Shown piece after piece: positions 1-64,000 of a DNA stretch of 64,000 nt. Position 1 is the stretch's first letter. Each line of letters opens with the position of its first letter. Under the pieces are notes generated by a model. That model saw only the letters and a list, made by a program, of their open reading frames with translations. It was not told the DNA's origin and did no database searches. Where the stretch lies: the NCBI GenBank assembly GCA_028685875.1, contig JAQUDD010000001.1, positions 158,209-222,208 of the forward strand. The letters run 5' to 3'. The stretch is from Candidatus Absconditabacteria bacterium. Its GTDB lineage: Bacteria; Patescibacteriota; Gracilibacteria; Absconditabacterales; Absconditicoccaceae. The translations under genes were made by a program, and so were the position numbers.

Positions 1-1157
1 CTATAAATCCATACTCCAGGAGCAGAAATATTTACGGTGTTTCCATAGTGTGAAAACCAAGCTAGTTTATTTGTACTGTCATGAGCAGCTACACAGATAA
101 TATTTTCGTTGTTTATGTTGAAATTGCATGGATACATTGGTGTTGTCGTATTGTCGTTTCCTCCGTTTCCTGCTGCTGCAATAAATATCCCTCCCGTATC
201 GGTGAATCTTTTGATGGCACCAGATAAGTTTGAGTCATAAGCGGGTCCTCCTCGGCTCGCATTGATGATATGTGCTCCATTGTGCCTAGCAAAATCAATT
301 CCTTTTACAAGGTTTGATGTTAGCATCAGTGAAACGTTTCCTGTGATCGTATATCCTCCCTTGATTGCCATAATTTTTGTAGTAGGATTTACTCCTACTA
401 TTCCTATTTCATTATTCATCATTGCACTAATGGTCCCTGCTATATGTGTTCCATGACTATTGTATGCTGCAACATTCATCTCTCAGGTCTTGTTATAATA
501 GTATGCGAGGTAGGTTGGTAAGGGATCTTTGTTTCTTTCTATTGGACTTACAGTATACTGTATTTCCCCCCCAGATAGGTAAAATCCAGAGAAAAAAAAG
601 CTTGCTCCATGGATACAGTCTCCTCGCACTCCTCCTGATTCGTTTAAGCAACTACTTCCCTCCCGCATTTGTCCACTAAGTTCAGGGTGACGATAGTCTA
701 CTCCCAGATCAATGACTGCAATGATGCTTCCTGTAGTATTTTCTCTTCCGCTAAATAACGCTATCGTCTCTGGTCGTTGTATATTTTCTAATCACCGCAG
801 CTTCCCACTATTGTAATCAGGATCATTAATGTTGAGCATAGGATAATATATATAATTTGGCTGGACATGGGTTACTTTAGGGTCCTGAGAAAGTGTTGTG
901 ATAAGCTCTTCGGTAGTCTCTCATTCTTTCCCGGTAATGAGTACTGTTTTTGTTCCATTTTCTGTAGCGACGACGTCTAAGGTGTTATAATTAAAAATAC
1001 CGGTTGTTCCCATTCCTAGGGTGTTCATAAGTTTGTCATAGCTGCTCTCTTCGTAGCTTACCAAGACCTCACCTTCTATATAATTTTGAGCCAAACTTAC
1101 GGAAAAACCTCCTCCTATTGTACATAGGGCAAGAAAAACTATGTATCTTTTCATGTA
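1..1157 (-). CDS. Secreted subtilisin-like serine protease (S8), 3' end beyond window
   Basis: A secreted peptidase S8 precursor read through three in-frame TGA (Gly) codons and running off the left edge. The start chosen is the ATG at 1157, which begins a signal peptide (MKRYIVFLALC, cleavage near SLAQ); an in-frame ATG at 1205 would add 16 basic residues. A propeptide-like region follows. The catalytic Asp lies in AVIDLGVDYRHPEL (codon at 708-710; the usual DTG is DLG) and the catalytic His in NSHGTHIAG (codon at 453-455). The oxyanion Asn region is recognisable in AAAGNGGND. The catalytic Ser would lie beyond position 1. It is transcribed away from the rRNA locus. It probably degrades extracellular or host protein; the target is unknown. 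Confidence 0.9.
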
Positions 1158-1489
1158 TCTTTTGGGTGTAGCATAATAAAGTCTTATCTTCCGATGTTTT
1201 TTCATCTAAATGATGAGATACAGATTTTTCTTTCTTTATCAAGTTCATTTCTTTTTTTCTTCTCCCTTGTGTTTGTGGTATTTTGGTAGAGCTATTTTAC
1301 CATGAAGTACCCTTTTTCATAAGAAATCCCCTTAGTGACCAAGAGAAAAAAATCTTTGAAAAAGACTTGAAATGAGATGGCGATTATTTATCATGATCCC
1401 TGCAACGTTGGAGAAATGACAGCGTGAGCGAGTGGATGGTATTTAACAATAGTATAATATATTACATAATTTTCGAAAGAAAATAAATC
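1158..1489. promoter_or_regulatory. Divergent region upstream of protease and rRNA; weak rRNA promoter candidate
   Basis: No gene is visible here. A possible sigma70-type promoter for the rRNA operon on the plus strand is TTGAAA (1367-1372), a 16-base spacer and TATCAT (1389-1394). The match is moderate. The stretch also holds the start of the 23S processing stem (from 1446). Confidence 0.3.
1446..1487 (+). other. 23S rRNA processing stem, 5' arm
   Basis: This arm is the near-perfect reverse complement of 4405-4445; the core ATAGTATAATATATTACAT is repeated inverted on the other side of 23S. Such stems bracketing rRNA are normally cut by RNase III. It shows that 23S is released as its own precursor, separate from 5S and 16S. 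Confidence 0.85.
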
Positions 1490-4404
<2,915 letters not shown>

Positions 4405-4410
<6 letters not shown>

Positions 4411-4445
4411 TTCTTTTGAAAATATGTAATATATTATACTATTGT
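4405..4445 (+). other. 23S rRNA processing stem, 3' arm
   Basis: This is the inverted partner of 1446-1487. It directly follows the mature 3' end of 23S and precedes 5S, so 23S is probably excised before 5S is processed. Confidence 0.85.
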
Positions 4446-4530
4446 GAATATCGGAGTTCTTGTCGATTGACTTGTATTTTATAGGGAGAACCTTATATTC
4501 TACTTCAGTCTTTTGGTGTCTTTGGTACAT

Positions 4531-4658
4531 ACAAACGGTGGTACTGATGCGGATAGTGGAAACACCTGTTCCCATTCCGAATACAGCAGTTAAGCATTAT
4601 CCGGTCAATGATACTGGTCCTAGTAGGGCTGGGAAAGTAGATTAGTGCTACCATTTGT
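4531..4658 (+). rRNA. rrf: 5S ribosomal RNA
   Basis: Recognised by the loop and helix blocks CCCATTCCGAATACAGCAGTTAAGC and the 3' GGGAAAGTAGATTAG region, with ACAAACGG/CCATTTGT closing the terminal helix. It lies about 120 bases after 23S and about 70 bases before 16S, on the same strand. The ends are approximate because the terminal helix seems to extend to about 4529 and 4660. Position between 23S and 16S is unusual. Confidence 0.9.
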
Positions 4659-4692
4659 ATGGGCGAGAGTCTATGCAAGAAGTGATCTTTAA

Positions 4693-4707
4693 TAGTACAA
4701 GAAAGAA
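4693..4707 (+). other. 16S rRNA processing stem, 5' arm
   Basis: TAGTACAAGAAAGAA here is perfectly complementary (15 bp) to 6295-6309 downstream of 16S. It is a likely RNase III processing stem that frames 16S alone. Confidence 0.8.
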
Positions 4708-4730
4708 TTAGAGCTAAAGATGTATACTTT

Positions 4731-6225
<1,495 letters not shown>

Positions 6226-6255
6226 CAACTTATAATGACAAAAAAAACAAACCTT

Positions 6256-6309
6256 CTCTCGAGGTTATCGAGAGAGTTGCATCTGATGCTCTTTTTCTTT
6301 CTTGTACTA
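6256..6309 (+). other. Hairpin and 16S processing stem, 3' arm
   Basis: A local hairpin (CTCTCGA-GGTTA-TCGAGAG, 6256-6274) is followed by TTCTTTCTTGTACTA (6295-6309), the exact partner of 4693-4707. Together they form the 3' trailer of the 16S precursor. Confidence 0.75.
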
Positions 6310-6315
6310 GTGAAG

Positions 6316-6353
6316 TAAAAAAATCTGATTCCTTGGTGGAGTCAGATTTTTTA
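6316..6353 (+). terminator. rRNA operon terminator
   Basis: The stem AATCTGA(T)TCC/GGAGTCAGATT is followed by a T run. It lies right after the 16S trailer and, with A runs on the other side, may also stop the minus-strand gene ending at 6384. Confidence 0.8.
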
Positions 6354-6383
6354 CTGTTCTTAATTTATTTTACTTTTTATTTT

Positions 6384-6881
6384 TTAGGTGAAGAATGTTG
6401 GATTGATGATTTTCAATATCACTCCTGCCATCCCTAGGAGAGCTAGTGCTGCTGCTACTTTGAAAATTCGATCTTTTCCTTTTTTAAAGTTTCCACTATC
6501 TACTCCTCCCATGGTCATCATGATTCCTGCAACAATGATGAGAAGAAAAGAAACAATTAGAATAAATGAAGTTGCGATTTGCATAAGTCCACTCATTAAC
6601 TTTTCAAAGGCGTTGAGCTGAGTGACTGTTGTTCAACTACTATTACTCTTTCCCATGGTAATACAATTTCCTATGAAAGGAACGTCTGTGTTTAACTTTA
6701 TTCCACAACAAACATCTTTACATGAATCACAGGTATTCGTTTTTGCATTTCGCTGATAATCAGCCATTTTTTTACATTGATCTTTTGTTGTTCCCTCTCC
6801 TTCGTTTCACTCGGCTAGCGAGATAGATGGTACTATAATGCATCAACATAGTAGAAGTATGAGTAATTTCTTTATTTTCAT
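6384..6881 (-). CDS. Pilin-like (TrbC/VirB2-type) small membrane protein
   Basis: A 165-residue protein read through three in-frame TGA codons; only the last 70 residues are visible under the standard code. The start is the ATG at 6881 (MKIKKLLILLL), which opens a signal peptide ending near ISLA. A short domain with several cysteines (CKKMADYQ, CDSCKDVCCG) follows. Two hydrophobic helices make up the C-terminal half (FILIVSFLLIIVAGIMM and VAAALALLGMAGVIL), joined by a basic loop KKGKDR. This layout matches TrbC/VirB2 pilins and related CPR proteins. A VirD4-like ATPase is encoded at 44025-46502, so a secretion or conjugation-like surface apparatus is possible. The family call rests on architecture only. 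Confidence 0.65.
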
Positions 6882-7046
6882 TACCTAATATGCAAGAGGA
6901 TAAATCTTATTTAAGTATATTCAGATTTTTCTTTTTTTGCAAATTTGGAGAGGTTTTCTTTTATTTTTCTCCTTTTTTCTGTTTTACAAAGTTCTTGCAA
7001 TTATTCTAGATTCTCGTATAGTAAGTGCAGTTTTTAGTTTCTTTGT

Positions 7047-7469
7047 ATGATTATGACCATTGCTGTAAAAAAAACTTCGAGAGGAATATTTATTACCGAT
7101 CGTTTTGTGTTTAACCCTACGGAGATTCAGGTAGGAATCATTAATCTCAAGGCTATTGCAGGTGAAGCAATGGCATATGATAGAAGTCATTTGCTTTGTA
7201 TCGATTTCCCTGGAGATTATGATATTGGTGGGACTTGGATTCAGGCTTTTTTGGGAAAAGGAGATAGGCTTAATTATCTTATCTCTTATCAAGAAGAGGA
7301 AAAAGAATATACATTCTGAATTATTCAGTCCCAAGAAATCCTTGAACTTGATGAGTTTTCTGGTATGGATGTTTGGTTTTTTTATGAGGACTCTATCAAT
7401 AAGAAATTAGATCAAATGGAAATTGATGGTGAAAGAGTAGATTTTGATCATTTACCTTTAGAAGATTAG
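7047..7469 (+). CDS. Hypothetical protein, about 140 residues
   Basis: I do not recognise this family. The reading frame continues through one TGA (Gly, 7317-7319) into an acidic tail ending HLPLED and TAG. It begins MIMTIAVKKTSRGIFITDRF; the ATG at 7053 is an equally possible start. There is no signal peptide or membrane segment. The mixed beta-like pattern in the first half and acidic second half suggest a small soluble cytoplasmic protein. It lies 21 bases upstream of a lipoprotein gene on the same strand and may be co-transcribed with it. Confidence 0.7.
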
Positions 7470-7490
7470 TTTTATTTTGTCTTATTTTTC

Positions 7491-8786
7491 ATGAAAAGAA
7501 TATCGTTTTTTGGAATAGTGGCTTTTAGTTTGATTCTTACTGCTTGTGGGAAGAATGGAGAACTTAGCTTTGAGGAGGCGAGGGATATTTCTCTCAATTC
7601 TGCTACGTATTTTACTGATCTTTTATTTGCATCAGAAGGGGCAAGAGAGCAAAATTTAGCTTTAGCTACTAGTTTTTCTTCTGATGATGCTTCTTATTTT
7701 GATGTGGATGTTTCTCTGTTTTCTCAGCAGGATTTGGCAGCAGAAACTTCAAAATATCTTATAGATTTTGTTTTAGGAGGGAGTTTAGATGCAGTGGATG
7801 TTCAGACTTCTGGATTAGTTGAACTTTTATTGGATCCGGAAACTGTATATCTTAATGTGGCACAATTGGGTGTGGATAGCAGTGACCCTTCCATGGCTAT
7901 GCTTTCTATGATGCTTTGAGGGATTCAAGGGAAATGGTTGTCTTTTCCGTTCTCTGGACAGGTAGGTACCTTATCCGGGGTAAATGATTATCTTTCTTCT
8001 CTTTCTGAATTCAATATTCAACAAAAGGATCTCTATATTCCTTTAGCATATGCTCCTTATGAAGGGAAGTTTGCACAATTTCATGGATATCCTGCGCATA
8101 AATTTGCTTTTGATCAGCTTGCTTTACAGGAAACCGTGAATCTTGTGATAGAAGAGATTTCGAGGATAGAACAAGAAACGTTGCTTTCTTTGGAAGATGC
8201 TACTCTTTCTGGAGAGGAACTTACTTCTTCTTTGGTAAGTGGTGATATTCAGATCCCTGAAATAGAGGGATATTTTGTAGTACTCGATTCAGATACGGTT
8301 GTTCTTGTGATGGATGAGTTTTCTGTCTTTGTTAAGGATGTAGAAGTAAACAGTTCGTATCGATATGGTGGAGGAGAGGGTTTTTTTATGGAAGTTTTTG
8401 ATTCTGAGAATGATTCTACCGTTTTGACTCTTACTTTTCAACCTAGCAAGAGGAAAGGTTATGAACTTTCTCTTGTATTGGAGAATACTCTTTCTCTTCA
8501 GGGGACTGTAGACTTTAGTCCAAAGAAGTCAGCCTTTTCTTTGTCTTTTGATCTAGTATTAGAGCTTATGGCTGTAGATGAGCTTGGACAGGAAAATTTT
8601 TCTTTCCCTTTGAAAGGTTCCTGGGAGTATAAAACGATTAAGTCTTTCTCTTTTGAGAAGCCGACTGATGTATTGGATGTGAGTGAGATGATGGCTGGTT
8701 TAGCAGGAGTTGGTGATTTTGGCTATGAGGATGAGCTCTCTGCGGATTATGGAGATTTAGATCTCTCTTATGAGGAGTTAGAATAA
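7491..8786 (+). CDS. Putative lipoprotein, 431 residues
   Basis: A secreted lipoprotein of unknown function. It starts MKRISFFGIVAFSLILTACG with a clear lipobox (LTAC), so the mature protein should be anchored at Cys19. One in-frame TGA (7917-7919) is read as Gly; without that the gene would look split in two. The rest is rich in acidic and Ser/Thr residues with alternating hydrophobic patterns typical of beta-sheet and has a very acidic C-terminus. A strong terminator follows at 8800-8832. A decayed copy of its 3' end and terminator seems to occur near 10230-10293. Confidence 0.8.
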
Positions 8787-8799
8787 CCTGTTTAGTATA

Positions 8800-8832
8800 C
8801 GAAAAATCAGAGTTGAGGCTCTGATTTTTTTA
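8800..8832 (+). terminator. Intrinsic terminator
   Basis: AAATCAGAG and CTCTGATTT form the stem, followed by a T run, 14 bases after the lipoprotein stop codon. Confidence 0.85.
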
Positions 8833-8889
8833 TGATTTAATGCGGAAGGTATGGTATTGGATCAGTATGTATTTTGCAATCAATCCCTT

Positions 8890-9094
8890 CCCTATCTTGG
8901 ATCTCATCCAAGTTGTTGAGTGAGGGTATCTTGAACATCCACTTTGTTTTGCTATTCCCTTAGTTGTTGAGTATTCCTGATGTCTATTTGAGATTTTTCT
9001 TTTCGTAATTTCTCTGGGAGCTTCTTTCCTTGTTTTTTAAGTGTTAATACTACATGGTTGTTGCTCTTAAGATGGAGACGAACAAAATGTTTTA
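8890..9094 (-). pseudogene. Possible coding remnant
   Basis: On the minus strand a frame without a start codon reads as a basic, protein-like segment (for example SNNHVVLTLKKQGKKLPEKL). It hits TAG and then continues with plausible coding sequence (VDVQDTLTQQLGGDPR) to a second TAG. That looks like a decayed 3' end of a gene. The family is not recognised and the evidence is weak. Nothing else is seen in the 8833-9102 gap. Confidence 0.25.
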
Positions 9095-9102
9095 TGAAGT
9101 TA

Positions 9103-9137
9103 ATAAAAAAAGATTGCTAAAGATATTTAGCAATCCT
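9103..9137 (-). terminator. Terminator of the 9155-9937 gene
   Basis: GATTGCTAAA/TTTAGCAATC stem with a T run in the minus-strand direction, just past the stop at 9155. Confidence 0.8.
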
Positions 9138-9154
9138 ATTAATAAGAGACATAC

Positions 9155-9937
9155 CTAGTATGGTTTTATAGTCTCAACTACCGTTTCAGTAAATTCTTCG
9201 ACGATGACCGTAAAATTATCCTGTCCATCTGTATTATCTACAGAAGCGTCAATAATAAATTGGTATACCTTATTGGCCTCTATTGCCCGGTTGATCTCGA
9301 TGTGATTCGAGCTATATCCAGGTATCTGAACAGGAACGGTACTGTTTACAGTCGTATTCCTAATATACAGAAGGTACCATTCATTGTTGTGTACCAGGCC
9401 GTAAAATTGCCCCGTCCCATAAAATTTAGGAGCACCGGTAACCCATTCATTATTCAAAACCATTATGGCCGAGTAGGGATTCTTTACAGTAACCTCGCCT
9501 GCAACAACAACGGAGTAATTGATAGTATTCTTTCCGTAGAAATATAATGTGTTGGTTGACTGAGGTAATTGCCCTATGGCATCGGTCCACGTATACCATG
9601 CTCCTTCTTTTTCGTAATTAGTCACGTATACTGTGTAATCCAATTTAGGAATGGTAATGGTGTTATTTCCAGGGCTGACCGTCAATGTCACCACTAATTG
9701 GCCCTGGGTATACTCGCCCTTGTTTTCATTGCTAATGAAGTACGCGGTGTAGGATGATGGGTATACATGCTGATACTCCGTCGTTGAACTTCTCATCAAA
9801 TTTTCATTCACTTTGATTATCGATTTCATGTCCAACTGAACGGTTACATTTTCGATTTCAATGTACTCGTAATAATTTTTTGTGCACGATGTCAACGCGA
9901 TAGCGAAGACGGCTAAAACTGCTAAGATTTTTCTCAT
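9155..9937 (-). CDS. Bacteroidota-like lipoprotein, probably acquired by transfer
   Basis: A 260-residue lipoprotein with the signal sequence MRKILAVLAVFAIALTSCTK and lipobox LTSC. The mature part is rich in Tyr, Asn and Thr with repeated beta-strand patterns, like many Bacteroidota surface lipoproteins. Codon choice differs visibly from neighbours, with more C/G-ending codons such as ACC, GTC, GTA and GCC. No TGA is used for any of its roughly fourteen glycines. The start context (ACAAAGAAAA before ATG) is A-rich, as is common in Bacteroidota. It has its own terminator and is flanked by decayed sequence. No specific function is assigned. Confidence 0.8.
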   Translation of the reverse strand: MRKILAVLAVFAIALTSCTKNYYEYIEIENVTVQLDMKSIIKVNENLMRSSTTEYQHVYPSSYTAYFISNENKGEYTQGQLVVTLTVSPGNNTITIPKLDYTVYVTNYEKEGAWYTWTDAIGQLPQSTNTLYFYGKNTINYSVVVAGEVTVKNPYSAIMVLNNEWVTGAPKFYGTGQFYGLVHNNEWYLLYIRNTTVNSTVPVQIPGYSSNHIEINRAIEANKVYQFIIDASVDNTDGQDNFTVIVEEFTETVVETIKPY

Positions 9938-10261
9938 TTTTCTTTGTTTTTATGTGTTTATTGCTTACTTTTTTGTTTAACGTCTGTTTTTCAGCTTATT
10001 CAGACCTTTTATCTTTTTGTTTATTTTATCTCCTTTTTTATTTTTTTATTTGAGTATATATATCTTTTGACTTTAATAAGTCAAATGATTTTTTAGAAAT
10101 CTGCTTATGGGGATCTTGTAGTATTATTCCTGTGTGTATAATGAGTTATCCACTATTTATGAAGCAGAATGTATAGATTTTCTTATGCGGCTAATCCTGA
10201 GTATTCTATCACACTTTCTTTTGGTCCTAATTTAGGAGTTAGGATAAAATATTCGGCATAC
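9938..10261. other. Gap with decayed lipoprotein 3' end
   Basis: No intact gene is seen. The stretch near 10230 (GGAGTTAGGATAA and the bases after it) resembles the 3' end of the 7491-8786 lipoprotein gene (GGAGTTAGAATAA), and the terminators that follow are also alike. A 44-codon frame from 10170 is not convincing as a gene. Confidence 0.35.
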
Positions 10262-10293
10262 AGAAAATCAGAGTGGTGGCTCTGATTTTTTTG
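10262..10293 (-). terminator. Bidirectional terminator after the giant gene
   Basis: AAATCAGAG/CTCTGATTT stem with A and T runs on both sides. In the minus direction it lies 12 bases after the stop of the 10305-15011 gene. Confidence 0.75.
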
Positions 10294-10304
10294 TTTAGAA
10301 TAAT

Positions 10305-13300
10305 TTATCCTGTTGCTCTATATTCTTGTTGACTTGAATTATTATGTAGTTTGATCCTGTTTTTATTTGAGGAAACAAATTGAGGGTCTTTTGATATTCA
10401 TGTACTTCCTGTTAATCTATGTTTGTCTGGTAAAGCACGATGTCTTTTAAGTTGTCTTTCAATGTCTATCATACTTGCATTTACAAACTCTGAACTACGA
10501 TATAATTGTTTTTTGTAACTTCGTTCTTCTTTACCCATGTTTTCCGGTCTTGTATCATCCTCTTCATCATGATCCTCTTCTCCAAATTCTCCAAAGATAT
10601 TACTTTTCCCCGCCATTTGCACCAGATCATATTCTTTGTTATTAACTAGAAGACCAGCTTCTACTGATGTATAATCAGCTCCCTTAAATGTTTCGGAAAT
10701 AAAATCATCTTTTACTATTTTATCTAAATTCTCTAAAAACTTTTCATAAAAACTTTCTAATACATTATCTAGTTCTGGTGGAGGGAGCCCATTCCCATTT
10801 GCTAATACTTGTCCCTTTATTGCGTACCAGGACGCCTGTTTCCAATCGTCATTGTTTACTTCTCAAGATTTGAATTTGAGGTTTTCTGTTGTCCCATCTT
10901 TCCTTTTCTTTTTAAACGTTGGTAGTTCTATAGCAACAGGTCATCATTGCTTCTTTATTTCAGTTTTATATCTATGAGCCGTTTTTAATAATTTTACTAG
11001 AAGTTCTTTATCAATGTTTGGAAATCGATTGAGGTATTGTGTCATAGCTGTTTCTACATTACTTGATTTTAGGTCTGTATTTACTTTATTCCAGAATCCT
11101 CTCGCGGCCTCTACTTTATTTGGGTCATCTGGATAACTGAATTCTCCATACTGGTATTTCATTCTTTTTTCTACAATACTTTTGGACGCTAATAGTCCTA
11201 CATCATTTGCTAGATTATCGTTATCTAAAATATCCTTATCTGTTTCCTCCATACTGGAATCAAAAAGTTTTTTCTGAAATTTCTCTATGGTTTTATTGTC
11301 TTTCCCCTCTTTTGATCGATCTTGTGTTGCAAGTTCTCCTCCTGGGGAACAAAACTTTTCAAAATCTTCATAATTTGTCCCTTGATTCCACCACTTCCCT
11401 ATAGCCTTGTTAAGAATCCCTATTTGTGTATTTTTAGATGTTGGGTTAAAATTATCCAAAGTATACGGAGAACTTATTTTCTCCTCCTTTTTTAGTTTTT
11501 TGATATCATCATCCTCCTCCAAAATCTGATTTATTTCTCTTTCGAAGTTTCCTTTTGTAATTTCATTTAGTAAAGCTTTTGTGTATTCTGGGTGTTTAAA
11601 ATTTTTTGCTAGAAATCCTGGAGCAAAGTTAAAACTTTTTGCCATAGTATAAAATCGTTTATGTGTTGCCTTGTCTCCATAAGTATTAAGTGCTCCACTT
11701 ACTAATACGCTAATCATACATTGTTTAAATACTTTTTTTTGTCCATCAGTTTCTGCTAGCGTCCCCATCTTTTTAAGATTTGCCATGGCAACCACAAATC
11801 TTCCTGATTTTATTTTGTCAAAATCATTTTTCGCCACGTCAAAATTATCGTGATTAATCTTTCCATATGCTTCTTCTATTGCATTTTTATTGTTCCAACT
11901 ACTTCGTGCATCCTGTAATTCTCCGGCAAATTTTCCAGAGAGTCTATTTTTAGAAGGATTATCAATATAACCAGGTTTCCCATCGGGATATTTTCCTCTA
12001 CTTTCAATAGATCCAAATGACCGTTGTTGTCCTCAAGGGATCCCATTTATGGTATTTGTGATGTAAAGCATTTCACATTTTGATAGGAGATCTATGAGTT
12101 GATCTTCATTGTCTGGTTCATCATTGAGTTTTGTTAGGAGTTGTTGTTTTTGTTTAATGAAATTATCATAGTGTTCTTTTCCTAAGAGTTTCTTTACCCA
12201 GAGTCCACTGTTTTCGTATTCACTGAGTGTTCTATAGGGACTTTTTCCTGCCTTGATATTTACGAGAAGTAAGGCTGCTGCTCTATAGAGTTCAGGTGGT
12301 TCAAATCCCTCATCATTCTCTGTAAGGAATTGTCTATAACTTTTCCCTCCAAACAATGTATGTACAAAATCAGGACTTTCCTCAAACATATCGGCAAATC
12401 TTGGGTCAGCTTCGATGATTTTTTTCCAATATTCAATCTTTTTTCGGATATTATTATCTTTTTCGTTGAAGCGTTCCATTTGAAGTCCTCCTATTGAGTC
12501 TCTAACTGATGGAATCCATCCAAGGGTTTTTGATACTATGTTGTAAAGACCAGCGTCGTCAATTAATCGGTCATTAAATCTTTCTTCTTGATCTTTCTGA
12601 TATGCGCTGAATTTATCGCTAATCTTCTTTCGCTCTCCTTTAAATACATTTTTGATTGTCCCAAAACTAGCTCGAAACCGGTTTCTGTTTTTTTTATTGT
12701 AGATGGTTTTTGCTTTTTCATCATTCCTTTCCTGGGCTTCTTCTGCTTCAGATTTTTTTTGGGCCTTGAGTTTTTTATCAGCAATAAAGAGCAAAAAGTT
12801 ATTATAATCTAATTCTTTTGATCGTTTTTTATATTTTTTATCTCCCTTTTCTTTCCCATCCATGAAACCACCACATTCTACCTTGAATGTTTTTTTCCCT
12901 GGAGAATACTCTACTTTATAAATGATGTTTTGTTTGCTTGGTTTCCCTCCATCGTAACTTAAATCTTGATATCAAAAGTATTGAACTACTTCTTTTTCTC
13001 CTTTCCCCCCTTCTTCATTTGCAAACTCATTTAACCATCCCTTTTTCCCATCATCTCGTTTTAGCGCATCAAAGGCTGAAAGACCTTTTCATAGAAATCC
13101 CACCTCTTTTAATTTTTTAAGATGATCACCAGGGTTGTTTGAGTCTTTTGGGTCTGGAAGTTTAAGAAGGGTTCCAATTTTCTTGAGACGGGCTAAAGAT
13201 TCTGGATTAAGAGGAAATTTTTTTTTGTTCCCTTCAAGAGTAGGTAGTGAAAGCGCAGATCCTTTAAATCTTACTTCAAATCGTCCCTCCTCTTCATTAA

Positions 13301-15011
13301 CTTCTTCAATATTTAGTTCTGCCCAATCTTGTGCTCCTACTTCAAAAGGAGGTAGTCCAGATCCCCCTAATGCAAGCATTAACTTTGTTCCACGGCGGAG
13401 TCAAGGATATTTTTCCTTTCCGTCTTTAGAAAATTTGTATCCTTCTACTTTTTCCCATGCTTCATAAAATTCATTTTTTTGAGTTTCATCGTTTTCGTTA
13501 TTTTTGCTTGTAGGTATAGTTTCTTTTAATTGTTTTTCATGCTGCGTAGTCTCTATTTTTTCCATTCCATAAGCCCCAAGGAGGAGACTGATGAATTTCC
13601 CAATTTTTTCTCCTTCAAGTGTTGCTTTTCAGTTTTGTATTACCTCTCCTTCTTCATTCCCAATCCCATTTTGTTTAATCATCTCTATTATAACTTTTTT
13701 ATTATTTTCTGAAAATTCTCCTCAAATTCCATCAATATCAATTTCAAATTCAAAGGGAAAATTATCTTTTTCTCGATTTTCTAGTTTCTTGTATTTGGGA
13801 TTGGCTCCAGACTTTAACTTTTTATTTACAGGGATAGTCATCCCTGCAATATTAATTTCTTTTTTTGTTGGATCTAGGAGGTCTTTCAAAAATTGTTTTA
13901 AATTTTCTTGTCCTCCGATTAGGTATTCTGCTAATCCATTTTCTATAGCTACTTCAGTTCTTTGTTCTAATGTGAGATTGAAAAAGATTTGTAATTGTTC
14001 TTCAGTTAGTTTGCTATAGTCAAAGTTATTCTCCCACAATATTTGTAAAACCTGAGCAAGATCCTCATCAGATTCTTCTATTTTTCTTCTGTATGCTTGT
14101 CGATAGGCTTCCTCAATTTGTTGCTCTATCATTTTCTTTTCTTCAAATCCCTTCGCCTTAATAAGACTCTTTTCTAGGTCTTTTAAGGTATTGTCTAATC
14201 CCTCATTTTCTTCTCTAAGTTCTCTGGGTTTATAGGGGAACTTTTTGGTTATAGAGCCTAGAATTGGGAATGTATTCCCAATAGACTCGCTGATGTTTTT
14301 TTCTGTTTCCATTAGTGTTTCTCCGTATTTTTGTAGTCCTGATGTCATTTCGCGAGAAACTAGAACATCCATTGCCTTTTTAAGTTCAGGATCTGAAAGA
14401 TTATTAATCTTTTTTTCGTCAATTTTTCCTTCTTTCTTTAGAAAGTCTATAATGGCTTGATTATTAACACTAATATTTTCAATTTTTATATTTCCTATTT
14501 CTTTTTCATATTCGTTTAAAAAATATTTAATTTCTCCACATATGTGTATTAGGTCATCTTTTTTTCTTATTCTACTTTTTAGTTCTTCGTTTAATTTTGT
14601 AGGTAATAGGATATTCATTTTGTTTAAGAAAATTTTACAGAGATATTTTTCGATTTCCTTCCCTATTTCTCAGCAGTTTTGTAAATCATCTGATATTGCT
14701 TGTACAGAAAATGTCCCTTCTCCTTCAAGTAAGCTTTTGAGTGAAAGTTCTTCTTTTTTGATATGGTCAAATTTAATCTTTCCCCCTCTTTTTTCTAATT
14801 CTTCTTCTATAGCTGTTAGTAGCCCTCTTCCTTCCGAAAATTCTAGAGTAGAAAGAAAATTAGAAAAACTTTCTCTATGAGGTTGTTGCATAAAATTATT
14901 TACTAGAGCATTAAGAATACTTTGGGCTTCTGTATCTTTTGCTAGTTTATCACGAACACTTAGCAGTTTCTTTTGATCTTCTTCATTTAGCCCGTCATAG
15001 AGGTTTACCAT
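10305..15011 (-). CDS. Giant protein of unknown function, 1568 residues
   Basis: One continuous frame from ATG at 15011 to TAA at 10305-10307, interrupted only by about eleven TGA codons, two of them adjacent at 10941-10946. I checked the frame through several TGA-bounded gaps and found no TAA or TAG. Under the standard code it would look like six separate genes. There is no signal peptide or membrane span. The protein is very rich in Lys, Glu, Asn and Asp, with long helical or coiled-coil-like stretches in the first 450 residues. A more globular region follows (GGSGLPPFEVGAQDW), then a highly charged block (about residue 720-800) and an acidic patch near the C-terminus (EEDHDEEDDTRPE). No catalytic motif or known domain is recognised. 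It is flanked by terminators and has no operon partner. It could be a large structural or effector protein. Confidence 0.85.
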
Positions 15012-15210
15012 AATTTCTCTTTCTTGGAGATAAATACCTTATTGTAAGTATATCTAAATTCTTCTAAAAGTTCTAAATTTTATATATTAAGTTCTTTTCT
15101 TACTCTTCCCTTTTTTGTTATTTATTATAAAGTATGCCATTTATTAACATAACATTACTTTTTGTAATGTCAAGTCTTTTTTGTCTTGGTACTCTTTGCT
15201 TTTCTCAAGT
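15012..15210. other. AT-rich gap before the giant gene
   Basis: No gene is seen. It should hold the promoter of the giant minus-strand gene, but no confident -35/-10 pair was identified. Confidence 0.4.
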
Positions 15211-15240
15211 AAAAAAACCTGAATCGAAATTCAGGCTTTT
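15211..15240 (-). terminator. ppdK terminator
   Basis: CCTGAAT-CGAA-ATTCAGG hairpin with a long T run on the minus strand, downstream of the ppdK stop at 15304. Confidence 0.85.
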
Positions 15241-15256
15241 CTGTTTATTTGGCATT

Positions 15257-15285
15257 TTGGATCCTTCGTTTCACTCAGGATGACA
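15257..15285. repeat. Dispersed REP-like repeat
   Basis: GGATCCTTCG, TTTCACTC and AGGATGACA form a unit of the kind often scattered between genes in CPR and other bacteria. A related sequence in inverted orientation is at 48664-48692. Confidence 0.4.
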
Positions 15286-15303
15286 GTTTACTGCTTTGTG
15301 CAA

Positions 15304-17937
15304 TTATCCATGTTTCAAAGCGGCGTGTGCTGCTGCTAATCTTGCGATAGGCACTCTATAGGGACTACAGCTCACATAGGTTAATCCTACTCTGTGACAG
15401 AAGTCGATAGATGCAGGATCTCCTCCATGTTCTCCACAGATACCAAGTTTGATATCTGCTCTGGTTTGTCTTCCTTTTTCTACAGCTATTTTTACCAATT
15501 GTCCAATTCCTTCTTCATCAATACTTTGGAAAGGATCTTTTTCAAAGATACCATCTTCGAGATATGCTTTAATAAATTTTCCTGCATCATCTCTGGAGAA
15601 CCCCATTCCCATTTGGGTAAGATCATTAGTTCCAAAGGAGAAGAATTCTGCACTTTTTGCGATTTCATCAGCAGTCAATGCTCCTCTTGGTACTTCGATC
15701 ATTGTTCAGAGTTTATATTCTACTTCGATTCCGTATTTTTCCATGGTCTTTTTAGCGGTTTCTACTACTACTTCTTTATTGAAATCAAGTTCTGTTTTAA
15801 ATCCTACGAGAGGGATCATGATTTCTGGTCTTGCGTCTACTCCTTCTTTTTTGAGTTCACAAGCTGCAGAGATAACTGCTTCAGCTTGCATTTCAGCGAT
15901 TTCTGGGTAGGTGATTGCTAATCTACATCCTCTGTGTCCAAGCATAGGATTGAATTCGTGAAGTGCATTGATTTTTTCTTTTACTTTTTCTATGCTTACT
16001 CCGAGTTCGTTAGCTACGGCCTGAATATCTTTGTCTTCTGTTGGAAGGAATTCGTGAAGGGGAGGGTCTAGAAATCTGATTGTTACTGGCTGTCCTTCAA
16101 GTGTTTTCATAAGTTCATAGAAGTCAGATTTTTGGAAAGGGAGGATTTTTGCTAGTGCCTTTTTTCTTCCTTGCACATCATCAGCCAGGATCATCTCTCT
16201 CACTGCAAGGATTCTATCTTCAGCAAAGAACATGTGTTCCGTTCTACAGAGTCCAATTCCTTCAGCTCCGAATTTTTTTGCTTGGATAGCATCTCTAGGA
16301 GTATCGGCATTAGTTCTTACTCAGAGTTTTCTAAAGCTATCTGCTAGCTTCATCAATTCTTCAAAATCTCCACTTAGTTCAGGATCTGCTACTGCGATTT
16401 TTCCTGCAAATACTTCTCCAGTAGAACCATCAAGTGTGATTTCATCTCCTTCTTTGAAAGTTTTCCCTTTTATTGATAGTGTTTTAGCTTTTTCATCAAT
16501 GACTAACTCTCCAGCACCTGCAACACAGCATTTCCCCATTCCTCTTGCAACTACTGCAGCATGAGAAGTCATTCCCCCTCTGGCAGTTAAGATTCCTTGT
16601 GCAGCTACCATTCCTTGGATATCTTCTGGTGAAGTTTCTACTCTTACGAGTACCACTTTCTTTCCTTGTTCATTCCATTCGTGTGCGTCTTCTGCTTTGA
16701 AGACAATTTGTCCTACTGCAGCACCTGGTGAAGCAGGAAGTCCTATTGTTAATGTTTCTCCAGTTTTTTTTGCGTTGTTATCAAGTTGTGGATGAAGAAG
16801 AGCATCCAGTTGATTGGGCTGTACTCTGAGTACTGCTGTTTTTTCATTAATTAACCCTTCATGAAGCATATCAATAGCGATCTTTACTGCAGCCGCAGCT
16901 GTTCTCTTTCCACTTCTGGTTTGAAGGATATAGAGTTTTCCTTCTTGGATGGTGAATTCCATATCTTGCATGTCTGCGTAGTGTTGTTCTAGTTTTTTGT
17001 AGATAGCTACCAATTCTGTATAACATTCCGGCATTACCTCGTTGAGTGTTTGAATTTCTGCTGGAGTTCTCACTCCTGCCACTACATCTTCTCCTTGTGC
17101 ATTCATCAAGTACTCTCCATAAAATTTATTTTCTCCCGTAGAGGGGTTTCTTGTGAAACATACTCCTGTTCCAGACGTTTCTCCCATATTTCCAAATACC
17201 ATTGATTGCACATTTACCGCAGTTCCTAGCAGCCCTCTGATATCATTTAGTCTTCTATAGATGATCGCTCTTTCATTATTCCATGAATTAAATACTGCAT
17301 CAACAGCCATAGCAAGCTGTTCTCTTCCATTATTTGGAAAGAGTTTCCCAGTAGCATTTTGTACCACTTCTTTGTAAAGTCTCACTACTTCTTTCAGATC
17401 TTCTGCATCAAGTTCAGTGTCAAGTTTTACTCCCTTCTTATTTTTTACAGATTGAAGAGCATGTTCAAAGTCGTGGTAAGGTACTTCCATTACTACATCT
17501 CCAAACATTTGGATGAATCTTCTGTAGGAATCCCACGCGAATCTTTCGTTTTCTGTCTTGGTAGCGAGTCCTACTACGGATGCATCATTAAGTCCGAGAT
17601 TCAATACAGTGTCCATCATTCCAGGAAGTGAAGCTGCTGCTCCTGATCTTACTGAAACGAGTAAAGGATCGTTTGCGTCTCCAAGTTTTTTTCCACTTTT
17701 TTCTTCCAAATGTTGGAGCTGAGCTTCGATTTGATCTTTTACCTCCTGTGGGTAAGTTTTATTGTTTTTGTAGTACATATCACAGGTTTCTGTGGTAATA
17801 GTAAACCCAGCAGGAATAGGTAATCCGAGCGACACCATTTCTGCCATGTTTGCTCCTTTTCCTCCAACAATGTCTTTGCTTACTCCTTTTGCTTCTTCAA
17901 AAGAGTAGACATACTTTTTGTTTCCAAGTTCTGACAT
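15304..17937 (-). CDS. ppdK: Pyruvate, phosphate dikinase
   Basis: PPDK interconverts pyruvate, ATP and phosphate with phosphoenolpyruvate, AMP and pyrophosphate. At 877 residues it has the usual family length. The start chosen is the ATG at 17937 ([15 protein letters not shown]); the frame extends 14 residues upstream but that part is not conserved. The N-terminal ATP-grasp domain has [10 protein letters not shown]. The swivelling phosphohistidine is in [13 protein letters not shown] (about His459). The C-terminal PEP/pyruvate barrel has [25 protein letters not shown] and the catalytic Cys in SCSPYRVP (about Cys857). Two TGA codons are read as Gly, one in the conserved GTMIEVPR motif. It is a single-gene unit. 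In small-genome CPR it probably supports glycolytic ATP yield or PEP supply. Confidence 0.96.
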
Positions 17938-18122
17938 ACGCATATCAAATGATAAATAAAATAAGCAATATCTCCTCATTTTGAGGACGTTTTGCAGTGT
18001 TATCCATTATTAAGATATTGTCTTCTTATTTCAAGGCGAAAGAAGCCAGAATTTACTGTCTTTTTTTCTGTAACTTCTTAATCCTAATTATTCTTTGAAA
18101 TATTTTGTCTATAAAAAATCTC

Positions 18123-18150
18123 TTGCATTTATTTAGAAGATGTCTATAAA
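18123..18150 (+). promoter_or_regulatory. Promoter of the tRNA cluster
   Basis: TTGCAT (18123-18128), 16-base spacer, TATAAA (18145-18150). The predicted start lies about 20 bases before tRNA-Ile. The ppdK gene is divergent. No gene is seen in 17938-18175. Confidence 0.55.
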
Positions 18151-18175
18151 GTGCTCTGCACGGAGTAAAAAGTAT

Positions 18176-18252
18176 GGGCGTGTAGCTCAGGCGGTTAGAG
18201 CGCACCTCTGATAAGGGTGAGGTCGATGGTTCGAGTCCATCCACGCCCACCA
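18176..18252 (+). tRNA. tRNA-Ile(GAT)
   Basis: Cloverleaf with acceptor GGGCGTG/CACGCCC, anticodon loop CTGATAA (anticodon GAT), T-loop TTCGAGT and an encoded CCA. First of three clustered tRNAs. Confidence 0.95.
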
Positions 18253-18258
18253 TACTGT

Positions 18259-18333
18259 GCCAAGGTAGCTCAGTGGTAGAGCAGAGGCCTGAAAAGCCTT
18301 GTGTCGGCAGTTCAATTCTGCCTCTTGGCACCA
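18259..18333 (+). tRNA. tRNA-Phe(GAA)
   Basis: Acceptor GCCAAGG/TCTTGGC, anticodon loop CTGAAAA (anticodon GAA), T-loop TTCAATT and an encoded CCA. Six bases after tRNA-Ile. Confidence 0.93.
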
Positions 18334-18350
18334 TTGCATAAAAATTATAT

Positions 18351-18424
18351 CGGGGATTAGCTCAGATGGCTAGAGTGCTTGGTTTGGGACCAAGAGGTCG
18401 CGAGTTCGAGTCCCGCATCCCCGA
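18351..18424 (+). tRNA. tRNA-Pro(TGG), CCA not encoded
   Basis: Acceptor CGGGGAT/ATCCCCG, anticodon loop TTTGGGA (anticodon TGG) and T-loop TTCGAGT. CCA is not encoded, unlike its two neighbours, so a CCA-adding enzyme is needed (candidate at 48830-50728). The T stem has one A-C mismatch. Confidence 0.9.
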
Positions 18425-18442
18425 GTCTATACAGTGTTAAGT

Positions 18443-18495
18443 GTTGTTTGGAGATATATCATCTTTTTTGGAAGGTATGATGTCTCTAAACAGGA
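18443..18495 (+). other. Imperfect hairpin between tRNAs and tuf
   Basis: TGTTTGGAGA and TCTCTAAACA form the base of a long imperfect stem with a loop around TTTTTTGGAAGG. It is not a classic terminator. It may be a tRNA trailer structure or a small RNA; no known family was recognised. Confidence 0.35.
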
Positions 18496-18581
18496 TTTCT
18501 TAAGCGATACGATAGCCTTTGAGCTATAGTGGGCAGGAAGTCTGAGTTTTTTTTACCCTGAGGACTAAAGACAAAATTCTC

Positions 18582-18609
18582 TTGACTTTACTGGGGAGAT
18601 TTGTACATT
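18582..18609 (+). promoter_or_regulatory. tuf: tuf promoter
   Basis: TTGACT (18582-18587), 16-base spacer, TACATT (18604-18609) preceded by TG. It predicts a leader of about 37 bases before the chosen tuf start. Confidence 0.6.
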
Positions 18610-18652
18610 GAAGAGGTATAAAATATTTTTAATTATTAATATGTATACAAGT

Positions 18653-19828
18653 ATGGCAACTAAACCACACGTTAATGTTGGTACTATTGGTCACGTTGAT
18701 CATGGTAAAACTACTTTGACTGCTGCTTTAACAACAGTTTGTGCTACAAAAGGATTTGCTCAAGCTGCTGCTTATGATCAAATTGATAATGCACCAGAAG
18801 AAAAGGCGAGAGGAATTACTATCGCTACTAGACACGTTGAATATGAAACGGATGCTAGACACTATGCTCATATTGATTGTCCAGGACATGCTGATTATGT
18901 TAAAAACATGATTGTAGGTGCTGCACAGATGGATGGAGCTATTCTTGTTGTGGCTGGTACTGATGGTCCTATGCCTCAGACTAGAGAACACGTTCTTTTG
19001 GCAAAACAAGTAAATGTTCCAAAGATTGTAGTGTTTATGAATAAATGTGATATGGTAGATGATGCAGATATGCTTGATCTTGTAGAAGAAGAGGTTAGAG
19101 ATCTTCTTGAGAGAAATGGTTTTGATAGAGATTGTCCTATTATTAGGGGATCTGCTCTTAAAGCTGTAGAAAATGCTTCTGATGCTGAGGGATCTGCAAA
19201 ATGTATTTGGGAGCTTCTTGGAGCGTTGGATACTTATATCCCTGTTCCTGAAAGAGATTCAGTTAAACCTTTCCTTATGCCCGTTGAAGATGTATTTTCT
19301 ATTAAAGGTAGAGGAACTGTTGCAACAGGTAGAATTGAAAGAGGTATTGTTAAGATTAATGAAGAAGTTGAATTGATTGGTCTTGGTGCTGAACCTCAAA
19401 AAACAGTGATTACTGGAGTAGAAATGTTCCACAAACAATTTGATCAAGCAGAAGCTGGTATGAATGTTGGACTTCTTCTTAGAGGTATTGACAAAGAGTC
19501 TATCGAAAGAGGACAGGTGCTTTGTAAACCAGGTACTGTAAAGACGTTCAATAAGTTTGAAGCTGAGGTATATGTTCTTAAAAAAGAAGAAGGAGGAAGA
19601 CATACTCCATTCATGTCTGGATATAGACCACAGTTCTTCCTTAGAACTACTGATGTTACAGGAAATATTGAATTAGCTCCTGGTGTAGAAATGATTATGC
19701 CTGGTGATAATGCTAAAATTATTGTAGATCTTATCTATCCAGTTGCTATGGAAGATGGACTTAGATTTGCGATTAGAGAAGGAGGTAGAACAGTGGGAGC
19801 TTGAGTTGTTACAAAAGTTCTTTCTTAG
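18653..19828 (+). CDS. tuf: Elongation factor Tu
   Basis: GTPase that delivers aminoacyl-tRNA to the ribosome. It is 391 residues. G1 is GHVDHGKT (residues 13-20), followed by DCPGH and NKCD. Domains 2 and 3 are complete. The start chosen is the ATG of [10 protein letters not shown]; upstream in-frame starts (18608, 18641) add only non-conserved residues. The C-terminus reads GRTVGA-Gly-VVTKVLS, with the glycine encoded by TGA at 19802-19804. EF-Tu has VGAGVV at this site, so this is one of the cleanest proofs of UGA=Gly. It heads the ribosomal protein cluster but is separated from rpsJ by a hairpin. Confidence 0.98.
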
Positions 19829-19865
19829 TTCATCTTAACTTTACTTATAACATAGAGGTTGTGGT

Positions 19866-19899
19866 ATTCCCCGCTCGTTCTTGGTAATGAGTGGGGAAT
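19866..19899 (+). other. Hairpin between tuf and rpsJ
   Basis: ATTCCCCGCTCGTT and AATGAGTGGGGAAT pair with G-U tolerance around a six-base loop. There is no T run, so it is more likely a processing or stability element than an efficient terminator. Confidence 0.6.
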
Positions 19900-19907
19900 C
19901 ATCTACC

Positions 19908-19934
19908 TTGAAAAAGATATTCTTTATTTATAAT
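19908..19934 (+). promoter_or_regulatory. Possible rpsJ operon promoter
   Basis: TTGAAA (19908-19913), 15-base spacer, perfect TATAAT (19929-19934). If used, transcription would begin about eight bases before the rpsJ ATG, a nearly leaderless mRNA. Confidence 0.45.
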
Positions 19935-19948
19935 GCAAGAGATTGATA

Positions 19949-20278
19949 ATGTCAGCTGCAAAAAAAGATCAAAATCCAAAATTAAGAATCAAGCTTAAAA
20001 GCTATGATGTTAGAATGTTGGAATCTTCTGTTGGAAAAGTAATAAGTCTTCTGATTAAATCGGGGGCTGAGGTTAAAGGACCTATTCCTTTACCAAAAAA
20101 GAGAAAGGTCTATACTGTTTTGAGATCCAATTTTAAGTTTAAGAGCTCTAGAGAACAATTTGAGAGAATTTCTTATACAAGAATGATTGATGTTACTGAG
20201 ACTGGGGCAAAAACAGTGGAGTATTTGCAAAACTTATCGATACCTGTAGGTATTTTGGTGGATGTTAAGGTATTTTAA
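19949..20278 (+). CDS. rpsJ: Ribosomal protein S10
   Basis: S10 of the small-subunit head, 109 residues. Motifs include IRIKLKSYD-like IKLKSYDVRMLESSV, GPIPLPKKRKVYTVLRS and the SREQFE block. The ATG at 19949 is preferred over TTG at 19943. First gene of the S10-spc cluster. No Shine-Dalgarno precedes it. Confidence 0.96.
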   Translation: MSAAKKDQNPKLRIKLKSYDVRMLESSVGKVISLLIKSGAEVKGPIPLPKKRKVYTVLRSNFKFKSSREQFERISYTRMIDVTETGAKTVEYLQNLSIPVGILVDVKVF

Positions 20279-20343
20279 GTATATTTTACCTTAGAGACAT
20301 TGAAAGAATAATCTGATTTTAATTGATTTCAACTATTTGAAAT

Positions 20344-20949
20344 ATGCATACAAAAGGAGGTCTTGTGGTTTCAAAAAAGGAGATGACAAAGGTGCGGGTT
20401 GATGGAAAATTGCTTCCTGTTACTTTGGTTGAGGTTTTACCACAAAAGGTCTTGAGATACAAGACAACTGAAAATGATGGATATCAGGCGGTGGTAGTTG
20501 GTGTTGGAGAAAAAGAGACTAAGAAAGAGAAGGGACAAAAGTTGGCTTATGATCTTCAAACAGAATTCTTCGTTGATGATAGTTTTGTTACTGCAAACGA
20601 GATAGGTAAAGTTCTTGATGTTTCTTTTCTTGAAGGAATAACTACAGTTGAAGTAAAAGGAACTTCAAAAGGAAAGGGATTTCAAGGTGCTATCAAGAGA
20701 TTTCATCTTAAAGGAGGTCCGAAGACACATGGTTCTAAATTTCATAGACATGTAGGTTCTATGGGGAATAGAAAGCCAAGAAGAACTATGAAAAACCATC
20801 CTCATGCGGGACATATGGGTGATGAAGCTATCACTCTCAAGAAGATTCAGCTTTTGGATACTATCCAAAGAGATTCTGAGCAACTTCTTGTGGTAAGGGG
20901 TTCTCTTCCTGGTGGAAGAAATTCAAAGCTCAAATTCATTATTGAATAA
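20344..20949 (+). CDS. rplC: Ribosomal protein L3
   Basis: L3 of the large subunit, 201 residues, close to family length. It has the basic loop GTSKGKGFQGAIKRFH and HGSKFHRHVGSMGN, which reaches toward the peptidyl-transferase centre. Starts at the ATG of MHTKGGLVVSKKE. Lies between rpsJ and rplD as in most bacteria. Confidence 0.96.
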   Translation: MHTKGGLVVSKKEMTKVRVDGKLLPVTLVEVLPQKVLRYKTTENDGYQAVVVGVGEKETKKEKGQKLAYDLQTEFFVDDSFVTANEIGKVLDVSFLEGITTVEVKGTSKGKGFQGAIKRFHLKGGPKTHGSKFHRHVGSMGNRKPRRTMKNHPHAGHMGDEAITLKKIQLLDTIQRDSEQLLVVRGSLPGGRNSKLKFIIE

Positions 20950-20977
20950 CTTTTAATGACTAAAGTATTGATACAAG

Positions 20978-21604
20978 ATGACATATTCTGTTGATGTGTA
21001 CAATAAAGAAGGAAAGGTAGTTTCAAAACTTGAACTCAATAAAGAACTTTTCTCAGAGGAAAAGATCAATAAAACATTGATTCAAGAATTCTATCTCCTT
21101 CAGCTGGCGAATGCTCGTGTAGCGATTGCTTCTACCAAGGATAGATCGGAGGTTGCTGGTTCTGGGAGAAAGCTCTACAGACAAAAAGGTACGGGAAATG
21201 CAAGAGTTGGAGATAAAAATTCTCCTGTAAGGAGACATGGTGGAGTTGCATTTGGTCCTACTTCTGAGAGAAACTTTGAGAAAAATATGACGAAGAAAGC
21301 GAGAAAACTTGCTCTTAATAGTATTATCTCTCTTAAAGCTCAATCAGAGGCTCTCTGTGGATTACAGTTGCCTACGATGGAACCAAAAACTAAGGATGCA
21401 TTGAATATTCTTGCTAATCTTGGTTTGCAGGGTCAAAAGGTGCTTTTGGTACTTAGCGAAAAGACGGAAGGTATTGTTAAATCCTTTAGAAATATAGAGA
21501 AGGTGAAATATATCTTGGTAGATTATCTTAATCCTCGTGATGTATTGAATGCTGATAAGGTGGTGTTTGTGGAAGGCGCTTTGTATCAGATTAATAAAGC
21601 GTAG
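20978..21604 (+). CDS. rplD: Ribosomal protein L4
   Basis: L4, 208 residues, with the exit-tunnel loop containing RQKGTGNARVGDKNSP and FGPTSERNF. It is an early assembly protein; in other bacteria L4 can also autoregulate the operon, but no leader target was identified here. ATG is preceded by TTGATACAAG. Confidence 0.95.
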   Translation: MTYSVDVYNKEGKVVSKLELNKELFSEEKINKTLIQEFYLLQLANARVAIASTKDRSEVAGSGRKLYRQKGTGNARVGDKNSPVRRHGGVAFGPTSERNFEKNMTKKARKLALNSIISLKAQSEALCGLQLPTMEPKTKDALNILANLGLQGQKVLLVLSEKTEGIVKSFRNIEKVKYILVDYLNPRDVLNADKVVFVEGALYQINKA

Positions 21605-21636
21605 TAATTCAGAATTTATGTTTTTTTGTAAGACAA

Positions 21637-21978
21637 ATGACTTTTAGACAAAAATTACAGAGAAGAGCAATTAAAAACGTAACTCCAAAAGCGTTACAGA
21701 GTTTTTCTCCCTATGATATTATTCTTGCTCCTGTTTTGACAGAAAAAGCATACGGGCAACAAGAATCTACACATAAATATACCTTCAAGGTACATAAAAG
21801 TGCGAATAAGACTGATGTAAAGCAGGCGGTGGCATACTTATATAAGGTGACTCCTGTGGATGTAAACATTGTTAATGTTCCTTTCAAAGGGAGATCTCAG
21901 AGAAAATTAGTAAGAGCGGATTATAAGAAGGCAATCGTTACTCTTGCTGAAAAAGATAAGATTGAGGTTGGGTTGTAA
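21637..21978 (+). CDS. rplW: Ribosomal protein L23
   Basis: L23 at the exit-tunnel rim, 113 residues. The core is APVLTEKAYGQQESTHKYTF, followed by VNIVNVPFKGRSQRK. There is an N-terminal extension of about 30 basic residues before the conserved start of the family. Confidence 0.94.
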   Translation: MTFRQKLQRRAIKNVTPKALQSFSPYDIILAPVLTEKAYGQQESTHKYTFKVHKSANKTDVKQAVAYLYKVTPVDVNIVNVPFKGRSQRKLVRADYKKAIVTLAEKDKIEVGL

Positions 21979-22029
21979 CATTTATATTAGACTTTATAAA
22001 AACTTTACTACTTAAGATTTGTATGCAAG

Positions 22030-22875
22030 ATGGCGTTGAAAAAATATAAGCCGTACACTCCTTCGAGAAGATGGATGGTTGGATATGACTTTAGTGATAT
22101 TACTAAAACAAGTCCAGAAAAATCCTTAACGGTATCTCTTGGAAGAACAGGAGGTAGAAATAATCAGGGAAGAACTACTTCTAGATGGATGGGAGGAGGA
22201 CACAAGAAACTTTATAGATTAGTGGACTTCAAAGGGTATGATAAGGCTGGTATTCCTGCAAAGGTTGCTAGTATTGAATATGATCCTTACAGAACTTCTA
22301 GAATTGCTCTGCTTAATTATGCTGATGGGGAAAAGAGATATGTATTGGCATGGAAGGGTATTACTGTAGGTGATGAAGTAATGTCGGGAGAAACTTCTCC
22401 TATTACTCCGGGAAACAGAAAGCAACTCAAAGATATTCCCGAAGGTGTACAGGTACACTGTTTAGAGGTTACTCCTTTCTCAAAAGGAAAAATCATCAAA
22501 ACAGCAGGATCTTCAGCGTTGATCTCAGGTAGAGATGAAGCGGAAGGATTGGTATTTATCAAGATGCCTTCAGGAGAAGTAAGAAAATTTAATCAAGACT
22601 GTTGGGCTACTATTGGAGTGATTGGAAATGAACAACATAAAAATGTAGTAATCGGAAAAGCTGGAAGACAAAGATGGCTTGGTAAAAAACCAAGAGTGCT
22701 TGGAAAGAACATGAACCCGGTAGATCATCCTCATGGAGGAGGTGAGGCTCACTCGCCAATTGGATCCAAGAGAGGTCAAAAATCATTCTCAGGTAAAAGA
22801 GTTTCTGCTGGTATGAAGACAAGACAAAATAAGAAATGGTCTACAAAGTTTATTGTTTCTAGAAGAAAAAAATAA
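22030..22875 (+). CDS. rplB: Ribosomal protein L2
   Basis: L2, 281 residues, complete. It ends with the highly conserved MNPVDHPHGGGEA block followed by SPIGSKRGQ; the peptidyl-transferase-proximal His is present. It starts MALKKYKPYTPSRRWM; the ATG is preceded by TTGTATGCAAG and not by a Shine-Dalgarno. Confidence 0.97.
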   Translation: MALKKYKPYTPSRRWMVGYDFSDITKTSPEKSLTVSLGRTGGRNNQGRTTSRWMGGGHKKLYRLVDFKGYDKAGIPAKVASIEYDPYRTSRIALLNYADGEKRYVLAWKGITVGDEVMSGETSPITPGNRKQLKDIPEGVQVHCLEVTPFSKGKIIKTAGSSALISGRDEAEGLVFIKMPSGEVRKFNQDCWATIGVIGNEQHKNVVIGKAGRQRWLGKKPRVLGKNMNPVDHPHGGGEAHSPIGSKRGQKSFSGKRVSAGMKTRQNKKWSTKFIVSRRKK

Positions 22876-22922
22876 GAAATCAGATTTGTTACTTATATTT
22901 TATCTAAGTTATTGGCTATTAG

Positions 22923-23180
22923 ATGGCAAGATCGCTAAAAAAAGGGTTCTATGTGAACGAAAAGATTCTACACAAAGTGACCAAAATGAATGCTAGTGGA
23001 GATAAAAAAATTATCAAAGTTTGGGATAGAGCATGTCATATTATTCCAGAGATGGTTGGATTTACCTTTGCTGTACACAATGGAAAACAATTTGTGAGTG
23101 TATATGTGACGGAAGATATGTTGGGGCACAGACTCGGGGAATTTGTTTTGACAAGAACATTTAAGGGACATCCTTTTTAG
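22923..23180 (+). CDS. rpsS: Ribosomal protein S19
   Basis: S19 of the 30S head, 85 residues, with [16 protein letters not shown], the central [14 protein letters not shown] and C-terminal [13 protein letters not shown]. Normal length and position between L2 and L22. Confidence 0.96.
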
Positions 23181-23240
23181 TCCACTTTGACTATTGTTGA
23201 AGTTGGGAATATTATTTAACTATTTACGTAGGTACTACTT

Positions 23241-23579
23241 ATGAGTAATCAAGTTACTGCTACATTGAAATATGCATTGATGTCAGACAAGAAGATAAGT
23301 CTGATCGCAGATCTCGTTAGAGGTAAAAAGGTAAAAGAGGCGTTTGTTCTCTTGGAGCATATGCCCAAGAAAGGAGCAAGAACTCTTCACAAACTTCTAA
23401 AATCTGCTACTGCGAATGCTGTGCAAAATAATGGGCTTTCTCTAGATGATCTTTATATTGAGAGAATTGAAGTAGGAAGAGGTCCAAAAATCAAAAGAAT
23501 CAGATTTGTGTCTAGATCTAGGATCAGTCACTATGAAAAATATAGGGCATATGTAAAAGTTGTTTTAAATACTAAGTAA
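23241..23579 (+). CDS. rplV: Ribosomal protein L22
   Basis: L22, 112 residues. The family features are KYALMSDKKISLIADLVRGK, the ARTLHKLLKSATANA helix and the GRGPKIKRIRFVSRSR beta-hairpin that lines the exit tunnel. Confidence 0.95.
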   Translation: MSNQVTATLKYALMSDKKISLIADLVRGKKVKEAFVLLEHMPKKGARTLHKLLKSATANAVQNNGLSLDDLYIERIEVGRGPKIKRIRFVSRSRISHYEKYRAYVKVVLNTK

Positions 23580-23587
23580 ATTTCCTT

Positions 23588-24256
23588 ATGTGACAAAAAG
23601 TAAATCCAATAGGAATGAGAGTTGGAATAATGAAGTCATGGCCATCTGAATGGTTTGCTAAAACTAAAAGGCAGGGTTCTGATTTTGTTGTGGAAGATAT
23701 TGCTATTAGAAAGTTTATTGATGAAACTTTTCCAAGATCTGGTATTTCTAAAGTAATTATTAGAAAAACAGCAAAGGAAGGTGAGATTATTCTTTTCGCT
23801 ACCAAAGTCGGAGTTATTATGGGAAAAGGTGGAGAAAAAATTAAGAGTGTTGAAAAACAGCTTAAGGATCGCTTTGATAAGGATTTCAAAATCAATATTA
23901 AAGAAGTAAAAACTCCAGAGCTTTCTGCAAGAGTAATGGCTGAATTTATTGCAACTCAGATTGAAGGAAGAATGCCTTATAGGAGAGTTATTAAACAAAC
24001 TCTTTCTAAGGTGATGGAAAAAGGAGCTGATGGTATCAAGGTTCAGATTGGAGGAAGACTGAATGGAACGGATATTGCTAGAAGTGAACATTTCATTGAT
24101 GGTAGAGTGTCTCTTCAGACGTTTAGATCTGATATTGATTATCATTATCTTCAGGCGATGACAAAGTATGGGGTGCTTGGGGTTAAAGTATGGATTCAAA
24201 AAGGGACTCAGTATGCTCCTAGAAAAAAATCCGCAAAAAAGCAGATTTTGGACTAA
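23588..24256 (+). CDS. rpsC: Ribosomal protein S3
   Basis: S3 of the mRNA entry channel, 222 residues. The true start is ATG at 23588 directly followed by TGA: M-Gly-QKVNPIG, identical to the universal S3 N-terminus MGQKVNPIG. A standard-code caller would begin at the internal ATG at 23615. KH domain (VIMGKGGEKIKSVEKQL) and the C-terminal GRLNGTDIARSE domain are intact. UGA at codon 2 shows that the recoding works right at initiation. Confidence 0.98.
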
Positions 24257-24302
24257 TATATCAATATAGAATACGGTTTTTTAACTATTTGTATCAAGAG
24301 AG

Positions 24303-24722
24303 ATGTTATTGACACCAAAAAGATGGAAATATAGAAAGCAATTTAGAACTCACCTCAAGGGGAAATCTACGAGAGGATCGGTGGTGGCTTTCGGAGAATA
24401 TGGTCTTAAGGCTACGACAAGTGAAATGATTACCAATAAACAAATAGAAGCAGCTAGAAAGGTAATCGTAAGGCATACAAGGAAGGTTGGTCAGCTTTGG
24501 ATTAGAATTTTTCCAGATAAACCTATTACAAGAAAAGGTCTAGAAATGCCCATGGGATCCGGAAAGGGTGATGTGGATATTTACGCAGCTCCTGTGAGAA
24601 AGGGTAGAATTCTTTTTGAAGTGTCAGGTTTGTCAGAAGAAGCAGCGCAGCAGATTCTTACTAGTGCGGGTAAGAAATTGCCTGTAGGAGTAAGGGTTGT
24701 GGCTAAGTGAGAGGTAAAATAA
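24303..24722 (+). CDS. rplP: Ribosomal protein L16
   Basis: L16, 139 residues. It contains MLLTPKRWKYRKQFR, VVAFGEYGLKA, RVRIFPDKP-like WIRIFPDKPIT and MGSGKGDVD. The last four residues follow a TGA: VVAK-Gly-EVK then TAA. Confidence 0.95.
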
Positions 24723-24760
24723 TTTCTCTAATTGATATTTAACATTTAAAATGTTTACTA

Positions 24761-24967
24761 ATGAAAGGTACTAAATCATTTATGCAGAGCATTAAAGATA
24801 AATCTCCAAAAGAACTTGTTTCTATGAGAAAAAAGCTTAGAGAGGAACTCTTTGCATTAAAAATGAAGAACGCAATTCGTGGACTTAAAGAGACTCATCA
24901 GATTGGGGATCTAAGAGTGAAGATTGCTAGAATCAATACTGTTTTAAAATCTAAAGTTTCAAACTAA
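24761..24967 (+). CDS. rpmC: Ribosomal protein L29
   Basis: L29, 68 residues, a two-helix protein at the exit tunnel: KDKSPKELVSMRKKLREELF and ALKMKNA, ending with KIARINTVL. Its TAA overlaps the ATG of rpsQ (TAATG), which suggests translational coupling. The ATG at 24782 (MQSIKDKS) would give the shorter typical length. Confidence 0.92.
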   Translation: MKGTKSFMQSIKDKSPKELVSMRKKLREELFALKMKNAIRGLKETHQIGDLRVKIARINTVLKSKVSN

Positions 24968-25218
24968 TGACTATCATAGGAGAGAAAAACATCAAAGAAC
25001 TCATTGGTGAGGTGGTAAGCGATAAGATGTCCAAAACATGTGTAGTTATGGTGAAAAGTGTAAAGGTACATCCTATCTATAAAAAGAGATTTGTAGTGAA
25101 GAAAAAATACTATGCTCATGATGAGAATCTTCAGGTTAAACTAGGAGATAAGGTAAAGATCAGATCTATAAGTCCTCTTAGTAAACTTAAAAAATGGAAA
25201 GTGGTAGAAATTGTATAG
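24967..25218 (+). CDS. rpsQ: Ribosomal protein S17
   Basis: S17, 83 residues, OB fold with IGEVVSDKMSKTCVVMVKS, HPIYKKRFVVKKKYYAHDE and VKIRSISPLSKLKKWKV. Starts one base before the last base of the rpmC stop codon. Confidence 0.96.
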   Translation: MTIIGEKNIKELIGEVVSDKMSKTCVVMVKSVKVHPIYKKRFVVKKKYYAHDENLQVKLGDKVKIRSISPLSKLKKWKVVEIV

Positions 25219-25247
25219 TTTTTTAATTGACTGTGTAACTTAAGAGT

Positions 25248-25628
25248 ATGCTTAAACAAGAATCGATGGTGGTTATTGCTGATAATACCCAGGCTAAAAA
25301 AGCAAAAATCATCAGAATTATTAAAGGATCTACAGCAAGGACTGCTACTGTAGGAGATAGGGTTGTGGTTACCATTAAGGAAACTTCACCGACTTCTTCT
25401 ATTAAAAAGGGACAGGTAGTTCCTGCAGTAATTGTAAGAGTAAGAAAAGAAATTGGAAGACCAGATGGAACGTATGTGAGATTTGGAGATAACGCTGTGG
25501 TGCTTCTTACTAAAGATGCGAAAGGAAATATGAATCCTATTGGTAAAAGAGTTTTTGGACCTGTGGCGAGAGAACTTAGGGATATAGGATGGAGAAATAT
25601 TACTAATATGGCTGAAGAAGTAGTGTAA
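25248..25628 (+). CDS. rplN: Ribosomal protein L14
   Basis: L14, 126 residues: MLKQESMVVIADNTQAKKAKIIRI, KKGQVVPAVIVRVRKE and IGKRVFGPVARELRD. The family's conserved Gly/Pro residues are present and length is normal. Confidence 0.96.
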   Translation: MLKQESMVVIADNTQAKKAKIIRIIKGSTARTATVGDRVVVTIKETSPTSSIKKGQVVPAVIVRVRKEIGRPDGTYVRFGDNAVVLLTKDAKGNMNPIGKRVFGPVARELRDIGWRNITNMAEEVV

Positions 25629-25678
25629 TATCTTTCTTATGAGATTAAAATTTGTTTATATTTACTATCATTATTCGA

Positions 25679-25969
25679 ATGAAAAAACTTAGAAAGGCAG
25701 ATCCTGTGGTGGTTATCGCAGGAAAGCATACAGGAAGTGTATCAACTATTCAGAGAGTTTCTGGAGACTTTGTATACCTCAAGGATGTTAATGTAGTGAA
25801 AAAAGCAAAAAAGGGAGAAGGTTTTGTAAAAAAGACTTTGCCTCTTCATGTGTCAAGTATTGCTTACTACCTTAAAAATGAGAAAGTTCCTACTAAAATC
25901 GCAATCAAGGTAGATGCAAAAGGTAAGAAGCAAAGAGTTGCTAAAAAAACAGGTAAAACTCTCGACTAA
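25679..25969 (+). CDS. rplX: Ribosomal protein L24
   Basis: L24, 96 residues, with the KOW-type motif DPVVVIAGKHTGSVSTIQRV and VNVVKKAKKGEGF. The ATG at 25679 (MKKLRKADP) matches the family; the longer frame from 25652 is rejected. Confidence 0.94.
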   Translation: MKKLRKADPVVVIAGKHTGSVSTIQRVSGDFVYLKDVNVVKKAKKGEGFVKKTLPLHVSSIAYYLKNEKVPTKIAIKVDAKGKKQRVAKKTGKTLD

Positions 25970-25995
25970 TTTTTATACGATGTTTCAATCTAAGG

Positions 25996-26520
25996 ATGAA
26001 AAAAGCTGAATTATTCCAGAAAATCAAGGATAAGCTTCAATTAACTAATGTTAATGAGACACCAAAAGTAGACAAGGTAATTGTTTCTATGGGTATTGGT
26101 TCTTTGGTTACAAGAAAAGGACATAAGGATTTTGAAGAATTTGAGAAGAATCTCAAGATTATTACTGGACAAAAACCAAGACTTTGTATTTCCAAAAAAT
26201 CTATCTCAAACTTTAAGCTTAGAGAAGGGATGCCGGTAATGCTTCAGGTAACCCTTAGAAAAGAGAGAGCTGCAGATTTTTTGGAGAGAGTAGCTAAATT
26301 GGTATTGCCAAGAATTAGAGATTTCAGCGGTATTTCTCGCAAGAACTTTGATCATGGTGGGAATCTTAACTTTGGGATTACTAACTATGCATTGTTTCCA
26401 GAATTTGGAGTAGATGCGGTAAGTATTCCTATGGGAATCCAGATTACGGTAGTTACCAGTGCAGGTAGTCCGGAAAAATCTCAGGCATTCTTGGAAGAAC
26501 TAGGGTTTATCTTCAAATAG
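25996..26520 (+). CDS. rplE: Ribosomal protein L5
   Basis: L5, 174 residues, contacts 5S rRNA and P-site tRNA. Motifs: [29 protein letters not shown] and [18 protein letters not shown]. Preceded by AAGG next to the ATG, too close to act as a normal Shine-Dalgarno. Confidence 0.96.
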
Positions 26521-26546
26521 TATATTTATTTTTTCTCAATGTTATT

Positions 26547-26762
26547 ATGGCAAGAGCTGCATTAAAGTCAAAACAAGCTAAGATGTATGAAAAAAGATTT
26601 ACCAAGGGAGAGACCTTAAAACAACCTACAAAATATTACAATAGATGTAGAGTGTGTGGTAGATCAAAAGCATATCTCAGAGACTTTGGTCTTTGTAGAG
26701 TGTGTCTGAGAAAATATGCGAGAGAAGGATTGATTATGGGTCTCAAAAAGGCAAGTTGGTAA
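26547..26762 (+). CDS. rpsN: Ribosomal protein S14, zinc-binding type
   Basis: A 71-residue S14 with a C-x2-C...C-x2-C zinc ribbon (RCRVCGR and [13 protein letters not shown]). This is the short zinc form (S14p/rpsZ) with a roughly 10-residue N-terminal extension. Confidence 0.95.
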
Positions 26763-26812
26763 TCAGTTTTCTCTAGATGGTTTCATTTTTATTTTATGAA
26801 TGTTATTTGATA

Positions 26813-27217
26813 ATGAGTTATGTAAATGCACCAATCCACGATCTCTTGATAAGGATTAAAAATGCATATATGGCAAGGAAAACGACTGTAGAAGGTGTAG
26901 TTTTTTCTAAGTTTAAGATCAATGTTCTGGATCTTCTAAAAGAATATAATTTTATTAAGGATTATAAGATTATAGAGGATGGAGCTAAAAAAACTATCAC
27001 GATTTCTTTGAAAGTTGTTAAAGATCCTGTAAATGATATTCCTGAAGTAAAATTCTATTCAAAACCGTCAAGACCTTGGTATGTAGGGTATAAGGAATTG
27101 CATAGCGTTGCAGGTGGAAAGGGAATTGGAATTATTTCTACAAATCAGGGACTTTTGCCAGTACATGTTGCAAAACAAAAAAAACTTTGAGGAGAATTAA
27201 TTGCTGAAATATACTAG
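26813..27217 (+). CDS. rpsH: Ribosomal protein S8
   Basis: S8, 134 residues. The ATG at 26813 (MSYVNAPIHDLLIRIKNA) fits the family. The C-terminus passes a TGA: KKL-Gly-GELIAEIY, corresponding to the conserved G-G-E of S8. Without recoding the protein would lose its essential C-terminal strand. Confidence 0.96.
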
Positions 27218-27276
27218 TCTCGCCTTTGTCGATACTGTAGAAATCTAAGCATTTTATCTATATGTTACATTATATT

Positions 27277-27822
27277 ATGTCTAAAATTGGAAGAAAAGTT
27301 ATTGTAGTTCCTGAAGGAGTAGAAGTCGTTATTACAGGAGCTCATGTTGCCGTAAAAGGTGCAAAAGGTTCTCTTGAATGGACGGTTCCTGCTGGGGTGT
27401 CTGTGAAGATGGAAGGAAATGAGATCACTACTTCTATTACTAATGATGAACACAAAAATCTTTGGGGACTCTCTAGAACACTTATCAATAATATGATTAT
27501 TGGGGTGAAGGAAGGATACGAAAAGAAGTTGCTTATTATTGGAGTTGGATTTGGGGCACAAGTATCTGGGAATCAAGTAGTATTTTCCCTTGGGTATGCT
27601 CATAAAGTTAACTTTCCTATTCCTCAAGGAATTGAAGTAAAAGCAGAACAAGATCCAAAAGGTAATACCGTGCTTACTATCTCAGGATATAATAAAGAAT
27701 TGGTAGGAGAGGTAGCTGCAAAAATGAGGCTTCTCAGAAAACCAGAACCTTATAAAGGGAAGGGAATCAGATACTTTGACGAATTTGTTAAACTTAAAGC
27801 TGGTAAATCTGCTAAAAAATAG
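27277..27822 (+). CDS. rplF: Ribosomal protein L6
   Basis: L6, 181 residues, two repeated alpha/beta domains. Starts MSKIGRKVIVVPEGVEV. The C-terminal signature KPEPYKGKGIRY is present. The ATG at 27262 adds five non-conserved residues and is not preferred. Confidence 0.95.
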   Translation: MSKIGRKVIVVPEGVEVVITGAHVAVKGAKGSLEWTVPAGVSVKMEGNEITTSITNDEHKNLWGLSRTLINNMIIGVKEGYEKKLLIIGVGFGAQVSGNQVVFSLGYAHKVNFPIPQGIEVKAEQDPKGNTVLTISGYNKELVGEVAAKMRLLRKPEPYKGKGIRYFDEFVKLKAGKSAKK

Positions 27823-27870
27823 TACTCCTAAGATACACTTTCAGATTTAAATTCTATTGATTGTATACTA

Positions 27871-28230
27871 ATGACTTATCTAAAAAATAAATTGCTTGAG
27901 AAACAGAGAAAATATCTCAGAAGAAAGCAAAGAGTAAACACGCAAATTAAACTTACTCATCCTGAATATAGAGCTGTTATTTCCAAATCTAATCTTTATG
28001 TTAGTGTGGAAGTGATTGCTGCTAATGGAAATACTTTAGCTTCTTGTTCTGATAAAGGAGTGGCGGGTGCTACTAAGACAGAAAGAGCTCACAATGCAGG
28101 ACTTACTTTTGCTGAAACTCTTAAGTCAAAAAAGATTGATAAAGTGACTTTTGATAGAAATGGATACTTATATCATGGAAGAGTGAAAGCATTTGCAGAG
28201 GGACTTAGACAGGGAGGAATTGTGTTATAA
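27871..28230 (+). CDS. rplR: Ribosomal protein L18
   Basis: L18, 119 residues, 5S rRNA-binding: RRKQRVNTQIKLTHPEYR, AHNAGLTFAETLKSKKI, DRNGYLYHGRVKAFAEGLR. ATG preceded by TTGTATACTA. Confidence 0.95.
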   Translation: MTYLKNKLLEKQRKYLRRKQRVNTQIKLTHPEYRAVISKSNLYVSVEVIAANGNTLASCSDKGVAGATKTERAHNAGLTFAETLKSKKIDKVTFDRNGYLYHGRVKAFAEGLRQGGIVL

Positions 28231-28276
28231 TTTCAAAATTTGCTTTGATACATTTATTACTTAATTATTTGTCAGT

Positions 28277-29143
28277 ATGACGCCAGAAAAAGTTGTAGAG
28301 GAAATCAATGAAACTGTTGTTGAGGAAACTACTACTCCAGAATCTAGTTCTGAACAAGCTCCTAGAGCAGAAAACTCTGAGAGAAATGATAGAAGACCTA
28401 GAGGAAGAGGAGACAGAAATAATAGAGATAGAAACAACAGAGAAAAGCCTAAAAAAGAGTTTGACGAACTTCTCCTTGAGGTTAGAAGGGTAACGAGAGT
28501 TACTACGGGAGGAAGAAGAATGTCTTTTAGGGCTACTATTCTTGTTGGAAATAGAAAAGGGAAAATTGGACTTGGAGTAGCAAAAGGAAATGATGTTGCA
28601 GGTGCAGTATCAAAGGCTACCAATGAAGCTTACAAGGCAATGTTCCTTGTACCTATTACCAAAGGAGACACCGTTCCTTATATCTTGAATTATAAGTATA
28701 AAGCATCAAGAGTGAGATTGCTTCCAGCATCTGAGGGTACTGGACTTAAGGCGGGTTCTTCTATTAGATCGGTGCTTGAACTTGCAGGATATTCAAATAT
28801 CCTTTCCAAGATGATTGGTTCAAATAATAAGCTTAATAATGCTTTGGCTACTATTAAGGCGCTTGCTTCTTATAAGCATGCTGATCACTTCTCTTCACTT
28901 CGTGTTGTAAAAGAAGAAGTAGTAGAAGAAAAGAAAGCTGAGAAGACTGTTTCAGAAGTTGCTGCTAAGAAAGAAGAAGCTCCAAAGAAAGCAGCTCCTA
29001 AAAAAACTCCTGCAAAAGAAACTACAAAAGCAGCTCCTGTAAAGGAGGAGGTAGTAGAGAAGAAGGCTGTAGTAGAAAAAAAAGCTCCAGTTAAAAAGGC
29101 GGCTCCAAAGAAAGCAGCAGAAAAGGCAAAAAAAGCTGAATAA
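28277..29143 (+). CDS. rpsE: Ribosomal protein S5 with long extensions
   Basis: S5, but 288 residues against about 165 in typical bacteria. The central core is normal: the dsRBD (EVRRVTRVTTGGRRMSFRA, GNRKGKIGLGVAKG) and the C-terminal domain (RLLPASEGTGLKAGSSIRSV). The N-terminus adds about 60 residues rich in Glu and Arg/Asn. The C-terminus adds about 75 residues of Ala/Lys/Pro/Glu-rich repeats (APKKAAPKKTPAK, KKAPVKKAAPKKA), resembling histone-like tails. No ribosomal protein L30 gene follows, which is a known CPR feature. Confidence 0.95.
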   Translation: MTPEKVVEEINETVVEETTTPESSSEQAPRAENSERNDRRPRGRGDRNNRDRNNREKPKKEFDELLLEVRRVTRVTTGGRRMSFRATILVGNRKGKIGLGVAKGNDVAGAVSKATNEAYKAMFLVPITKGDTVPYILNYKYKASRVRLLPASEGTGLKAGSSIRSVLELAGYSNILSKMIGSNNKLNNALATIKALASYKHADHFSSLRVVKEEVVEEKKAEKTVSEVAAKKEEAPKKAAPKKTPAKETTKAAPVKEEVVEKKAVVEKKAPVKKAAPKKAAEKAKKAE

Positions 29144-29176
29144 GTATTACATTTTAATTATATTATATTGCTAGAG

Positions 29177-29623
29177 ATGAAATTGCACGCATTGCAAAGA
29201 TCTAAAGGATTCAAAGATAAAGCTAGAAGACTTGGAAGAGGAGATGCTACCAAGGGTAATTATTCTGGTAAAGGGCATAAAGGTCAGAAAGCTAGAAGTG
29301 GTTCATCTGTGAGACCATTCTTTGAAGGAGGTCAGACTTCTGTTGTTCAGAGAATGCCTAAAGCAAAAGGATTTAAAAGATACTATAAGCTTGTAGATAC
29401 TTATGCAGTAGTGAATGTTTCTGCTCTGGAAAAAGATGAGAGAATCACTACAGAAGTAAGTAAGGCTCTTCTTAAGCAGGTGGGTCTAATTAAAAAAGAA
29501 ACAGATTTGGTAAAAATTCTTGGGAATGGTGAGCTTAGTAAATCACTTTCTTTCGTAGGTATTGAAAAGTTTACAAAGTCTGCTGTAGAAAAGATAGAAA
29601 AGGCTTGAGGGAAAACTTCTTAA
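29177..29623 (+). CDS. rplO: Ribosomal protein L15
   Basis: L15, 148 residues: LGRGDATKGNYSGKGHKGQKARSG and FEGGQTSVVQRMPKAKGF. ATG at 29177 is preferred over TTG at 29168. The last residues follow a TGA: KA-Gly-GKTS then TAA. Confidence 0.94.
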
Positions 29624-29640
29624 CTCATAAATAAAAAAAG

Positions 29641-29659
29641 GGACACGAGCATCGTGTCC
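29641..29659 (+). other. Hairpin between rplO and secY
   Basis: GGACACGA-GCA-TCGTGTCC is a perfect stem preceded by an A run but followed only by a weak T stretch (GTTTGACTTTA). It may act as a partial terminator that reduces secY expression. Confidence 0.55.
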
Positions 29660-29691
29660 GTTTGACTTTATGTTTATCATTATCACTGCTA

Positions 29692-31017
29692 ATGAACAAA
29701 TTCGTTAAAAAAATGAAAGAAGTCTTGGGGAACAAGACTATTATGAAGAAGATTGGATTCACCTTGGCGATGCTTGCATTGTATAGGCTTCTGATTTTTG
29801 TTCCTATTCCTTTTGTGGATATCTCTGTATTGATGTCTAGTACCTTTGATGCAGGAGCAGCTGGAGGATTTGGATATATGATTATGCTGATGGGAGGTGC
29901 GTTAAGTCAATTAGCGATCGTTTCTATAGGAGTTTCTCCTTATATTACCTCATCCATTATTATGCAGCTGTTGAGTTCTGTGGTTCCTCATTTGGAACAG
30001 CTTACAGAACAAGGAGAAGTTGGACAAAATAAGATTAGTCAATATACGAGATATCTTACTTTCCCTATGGCATTTCTTCAGGGAATAGGAATGGTATTTA
30101 TTATGAATTCTATGTTGGGAGGTGCAGCGATTGATACAGGGTCTTGGGCTATTGTTCTGCTTTCTGCTTTCATTCTTTCTGTGGGTTCTATGCTCTTGAT
30201 GTGGGTTGGTGAGATGATTACCGAGAAAGGAGTTACCAATGGAATCTCAATGCTTATCTTCGCATCTATCGTGTCAGGAATTGTGAGTCAAGTATATACC
30301 AGTTTAACTACAGGTTCTAGTATTGTGGGAGTGCTTCTCTTTATGGTGGCTATCGTACTAGTGCTCGTGTTATTATCGATCTTTATCCTAAAATCTACGA
30401 AGGAGATCCCTGTGATTTATGCGAGACAAGGTAAGGTACAGCAATCCTCTATTTTGCCGATTCCATTGAATCCTGTAGGAATGATTCCTATTATCTTTGC
30501 AATGGCGTTTGTATCGTTCCCATATTTGCTAGCTCAGCTTATTACTCAGTTTCAACCGGCAAATGCTAAATTGGTATCTATTGCTAACTGGATAGAGCTC
30601 AATCTGAATATTTATGCTGCTCAGCCAGGATTGATAGCAATATTCTTTTATGTCGTCTTTGTCGTTGCCTTTACTTTCCTTTATACCTTGATTACTTTTT
30701 CTCCGGATAGAATCTCTGATAACATTCAGAAAAAAGGAGGATTTATCCCAGGGATTAGACCAGGGAAGGCTACAGCAACCTATATTAATGGTGTATTGAT
30801 GCATCTTTGTTTCTGGGGAGGTTTAGGATTGGCATTGATTGCTATCTATACCTATGCACTCAATTGGATTCCTTTCCTTACGGATATTGCTTCTTCTCTC
30901 TGAGGAATGCCGGTAGTCGTTGCGGGATCAGGAATTATTATTATTGTGGGTGTAGTGCAGGATTTGATGAATAAGATTGATACGGATTTAGTGATGGCAA
31001 AGTATGAAAAGTATTAA
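29692..31017 (+). CDS. secY: Preprotein translocase subunit SecY
   Basis: The pore of the Sec translocon, 441 residues with ten predicted membrane helices. Starts MNKFVKKMKEVLGNKTIMKKI; conserved FALYRLGI-like LALYRLLIFVPIP, LLSSVVPHLEQL and YARQGK are visible. Near the end a TGA (30901-30903) encodes the glycine after SSL, giving SSL-Gly-GMPVVVAGSGIIIIVG, the conserved helix 10. It closes the cluster; adk, map and infA do not follow. Confidence 0.97.
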
Positions 31018-31043
31018 AATATTCTGTATTATATAGTAAGAAG

Positions 31044-31072
31044 AAGCTGACTCTGAGGAGTCAGTTTTTTTC
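31044..31072 (+). terminator. Terminator of the ribosomal protein cluster
   Basis: CTGACTC-TGAG-GAGTCAG stem with a seven-T run, 27 bases after the secY stop. Confidence 0.9.
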
Positions 31073-31111
31073 GTTCGACTTGCAATTCTTCCTTAAATTA
31101 CTATAGAGTAA

Positions 31112-31272
31112 TTGCTTATATACCAAAATGTCGCAAGGATAGTATCCACGCGTGATTTTAACTACTCACTTATATAACTTAGAGAAATGACATCATAGTC
31201 GTGGATACTAAGTTGTATGATTGTTAAAATCGCGATGAGGTATATAAGCACCACTTCTATGGTGTCTTTTTT
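31112..31272 (+). ncRNA. Candidate structured RNA with pseudoknot and terminator
   Basis: In the 302-base gap between secY and the next gene, four helices can be drawn from exact complementarity. A is GCTTATATACC (31114-31124) with 31239-31249. B is TAGTATCCACG (31140-31150) with 31200-31210. C is CGTGATTTTAAC (31151-31162) with 31223-31234. D is TATAACTTAG (31173-31182) with 31208-31217. A closes the whole. B crosses C (order B-C-B'-C'), a pseudoknot. A small stem CACCA/TGGTG and a T run follow at 31250-31272. A second, longer stem GCACCAC/GTGGTGC (31248-31296) overlaps helix A and the first terminator, so alternative folds are possible. It could be a stand-alone RNA or the regulatory leader of the 31320 gene. 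No known RNA family was recognised. Confidence 0.5.
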
Positions 31273-31319
31273 CGTTATAAAAAGATATCGGTGGTGCTTT
31301 TAACTTTTATTCTATAAGA

Positions 31320-33596
31320 ATGAAGAAATTTCTTTTTTGGTTGATAGGAGGGGTACTATCATTTTTTTTCCTTGGAGTGGAAGGAGTAGGTGCACAGTAC
31401 ACAGAACCCTTTCGCATTCTTTTTATAGGAAATTCTTTTTCCCAAGATGCTACTGAGTATTTACAGAATATTGCAAATTCAGCTGGTATCCCAATAGAAG
31501 TAGGGAATCTTTCCATTGGAGGAGCTGATCTGCAAACTCATTGGAATAACGCAAATGGGAATACTGCTGCCTATATCTATTACAAGTGGGATGAAAGTGG
31601 AAGCAAAACCACACAAAGCTCAGCAACCCTTTTATCTGGTATTTTAGACGAGGAACGAAATGCTATTGCATTACAACAAGTATCTGGAAAGTCTGGTTTA
31701 TCTGGTACTTATGAGCCTTTTTTGAGTGGTTTGATTGATTATATTCAAAGTAATGCTCCTACCGCAGAAATAGTCTGGCATATGACCTGGGCATATGCAT
31801 CAAATAGTAATCGTTCATTATTTCCTAACTATAATAATGACCAAATAACAATGTATAATGCTATCCTAGATACCGTACAAACTATGGTAGTCACGCCCTA
31901 CGATTTGAAAGTTATCCCTAACGCCACTACTATTCAAAATGCTAGAGCATCAACATACCTAAGTGAGGTTGGCAATGAATTAACAAGAGACGGCTATCAT
32001 TTAAATCTAAATATGGGAAGGCGATTAAGTGCTTTAACGGTATTTTGAAAGCTGATCGCACCAGCAGTTAATTCTTCTTTGGATGAAGTCAGTTTTTATC
32101 CTAGTGGAGTTTCAGAAAAGTTCTGAATACTGGGAAAGGCATCAGTACAAGCTGCATTAAGTTCTCCTTACAGCATTAGTGATATGACGGAGGCTGATGA
32201 AGAATATGCCACTCCAAAACTTGGTACTTCTCTTTTCACTTTTAGTTCTAATGAAACAGAAGCTGGATATTATTTCGTTGAATCAGGTGTTCTTGTTGAA
32301 GTTGATAATACTAGCAATCAGTCATTTATTCGTCTTAGAAGATTATTATATCCCATAGGATTTCTGCTAAACGATTTTCAGATGGGAGATGTTATTTTTG
32401 CCACAGAAAATATAGAATTCAGACCCGTCATGAGAAGAATTAGTAACGGACTATGGTATAGAGGAGAATATCAGCAGATTTTTGAATTTACCTGAGGGGT
32501 ATTTGATCAATACGATGCTCTCATTCTGAATATGAGAAAAATCTGAGCAACAAGTAGTGCTTTGGTTACCCCTGATTATATTGAAGAAGTCTCATCAGGA
32601 GTATCTTTTTTAGGGACAACAGTCACAGGTGCAATGAGCTACAGCACTACAGAAGATACCACAGGAAGTGTAGTTGCTACTCTTACTTTAAATAGGCAAT
32701 GAACCATTATTAATAATGAAGGGAATAGTGAATATACTTTTACGGGAAATGGGAATTTTGTGTTTGAATTTGAAGATGCTTTTGGAAATACCGGAAACAC
32801 AATTGCTGCTGTACATCGAATACTAGATGACTGTGAGATAGATTATTCAGCAAGTAGATATGACGGAACTTGTGGGACACCACCTACCAATCCTGCTCCT
32901 CCTTCTGGTGGATGATCTTCTAGTAAAGATACTTGTCTAAATGGAGATTTTAGTTCAAGTTACTATGATGGAAGCTGTGGAACTATCCCCCTTACGAAGG
33001 GGGAGGACGAGCAGAGCGAGTCAGGGGGTTCGGATACACAAGAAACTATTGAATGAACCTCCCCTACCCCTCCTTCAGAAGGAGGGTCGTATGAAGAGAC
33101 TTCAAATGAAGTGCTCTCTGCTTATGACCGAGCATATGCTCATGACATTACCACCCTTGCACCCATAGCTAACGCTACTCCAGAGGGAGAGGTAATTAGA
33201 GGGCATATGGCTAAAATGGTAGTAAACTATGCACTCAACGTCCTCTGATGGACACTCCCAGAAAAAGTTCCTAGCTCTTGTGGCTGGAAAGATGGAGGAA
33301 ATGCCCGGGAGAGCGAAGAAATCAAAGACTATGCGATCAAAGCATGTTCCCTTGGACTCATGGGAATCGATATCGACTACTTCCAGCCAAATAAAGTAGT
33401 AACGAGAGCTCAGTTTGGAACCATCCTTTCTAGACTATTATGGCAGACTACCTATGCAGGAGGGACGCCGTATTATGCGAAGCATCTCGCAGCACTCAAA
33501 GAAAATGGAATTATGACACAGATTGACAGCCCAGAACAGAGAAATGAACTGAGACAGCGAGTGTGGCTCATGCTCATGAGAAGTCAGGGTAATTAA
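31320..33596 (+). CDS. Large secreted protein with SGNH/DUF4886-like domain and SLH-like C-terminus
   Basis: A 758-residue secreted protein read through seven TGA codons. A signal peptide (MKKFLFWLIGGVLSFFFLG) ends near GVGAQ. Residues 25-245 resemble DUF4886/SGNH hydrolases: FIGNSFSQDA holds the nucleophile Ser region, GNLSIGGADL the second block, and DGYHLN the Asp-x-x-His block. A beta-rich middle follows. Near residue 560 an in-frame palindromic repeat encodes IPLTKGEDEQSESGGS. The last 170 residues resemble S-layer homology modules (DITTLAPIANATPEGEVIRG, VVTRAQFGTILSRLL). This predicts a wall- or envelope-anchored esterase or carbohydrate-active enzyme. The substrate is unknown. Confidence 0.75.
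32985..33086 (+). repeat. Palindromic coding repeat, copy 1
   Basis: Nested palindrome with CCCCCTTACGAAGGGGG, then GGGGGTTCGGA, then CTCCTTCAGAAGGAG, inserted in the coding region of the 31320 gene without breaking the frame. The same element in the same sense orientation and reading frame is in the genes at 48830 and 55679. Confidence 0.8.
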
Positions 33597-33608
33597 TAGT
33601 AAATTATT

Positions 33609-33650
33609 AAAAAATAGGGAGCTAGCTTTTTCTCCCTATTTTGTTTTTTC
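33609..33650 (+). terminator. Intrinsic terminator
   Basis: AATAGGGAG/CTCCCTATT stem with T runs on the plus side and A run on the other. It may serve both the 31320 gene and the minus-strand def gene. Confidence 0.8.
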
Positions 33651-33658
33651 TTGTCTTT

Positions 33659-34165
33659 TTATTCGTCTCTGAGGGGTCCTATGGCCTTATCAATAAAAAG
33701 AATCCCGTTGATATGATCAATTTCATGTTGTGCGACGATAGCATTATATCCTGTTAGCTTTTCTATATGTTCCTTCCCTTTGCTGTCCTGATATTTTACG
33801 GTAACTGAGCTATATCTCTTCACATCTCCAAAGATCCCCGGTAGAGAAAGGCAGGCTTCTTCTCCTAGAAGAGTATTTTGGGTATGTTTAATGATTTCTG
33901 GATTGATCATAATATATTCTCCGACAATCCTCCTTTTTTTTTTGTTACTGGGGTATTCTCGTTTAGTAACTGCAATAACGCGGATAGTTTCTCCAATTTG
34001 TGGTGCTGCAAGTCCTACTCAATTGTATTCGTACATTAGTGCTAAGAGGGTATCACAAAATTCTTCTAGTTCCGTATCAAATTTTGTGACAGGACTACAG
34101 TTGGTTCTGAGGAGAGGATTATCAGCTCCAAGTACCAAAGGATAGAAAGCAGACATCTTTTTCAT
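33659..34165 (-). CDS. def: Peptide deformylase
   Basis: Removes the formyl group from nascent N-terminal methionine; a metalloenzyme of 168 residues. All three motifs are present: GVGLAAPQIG, EACLSLPG (family EGCLS) with the metal-binding Cys, and QHEIDH. The first Gly of GVGLAAPQ is encoded by TGA, preceded by EYN. The start is the ATG at 34165 (MKKMSAFYP); 34156 is also possible. It is transcribed away from tRNA-Ser. Confidence 0.96.
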
Positions 34166-34234
34166 GATTTGTCTAGTACTAAAGTGAGGAAATTGTTGAC
34201 CGTGCCTCTTGGAACGAATATACTTATTTATTAC

Positions 34235-34262
34235 TTGAAAATCAATCTCAAAAAATTACACT
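34235..34262 (+). promoter_or_regulatory. tRNA-Ser promoter
   Basis: TTGAAA (34235-34240), 16-base spacer, TACACT (34257-34262), about 50 bases before tRNA-Ser. It may also drive the wall hydrolase gene just downstream. Confidence 0.5.
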
Positions 34263-34315
34263 TTACCCTGCAAACTGTTCAACTGCGCGCAATATGAGTA
34301 TTCATATTGGGTTGT

Positions 34316-34405
34316 GGAGGGATGGCAGAGCGGTTGAACGCGGCAGTCTTGAAAACTGTTGTCCGAGTTATCGGACCGTGGGTTCGAATCCCACTCCCTC
34401 CGCCA
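34316..34405 (+). tRNA. tRNA-Ser(TGA)
   Basis: A 90-base class II tRNA: acceptor GGAGGGA/TCCCTCC, anticodon loop CTTGAAA (anticodon TGA), long variable arm (GTCCGAGTTATCGGAC), T-loop TTCGAAT and encoded CCA. Its anticodon reads UCA serine codons and is not related to the UGA reassignment. Confidence 0.95.
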
Positions 34406-34423
34406 TTTATGTATTATTTCTAT

Positions 34424-35521
34424 ATGACTAGAAATCGTAAAACGAGTAAGATTAAGATTATTTCTACGGGTTTATTCTTAGTATTATTTGTAATAACTAT
34501 TGTATTTGCTGATAGATTCACCTCTTCAGCTAATGATATGCAATATGTTAATCCTGCATTTGTTGGCGATAGCAGAAATGATGTCGCAATTAATATGAAT
34601 GCAATGAGTGTGGATTTTAACGAATGAGACGATACTGCTGTTGTTTACTATATTGTTCAAGAAGGTGATACCCTTGAATCTATAGCTAAAGAATTTGGTA
34701 CAACTGTTTCTAACCTCAAAAAGGTGAATAGTATCAAAACCATAAAGGCGGGTCAAAAAATTATTGTAACTGATGAAGAAAATGGACTTCTCTACCAAGT
34801 AAGAGAAGCACAAAATATTAAGGTATTTGCCAATAAGTACTGACTCAATTTAGAAGACTTGATGACTCTGAATTATATTCAGGATGATACAGAGGTACTT
34901 TATCCTGGACAGGAAATTTTTATTAATATCTCTGAACAGGCAGCGAATACTATTCCAGGATTTATTGATAAAGCTCAACCAGATTTATCTCCTGTGGTAG
35001 TAAAAACTCCGACTAAGACTACAACTACGACAACAAAGACGACAACTACGACTACGAAAACTACTTCTAGCTCTACTAGCACTGCTACCACGACTACTAC
35101 GGCAACTGCTGCTGCAAGTTCAAGCAAGAAAGTCTTATCTAGATGGACCTTTAATCAGAATATTAATAACGGATTCTATCGTGGATACTGTACTTGGTAT
35201 GTAGCTACTCAGATGCCATCAATCTTCCCTTATGATGAAACAGGAACTAAACAGACAAGACCATTTGGAGGAAATGCAAAAGATTGGTATGCAAATGCTA
35301 AAAAAGCTGGATATAGTGTGGGACAGACTCCGAAGGTAGGTTCTATCATTGTATATAATCCTTTGAGAAGTTCTGCAGGTCATGTAGGTATTGTAAGAGG
35401 ATATGATGCATCTACTGGAGAATTGACCATTGAAGATATGAACTATGAATCAAAATTTGTGGTGACTAAGAGAATTGATAGTGCAAGTAATAGTAAGATT
35501 ATAGGATATATCTATCCATAG
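34424..35521 (+). CDS. LysM-CHAP secreted peptidoglycan hydrolase
   Basis: A 365-residue secreted enzyme, starting at MTRNRKTSKIKII (34424) or MYYFYM (34409), only 4-19 bases after tRNA-Ser. An N-terminal membrane/signal segment (IISTGLFLVLFVITIVFA) is followed by two LysM modules (VYYIVQEGDTLESIAKEFG and LYQVREAQNIKVFANKYG). A Thr/Lys/Ser-rich linker comes next, with runs of TTTTTTKT. The C-terminal CHAP domain has the catalytic Cys in RGYCTWYVA and His in AGHVGIVRGY. Two TGA codons lie within the LysM region. It probably cleaves peptidoglycan peptides during growth or acts on the host wall. Confidence 0.9.
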
Positions 35522-35550
35522 ACGGTTTATCTTCTCCTTTTATTTCAAGA

Positions 35551-35600
35551 AAATCATTTGTTTTTAAAGCCTTAATAGCTATAAAACAGATGATTTTTTT
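35551..35600 (+). terminator. Intrinsic terminator
   Basis: AAATCATTTGTTTT pairs with AAAACAGATGATT across a 17-base loop, followed by a T run. Confidence 0.75.
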
Positions 35601-35618
35601 TATTCAAATTGTTCTTTT

Positions 35619-38600
35619 ATGAAAACTAATCGTACTGTCTTCTCTTATCATACTGTTTCCTCTAAATATCGTCCCTCTGGGAAAACTTTTTGAACATCTA
35701 AAAAAAATATTTGGAAGATTCTTGGGATTTCTTTGGTCTCATTGGTATTGTTGGGAATCCTCGGATTAGCAATCTGGATGCAGATTAATGTATTTAATAA
35801 TTTGCAAGATGTGAGTAGTGTAAAGGATATGCAGTTTTCTCAGTCTACTATTATTACGGATAGAAATGGGGTAGAACTCTATAAGCTTTTTGAGGAGAAT
35901 AGAGAATATGTGGATATCTCTTTAGTAAATCAATATATGATTGATGCTGTTGTTGCTCTTGAAGATCAGCGTTATTGGGAACATGAAGGATTGGATCCTT
36001 GGGGAATCTTTAGAGCTGCTGTAACAGGAAGAGGAGGAGCGTCCACTATTCCTCAGCAATTGATGACGAATGTTTTTAAGCTTAAGGCCGGACTTGGAGC
36101 GAGCATTCCAGAAAGAGTAAGTTATAAACTCCGTCAGATTGTACTTTCAAAGAGACTGAATTCTGTACTTCAGCAACAGATTAAAAATGAAACTCCTTCT
36201 CTCTCTAGTGATGAGGTGAAAAGAGAGATGAAACTTAAGACACTTGAACTCTATCTGAATTATATTCCTTTTTCAAATAATGCTTTTGGAATTGAGGCGG
36301 CAGCAAAGACGTATTTTGGAGTTCCTGCTTCTGAACTTTCTGCAATGCAATCAGCTGTGCTTGCCTCCATTCCTAATGGTCCTACCAAATATAATCCTTT
36401 GTCTGATTCGGGAAGAAAGAATCTGATGGGATACTTTGTGATTACTGATGCAGCAGGGAAGGAATATCCTTTTGAAAGTAGCCTTAAGAATTCTATCCTT
36501 ATTAAATTTTCTGATGCGGTTCAAAATTCTGATCTTGCTTCCAAGAATTCAGGAGGGGCTTTTGTTAAATTTGTCCTTGGGCTTGGATCTTTTCAAGTGA
36601 TTGATGAAGGAAAGGAATACTATGTGAAATATATTAATGGGAGAAAGGATATTACCCTTGGAAGGATGTTTGAGGATGGATATATTACTGATGAGGAACT
36701 CAAAACTGCTTTTATTCAGAGTTTAGATGTGCAATTTAAGTCCTGAGCATTTTCTATTAAGGCTCCTCATTTTGTCTTCTGGATTAAAGAAGAATTAGAA
36801 AAGCTCTATGGAGTTGATGAAGTTGCTTCCAAAGGACTTATTGTGAAGACAACACTTGATTATACGATTCAACAGAGTGCGGAAGCTGCATTAAAAGATA
36901 ATGTGAGAACGCTCTATGCTAACGGTGCTAATAATAGTTCTATGGTCTATGTAGATACGGATAGTGGAGATATTTTGGCTTATGTGGGTTCTATTGATTA
37001 TTTCAATGAAGAGATTGAAGGACAGAACGATATGGTAAGAAATAAGAGACAATCTTGATCCTCTATTAAGCCTCTTATCTATTCCCTTGGATTTCAGCAG
37101 TTACCGTTGACGATAGATACGCCGATTTATGATATCCCTTTTAAGGTAGGACAGGACGAACCAAGTAATGCAGATAGTAAATTTTCGGGAGTCTTGCCCC
37201 TTCGTTTGGCTCTGGGAATGAGTAGAAATATTCCTGCAGTAAAGATGTATTTGGCGGTAGGGGGTGAAGATGTTGCTAAACCCTATTTGCAGAGTCTTGG
37301 AATGTCAGGGATTCTGGATAGTATTCACTATGGATATCCTTTGGCACTTGGTGCTGGAGAGACGACGATGCTTGAACTAGCGAGTGCTTACTCTCATTTG
37401 ACAACAGAAACTCCGGGAGAACTTAATCCTATTTTGGAGATTAAGGCTAATGACGGTTCTCTTCTTTATCAGAAAGAGGTACAAGAAAAGGAAGAAATTA
37501 TTCCGGCGGGGATTAAGTATCTGATGTGGAAGATCCTTTCTGAACCAAATAATAGACTAGCAGGTTGGGTAACTAAGTTTAATGTATCGGGACTAACTTA
37601 TGCTCTCAAGACAGGAACTTCTAATGTGAAAACCGATAGAGGAAACCGTCCTAGGGATGGATGGATGGCTGCTTATATGCCAGATAGATTGGTGTTGATG
37701 CGAGCAGGAAATGCTAATGCATCTCCGATGCAGGCAAATGCTTTTGGAGGTACCATTCAAGCAGATCCTATCAAAAACTTCTTAAAGTCTTTATTAGATA
37801 ATAATTATCTTTCTAATAGAGAGATGACAAATGTGGAGACTTCTACTTTGAGCATCTCTAAAGTTACTGGAAAGATTCCAGCAGATAATACTCCTGCGGA
37901 TTTAGTGACTTCTACTATGGCGTATATTAATTCTGTTCCAGGAACGGTAGATACTCCTGTGTTAGAGATTGAGTACGATGCTTTGTGTTTGGGATTGTCA
38001 AGTCCTTTGACTCCTCCTGCAGAAATTAAGAAAGGATATGTAACTCAGGTTACTTCCTTTATGCCAGGAGGAAATGATCTTGAAGATATTAAAGCCTATC
38101 TCTTGGCATCTTCCCAGCTTTCTATGACGGGATTTGAGACGACCACCCCAGCTCCTTTCAATATTCTCTTGGAATCTCCAAAAGAGTATTGTGAATTTAG
38201 AGAACCAGCTATCAGTGATGCTACACAGATTCAAATTATTGATCCTCAGGATGATCAAAGAATTTCTCCTAAGCCAGAAGTGATGTATTCAGTAAAGAGT
38301 GATGGTAATCTAAAATCATTATCTATTTTATTGGATGATACGGTGGTTTACACTAAAACTTATGTTTTTAATGCGACAGAAGATCTTGGAACAGCTACTT
38401 TAGATCTGACGTCCTTCACTCCAGGGAAACATACTTTGACGGTTCAGGCTATCAATACCAAAGGATCTATGAATAGGACTTCTTATACTACAACTTTAGT
38501 TTCTAGTGATAAAGAAGCTCCGTATTTGGTGAAGGAACAATCAAGTAAAAAAACTGATGGAAGTTATGTCTTGGTATTTGATGATGAACTTTCCGCAATC

Positions 38601-38753
38601 CTTGGAGGAAGTATTAGTGTGGAAGGGGAGGTTATTCATAGTTTTGAGGGAAGATTGGCAAGCTTTTCTACTGCTGCTGAGAGTGTCGAAATTAGCGTAA
38701 AAGATGCTTATGATAATGTTTTAAGTCAGACTTTGGATTTGTCTGAGTTATAG
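35619..38753 (+). CDS. Bifunctional class A penicillin-binding protein
   Basis: Polymerises and cross-links peptidoglycan; 1044 residues. The true start is ATG at 35619 (MKTNRTVFSYHTVSSKYR). A TGA near residue 25 precedes the membrane anchor (ISLVSLVLLGILGLAIW). The GT51 glycosyltransferase has ALEDQRYWEHEGLD and GGASTIPQQLMTN. The transpeptidase has the SxxK motif in RQS-Gly-SSIKP, with that Gly encoded by TGA and the nucleophile at about Ser481. SxN is in GMSRNIPA and KTGT in LKTGTSN. The last 250 residues look like Ig-like extracellular domains, a common extension in this family. Three TGA codons are read through. It follows the wall hydrolase. Confidence 0.96.
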
Positions 38754-38769
38754 AAATGAGTTATTAATG

Positions 38770-38798
38770 AAAAATCTCTCTGATTAGGAGAGATTTTT
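38770..38798. terminator. Bidirectional terminator
   Basis: AAAATCTCTC/GAGAGATTTT hairpin between the convergent PBP and methyltransferase genes, with A and T runs on both sides. It overlaps the TAA of the latter. Confidence 0.8.
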
Positions 38799-39669
38799 AG
38801 TTTTGGAGGGGAAATTTCTCTGCAATGAGGAGGGAATTTCTTGCCTCTCTGCTTTTTGGGGTGAAACTCCCGTCTTTATCAAGGTAGCTACATTCTTTGA
38901 GGGAAAATCCAGAAAAATCTGTCAGCTTCTTTAGTTCTTTGAGACTAAAGAGGTGGTAATATCTTGTTGAGGTTTTTCCTTTATTGGTTCGAGGGACGAG
39001 AATGTTTCTCCAATCTGCCTTCCCTAAAGTGAGGAGATACTTCCCGATGGCATTGAGGAGAGGTTTCCGGTGTTTCTTTGCGAACCATTCCGATAATGCT
39101 CGATTGGTCATTACTACAAGTCCTTCATACTTGAGAGTTCTATAAAAGTGTTTCATAAGAAAGAGTCTTTCTTTGTAGCTAGGAATGTGTTGGAAGCTTG
39201 AGGTTCCGATGATGAGATCAAAGGATTCTTGTTTGAGGAGAGGAAGAAATTTGCTTATATCCTCTGCGATGAATTCTAAGTTTGGATTATCTTGTTGTGC
39301 ATATTTGATGAGTTCTTTGGAGAGGTCTACCCCCTGGTATTTGAAGTTTCCTGTATAGTGTTCCGAGAGATAACTTGCGAATCTTCCGCTTCCACATCCG
39401 AATTCTAAAATTCTAATTTCTCTTCCTTGAAAGTGTTGTTGGATATAATTTACTAATGTCTCTCCCTCTTTCCAATATTTCTTTCTTGTTTGATGATACT
39501 TTTTTGCCTCTTGATCATAGAAAATCTTTAAATCTGTCTTTATTGATTGTTTTGTTAGAGAAATATCTGTTTTCTGCTCTTTTGGGCTAGATTTATGAAA
39601 ATCCTTACTAGGAGACCTAATATTTCTCCTGGTTGATCGTCAGCTTTTTTTTTCTTTCTCTCCTTTCAT
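38797..39669 (-). CDS. SAM-dependent methyltransferase
   Basis: A 290-residue class I methyltransferase. After a basic N-terminal tail with one TGA, the Rossmann core shows motif I (ILEFGCGSGRFASYL), motif II acidic residue (YQGVDLSKELI), motif III (FIAEDIS) and motif IV (FDLIIGTSSFQHIP). The C-terminal half is helical with aromatic residues. The substrate cannot be told; small-molecule or lipid methyltransferases of the Methyltransf_11/25 type are nearest. It is followed after 15 bases by the gene at 39684, on the same strand. Confidence 0.85.
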
Positions 39670-39683
39670 GAATGATAGGGGGT

Positions 39684-40841
39684 TTAGAGTAAAGATTGGG
39701 TTTGAAGGGTTTCTTGATTCAGACTTTTTTCTCTGAGGTTAGCATATTCAATGAAGGTTGGGATATCGTAGAGATATTCTTGTTCGTCAATATAGATCTT
39801 CTTGAAATACAGGAAGTACATGAAGAGGAGGGCTGTCATTCTTACGTCGTTTTTACAGTATTTCTTAATTTCATTGAGGATATCTTCTTCTCCTGTTTGT
39901 TTTCGTTGATTTCGCATGGTTTCTACATCTGCACCGGATTCTAGTGTTTTACTGATACCAATAAGAGCTTCCGAGAGTTTGTTGAGTCCGATTCTTTTTT
40001 TGGTCATTTGTTGGATGAAGACGTAGAGGTCAATACTTTTTGCATTTAGGGCATCAATATCTGTTTGTGATCCTCCCGCATTATATACGGAGACGGGATT
40101 ATCAAACCAGATTTGATTGAATCCTACAATATATCCATCAAAGGTCAGCATCTTTTCTACGAATTCATTGAGATTTTCTTTGAGAATACATTCATAGTGC
40201 ATGCTTCCATCGTTGAGCTCTTCCATGGAATAGCCGATATAAAACTCTGTATCTTCAAGGCGATCTCCGATCATTGAGGTTTCGATGTCATATACGAGAT
40301 ATTTTTTTCCCAAGATATGCGAGAATCCTCCGGATTTGAAGGCTTCCATGAGAATCTGTTCGATAGATTTCTGTCAGATTTGTCTTTGTTTTTTGATGAC
40401 AAACTTTTTGACGAGATCGTTGAGGCCTCATTTGTGGTCGGCAGGTATCTGTACTTGGATCTTGTCGACTTCATCAGTGAGGGAAAAGGTGTTGTTCTCA
40501 AGTGCTACTTTGAATGCTACATTCCCTCTTTCAAAGTAGAAGACTTCATTCCCTTCTCTAAACGCAAACTTAAAAAAATCGTTTACCCCTTGGCATCTCT
40601 CTTGTTGAATATATTTGTAGAGATGGGGAATAAAATTATTTTGAATAGTGCTGAGTTCTTCAAGGGAAAATCTTTTATACATACGTTGTCTAGAAATAAA
40701 CGCTTGCTCTACTTCTATACAAAGCTTAAAAAAAAACAAGTCTGAATGGGGAAGAGATACATAGGTTGATAGAGAAACAGGAGGATAGTTTTGATAGGTG
40801 TAGCTCTTGTTTTGTATTTCTTTTGTGATAAGTGGTTGCAA
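39684..40841 (-). CDS. DEDD-type 3'-5' exonuclease / RNase H-like protein
   Basis: A 385-residue protein read through two TGA codons. The first 165 residues are unassigned. From about residue 178 an RNase H-like exonuclease fold appears: YLVYDIETSM supplies the first Asp and Glu, GFNQIWFDNP the second Asp, and YCKNDVRMT the final Tyr-x3-Asp, as in DEDDy exonucleases. It may act in RNA or DNA processing; the substrate is not evident. Probably co-transcribed with the methyltransferase downstream. Confidence 0.75.
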
Positions 40842-40877
40842 TTTATATAGGGAATTGCTATACTGCTTTCACTTGGA

Positions 40878-40949
40878 GGCCCCCTAGTTCAATGGATAGA
40901 ATAGGCCCGTCCTAAGGGTTAGACGCTGGTTCGATTCCGGCGGGGGCTA
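40878..40949 (+). tRNA. tRNA-Arg(CCT), CCA not encoded
   Basis: Acceptor GGCCCCC/GGGGGCT, D stem GTTC/GAAT, anticodon loop GTCCTAA (anticodon CCT) and T-loop TTCGATT. It reads AGG. The genome uses AGA/AGG arginine codons heavily. Confidence 0.9.
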
Positions 40950-40988
40950 GGTGATTAGCTATATTCCAGATATACAACTATGCTATAG

Positions 40989-41030
40989 AAAAAAAGATAA
41001 CCATAGAAATTGTTTTGGTTATCTTTTTTG
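40989..41030. terminator. Bidirectional terminator
   Basis: AAAAAGATAACC/GGTTATCTTTTT stem between tRNA-Arg and the end of the minus-strand electron-transfer operon. Confidence 0.8.
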
Positions 41031-41033
41031 ATT

Positions 41034-42644
41034 TTATTTCTTCTTCATTTCCTCTTCTTTTCTCTTCTTTTTACGGTGTCGATTTTTGATTTGAGCGATA
41101 GTCCACAAGATAATTACCACAGCCATTACTGGATATATCTTAAGTGGGAAGTAGAGTGCTGCAACAATTCCTCCTGTGATGAAATAGATGTAGCTGCATC
41201 TTTGGATTCTTTTCCGCCAAATTCCTAGTTTCTTTTGTGAGAAGGTATTAGAAGTCAGAAAGAGGATCAGTGCGGTAATTTCGCTAAGTCTTGGGATGAT
41301 TCCTTTGAGGCTGGTTCGATTATTAGGGTGTAGATATGTAGAGAAGCTATTATTGAGTATTCGTCCACCGATGAGGTTGGTTAAAATGATTCCTGCTGAA
41401 AGGATCCCAAAGGCTTTTCTGAGGCTTATAAGTTTTCTAAACAATCAGATTTTTGGAAAGAGATCAGCTAGCGGTCTAATTGCCATTACAAATACTACAC
41501 TCCACCGGGAGAGATCGAAGAGAAATCCCATAAAATTTTGCATAAAAAGGAAATTCCCATAGAGGTTATTGGTGAGTGCATTGTAGAGCCAAGTCATAGG
41601 TACTGCCCAGAGGGCTATCCATAAGACGATGGTTTCGATGTGTTTTATGCTGGGGATATCTCCTTTAATGACTACTTTTTCCCATCGAGATGCTTTTTTC
41701 TGGGTTATTCCCTTTTCTTCTCCTGTTGTATTTTTTATGGAAGCATTACTAAATTTTTCTGAGAAAATTAGACTTTGGGGATGTTTTTGCTTTTGTAATG
41801 CCTGTTGTACGGATTCTACCATCTCTGGATTACCGCAGATATAAACCTCTTGTGAGGCTTGTATTTGTGAAAGATATTCTGTTACTCTTCCTTTATGCCC
41901 TTGATATCCTTCTTTTGGTCTGGAGATAGTGATTATTACCTCTGTATTTGGGAATGTCTTCAATCTTTCTGCGTAATATATATCTTGTTCGTATCTGACC
42001 CCAAAAATTACCGTCTTTTTTATTTCTGCTGCAGTGTTCTTGAGCATAGCAATTATAGGAGCAAGTCCTGTTCCTGTGGCAATAAAAACTTTTTCAGATT
42101 TATTGTTTTGTAGTGTGAAATCTCCTAGTGCTCAAAGGTAGGAAATCTGATCTCCGGTATTGAGTGATTTGAGATATTGAGGTCCTCTAGAATTTTGAGG
42201 TATTTTAATCGTTAGTATGAAGTGAGTATCATTTCCGTCCATGATGGAGTAGTTGCGCGAAAATTCTCCTTGTTCATCATGACATTTGACAGCAATATAT
42301 TGCCCAGGAAGAAAGGAAAACTCTGAAGTGCTGAATTTTAGCTCTAAGGTATCGGGTGTAAGAAAAGTTTTTTCTACGAGTGTAGCTTGTTTAACTCCCA
42401 TTGGTTTTGTATCTTCTGTTGGCAGAGATTCCCCATCTGTTTTTGTATCTGTTCCTTCTCCTTTTTCTACTTTAATGACTTGTACGGGGCACATGGTTTC
42501 TGCTAGTAGGATTTCTTCTTCTATGCCCGCAAAATCATCTGTAATCACTTGTGAGGTGGGATTTACTCTGAATACTTTGGGACAGATGACTTCACAATTC
42601 TTGCAACTAATACATCCGGGGAGGATACTAACGCTTTTGATCAT
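41034..42644 (-). CDS. Ferredoxin-FNR-ferric-reductase-like fusion lacking haem histidines
   Basis: A 536-residue redox fusion read through two TGA codons. The N-terminus is a [4Fe-4S] ferredoxin (CISCKNCEVICP plus CPVQVIKV). A linker leads to a ferredoxin-NADP reductase module: RNYSIMDG for FAD and VFIATGTGLAPI for NAD(P), then VYICGNPEMV. The C-terminal membrane domain aligns with MsrQ/YedZ-type ferric reductases (LSRWSVVFVMAIRPLADLF, LRKAFGILSAGIILTNL). However, the positions of the haem-ligand histidines appear to hold other residues (LTN, IQRC, AALYF). The start at 42644 overlaps apbE by 17 bases, so translation is probably coupled. The likely role is electron flow from NAD(P)H or ferredoxin across the membrane to the flavin lipoprotein encoded at 43491. 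Confidence 0.85.
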
Positions 42645-43488
42645 GGGTATGGAGTATTCAGATAAAATTCTTGGTCTGGTAGATTTTTCCTTTCTGGTCA
42701 ATAATGAGCGCTTGGAGGCTAGGAGTTTCTTTGAGTAGTTCTAGAGATTCTTCTATAGGCATCACAAAGAGTGCAGTTGAGAAGACATCGGCAAAGGTTG
42801 CAAGGGGATGAGTTACAAAGATACTGAGTTTATCATTCTGAGAGCGTTTTGTTTTTGGATTGATGAGGTGATGTCAGTTTTTTAATTTTCTTTTTTGTCC
42901 ACTTGAAGAGGCAATAGCATGATTGGTAAGCTGGATATTCCCTATACTTTTCTGGGGATTTAGAGGATCCTCTAGGAGAAGAGTATGGCTTCCTTTGACT
43001 TTAATATCTCCTCCGAAATTGATGATAAAGTTTTCGAAGAGAGGATCGAGTTTCTTGTATATTTTATCTACCATATATCCTTTTCCTATTGCTCATAGTT
43101 CAATATTGCTATTATTTTCTAATATCACTTTATTTTCTGTGAGCTTGATATTTTGATATCCTCGTTGTTCTGGCATAGGGGTCTTGTGTATTCCATAGCC
43201 TGCATTTTCTAATAGAGGGCTGATGGTAATATCAAAGTATCCTTTACTACGTTTGGATACTGTCTTTGCTAGTTCTAGGAGAGTTCTGAGTTCTTCATCT
43301 AAAGGCGCAGATTTTTGAGTATTAAGTTCGTCTAAAAAGTTTCCAGGAATAAATCTGGAATATTTCTCTTCAAACTCTTTGGCAATAGAAAAGCATTCTT
43401 CAGCAACGCTTTTACTTTCTTGTTCTTCTCTTTCTTCGGATAGAGAGAGCGATAGTGTGGATCCAAAGAGTTCTTTTGTATAGATCAT
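42628..43488 (-). CDS. apbE: FAD:protein FMN transferase (ApbE)
   Basis: Transfers FMN from FAD to a Thr/Ser of extracytoplasmic flavoproteins; 286 residues. Family motifs: SRFIPGNFLDELN, GYFDITISPLL, IGKGYMVDKI, INFGGDIKVKG, HHLINPKT and the Asp of TFADVFSTALFV that binds Mg. Three TGA codons are read as Gly; two flank conserved motifs (Gly-AIGKGY and Gly-HHLINP). No obvious signal peptide is seen, unlike many ApbE proteins. It sits two bases after the FMN-binding lipoprotein gene and overlaps the next gene. Confidence 0.94.
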
Positions 43489-43490
43489 AC

Positions 43491-43901
43491 TTATTCTTTC
43501 AGAGCATCTCTAAATGCCTGAGTAGCGAGCGATGCTCCTGCTACTACAATATTTTGGGCTTCTTGAAGAGGTTTCCCAATGAGCGTTTGTATTCCATTAT
43601 TTAGATCTCTGATTTGGGGTGTGCTTCCTTCAACGCTGATGCTACTGATGTTTCCTAGTTCATCTATGGTGTAGCTTATTGTCATAGCTGTTTCTCCAGC
43701 TGGGCTGTTGTAGTTAGCATTTAGAGTAATGATTTCATTCTGCTTTTCTTCATCATTTTCTCCTGTTGCAATATTATCTGTTTCGGTAGAGATCTCTGTA
43801 ATGAGATCAGTTTCTTCTTCAGTCATTATGTCTGTATTTGTTCCACATGCAGCGAGAAGTACTGGAAGAAATGCTAAGACATATACGGGTTTGATTTTCA
43901 T
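43491..43901 (-). CDS. FMN-binding-domain lipoprotein (likely ApbE substrate)
   Basis: A 136-residue lipoprotein. Start chosen at ATG 43901 (MKIKPVYVLAFLPVLLAACG, lipobox LAAC); a frame from 43973 adds 24 unlikely residues. An acidic linker rich in Thr and Glu follows, then an FMN_bind domain ending IVVAGASLATQAFRDAL. That GAS-x-x-T is the usual flavinylation signature, with Ser instead of Thr at the likely attachment residue. First gene of the flavin electron-transfer operon. Confidence 0.88.
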   Translation of the reverse strand: MKIKPVYVLAFLPVLLAACGTNTDIMTEEETDLITEISTETDNIATGENDEEKQNEIITLNANYNSPAGETAMTISYTIDELGNISSISVEGSTPQIRDLNNGIQTLIGKPLQEAQNIVVAGASLATQAFRDALKE

Positions 43902-43973
43902 GATGGTGATTTCTATGAGGGTAAAATAGTATCGTCTCGCATGAGAGGTTAGGGTTTTTCTTCGTAAAATCAA

Positions 43974-44008
43974 ATAAAAATCTACCCGTTTTAAAAGGTA
44001 GATGCTTT
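43974..44008 (-). terminator. Terminator after the VirD4-like gene
   Basis: TCTACC/GGTAGA stem with a T run on the minus strand, between the end of the 44025-46502 gene and the start of the flavin operon. Confidence 0.7.
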
Positions 44009-44024
44009 CTTTATTGGCTATTTT

Positions 44025-46502
44025 TTACACTCCGACTCTAAAGTAAATCTCTTTGTCTACAATCTCTCTTTTACTTCATCGTTTGAGAGCAGAAATTTGT
44101 TTGATAATTTGTACTTTTTCTGGGCTATTTTTTGGAGGAATTCCATAGGGGACTTTCGCCTTAAAGCTAAAAGGTCTCGTCTGTTGATTGTTGATAGAGA
44201 TTTTACAAGCACCCATAAATGCTTCTGTACTTGTGAGGTCAGTTTGATTGAACTCAGGTTCAAATTCTTTTGCAAGAAATTCTGCATCTGGTGCTCCTAC
44301 TTTATAGACGAACATCGATCCAATATTTCCAAAGATGGTTTTAGACATATCCATATTTCCTCCTAGTCCTTCAGATTTCAGCTGATCAATATATTGATGA
44401 GCTACCACGAGTCCGAGTCTATATTTTCTGGCCTCTGAGAGGATTGACTCAAAGGAAGCTGAAACATAATTCTGGAATTCATCGACATAGAGATAGTAGG
44501 GGACTCTATTTTCTTCAGCAATTTTTGCTCTTTTGAGTGCGGAGAGTTTTACTTGCATTGCGATAATCTTTCCGATGAGCTTTGAAGTTTCTTCTCCCGA
44601 GATACCTTTTGAGAGGTTCATGAGGATGATTTTCTTCTCCTGCATTGCATCATACATATTGAAAGAAGATTTTGCTTGTCCAATAATATTTCTTACGTAG
44701 ACTCCTGTTGTAAACGGACCAAATTTTGCCTGAATGAATGGGATAATTTCAGCTTTTTCTCTGTCTCCCATTTTTTTGTAGGTTTTGTTCCACCAGGAAG
44801 CAACTACGGGATTTTTGAGGTTTCTAATCTTTGCCTCGGCAAATGCTTCATCAGTAAAGAGTCTCATAATGTCCACAATCGTTCCTCCTTCTGGTTGATC
44901 CATTAGGAGAAAACATGCGTTTCTAAAATAATCCTGAATTCTTGGTCCAAAAATCTCTGGTCCATACATTTGTACAAACATTTCTACGAGATCATTGGTT
45001 ACAACATCTTGTTCATCTGCATTGTCTGGGTCTACTTCCAAGGGATTTAGGCCGATAGGGTATTGGGTATTTCCAAGGTCAAAATAAATCAGATCATCAA
45101 TTCTCTCTTTAGGATAATGCTTTAATAAGAATTCACATGCATCTCCATGCGGATCAATAAAACAAAATCCTCTTCCATTTTCCATATCGTCAATTGCCTG
45201 AGTAAGCATAATGGTAGATTTTCCGGTACCGGTCTGCCCTAGAATATAGATATGTCTAAATCTATCTTTATCGGTGATTCTAATTTCTCTTCTACTACCT
45301 CAGAAATCATTATATCCTACGACAATTCCTTCTTGAGGAAGATCATCTGGTGCTGCAATGATCTTATATTTTTGCCAAGCAATTCTCGGGTTTTGATTAA
45401 ATCTTCCATGTGGGAAATGCACGAGGGAAGAGAGTTCCTTGATATTGAGAATGTCTTCTTTTTCTTTGATGAGTACTTTTTTGAGAAAGTTCCCTTGTTT
45501 GGTAAAAAGCCTTTGAACAAAATTCTTTGCAAAGGTTTGAAGGTTCTCGGCTTTGGTAAATTTCAAGGTATTGAGTCCAAGGTAGTTATATTGATTGAAT
45601 AACCTGCTGAGGTCTTCAATAATTTTTTTTGGTCTTTCTTTTTCCGGTGAAGTTGCAAAGGCTTTGATTTCCACCCAAAAGAGTTCATCATCCATTTTTT
45701 TATCAAAATCTCCAAGCTGTTGACTTGAAAAATTATGTTTATTTTCCTTCTCTTTTTCTTTGTCAACTTCCCCTTCTTTCTTTGCTGATTCAAAAAATTT
45801 CTGGATTCGATAGATACATCCTTTTGTTCCTTTTTTGATATCTTCAGCTTTTTTTCTCATTTTTTTTAGCCAATCTTCACTGAGCGGCTCTACCATAATT
45901 TGTAGGCAAGCTTTTTCCTCTTTATTTAGATTTGCAAAGGCTGAGAGAATACTATCCATTGGATCAGCCTCAAAGCTTTCGTATGTTTTGATTGGATGAA
46001 CACTATCTTTGGTGAGCGAGAATTCTCCACCTGCCATATATTTACCACCTTCCAAGAGTTTTGGTTCGCTAATGATTTCTACGAGTGCTCCTGAATAGAA
46101 CGAAGAAATCATTTGTTGCATAGTTAAGAGATGTGCTTCAGGGATTCCGAGGATAAACTTAATAATTTCTCTTTCTACCAAAATTTCCATACTGATATAA
46201 TTATTTCCTAGTTGTTTGTTTCCAAAATTCCTTTCATAGATTGCGTAAAAATTTTTGTACACTTGGTTCATTAGTGCGATATTGTCTTTCATATTTCCTA
46301 TATGATCTTTTGCATCGATATCGCTACTTCTGGCTACTGCATTTTTAGGAACTCTTACTTGTAAAAATCTGAGTTTATTTGATTGTTTGAATCTGTGTTT
46401 TTGTGTTTGTTGTACGATAAAAATTCTCCAAATGAGCCATCCGATTCCCATAAGTCCTGCTGCTGCACCGATACTGATGAGTGCGATTATTCCGTTATTC
46501 AT
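44025..46502 (-). CDS. VirD4/TraG-like membrane ATPase
   Basis: An 825-residue AAA+ coupling-protein-like ATPase. The N-terminus has a membrane helix (IIALISIGAAAGLMGIGWLIW). A region of about 350 residues of the kind often seen in CPR VirD4-like proteins follows. From about residue 420 comes the ATPase: Walker A ILGQTGTGKST, FIDPHGD, Walker B YYLYVDEFQNY, then a motif with ARKYRLGLVVAHQY. Two TGA codons, one just before the ATPase (YNDF-Gly-GSRR), are read through. It probably pumps protein or DNA at the membrane; with the pilin-like protein at 6384 it suggests a reduced type IV secretion-like machine. Confidence 0.88.
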
Positions 46503-46530
46503 ATTCCTGGAGAAATAAATCTCTGTTTCG

Positions 46531-46558
46531 ATTATAGCTAAAATAGGGAGAAATGCAA
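46531..46558 (-). promoter_or_regulatory. Promoter of the VirD4-like gene
   Basis: On the minus strand: TTGCAT (46558-46553), 16-base spacer and TATAAT (46536-46531), about 30 bases before the ATG. Confidence 0.6.
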
Positions 46559-46632
46559 TTTTTAGACTAGAATATGAGGTATTTTTGCATATACTTATCG
46601 AAAGTAATTATTTATTTTTTAAGGGATTATAC

Positions 46633-46893
46633 ATGTATACCTCAGAAAATATACACAATCTTGAAAAGTTTGTCAAAGCGTGTAATGCGTTGAATCTTCA
46701 AAAAACCAATAGAGAACTTTACCAAGCATTAGTACTTAGAAAAAATCCAGAATTACTTGGAGAAAAATTTCTAACGGGAAATGAAGAAATGATCATAGGA
46801 GACTATATTTCTTTATATGAAAGTGATATTTCTTTTAGTGAATGGAGAGAGGTATGGAATGGAAGATTAGTGGAGGTCTTAGCAAGCATATAA
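46633..46893 (+). CDS. Small hypothetical protein, 86 residues
   Basis: Not recognised. Begins MYTSENIHNLEKFVKACNAL at ATG 46633; the TTG at 46585 is less likely. Predominantly helical and soluble, with no signal peptide. It is divergent from the VirD4-like gene and precedes another small gene on the same strand. Confidence 0.55.
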   Translation: MYTSENIHNLEKFVKACNALNLQKTNRELYQALVLRKNPELLGEKFLTGNEEMIIGDYISLYESDISFSEWREVWNGRLVEVLASI

Positions 46894-47043
46894 AGTATCT
46901 ATCGGGTAAATATACTGAGGAGAAGTATCTTCGTTACAAAATTTATCGGGGTCTTATGGAGCAAAACCATTTTGTTTAAAAATAAAAAAGGGAATCCTAT
47001 CCCAAAAAAATCAGGAAGGTAATAACAAGAAAACAAATAAGAA

Positions 47044-47340
47044 ATGAGATTTATTGGAGAATTAGAAAAAACATTAGAAGCTAACGTGGACAAAGAAGGA
47101 TTCTTAAGAGGAGTATTTTCCAATCAAATATTGAGTACTTCTATCCAAAAATGGGAGGGAACTCAAAAGATCCTCTCTTCTAGTGCTAGTGAGAAAGAGA
47201 GAATAGATCGCTTTATTTCAGAAAAGATAAAGAGAAACAAAAGGAATGGGAGGAAATCTCATGGAGATAAATCTGAGCATTTTTGGAGAAAAGTTGTTTT
47301 ATTAAAACAACTCCAAAATAAAATAGAAAACTTGGAATAG
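47044..47340 (+). CDS. Small basic hypothetical protein, 98 residues
   Basis: Not recognised. MRFIGELEKTLEANVDKEGF..., then a highly basic segment (KIKRNKRNGRKSHGDKS) and a short C-terminal helix. Soluble, possibly nucleic-acid binding by charge alone. A terminator follows at 47363. Confidence 0.55.
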   Translation: MRFIGELEKTLEANVDKEGFLRGVFSNQILSTSIQKWEGTQKILSSSASEKERIDRFISEKIKRNKRNGRKSHGDKSEHFWRKVVLLKQLQNKIENLE

Positions 47341-47362
47341 GCTCGCATTTGTTCCTGAGAAA

Positions 47363-47397
47363 TACACCTATCAAGGATTATTGATAGGTGTTTTTTG
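47363..47397. terminator. Terminator shared by convergent genes
   Basis: CACCTATCAA/TTGATAGGTG hairpin with a T run on the plus strand. The queA stop codon lies inside the stem. Confidence 0.8.
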
Positions 47398-48606
47398 TTT
47401 TCTAATTCGCATTCCATCTCCAAAGCTATAAAATTGATACTTCTGCTCAATTGCATACTGATAGATCTGCATTGTTTCTTCTTTCCCCATTACGGAGCTT
47501 ACCAACATTAAGAGTGAGGACTTTGGAAGATGAAAATTGGTAATCATTTCGTCAATGATTCTAAATATGAATCCTGGATAGATAAAGAGAGTAGTATCAA
47601 TGATACTATTTCCTTCCTGAAACGAAAAATTGTTTACAAATTTCTGAGCGACTTCTGTATCTATCTCTTTTGTTATTCTCTCCCAAAATGCTTGTACTTC
47701 TCTGTCTTCTCTCTTTTTCTCTTCTGTGTGCATCAGCTTCCAAACAAAAGGTAAGGTCTCCAAAAGTCTGACCATCGTTGTCCCCACAGCAATCAGATTT
47801 TTTTTCTGCATTTTCCATTCAGCTATTTTTCAGAATAATTCTCTATCAATGATCATTGTTTCTTTATGAATAGGATGTTTTCTAATGTCTTCACAAAATA
47901 CGGGCTTAAAGGTTCCCAGTCCTACATGCAGAGTGGAAAAATAGCTTTCCACTCCCTTTTTTTTGAATTCTTCCAAAAGTTCTTTAGTAAAATGGAGAGA
48001 AGCGGTAGGAGCTGCAGCAGATCAAAGCTTTTCTGCAAAATCTGTTTGATATCGTTGTTCCTTATTTTTCTCATAATTTATATAAGGAGGGAGCGGCATG
48101 TTCCCATATTTTTCCAAAAAAGGGATGGTTTCCATTCCTTCAATTCCAAAAAGAATTCCATCTTCGGTATATTCTTTACTTATGATTTGTACTTTCCCAT
48201 CTAGAAAAATTCTCGCTCCAGGTTTGAAATTTTTATCATCACTTACGAGTCCTTCCACATGTTGATCATTAATGAGCTGATAAACAAAAACCTCTCCGTC
48301 AATTATTTTTTCTATTCAGCTTTTTCTCAGTATTTTCGTTTCTTTCAGGGGAATCCTCGCTTTAAAAACTTTCGTTTTATTTAGGAGGAGGACATCTTTA
48401 TTTGTTAAGAGATTTGGGAGATCAGAAAAATGGAGATTCTGATAATTTTTATGCTGGGGTTGTGTTTTTTCTTCTCTCTGCACTTCGGAGTCTACCCCGC
48501 TTATTACTAGAAGCTTTGCATGATGAGCAGGATGGACTGGTTCTTGGGCGATAAGTTCAGGAGGGAGGGTATATTCGTAACTACTGAGTAGAAAATCTGA
48601 TTGCAT
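47368..48606 (-). CDS. queA: tRNA preQ1 ribosyltransferase-isomerase
   Basis: Converts preQ1 at tRNA position 34 to epoxyqueuosine using S-adenosylmethionine; 412 residues. N-terminus [20 protein letters not shown] is typical. [12 protein letters not shown] corresponds to the family APTAGLHF block with the first Gly of the region from [17 protein letters not shown] and the C-terminal [10 protein letters not shown] are present. Four TGA codons are read through; the last directly precedes TAG. No queuosine precursor genes lie in the window, so preQ1 or queuine-type precursors may be scavenged. Confidence 0.94.
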
Positions 48607-48829
48607 TACCTCTTTGAGATGATGTAAAATTATTCTAGAGATTTTTTATTTAGTTATAAAGTGTGTCATTTTGAGGCAAAGCCGAAGAATCTAGTAAATA
48701 GAAACACATCCGTCTTTTCTAATGACTACTTCTGGACATTATCTGCTTTGCGAGATCAGGTCACTCTGTTCAGGATGAGGCAAGCATAGTAGATGTTATT
48801 TTATTTTCTGATAATGGGGAGAAATTGCC
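48607..48829. repeat. Gap with REP-like repeats
   Basis: No gene is seen. TGTCATTTTGAGGC...CGAAGAATCT at 48664-48692 is an inverted relative of the repeat at 15257-15285. A second degenerate unit (CACTCTGTTCAGGATGAG) lies at about 48761-48778. Confidence 0.45.
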
Positions 48830-50728
48830 TTACTTCTCAGCTCTGTTTTTCAAATAACTTTTTGCATACACTAGGATTTCTTTTTCGTTATTCCTTTCCT
48901 CAATATTATTAATTACCCACTCGAAGATTTTTTCTAATACTTCTCCTAGGATAGGTCAAGCTTCTAGTCAAAGCTCTTGCATCAATACGGTTCCATTCAC
49001 AGCAAGATTAGATTTTTGAAACTGTCCTTCTTCTTCATTCAGCTTTTTTAAAATATTTTTTAGTTCATAACTATCGGTAAGATCACTAGAATTTTGCAGA
49101 GGATTAAACTGCCCCATCCTATCGGCAATATTGATGTCAAAGAGATTATTTACCGTTTCGTATCCCTTTTCACTCAAGAGCTTTCTAACTTTCTTTTCTC
49201 GGTTTACCGGGTTGGCAGAGAGAATTTCCCCAGGCGTATGGTGCTCAGCAATATACCGTGCAATATCATTGATTTCCTTTGTTGAGAATCAGAGTTTTTT
49301 GAAATCTTCTTTCATCATCAAGGGCGAGCTATTTCTGTGATTGAGTTTCCCTGCTGCTATTTCTCCGCGCTCTTCTTTAGTAGTAGCTTTTTCATAGGCG
49401 GTATATTGAGCGACCTTCCCGACATCGTGATAGAGCATTGCAAATCTGACTAAATAATCACTATTGAGCTCCTGAAGGGCTTTCAGTGTTAAAAGGGTGT
49501 GAGCATACACATCAAAAGCATGATATCTAATCGGTTGATCAGCATTTTTGGTTTGTCCCAGTGCCGGAAAGAGAATAGGAAGAATTCCTGCGGCTTCTAA
49601 TAATACAATAAAATTAAAAGGATTCCCTTTGGTAAAGGCTTTGCAAATCTCATCTTTTAGTCTTTCTTTTGCGACGTGTTGTAACAGATGAGCGTTCTTT
49701 TTGATGCTATCTCGAGTAGTGTTAACAAAGTCAAAGAGTTTTGCCTTTTCTCATAAATGTTGAGATACCTTTGAAGAGGATTTTGTTTTTTTATCGAACC
49801 TTCCCTCCCCCTCCTTCAAAAGGAGGGCATGATTACAGACATTTACCAGTCTAATTCCTCTGATGACTCTGAGCGCATCTTCTCCAAATCTTCTCTCTGC
49901 TTCTCCAACGGTCGCAAGTTTTCTCTCTACAAGGGAAGTTACTCCTGCGTGGGGATCGATGAGGATGCGAAATTTGTTGATTTTTGATCACTCCCTTTCG
50001 TAAAGGGGGCTAAGGGGATTTTTTTTACTCGAACCCCCTGACCCGCTTTGCGGGTCTTCCCCCTTCATAAGTGGGATACTTTCTCCCTCTGTCCAAAAAT
50101 AGCAAGTTTTTTGGATTTCGATCAAATACCTGAAATAATCTTCATCAAATTTCCCTTCGCTAAAGACCTGCTCAATAAAGTTCTCATCTCTCAAGATCAG
50201 GAGATTGAGATTAGCAAGATAGCAATATCCTTCTTGGTCAAGGATCTTTACGAGTTCTTTTTCATTCAGACTTTTTGGCTCATTGCTAGTGAAATCTAAC
50301 TCTTTTTTGGTCTGCTGTTTGATGCTAAAATAATACATCGCGTTGATGCTAAAATCTCTTCTCTGAGAGTCCAAAATCAGACTGTTACTTCGCTGGATTT
50401 CCTCCGGATGACGAAAATCTCCGTATCCTCCTTCGGTTCTTAGCGGTGTGAGTTGATAATTCCTTTCTTTGTCCTTTTGGTGGATGAGTGTGATTGTTCC
50501 AAATTTTTCAGTGATGAAATGAGAAAGTCCCTTGGTGTTCATCTCAGCATAGAGTTCGAGTGGGTTCCCTGCCATGGTGAAATCGATATCAATCGGGTCC
50601 TTGGTAATCCCCAAGAGCAAATCTCTCACGCATCCTCCCACGAGAAAAAGATGAGGATTATGGATCCTTTTTTGGAGGAAGGATTGGTGTTTGTCGAGCG
50701 CTTCGAGATTGCTAAAGAAAATCATCAA
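48830..50728 (-). CDS. tRNA nucleotidyltransferase (CCA-adding) / poly(A) polymerase family
   Basis: Class II nucleotidyltransferase, 632 residues, read through five TGA codons. Head: LFLVGGCVRDLLLG and DPIDIDFTMAG (two metal-binding Asp), then RRDFSINAM. Neck: RRFGEDALRVIRGIRL. An HD-type domain follows (YHDVGK). It would mature the CCA-less tRNAs seen at 18351 and 40878. Between head and neck there is an in-frame palindromic repeat (49991-50078) and a half repeat (49803-49827), which lengthen the protein beyond the family's usual size. Activity may be split between CCA addition and polyadenylation; the sequence alone cannot decide. Confidence 0.88.
49803..49827. repeat. Half copy of the palindromic coding repeat
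   Basis: CCCTCCCCCTCCTTCAAAAG followed by GAGGG matches the second half of copy 1 (33061-33086). It lies within the nucleotidyltransferase coding region but in the opposite sense to the full copies. Confidence 0.55.
49991..50078 (-). repeat. Palindromic coding repeat, copy 2
   Basis: In sense orientation it reads ATCCCACTTATGAAGGGGG, AGACCCGCAAAGCGGGTC, GGGGGTTCGAG, then CCCCCTTTACGAAAGGG. It encodes IPLMKGEDPQSGSGGS in the host gene, closely matching the peptide of copy 1. Confidence 0.8.
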
Positions 50729-50849
50729 ACATCTGGGAATAAATCTAGCGAGAGTGTAAGGAAAAGCGCTGGGCTTTCAAGAAAAGAAAACATGTCCTGT
50801 TCTGCAGTTTATTCTTTATTATAATACTTTTATTTTATTGTTCCTTAAG

Positions 50850-51737
50850 TTAAATGTCCACGCCAAAAAACTGTTTTACCACAATTCCTACCACAAAACT
50901 AATTGCGGCTACTCCGAGACTGATTGCTGCCATTTCCAAAAATCTCTTCTTGAATTGATGTCCTTGAGCAACGGAGCTATAGAAATTAAATCCTGCTATG
51001 ATGAGTAGTGCTATAATGATAGTGGTTCCTAGTGCAAGATAGATGTTTGTGAAGATAAAATAAGGAAGGATCAATAAAATTACTGTGCAAATATAAGCGA
51101 CTCCGGTATAGAGAGCAGCTTTTTTTGGTTTGATGTGAGGATCGTTGCTTTCTTTTGTAGAAAGATATTCCGATCCCGCCATTGACATTGCTGCAGAAAT
51201 TCCTGTAATTAGTCCACTGAATGCTACTAATCTTGTATCTTGGAATCCAAAGGTTAACCCTGCTAATACTCCCGTTAATTCTACCAAGGCATCATTAAGC
51301 CCAAGCACTATTGATCCCATATATTTTAACCCTTTTTCGTCCAGCATTTCAATCAATTGTTCTTCATGTTTTTCTTCCTCCTCTTGAATTTTTATAGCAT
51401 CAGGGATAGTTTTTGCAATTTCTTTATAGTTAAAAACTGCAGATTTTTCACCTTGTTCCATTAGTCTTACTCCAAAGGTCAGTCCAAATGTTTTAATAAT
51501 TAGTCCATAATACTTTATCTTTTTTTTATCGGGTTTTACTTCTTTTCCTGTATAACTTTTCCATATTTCATAGTGTCTGAGTTCTTCATCTGCAATACTT
51601 AGGAGAATTGTTTTGTTATGTTCGTTTTCCATATGTTTAGCAATGTTCTTGTAGACTTTTGCTTCTGTAATTTCATTTTTCTGTGCTTCCAAAAGGAGTT
51701 GTCTCATTTCTGGAGTTAATTCAATCTTCTTTGTCAT
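50850..51737 (-). CDS. Ferritin-like domain fused to VIT1/CCC1 transporter
   Basis: A 295-residue membrane protein. Residues 1-140 are a ferritin/rubrerythrin-like four-helix domain with the metal ligands EAKVYKNIAKHMENEH, EELRHYEIW and EEEEKHEEQLIE. Residues 145-295 are a VIT1/CCC1 transporter: GLNDALVELTGVLAGLTFG, then AMSMAGSEYLSTKE and three further helices. Members of this fusion export Fe or Mn or protect against metal stress. No TGA codon is used. The gene lies between mutS and the nucleotidyltransferase gene, all on the minus strand. Confidence 0.92.
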   Translation of the reverse strand: MTKKIELTPEMRQLLLEAQKNEITEAKVYKNIAKHMENEHNKTILLSIADEELRHYEIWKSYTGKEVKPDKKKIKYYGLIIKTFGLTFGVRLMEQGEKSAVFNYKEIAKTIPDAIKIQEEEEKHEEQLIEMLDEKGLKYMGSIVLGLNDALVELTGVLAGLTFGFQDTRLVAFSGLITGISAAMSMAGSEYLSTKESNDPHIKPKKAALYTGVAYICTVILLILPYFIFTNIYLALGTTIIIALLIIAGFNFYSSVAQGHQFKKRFLEMAAISLGVAAISFVVGIVVKQFFGVDI

Positions 51738-51765
51738 TCTTATTTTAAAAATATTAAAACTTAAT

Positions 51766-54498
51766 CTACTCCAACTCTTCCTTAATCTTGGCTAGAAACT
51801 GGATTGCCTGCAAAGGAGTCATATTATTCACATCGGCTTGTGAAATAATTCTCTGAACCTTTTCATATTTCTCTTGATACTCTTTGCTGTGGTCTTCTAC
51901 TTGAAAGAGTGGTGGAGAAATTGGAATATGACTAATACTTCATGTATTTCCCTTTTTCTCGGTTTCAAATCCTTCCAGAATCCTCCTTGCGTGTGCCAGG
52001 ATTTGATTAGGGATCCCTGCAATTTTTGCAACATCAATTCCATAGCTTTTATTTGCTCAGCCTTGTACTATTTTTTTCATAAAAATGACTTCTTTTTCGG
52101 TTTCATAGACGCTTACTGAGAAATTTCTCACCTCTGGATAGGACTTTTCGAGGTTAATTAATTCGTGATAATGGGTAGCGATTAGCGTTTTTGCTTTTAC
52201 TTCTTTTAGAATATACTGCAAAATAGCGCTCGTTAAGGCAAGTCCATCATGGGTACTTGTTCCACGACCCAGCTCATCAAAGATTACAAAACTTTTTTTA
52301 CTTGCATTATTCAAGATATTCGCTACCTCGATCATCTCTGTCATGAAGGTAGACTGGTTTTTCGCGATCACATCGCCACTTCCGACTCTTGCAAAGAGTC
52401 CATCAATCATTCCAATCTTTGCTTTAGTTGCAGGCACGCACAGTCCACAATGTGCTAAAAGAGTGATTAAAGCTGATTGCCTAAGATACGTTGATTTACC
52501 TCCCATATTGGGACCAGTGATGATATGTACTAGTCCTTTATCTTCTACTATACTTCCACTAGCAGAAAGCTGTTTTCCAATAGAAAGATCGTTGGGGATA
52601 AATTGTTGATCCTTCGGCAAAAATGCTTCAATCACCGGATGTCTTCCTTCCTCAATATGGATCGTGTCTTCTAACGTTAATTCAGGTTGAATATAGGATT
52701 TCTCAGTAGCGAGAAGGGCATGTGAAGCGTAGACATCCAGTTCGGCGATTCCTTGTGCGAAATGTAAAAGTGCATTTGTCACTTGTTCTACCTTTTCTCT
52801 GAGTTGAGTAAGAATCCCTTGTTCAAGCTTTGCGAGTTGGTCTTTTGAAGTCAGAATTGCTTGCTGGATATGTTCCAAGTAAGGACTAGAATATCTCTGA
52901 TTCCCTTTCAAGGTCTGCCTACGGATCAGGGATAGTTTTTGAGAATTCGTGTCTGAAAATGTCTGAGAATTTTTTGCTTCTTCCGTAGAACTTTCTCTTT
53001 CTTCTCCGAAATTCTCTGGCTTCTTCTCTGAAATTCTCCTTTCAAATATCTCACTATCCTTCGTTGTTAATTCAATGAAGTATCCTTGATTCATCACATA
53101 TTTTAGTTTTACATTTTGTACACCTGTGGCTTGCACCAAAAATTGTTGGTATTCCATCAGTGTTTCATCGCTGTGATAGGCAATGTTTCTGAGTTTGTCT
53201 ATTTCGCTATCATAGTTATCCTGCACAAAATCCATTTCTATTTTCATCTCTTCATTAGCCTTCAAGGCTTTTTCTAATTCTTTCCATAGATGTAGAAGCT
53301 GATCGGCCTCTTGTCCGTTCAAACTTAATTTCAAGAGTTCCTGCTTCATTATCTCACTCAGATTTCTTTTTTCATCAAAAAAGAGCGCAAGTGTCGATCT
53401 GAGCTTCACAAAAGGAATTGGATGTAATTTTTTGTAAAGAATCGTGGTAATAAGTTTATTCACATCATAGCTATTCCCTAGCTCTTTCAAAAGTTCGCTC
53501 GTCTGTTGGTGTTGTTGATATCTCGCGATATGTCTCTGCCTTTCCTGTAGGATCGAAAGGGTATTGATAGGGTTCATAAGTAGATATCTTAGATATCTCG
53601 CACCGCTAGTTGTCTTGGTCTGGTCAATAATTCCAATCAGCGAATATTTTTCGCTCGCCTCATAACTGGAGCTGAAAATCTCCAGATTTTTGATGGTAAT
53701 ATCATCCATCTGCACCATCCCTAGCTGGGCATGATAGGAAACTTTGTAAATGGTATTCAACGCATTCTGTTGCGTGTGTTTGATATAGTTCAAGAGTAGG
53801 GCAATTGCCTGTAATCTTCCCTCTGTCGTTGCCTGTCCAAAACTGTGCAAGGTCTGTACCTTACAGGCATTTGTTAAAAATAATTCAGGATCACTCGGTA
53901 CTTCATATACGGAAATTAGACATTTTAGGTACTGCTGAATCGGAGTAGTAATGCTATCTTTTTCTGTAAAGTCGACATCAATAATGACTTCACTTGGACT
54001 TAAGGTCAGAATCCATTTTTGCAATTCTCCGAGATGTTTGAAGCTTTTGGTCCAGTATTCTCCTATACTAAAATCTCCCCAAGCAATATGATAATATTCC
54101 CCATTCCTTTGCTCTTGTTTCGTCACAGCAAGCATATAATTGAACCTTTTGCTTCCTTCTTGGATGTAGGTTCCTGGCGTGATAATCTGAGAAATTTCTC
54201 TCTGGACAATTTTCCCGGGAATTGGATCAGAAGTCTGCTCAGCAATCGCGACCTTGTAGCCATGTTGAATGAGCTTGGGAATATATTTATCGATGCTGTG
54301 ATGAGGAATTCCTGCCATCGGAATCGGAGTATCACTATTTTTGTTTTTACTGGTAAGTACGAGATCTAGAATTTTATGACAGAGAAGTGCGTCTTCAAAA
54401 AATACTTCGTAGAAATCCCCAATCCTAAAAAAGAGGATACAGTCGAGATACTGTTTTTTCATGTCTTGGTATTGTTGCATCGCTGGAGTGAGTTGCAT
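51766..54498 (-). CDS. mutS: DNA mismatch repair protein MutS
   Basis: MutS, 910 residues. Start at ATG 54498 (MQLTPAMQQYQDMKKQY), where the mismatch-binding FYEVFFEDA follows. Walker A GPNMGGKSTYLRQ and DELGRGTSTHDG are intact, so the ATPase should be active. The C-terminus reads through two TGA: VQG-Gly-ANKSYGIDVAKIAGIP is the conserved block. There is an insertion of about 40 low-complexity residues (KPENFGEERESSTEEAKNSQ) in the clamp region, built from imperfect tandem copies of GAGAATTTC-GAGAAGAA. No mutL is in the window. Confidence 0.96.
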
Positions 54499-54568
54499 TG
54501 TCCTCTTTGGTGTAAAGTCGCTTCTAAAGCTAGCGTTTTTGTCTCGGATTGCAAGATGAAAGAAAGCA

Positions 54569-54604
54569 AAAACCTTTGTATCTGTTTTATACAAAGGTTT
54601 TTTA
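54569..54604. terminator. Terminator-like hairpin in a divergent region
   Basis: AACCTTTGTA/TACAAAGGTT with A and T runs on both sides, between the divergent mutS and dinD-like genes. Since no gene points into it, it may act as an attenuator in one of the leaders. Confidence 0.5.
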
Positions 54605-54687
54605 GATGTCAAATATTCTTTCCATTGCTTTACTTCAAAAAATCTCTACTCTGTAAATTATGCTTTTACTTCTTTATTCTCTCCTCT

Positions 54688-55482
54688 ATGAATTTTGAAA
54701 TCAGCACAAACACAGCTCTTACCTTTGAGGATTTTCAGCATCAAAATGGGATGACCTATCGATGGGCATCAGAATTTATGATGATGCTTGGTTATATAGA
54801 TTCCAAGGATAAAAAAAAACTGCTCGACAAAACGATGAAGGCCTTTCTCAACCTTGGAATTGATATGTATGATAATATTCAAAAGGCTGATCATGAGGGG
54901 AAAGAGGATTATAAACTTTCCAGGTATGCTTGCTATATTATGGCAATGAATGGAGATTCTAAGATTCTTCAGGTAGCACGTGCTCAGAATTATTTTGCGG
55001 AGCAGACGAGAAAGTTTGAGCTTTATTCTCAGGATACGGAGAGATTGACGGTAAGATCAGAGATTTCTGAAGGAAATAAATCTCTTTCTAAGACGATTAC
55101 CCGTCATGGAGTGAGTGATTATGCAAAATTTAATCTTGCAGGATATGAGGGAATGTATGGAATGTCCAACCAAGAATTAGCAGAAAAAAGAGGAATTGAT
55201 AAGGAAAAACTCTTTGATCATATGGGACGTACGGAATTAGCGGCGAATTTATTTCGTATTACGCAAACTGAAGAAAGGATTAGAAAGCAGGAACTTTCCG
55301 GGCAATATCAACTAGAATCAGCACATCGTGATGTCGGGGCCGAAGTGAGAAAGTTTGTAGGGATTAACACGGGAGATAATCCAGAAAATCTTCCTACGGA
55401 AATGCCTCTCAATGAAATGAAAAAGGAACTTAAAGATATTCATAAAGAATTGAAAAAGGCTGATGAAGAGAAAGGGGGATAA
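54688..55482 (+). CDS. DinD-family DNA-damage-inducible protein
   Basis: A 264-residue homologue of DinD. The BRO-N-like N-terminal segment (GMTYRWASEFMMMLGY) and the family's central KLSRYACYIMAMNGDS...ARAQNYFAEQTRKFE are clear, followed by the AGYEGMYGMSN region. The start at 54688 (MNFEISTNTALTF) is chosen over a long upstream frame that overlaps mutS antisense. E. coli DinD is SOS-induced and inhibits RecA filament function; no LexA box was identified here. It is divergent from mutS. Confidence 0.85.
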   Translation: MNFEISTNTALTFEDFQHQNGMTYRWASEFMMMLGYIDSKDKKKLLDKTMKAFLNLGIDMYDNIQKADHEGKEDYKLSRYACYIMAMNGDSKILQVARAQNYFAEQTRKFELYSQDTERLTVRSEISEGNKSLSKTITRHGVSDYAKFNLAGYEGMYGMSNQELAEKRGIDKEKLFDHMGRTELAANLFRITQTEERIRKQELSGQYQLESAHRDVGAEVRKFVGINTGDNPENLPTEMPLNEMKKELKDIHKELKKADEEKGG

Positions 55483-55678
55483 TCCTTTGTTGTTCTGACT
55501 CCTCCAGGATTCCTCATTCTGTCAACCAGGACCTAGTTAAATCAGTATCTCATACAGAATTTCGGGATATTACCTGGAATTTCGGCGTAAAGATTTAGGT
55601 GTTTACTGAATTTTTTCTGAAATATTGGATACCGTATCATTAAAGATTCGGCTCTACATATATACTTTCCCATCAATT

Positions 55679-56977
55679 TAAGGGTAGGGAAGTTTGAACA
55701 TAGATGTCCTGCATATTACAATCAGCTTTTTCTAATTCTTTCCCTTGTTGATTTACAATATCCAGAATCTCTAATTCTCCCATGGATTCAGGGGCTATAT
55801 ACTGTAATTTCATCCCTCTTCTAAGTTCTTCTTTAGGGTTGATTTTGTGGTAGACTTTCCCTGCTTGGGAAATGGTGTTTGGTGTGAAGGTCCCAAAATA
55901 ATTTCTGTTAAAGAGTGGACCTGCGGTTCCGTGTGTGGTGCTAGACCCCCTTTTGTAAAGGGGGGTAGGGGGGATTTCTGTGTTGTCTCGAACCCCCTGC
56001 TCGTTTCACTCGCTTCCCCCCTTCGTAAGGGGGGTAGTCTCTCCATCAGGAAATTCCTTCAAGGGATGAAATAAGAATCCATCCCAATAACTTCTGTGCG
56101 GAATCATATTCACCAGGTTTTTGATATTTCCGTCGATAGGCGTTCCGTTCGCGATCGCGTCTCTGACGTGCTTATAGGCTTTTACGACGGCACTTACATA
56201 AAATTCAGATTTACTTCTTCCTTCAATCTTCATGCTATGAATATGAGGCATAATCTCCTCTAATCTTTCAATCACACACAGGTCCTTCGAGGAGAGAATA
56301 TGCTCGGTTCCTTCGTTATTTTCTACTTCCATAAGCTGTCCTGGTCTGCGTTCTTCTTCAATGTACACTTTATATTTAAATCTGCAGGAATGATTACATT
56401 CTCCTTTATTTCCTGGTCTTCCTCCGAGGTAATCTCCGAGCAAACATCTCCCCGAATAGGTCATACACATCGCTCCATGTACAAAAGCCTCGAGTTCCAC
56501 ATCGGGAACTTCCTTTCTAATCTGAGCGATTTCGTTGATATGGAGTTCGCGAGCGAGCACAATTCTCTTTACTCCCAAATCATACCAAAATTGCACCGCA
56601 GCGCTATTAAGCGTAGTGGTTTGCGTTGAGAGATGCAGGGGAGTATTGGGTAAATATTTTCTAATAATTTGGAAGGTCCCTGGGTCAGAAAAGATAATTG
56701 CGTCAGGATTGACACCAGCGATCCTTTCCACCACATTTTCAAAGACCTTGATATCCATATTTCTTGGAAAGATATTCATCGTGAGGAAGGCTTTCGTTCC
56801 GTTTTGATGCAGTGCATCGACGGTATGTTTGAGTTGATCAAAATTGTATACTTTATTTTGTCTCATTCTGAGCGAAGTAAATGGCACTCAGAGATAGACT
56901 TCTTCGGCACCAAAGGCACTCGCAACGAGCGCTTTATCATGTGAACCCCCTGGGGCTACGATACTAGGAACATTCAT
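55679..56977 (-). CDS. U32-family peptidase / tRNA or prenyl-hydroxylation-type protein
   Basis: A 432-residue U32 family protein. Start at ATG 56977 (MNVPSIVAPGGSHDKALVAS); AEEVYL-Gly-VPFTSLR uses a TGA in the usual VYLGG position. The barrel has TQTTTLNSAAVQFWYDLG, VLARELHINEI and ELEAFVHGAMCMTYSGRCLL with the conserved cysteines; GECNHSCRFKYKV follows. Near residue 285-320 a palindromic coding repeat is inserted. The C-terminal part (LFNRNYFGTF, KINPKEELRRGMKLQYIAP) is the U32 beta domain. Members include TrhP/RlhA-type RNA-hydroxylation factors. The exact substrate is not decidable. Confidence 0.9.
55944..56037 (-). repeat. Palindromic coding repeat, copy 3
   Basis: Sense orientation CCCCCTTACGAAGGGGG, AGCGAGTGAAACGAGCAG, GGGGGTTCGAG, then CCCCCTTTACAAAAGGGGG. 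It is in the U32 coding region, in the same frame as copies 1 and 2 (TPLTKGGSEGNEQ). The Gly between SE and NEQ is a TGA codon inside the repeat. Confidence 0.8.
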
Positions 56978-57085
56978 AGTTGCAATAGATAACTATTAAA
57001 TCTGGTTTAAGCCAGAGCTGAAGTATACAGAATTTCTTCCAGCTTTCAATCAGCTTTTTTTCTTTTCAATAAACTCCTTAAAAAA

Positions 57086-57114
57086 TTGACAATATGGCTT
57101 TCTTCGTCTATAAT
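57086..57114 (+). promoter_or_regulatory. Consensus sigma70 promoter
   Basis: TTGACA (57086-57091), 17-base spacer and TATAAT (57109-57114): a perfect consensus. The transcript would start about 30 bases before the DUF1846 gene. Confidence 0.8.
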
Positions 57115-57151
57115 AAAGGCGGGACTTTTATAGTACAACATACACAAAAAC

Positions 57152-58120
57152 ATGATACAAAAAGGATTTGATTATCAGAAGTATTGTACATCGGCTACTC
57201 AAGCGCTTTTTCAGTTGATTACACGCAATGCTAAAACTTATCTGGAAATTACAGGAGATTTGATTGATCAGTCAAATCTTTCTCGTTTGATTCCTCAGTA
57301 TGCTCCTGATACTTTTAAGAAGATTTTTTCTCCTCTGAAGCAGGATATAGATATTTTGCTTTCTATCAAAGCGCAGGATGTAATAGATAATATTCCAATG
57401 GGAGTTGAACAGAAACCTTTTCGTGATTTTTTGCAGATTTATCTTAAGAAAGTGGAAAACCAGTATGGAGTGAAACCACATATTGTTATTAATTTGATTG
57501 ATATAGAGAATATGTATGACGTGGTATTTAGTTTTGAAACTCATTTTCAGAAGCTAGGATATAGAGTGTGGGAAAAATATAAGATTAAATCTCCTGATCT
57601 TTCTCATTTATTGTCAGAGGAAGGATTTGGAAATGATGATCATATTCCAACAACGAAAAAATTGGTCTTAATCGCAGGATTGACTCCAGAATCAGGGAAA
57701 CTCACTACGGCGATTGCTCAGATGTATTTGGATCAAGATATTTGAATTGATGCACAGTATGCAAAGTGGGAAATCTTGCCAAACTTTTCAGAAACAAGAT
57801 CACATCCTCTCAATGTCATGGCGAGAGCTTCTTATTTAGAAAGGGCGTATCAAGAAGAGTTTGATTCGACTTTAGATCAGCTTGATCTCTATGAGAGAGG
57901 GATTGAGAAGCATGCTTTTCTTCAAAAGGTAATAAAACTTCTAAAGAGACCGATTCCCCAAGAGATTCCGGATTATACTTTGGGTACCTTGGACTATTCT
58001 TGTTTTGATACTGAGGAATTACGTGTTACAGCGAAGTTGTATGTGGAAACTTTTTTGAAAGAAACTGAAGATGAGGAAATTAAGACTTTTCTTCAGGGAC
58101 TTCTTGCGGAATTATCATAG
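57152..58120 (+). CDS. DUF1846 (UPF0371) family protein, short form
   Basis: A 322-residue protein with the features of DUF1846/UPF0371: GFDYQKYCTSATQALFQLI at the N-terminus, HIVINLIDIENMYDV, EEGFGNDDHIPTTKKLVLIAGLTPESGKLTTAIAQMY, and the SHPLNVMARASYLERAY block. One TGA encodes Gly after DQDI. Typical members are about 490-500 residues, so the C-terminal third seems absent. The GxTPESGKLTT loop resembles a nucleotide-binding loop. Function of the family is uncertain. It has a very strong promoter, suggesting high expression. Confidence 0.82.
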
Positions 58121-58142
58121 TTAATTTATTTCACTTTATTAT

Positions 58143-58177
58143 AAAAAAAGCTCCAGAAGTATATTGGGAGCTTTTTT
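58143..58177. terminator. Bidirectional terminator
   Basis: GCTCC...GGGAGC stem with A and T runs on both sides, between the convergent DUF1846 and MFS genes. Confidence 0.85.
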
Positions 58178-58195
58178 AATATATTGTGTAATTTT

Positions 58196-59632
58196 TTATT
58201 GTTTTACATCTGCAACAGGAATACCAAGTTCGTGGATTTCTTGTTCAGCTTTTTTCTCTCCTTCTCCTGCTCTACTTCTATAACGAGAAATCTTTTTGAT
58301 AAAGAGATAACTTCCTAGAGCAAAGACAGCTATTCCTATGCTGATAAAGGAAGTCTGAATTCCAATGAGTGCAACGATTGTTCCAAAACCAAGTGACCCT
58401 GCTATCTCTCAGCTTTTCCCCACAAATTCTTGAGCTCCTGTAATTACTCCTTTGTCTTTCTGGTGGGTATAGCTACTGGTAAGTGCTGAGGTAAGAGGCT
58501 GGAGCATGGCTATCCCAAGGGAAATCCCAAAGGTAAGGATTAAGATCACGATGAAGATTTCTTGGAATCCGAGAAGAACGTAGAGGAAGGACATGAAAAT
58601 TAAGATGATAGAGATGAGTAATTTTTTGTTATATTTATCTCCAAATCTTCCGATAAAAATATTTACAAGGTAGGGGAGTTTCATCACAGCAAATACAATA
58701 GCAATCTGAGAAAGTGAGAGATTATTGACTACTGCTACAATAGGAATAAACAGGAATCCTATGTAATTAAGGAGATTTACAAGAAACTGACTTCCTAGTG
58801 CGCTATAGAGTTTGTGGTTGTAGTTTTTTAGTACGGTAATGATCCTTTTTCGTGGTGTGAAGGAAAAAATCTCTTTAATAAAGCTGATAAGAAATCCTTT
58901 TTTCCCAAAAAATGTTTGAGAAGAATCTTCTCCTTCATCTATTTCATAGAGGAGTGATTTTTCGTATCTTTTGTTTAGTTTTTTTCGTGTTCTGTTGTAT
59001 CCCTTTGATAAGGTGCTCTTGATTTTCTGATCTTGGAGGAGTGAGATGAGTGCAAAGATTGCTACGAAGAAGTACATATACGGAAGTTCGAGATATTTCA
59101 CAAGGAAGGCACTAATTAGAGCTCCGATAATTTGTGCGATATTAAGACTCGAGAAGTAGGCACCGAAAATTTGTGTCTGATTTTTTTTAGATGCATTTTT
59201 CCCATAATAACTGCGATACGTAGTGAAGGTCATTGCGCTTGCGAATCCATTAAGGAGGGTTGCAATAATTAACCATTCTCGCGCCATTCGGAGTCCTGCG
59301 AAAAAGAAGCAGAGTGCTGCTATGACATAGAGTATTTTTCCCAAGAGCAGAATATACTTGATATTTGCATGATCATTCATATTCCCAATCGGGATTGAAA
59401 GCAATAATTTTGCTCCTGAGAGGATGGCACCAATGGCACTGACTCCTCGAGGATTTCCGATGATATGTTGTACGTAAATCGAAAAATAGGTATCTGTTCC
59501 CAATCCTCGTCCAATCATAAACAGAAAGATCGAAAAGGAGACAAATCTGATTTTTAGGGGAATTTTATTTCCAAATTGTTGGAATTTCTTTTTTCGTTTT
59601 GTGGTGCTTTTGTTTGTTTTTTTCTGTGGCAT
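58196..59632 (-). CDS. MFS transporter
   Basis: A 478-residue membrane protein with about twelve hydrophobic segments and a long basic central loop (residues 200-245, with SLLYEIDEGEDSSQ), typical of the two-bundle MFS fold. N-terminal basic tail MPQKKTNKSTTKRKKKFQQF. GIFVQ-type conserved motif A is weak (GNMNDHANIKY in loop 2-3). One TGA encodes Gly in FVGKS-Gly-EIAG. A drug, sugar or nucleotide exporter/importer is possible; the substrate is unknown. Surrounded by terminators, so monocistronic. Confidence 0.87.
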
Positions 59633-59658
59633 GATATCTTACTTTCCTTCGTTTAAAT

Positions 59659-59695
59659 TAAAAAACCCACTATAAGTATAGTGGGAATTCTTTTT
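59659..59695 (-). terminator. Terminator of the cysteine-rich repeat gene A
   Basis: CCCACTATA/TATAGTGGG with a T run on the minus strand, about 65 bases past the stop at 59760. Confidence 0.8.
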
Positions 59696-59759
59696 TTTGC
59701 AAAAGATTATATTGTGATTATGTCCTTACATGCTGTGGTATATGGCAGTATCATCCTTT

Positions 59760-62078
59760 TTATCTATAAGCCCAGCTATTCCCCTGAGATAATCCAGAAG
59801 TTGTGATTATTCAACCACTATCCCTTACAGTTAGCCGACATCGTTGATCAGAAGAACATAGAATGTAAAGTTTAACACCTGCGTAGTTTGATAAACTAAC
59901 ATTTGAAACAAAACATTCTCCTACATCTGGATCTGATCATCCATTATAAGTAGTGGAAGAACAGCTGCTTTTTATTCCTTGTTTTGTCCCAAGTTTTAGG
60001 AGAGAGGATCCATCTCCATGGAAGTCATAATATACTCCATCCGCCTCCCATTCAAAAGGTTTTCCATATCGGTCTACTTTGTATCTTGTACTTCAACCTC
60101 CTCCGCCACCACTACTTCATGAGGATGAAATAGTTAGTATATTTGATTCAGCTTCTAGTCATCAGCTACAATATAGTTTTGCTTGCAACCACCAACTTCA
60201 CGATAGTGCCATAGAAGAGATATTTCTAGGAGATGATGTACCTCCATAATACCCATAAGATCCTCGAGTTGATCCATTTGAGGAGGCTCTAAATGCCAAT
60301 GTATTTCATGTCGAGACGCTAAAGGTTACCATTCCTTCACTATAACTAAGAAGTACTGGTGCAGGACAAGACTCTACTGTCCACTGTGCATAATACGTTA
60401 CATTGCTAGTTATCACCCTAGATGTAGTGATTTGTGATCCCCCACTTGTTGCTGTATACCATCCATTGAAGGTATATCCTGCACGAGTAGGAGCTGTTGG
60501 AAGTGTTCCTACAGCTTGACCGTCTTGTACTGTTTTTGTAGTTGGACTATGTCCAGATCCTCCATTTCCATTGAAAGTCACCGTTCTATTAAGTACTGTC
60601 CACTGTGCATAGTACGTTACGTTAGCATTTACCACTGTAGATGCAGTAACCTGTGATCCCCCACTTGCTGCTGTATACCATCCATTGAAGGTATATCCTG
60701 CACGAGTAGGACTTGTTGGTAGCGTTCCTACAGGTTGGCCGCTTTGTATTGTTTTCGTAGTTGGACTATGTCCAGATCCTCCATTTCCATTGAAGGTTAC
60801 TATTTTTGTGTCGGCAACACAACTGCTACCATTCCAAGTGTAGTTGGTTGCACAGGTATATCTACATGCTGTAGTTGAAGCTGTTGTATTGTAACTTGTT
60901 GTATTCGCTGGTGTCCATGCGCTTCCGTTCCATGTTTGTGTAATACTTGATACCGTATTCCATATCGTATTTGCTGGTTTCGTTGCACAGGACTCTGTTC
61001 TCGTACTAGCAACACAACTGCTACCATTCCAAGTGTAGTTGGCTGCACAGGTATATCTACATGCTGTAGTTGAAGCTGTCGTATTGTAACTTGTTGTATT
61101 CGCTGGTGTCCATGCACTTCCGTTCCATGTTTGTGTAACACTTGATACTGTATTCCATACCGTATTTGCTGGTTTCGTTGCACAGGACTGTGTTCTTGTA
61201 TTGGCTATGCAACTACTTCCGTTCCAAGTGTAGTTCGTATTACAGGTATATTGACAGATTCCTGGTGTTGTGCTTGAGGTATACGCCCAATTATTGGTCG
61301 GTGTCCAAGCAGTACCATTTCGCGTTTGTGTATATGTAGAAGCTCCCTTTGTGGTATTCGCTGGAGCTGTCCCTCCACAAGTTGCACTTCCTGTACTGGC
61401 AGTACAAGCGCTACCATTCCAAGTATAGTTCGTATTACACTTAAATTGACAGGCACCTGGGGTGCTATTTGAAGTATATGTTCGGCTACTGGTCGGTGTC
61501 CAAGCAGTACCATTTCGCGTTTGTGTATATGTAGAAGCTCCCTTTGTGGTATTCGCTGGAGCCGTTCCTCCACAAGTTGCTGATTGTGTATTAATAACAC
61601 AGCTACTTCCGTTCCAAGTGTAGTTCGTATTACACTTAAATTGACAGGCAGCTGGGGTGGTATTTGAAGTATATGTTCGGCTACTGGTTGGCGTCCATGC
61701 ACTACCATTTCGTGTTTGTGTATATGTAGAGGCTCCCTTCGTGGTATTCGCTGGAGCCGTTCCTCCACAACTTGCTGATTGTGTGCTGGCGCTACAAGTG
61801 TTACCGTTCCAAGTGTAATTGCTTGCACAAGTATACTGACAGGTTCCTGGGGTAGTATTTGAAGTATATGTTCGGTTGCTGGTCGGTGTCCATGCACTAC
61901 CATTTCGCGTTTGTGTGTACGTAGAAGCTCCTTTTGTAGTATTCGCTGGAGCCGTTCCTCCACAAGTTGCTGATTGTGTATTAGCTACACAGCTACTTCC
62001 ATTCCAAGTGTAGTTTGTATTACAGCTTACTACCCATGCATTCCAACCACTACAATCCTCTTTGCATCACTTGTTCAT
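59760..62078 (-). CDS. Cysteine-rich tandem-repeat surface protein A, 5' end missing
   Basis: Up to 772 residues in a frame open from just inside the rsmH fragment (ATG 62078, MNK-Gly-CKEDC), with no signal peptide, so the true N-terminus seems lost. It contains about six tandem units of 65-66 residues with the core CNTNYTWNGSSC and PANTTKGASTYTQTRNGSAW. Four are of one type and two of a related type (CATKPANT.WNTVSS). Two InlB/Listeria-Bacteroides-type modules (TVTFNGNGGSGHSP, AGYTFNGWYTA) follow. The C-terminus has a glycine-rich linker (SGGGGGGS) partly written with TGA and a domain of unknown fold. There is no LPXTG. Probably an adhesin or other surface protein. Confidence 0.8.
60300..60815 (-). 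repeat. Two InlB B-repeat-like modules
   Basis: Two near-identical units of about 75 codons: IVTFNGNGGSGHSPTTKT to VTYYAQWT and its neighbour. These modules occur in Gram-positive and Bacteroidota adhesins. Confidence 0.85.
60816..62045 (-). repeat. Tandem 195-198 base cysteine-rich repeats
   Basis: Landmark bases recur at about 61186, 61381, 61576, 61774 and 61971, giving periods of 195-198 bases (65-66 codons). Units differ by scattered substitutions. The unit at 61838-61948 is identical over 111 bases to 63890-64000 in gene B. Confidence 0.9.
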
Positions 62079-62244
62079 CCAGATCACAGGCTATTACCTT
62101 CACTTTTTCTGGATGATGTGTTGCGTAATTGAGAAGATATTCTACATGTCCTCCATGCCCAAAAGTCCCATCAAAATAGTGGAGGAAGTGTATTGGAAGA
62201 TGATCTAGAATCTCTTGTGCAAGAACGGGCTGATGTCTAAGCAT
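62050..62244 (-). pseudogene. rsmH: Truncated rsmH (16S rRNA m4C1402 methyltransferase)
   Basis: Only the first 64 codons of RsmH remain: MLRHQPVLAQEILDHLPIHF, then the SAM-binding FDGTFGHGGHVEYLL and VIACDLDEQVMQRGL, ending at TAG where the sequence turns into the repeat protein A reading frame (a different frame). A functional RsmH is about 300 residues, so this copy is dead as read. Either a rearrangement fused rsmH to the repeat gene or the assembly is mis-joined here. The start at 62244 is chosen over 62289. Confidence 0.8.
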
Positions 62245-62302
62245 AAAGAAGAAAGGGAAAATAAACAGAAACACTCTAATGATTTCCAAAAAAAGAACAA
62301 TA

Positions 62303-62334
62303 TAAAAATAGCCCAGAAATTATAGGCTATTTTC
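62303..62334 (-). terminator. Terminator of repeat gene B
   Basis: AAAATAGCC/GGCTATTTT hairpin ending in T-rich sequence on the minus strand, between the stop of gene B (62394) and the rsmH fragment. Confidence 0.75.
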
Positions 62335-62393
62335 ATTCTCCATTATACCCAAAAAAAATCATATGAATTATTTTACTATTCTAAGTAGTACAA

Positions 62394-64000
62394 TTATTGA
62401 CACCTTCAAGTATTTACATTGAGCACTTCAGGGGCTATACACGCAAGACATTCATTTCCTACCAAAGTCATGCCTGTAGGACATTGTTGATTTTCTCACA
62501 CAGAAGAAGTACATCATCATTTTTCCTGACTCCATATCTGTCCTTTTGTACTATCGCATGCTGGTTTGCAACTTGTAGGGTTTCCGAAGATCTTAGAACT
62601 AGATGAATCTCCAATAAACCCATTTGCACAACTACTACACCATCAAAATCCAGAAGAGGGATATCGATATTCATTAGTTTTACAAGTCGTATAGCATCAT
62701 TCTACCTCATTCCTCGTTGCTTTTGTATATCATTCTCTACATGTCCAAAAACATCAAGAATCTCCTTTTTTATTATCAAATAAAGATTTACTTGCAATAT
62801 AGGTCCAATCTTGGTTCAATGAGGTAGGATTCTGAGTAGTATATACTCAAAATGATACCCCTGTAGGAAGAGCCTTACAGCTCTTCTCTTGTTCCGCCTG
62901 TTTTTCTAAACTCCAACATTGTCGCTGGTTATTCCACCAATATTTATATTTATCCTCCGTACAAGTATAATAACAACCCACAGCATTAGTATTTTTGTTA
63001 TTTTGAAACTCTGTTGGAGTTAGGTATATTGAACTTGGCATCGTACTTCAATTATACAGTTGTCAAGAAGGAATATTATCTATAAATAATGCCAAATTCG
63101 CATCTGAGTTATTGTGGAAACAACTTGTTTTCTGACAACGACCTCGTGGAGCATAATAGAAAGCACCTGGTTCACAAGTATACTGACACTTATTTTCTTG
63201 AGGATTGGAAGAAACATATGTCCACGTTAAGTTTGTGTTAATGGGACGAGAATTTTGAGGGAAAACCGAATAATAATAAGGTTGACTATTTGACACTGCT
63301 CCTGCTGCATTGAGACAATTTCCTAGAGGGAAACATTTCATTTTACCCTCAGTAGAATCCCGTGCAGCAACTAAACCATTTGCACAAAAAGGAGTTGCAA
63401 CACATGTTCTATTTTCTGGATTCCATGTTCCTTCCTTACAAACTAAACATGCAGGTTTTCCTTCCAAATCCACCCCCTTAATATAACCATCATTACACAT
63501 ATATTCACATTTAGCGCTTGTATTCGCAGTTACTAAGGTTGAAGAGGTATTGCTTGATAATCCCGCATTATCTCACGGAATGATACTAGCATTAGCAAAA
63601 CTTCCCTGACAAGAGTAGCTTGGAGTAGTACAAGTATAACATTGTGTTCCCAGTTCTGTAGTTCCTGCTGCTGTTGCTATTTGATCTCACGAACATGATT
63701 TATAGGTTCCTGATGAACAGGTATCACTAAGTGCACGACAACCCGTATAACACGTTAATCCTGAACGAGGGCTTATCGAACTACAAGTTTGACCACTTGG
63801 GATAGAAGAACTGTATCCATAATCTGCACACAGTGTGCTGGCGCTACAAGTGTTACCATTCCAAGTGTAGTTCGTATTACAGGTATATTGACAGGTTCCT
63901 GGGGTAGTATTTGAAGTATATGTTCGGTTGCTGGTCGGTGTCCATGCACTACCATTTCGCGTTTGTGTGTACGTAGAAGCTCCTTTTGTAGTATTCGCTG
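62394..64000 (-). CDS. Cysteine-rich repeat surface protein B, 5' end beyond window
   Basis: A partial gene of at least 535 residues entering from the right edge and ending at TAA 62394-62396. It starts in the window with the same repeat unit as protein A (TPTSNRTYTSNTTPGTCQYTC, then NTNYTWNGNTC) and continues with many Cys-rich EGF-like or cysteine-knot-like segments (CEYMCNDGYIKG, CLVCKEGTWNPENRTC, CQYTCEPGAFYY, CPTGMTLVGNECLAC). About a dozen TGA codons are used, a high density (two adjacent in EK-Gly-Gly-CTSS). Paralogue of gene A. A surface or secreted protein with many disulfides is likely. Confidence 0.85.

Follow-up and report, generated by a model that had tools for sequence, protein, structure and literature searches.

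Organization of the locus

The operon occupies positions 41034-43901 on the minus strand of the window, by which we mean the whole 64,000-nt stretch of Candidatus Absconditabacteria DNA that was analysed, and it consists of three genes (Table 1). They are transcribed in the order lipoprotein, ApbE, fusion protein; the lipoprotein and ApbE genes are separated by 2 bases, and those of ApbE and the fusion overlap by 17 bases. The genetic code of the window is NCBI code 25, in which TGA is read as glycine. Translation with table 11 breaks off at internal TGA codons in two of the genes, with three in frame in ApbE and two in the fusion; read with code 25, both are open. With this code the coordinates agree exactly with the preliminary description, which had reported three adjacent or overlapping genes with the same 2-base and 17-base spacings.

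Downstream, the perfect inverted repeat separates the operon from a tRNA-Arg gene on the plus strand. Upstream lies an ATPase-like gene (44025-46502, minus strand), and the weaker hairpin is located between it and the operon; such hairpins are about as numerous here as in shuffled sequence, and promoter-like sites are equally numerous in both. Elsewhere in the window, the rRNA genes (1482-6225, plus strand) are ordered LSU-5S-SSU, with the usual SSU-LSU-5S order reversed.

Table 1. Genes, domains and flanking elements of the operon (window positions).
Feature	Positions	Strand	Basis
Gene 1, small lipoprotein P0001, 136 aa	43491-43901	-	translation
Ser124 codon, presumed FMN-attachment residue, motif V-A-G-A-S	43530-43532	-	invariance and motif position
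Gene 2, ApbE (FAD:protein FMN transferase), P0002, 286 aa, without signal peptide	42628-43488	-	PF02424
Gene 3, fusion P0003, 536 aa, ATG start: [4Fe-4S] ferredoxin, FAD/NAD(P)H reductase, six-helix membrane domain	41034-42644	-	Pfam, fold
Gene 3, ferredoxin part, residues 1-61	42462-42644	-	Fer4_13, invariant Cys
Gene 3, FNR part, residues 84-300	41745-42395	-	Pfam, motifs, fold
Gene 3, membrane domain, residues 325-536	41037-41672	-	ferric-reductase-domain homologue via relatives
Perfect 14-bp inverted repeat with T-runs, downstream of the operon	40990-41029	.	probable bidirectional terminator
Weaker terminator-like hairpin, upstream of the operon	43980-44003	-	suggestive only

Lipoprotein with a putative FMN-acceptor serine

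P0001 is built of a signal with the lipobox LAAC-G (Cys19), about 30 disordered acidic residues and an 80-residue C-terminal domain related to FMN_bind; the protein ends with ...VAGASLATQAFRDALKE. By alignment, the signal and the lipobox are present in all aligned lipoproteins. Cys19, G122 and S124 are invariant in P0001 and its 24 aligned relatives (Ser124 is kept in 25 of 25), and LspA is encoded in the window's genome.

P0001 itself scores below the curated Pfam cut-off for PF04205 (13.3 bits, E = 0.14, versus a cut-off of 22). FMN_bind is matched in 9 of the 25 family members, the orthologues L088 (29 bits, best E 1.7e-6) and L226 (23.8 bits) pass the cut-off, and for L226 the alignment to the FMN_bind profile has a probability of 98.7%. 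When lipoprotein profiles were compared directly with E. coli RsxG, the signal was too weak to be used. Residues 56-136 are predicted to fold with high confidence. The predicted fold matches the FMN-bind crystal domain 8p2a (Z 7.4, 2.1 Å over 76 residues) and NqrC (Z 7.1) and also resembles 8p2b and RnfG, with IscU and lipoate-ligase domains equal in score. We set the IscU or lipoate-ligase identity aside, since the orthologues match FMN_bind, the gene is linked to apbE and the lipobox cysteine is the only cysteine of the protein. Hence, the label “FMN-binding” given in the preliminary description is carried by the orthologue matches, the fold and the neighbourhood, and not by the Pfam score of this copy.

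Ser124 occupies the position of the last S/T in the flavinylation motif D-x-x-[ST]-G-A-[ST] (PMC12052999). The full motif is absent in P0001, where there is no Asp and the first S/T is Ala, and the alanine preceding the acceptor changes to G or S in relatives. In published tests, replacement of the Asp had only minor effects and Ser was a weaker acceptor than Thr (PMC12052999), which makes flavinylation of the lipoprotein plausible. We suggest that P0001 is plausibly a diverged FMN_bind protein with an acceptor-type serine, and predict its flavinylation.

ApbE with an intact catalytic site and no export signal

P0002 matches PF02424 with 1.8e-43 (149.4 bits versus a cut-off of 25.6), and the solved structure closest to the family profile is that of Listeria FmnB (7esa, 7.9e-31). 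S195, H207 and D234 are invariant in the alignment of 21 ApbE sequences and line up with the part of E. coli Ftp that holds its catalytic triad; the Ser-His-Asp triad of ApbE is named in PMC12052999. At the level of sequence, the identity of P0002 as ApbE with an intact triad is certain. The position of E. coli Ftp Tyr60, whose replacement by Asn or Ala turns the FAD-binding transferase into a hydrolase (PMC4767422), is taken by Phe46, which is invariant in the family and is aromatic, neither Tyr nor a hydrolase-type residue. Among the active-site residues whose loss the preliminary description had named as evidence against it, those of ApbE are in place; in the FMN_bind domain the acceptor serine is kept within an otherwise degenerate motif.

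The lipobox of the lipoproteins was judged by alignment, and the ApbE sequences were examined for an export signal by their N-termini and the hydrophobicity of these. There is no recognisable signal peptide in any of the 21 N-termini, and P0002 starts directly in the ApbE fold. Hydrophobicity above 1.6 is found in two of the 21, both times inside the fold, compared with 2.84 in E. coli Ftp. The lack of an export signal in ApbE, when its presumed substrate is secreted, conflicts with what is seen in extracytosolic systems that have been characterised; a cytosolic version is reported to have failed to replace periplasmic ApbE (PMC12052999).

Fusion protein and loss of the heme ligands

The soluble parts of P0003 are orthodox. 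Pfam identifies Fer4_13 (2.7e-7), FAD_binding_6 (4.6e-9) and NAD_binding_1 (5.4e-16). The ferredoxin cysteines 11, 14, 17 and 52 are invariant in 19 aligned sequences, leaving the [4Fe-4S] signature intact, and the FNR motifs RNYS, GTGLAP and CGNP are present and invariant in the fusion alignment. The AlphaFold model of the fusion has pLDDT 83.8; with the full fusion as a query, the matches are taken up by FNR structures, among them BenC, T4moF and NqrF at Z 25-28, and concern the FNR part.

The membrane domain of P0003 has no Pfam match of its own, and its hhalign comparison with E. coli MsrQ is weak (28% probability). Its homology to ferric-reductase (MsrQ-like) domains is established by alignment through two relatives: L092, a fusion with the same layout and 33% full-length identity, matches PF01794 at 1e-8, and L093, in which the membrane domain comes first, matches it at 1.2e-7. 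In the membrane-domain alignment, the residues of the ferric-reductase scaffold hardly vary. The Arg(TM3)/Gln(TM5) signature described for YedZ-type proteins (PMC3591440) is apparently retained as R409 and Q481.

In the alignment, the three heme-related histidines of E. coli MsrQ, H91, H151 and H164, correspond to N423, Q481 and V494 of P0003. YedZ/STEAP-type proteins are known to have Gln at the middle one of these positions, but the surface-proximal histidine pair is described as conserved in the superfamily (PMC3591440). The 14 heme-type homologues that were examined from the class all keep this essential outer pair (MsrQ H91 and H164), and L092 and L093 keep it too; it is lost in P0003, in every aligned full-length relative other than L092, and also in L094 and in four stand-alone copies. 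Seven of the membrane domains contain no histidine at all. The loss of the outer heme site is therefore an old and fixed property of the P0003 branch, and P0003, lacking the ligands, falls outside the MsrQ-like cytochromes. A covalent-FMN motif was looked for in the membrane domain by eye, and none was found.

Distribution and origin of the operon

The full-length heme-free fusion is found in 20 genomes of the class, the window's included. Synteny in the class, which the preliminary description had proposed to compare, is confirmed: among the fetched loci, nine from other genomes (L074, L076, L077, L079, L080, L081, L083, L087 and L088) have the lipoprotein-ApbE-fusion order with similarly tight spacing. 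All nine belong to family f14, and the window to family f1. Together with the Pfam matches, this recurrence shows that the arrangement did not arise by chance. The lipoprotein gene directly precedes apbE in more than 20 loci. In f14 the operon often follows putative rplJ-rplL genes (clusters N1 and N0, named by eye; L076, L077, L079, L087, L100 and L110), a neighbourhood that differs from that in the window.

Each of the 20 genomes that carry the full-length heme-free fusion has an ApbE, compared with 109 of 353 in the class, a comparison of related genomes that does not amount to a test of independence. In G318, where the histidines are kept, there is no ApbE at the same threshold. A stand-alone membrane domain, with neither ferredoxin nor FNR, adjoins ApbE in G057, G109, G110 and G294, and in G632, from the same phylum but outside the class, ApbE, the membrane domain and FNR are three tight genes. 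This suggests that the membrane domain itself goes together with ApbE and is not only an anchor. Lipoprotein-ApbE pairs without an adjacent fusion occur in G121, G122, G138 and G139, and fusions without a recognised lipoprotein in G102, G143, G145 and G037.

None of the three genes is found in the seven other genomes of the genus, and the operon is therefore dispensable. In the tree the window fusion is placed among f14 sequences with a support of 0.96. Composition does not support a recent foreign origin, since GC and GC3 of the operon match those of the window. An old transfer or repeated loss remain as explanations of its presence in this genome.

Genome inventory

The window's genome is estimated to be 99% complete. 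The preliminary description had proposed an inventory of quinones, cytochromes and terminal acceptors; we used single-family searches, each positive in named control genomes, which unrelated replacements could escape. With these searches there is no match to UbiA (quinone prenyltransferase), COX1 (heme-copper oxidase) or FAD synthetase (PF06574), no other PF01794 protein and no PF04205 protein above E = 1. The result fits a cell without a respiratory chain and names no acceptor. Since FAD is required by ApbE as well as by the FNR domain and the genome has no FAD synthetase match, it is presumably scavenged. FAD synthetase is above the cut-off in 1 of 59 related genomes. The only genus mate with an intact match (G005, C3:13054-13494, 3.7e-45) is a genome of 67% completeness and 4% contamination, and the gene may be foreign sequence.

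Comparison with known systems

The best explanation of the data is that the operon works like the MsrQ-like flavinylation modules, in which apbE and a secreted FMN-binding protein are found with a membrane protein of the ferric-reductase type, to which a NAD-binding reductase is fused or linked (Meheust et al. 2021, PMC8238504; PMC11334425). It departs from them in the loss of the heme ligands and in an ApbE without an export signal. Further differences are that the soluble domains here are N-terminal and include an additional [4Fe-4S] ferredoxin, and that the motif reads A-G-A-S instead of D-x-x-[ST]-G-A-[ST]. The preliminary reading of a flavinylation and electron-transfer operon holds, with the intact ApbE site, the [4Fe-4S] and FNR signatures, the lipobox and the synteny in the class. 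The statement that the set matches known modules is true of ApbE, the electron-transfer parts and the lipobox, and fails for the heme ligands, the ApbE export signal and the motif Asp. Extracytosolic flavinylation is recognised by a signal or lipidation site on ApbE or on the FMN-binding protein (PMC8238504), and the lipobox is such a site; in these systems ApbE itself is usually, not obligatorily, exported, and here it is not.

The Fe-S and FAD/NADH reductase parts make the operon similar to NqrF/NqrC of Na+-NQR and to NQR/RNF-like complexes, where such a reductase, on which our FNR part superposes, feeds a covalent-FMN domain outside. However, no NqrB/D/E or RnfA/D/E partners adjoin the operon, the membrane part is of the ferric-reductase type, and the cluster is [4Fe-4S] instead of [2Fe-2S]. 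Flavin-based extracellular electron transfer of Listeria resembles it in having a surface lipoprotein, presumed here to be flavinylated, and in FmnB, the solved structure to which the ApbE profile is closest, but here ApbE is not secreted and, UbiA being absent, no quinone route is indicated. Another Absconditabacteria protein, Vamp_33_45 of Vampirococcus, combines a flavocytochrome-like membrane domain with a non-heme iron domain and a ferredoxin-reductase domain and is proposed to move electrons across the membrane (PMC8080830). Unlike P0003, it starts with the membrane part, which has eight helices, and has a rubredoxin-like centre; flavin or FMN is unmentioned in that paper.

Proposed mechanism

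We propose that the operon encodes a compact MsrQ-like flavinylation module that works without heme. Electrons from NAD(P)H or ferredoxin would reach an FMN-lipoprotein on the cell surface, to which FMN would have been attached prior to export; we see the case for this reading as evenly balanced.

Step 1: ApbE, located in the cytosol, would transfer FMN from scavenged FAD to Ser124 of the lipoprotein precursor. The FMN-bearing lipoprotein would then leave the cytosol and be held by its lipid anchor at the outer side of the membrane.

Step 2: At the inner face the fusion protein would oxidise NAD(P)H or reduced ferredoxin via its FAD and [4Fe-4S] centres. The membrane domain would carry the electrons outward without heme, most likely using a flavin in the old heme cavity or the tethered FMN of the lipoprotein dipping into it.

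Step 3: The reduced FMN-lipoprotein would give the electrons to an outside acceptor. The disposal of electrons outside the cell or onto a host, which the preliminary description suggested, may be the role of this last step.

The sequence itself shows the parts and their order, the intact sites of ApbE, ferredoxin and FNR, the lost heme ligands, the lipobox and the lack of an ApbE export signal; cytosolic flavinylation, transmembrane electron flow, the direction of this flow and the acceptor are inferred. The scheme is weakest at two points: how electrons cross the membrane, and on which side of it FMN is attached. Also counting against it are the lipoprotein motif, with no Asp and with Ser in place of Thr, the Pfam score of this copy, the loci that hold only part of the set, and the absence of the operon from the rest of the genus. 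That the ferric-reductase domain serves as a heme-free conduit, with flavins and one Fe-S cluster only, and that the lipoprotein is flavinylated inside and exported with its FMN, is a joint claim that we make tentatively and consider doubtful.

The electron path is where the strongest objection arises. The fusion might be a membrane-attached ferredoxin:NAD(P)+ oxidoreductase which balances NAD(P)H and ferredoxin at the inner face, with a non-conducting membrane domain and with the lipoprotein-ApbE pair as a separate activity on the shared transcript. The lost heme ligands and the loci that hold the fusion or the pair alone agree with such a role, and a membrane-bound FNR reoxidising ferredoxin was proposed for a Gracilibacterium of an oil community (PMC6851277). 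However, the domain also stands alone beside ApbE, in one case outside the class, which makes a mere anchor less likely; the constant presence of ApbE with the fusion and the preserved scaffold of the domain speak against it as well, and we hold it to be unlikely, though deserving serious attention. Far less probable is a conventional MsrQ-like module, in which heme is bound via unrecognised residues or a partner and works as in Actinobacteria. The clear ferric-reductase homology and the apparent YedZ-type signature would suit it, but it is weakened by the missing histidines, both the surface-proximal pair and, in seven family members, every histidine of the domain, and the genome offers no second PF01794 protein.

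In a third alternative, ApbE could act chiefly as a cytosolic FAD pyrophosphatase, comparable with the periplasmic Treponema Ftp, and obtain FMN from scavenged FAD, leaving the lipoprotein unflavinylated. The absence of a PF06574 match, the missing signal peptide and the degenerate lipoprotein motif are compatible with this; nevertheless, Phe46 in place of the hydrolase-type Asn or Ala (PMC4767422) and the tight pairing with a lipoprotein gene whose acceptor-position serine is invariant weaken it, and we find it improbable. The heme-free flavinylation module is the preferred reading.

If a heme-free conduit does exist, a ferric-reductase scaffold could move electrons with flavin alone. It would provide a concrete route for surface reoxidation of NAD(P)H or ferredoxin in symbionts without a detected heme-copper oxidase or quinone prenyltransferase; the bacterium that carries the operon is tiny and probably parasitic. 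The system also makes the export of a covalently flavinylated protein testable. A survey that left out proteins without an export signal reported extracytosolic flavinylation to be strikingly rare in the candidate phyla radiation (PMC8238504); here ApbE, signal-less in all loci read, is present in 109 of 353 genomes of the class. Beyond this 2021 survey, we found no literature joining ApbE or flavinylation with these phyla.

Other ApbE neighbourhoods in the class

Several genomes of the class carry two ApbE, one with the lipoprotein and the second beside a heme-type ferric-reductase/FNR pair. In G037, which uses code 11, ApbE and two unrelated secreted or membrane-anchored proteins flank the heme-free fusion (L091, 4697-8386), which suggests a different ApbE substrate there. 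In relatives from the window's family f1, small secreted-looking Gln/Ala-rich proteins lie beside heme-type ferric-reductase/ApbE genes (L223, 2220-2615; L224, 9227-9703 and 9798-10112; L225, 1595-2068). They end in (N/H)T(R/V)(S/T)RAS or TRAS, and these ends may mark ApbE substrates or be sorting tags.
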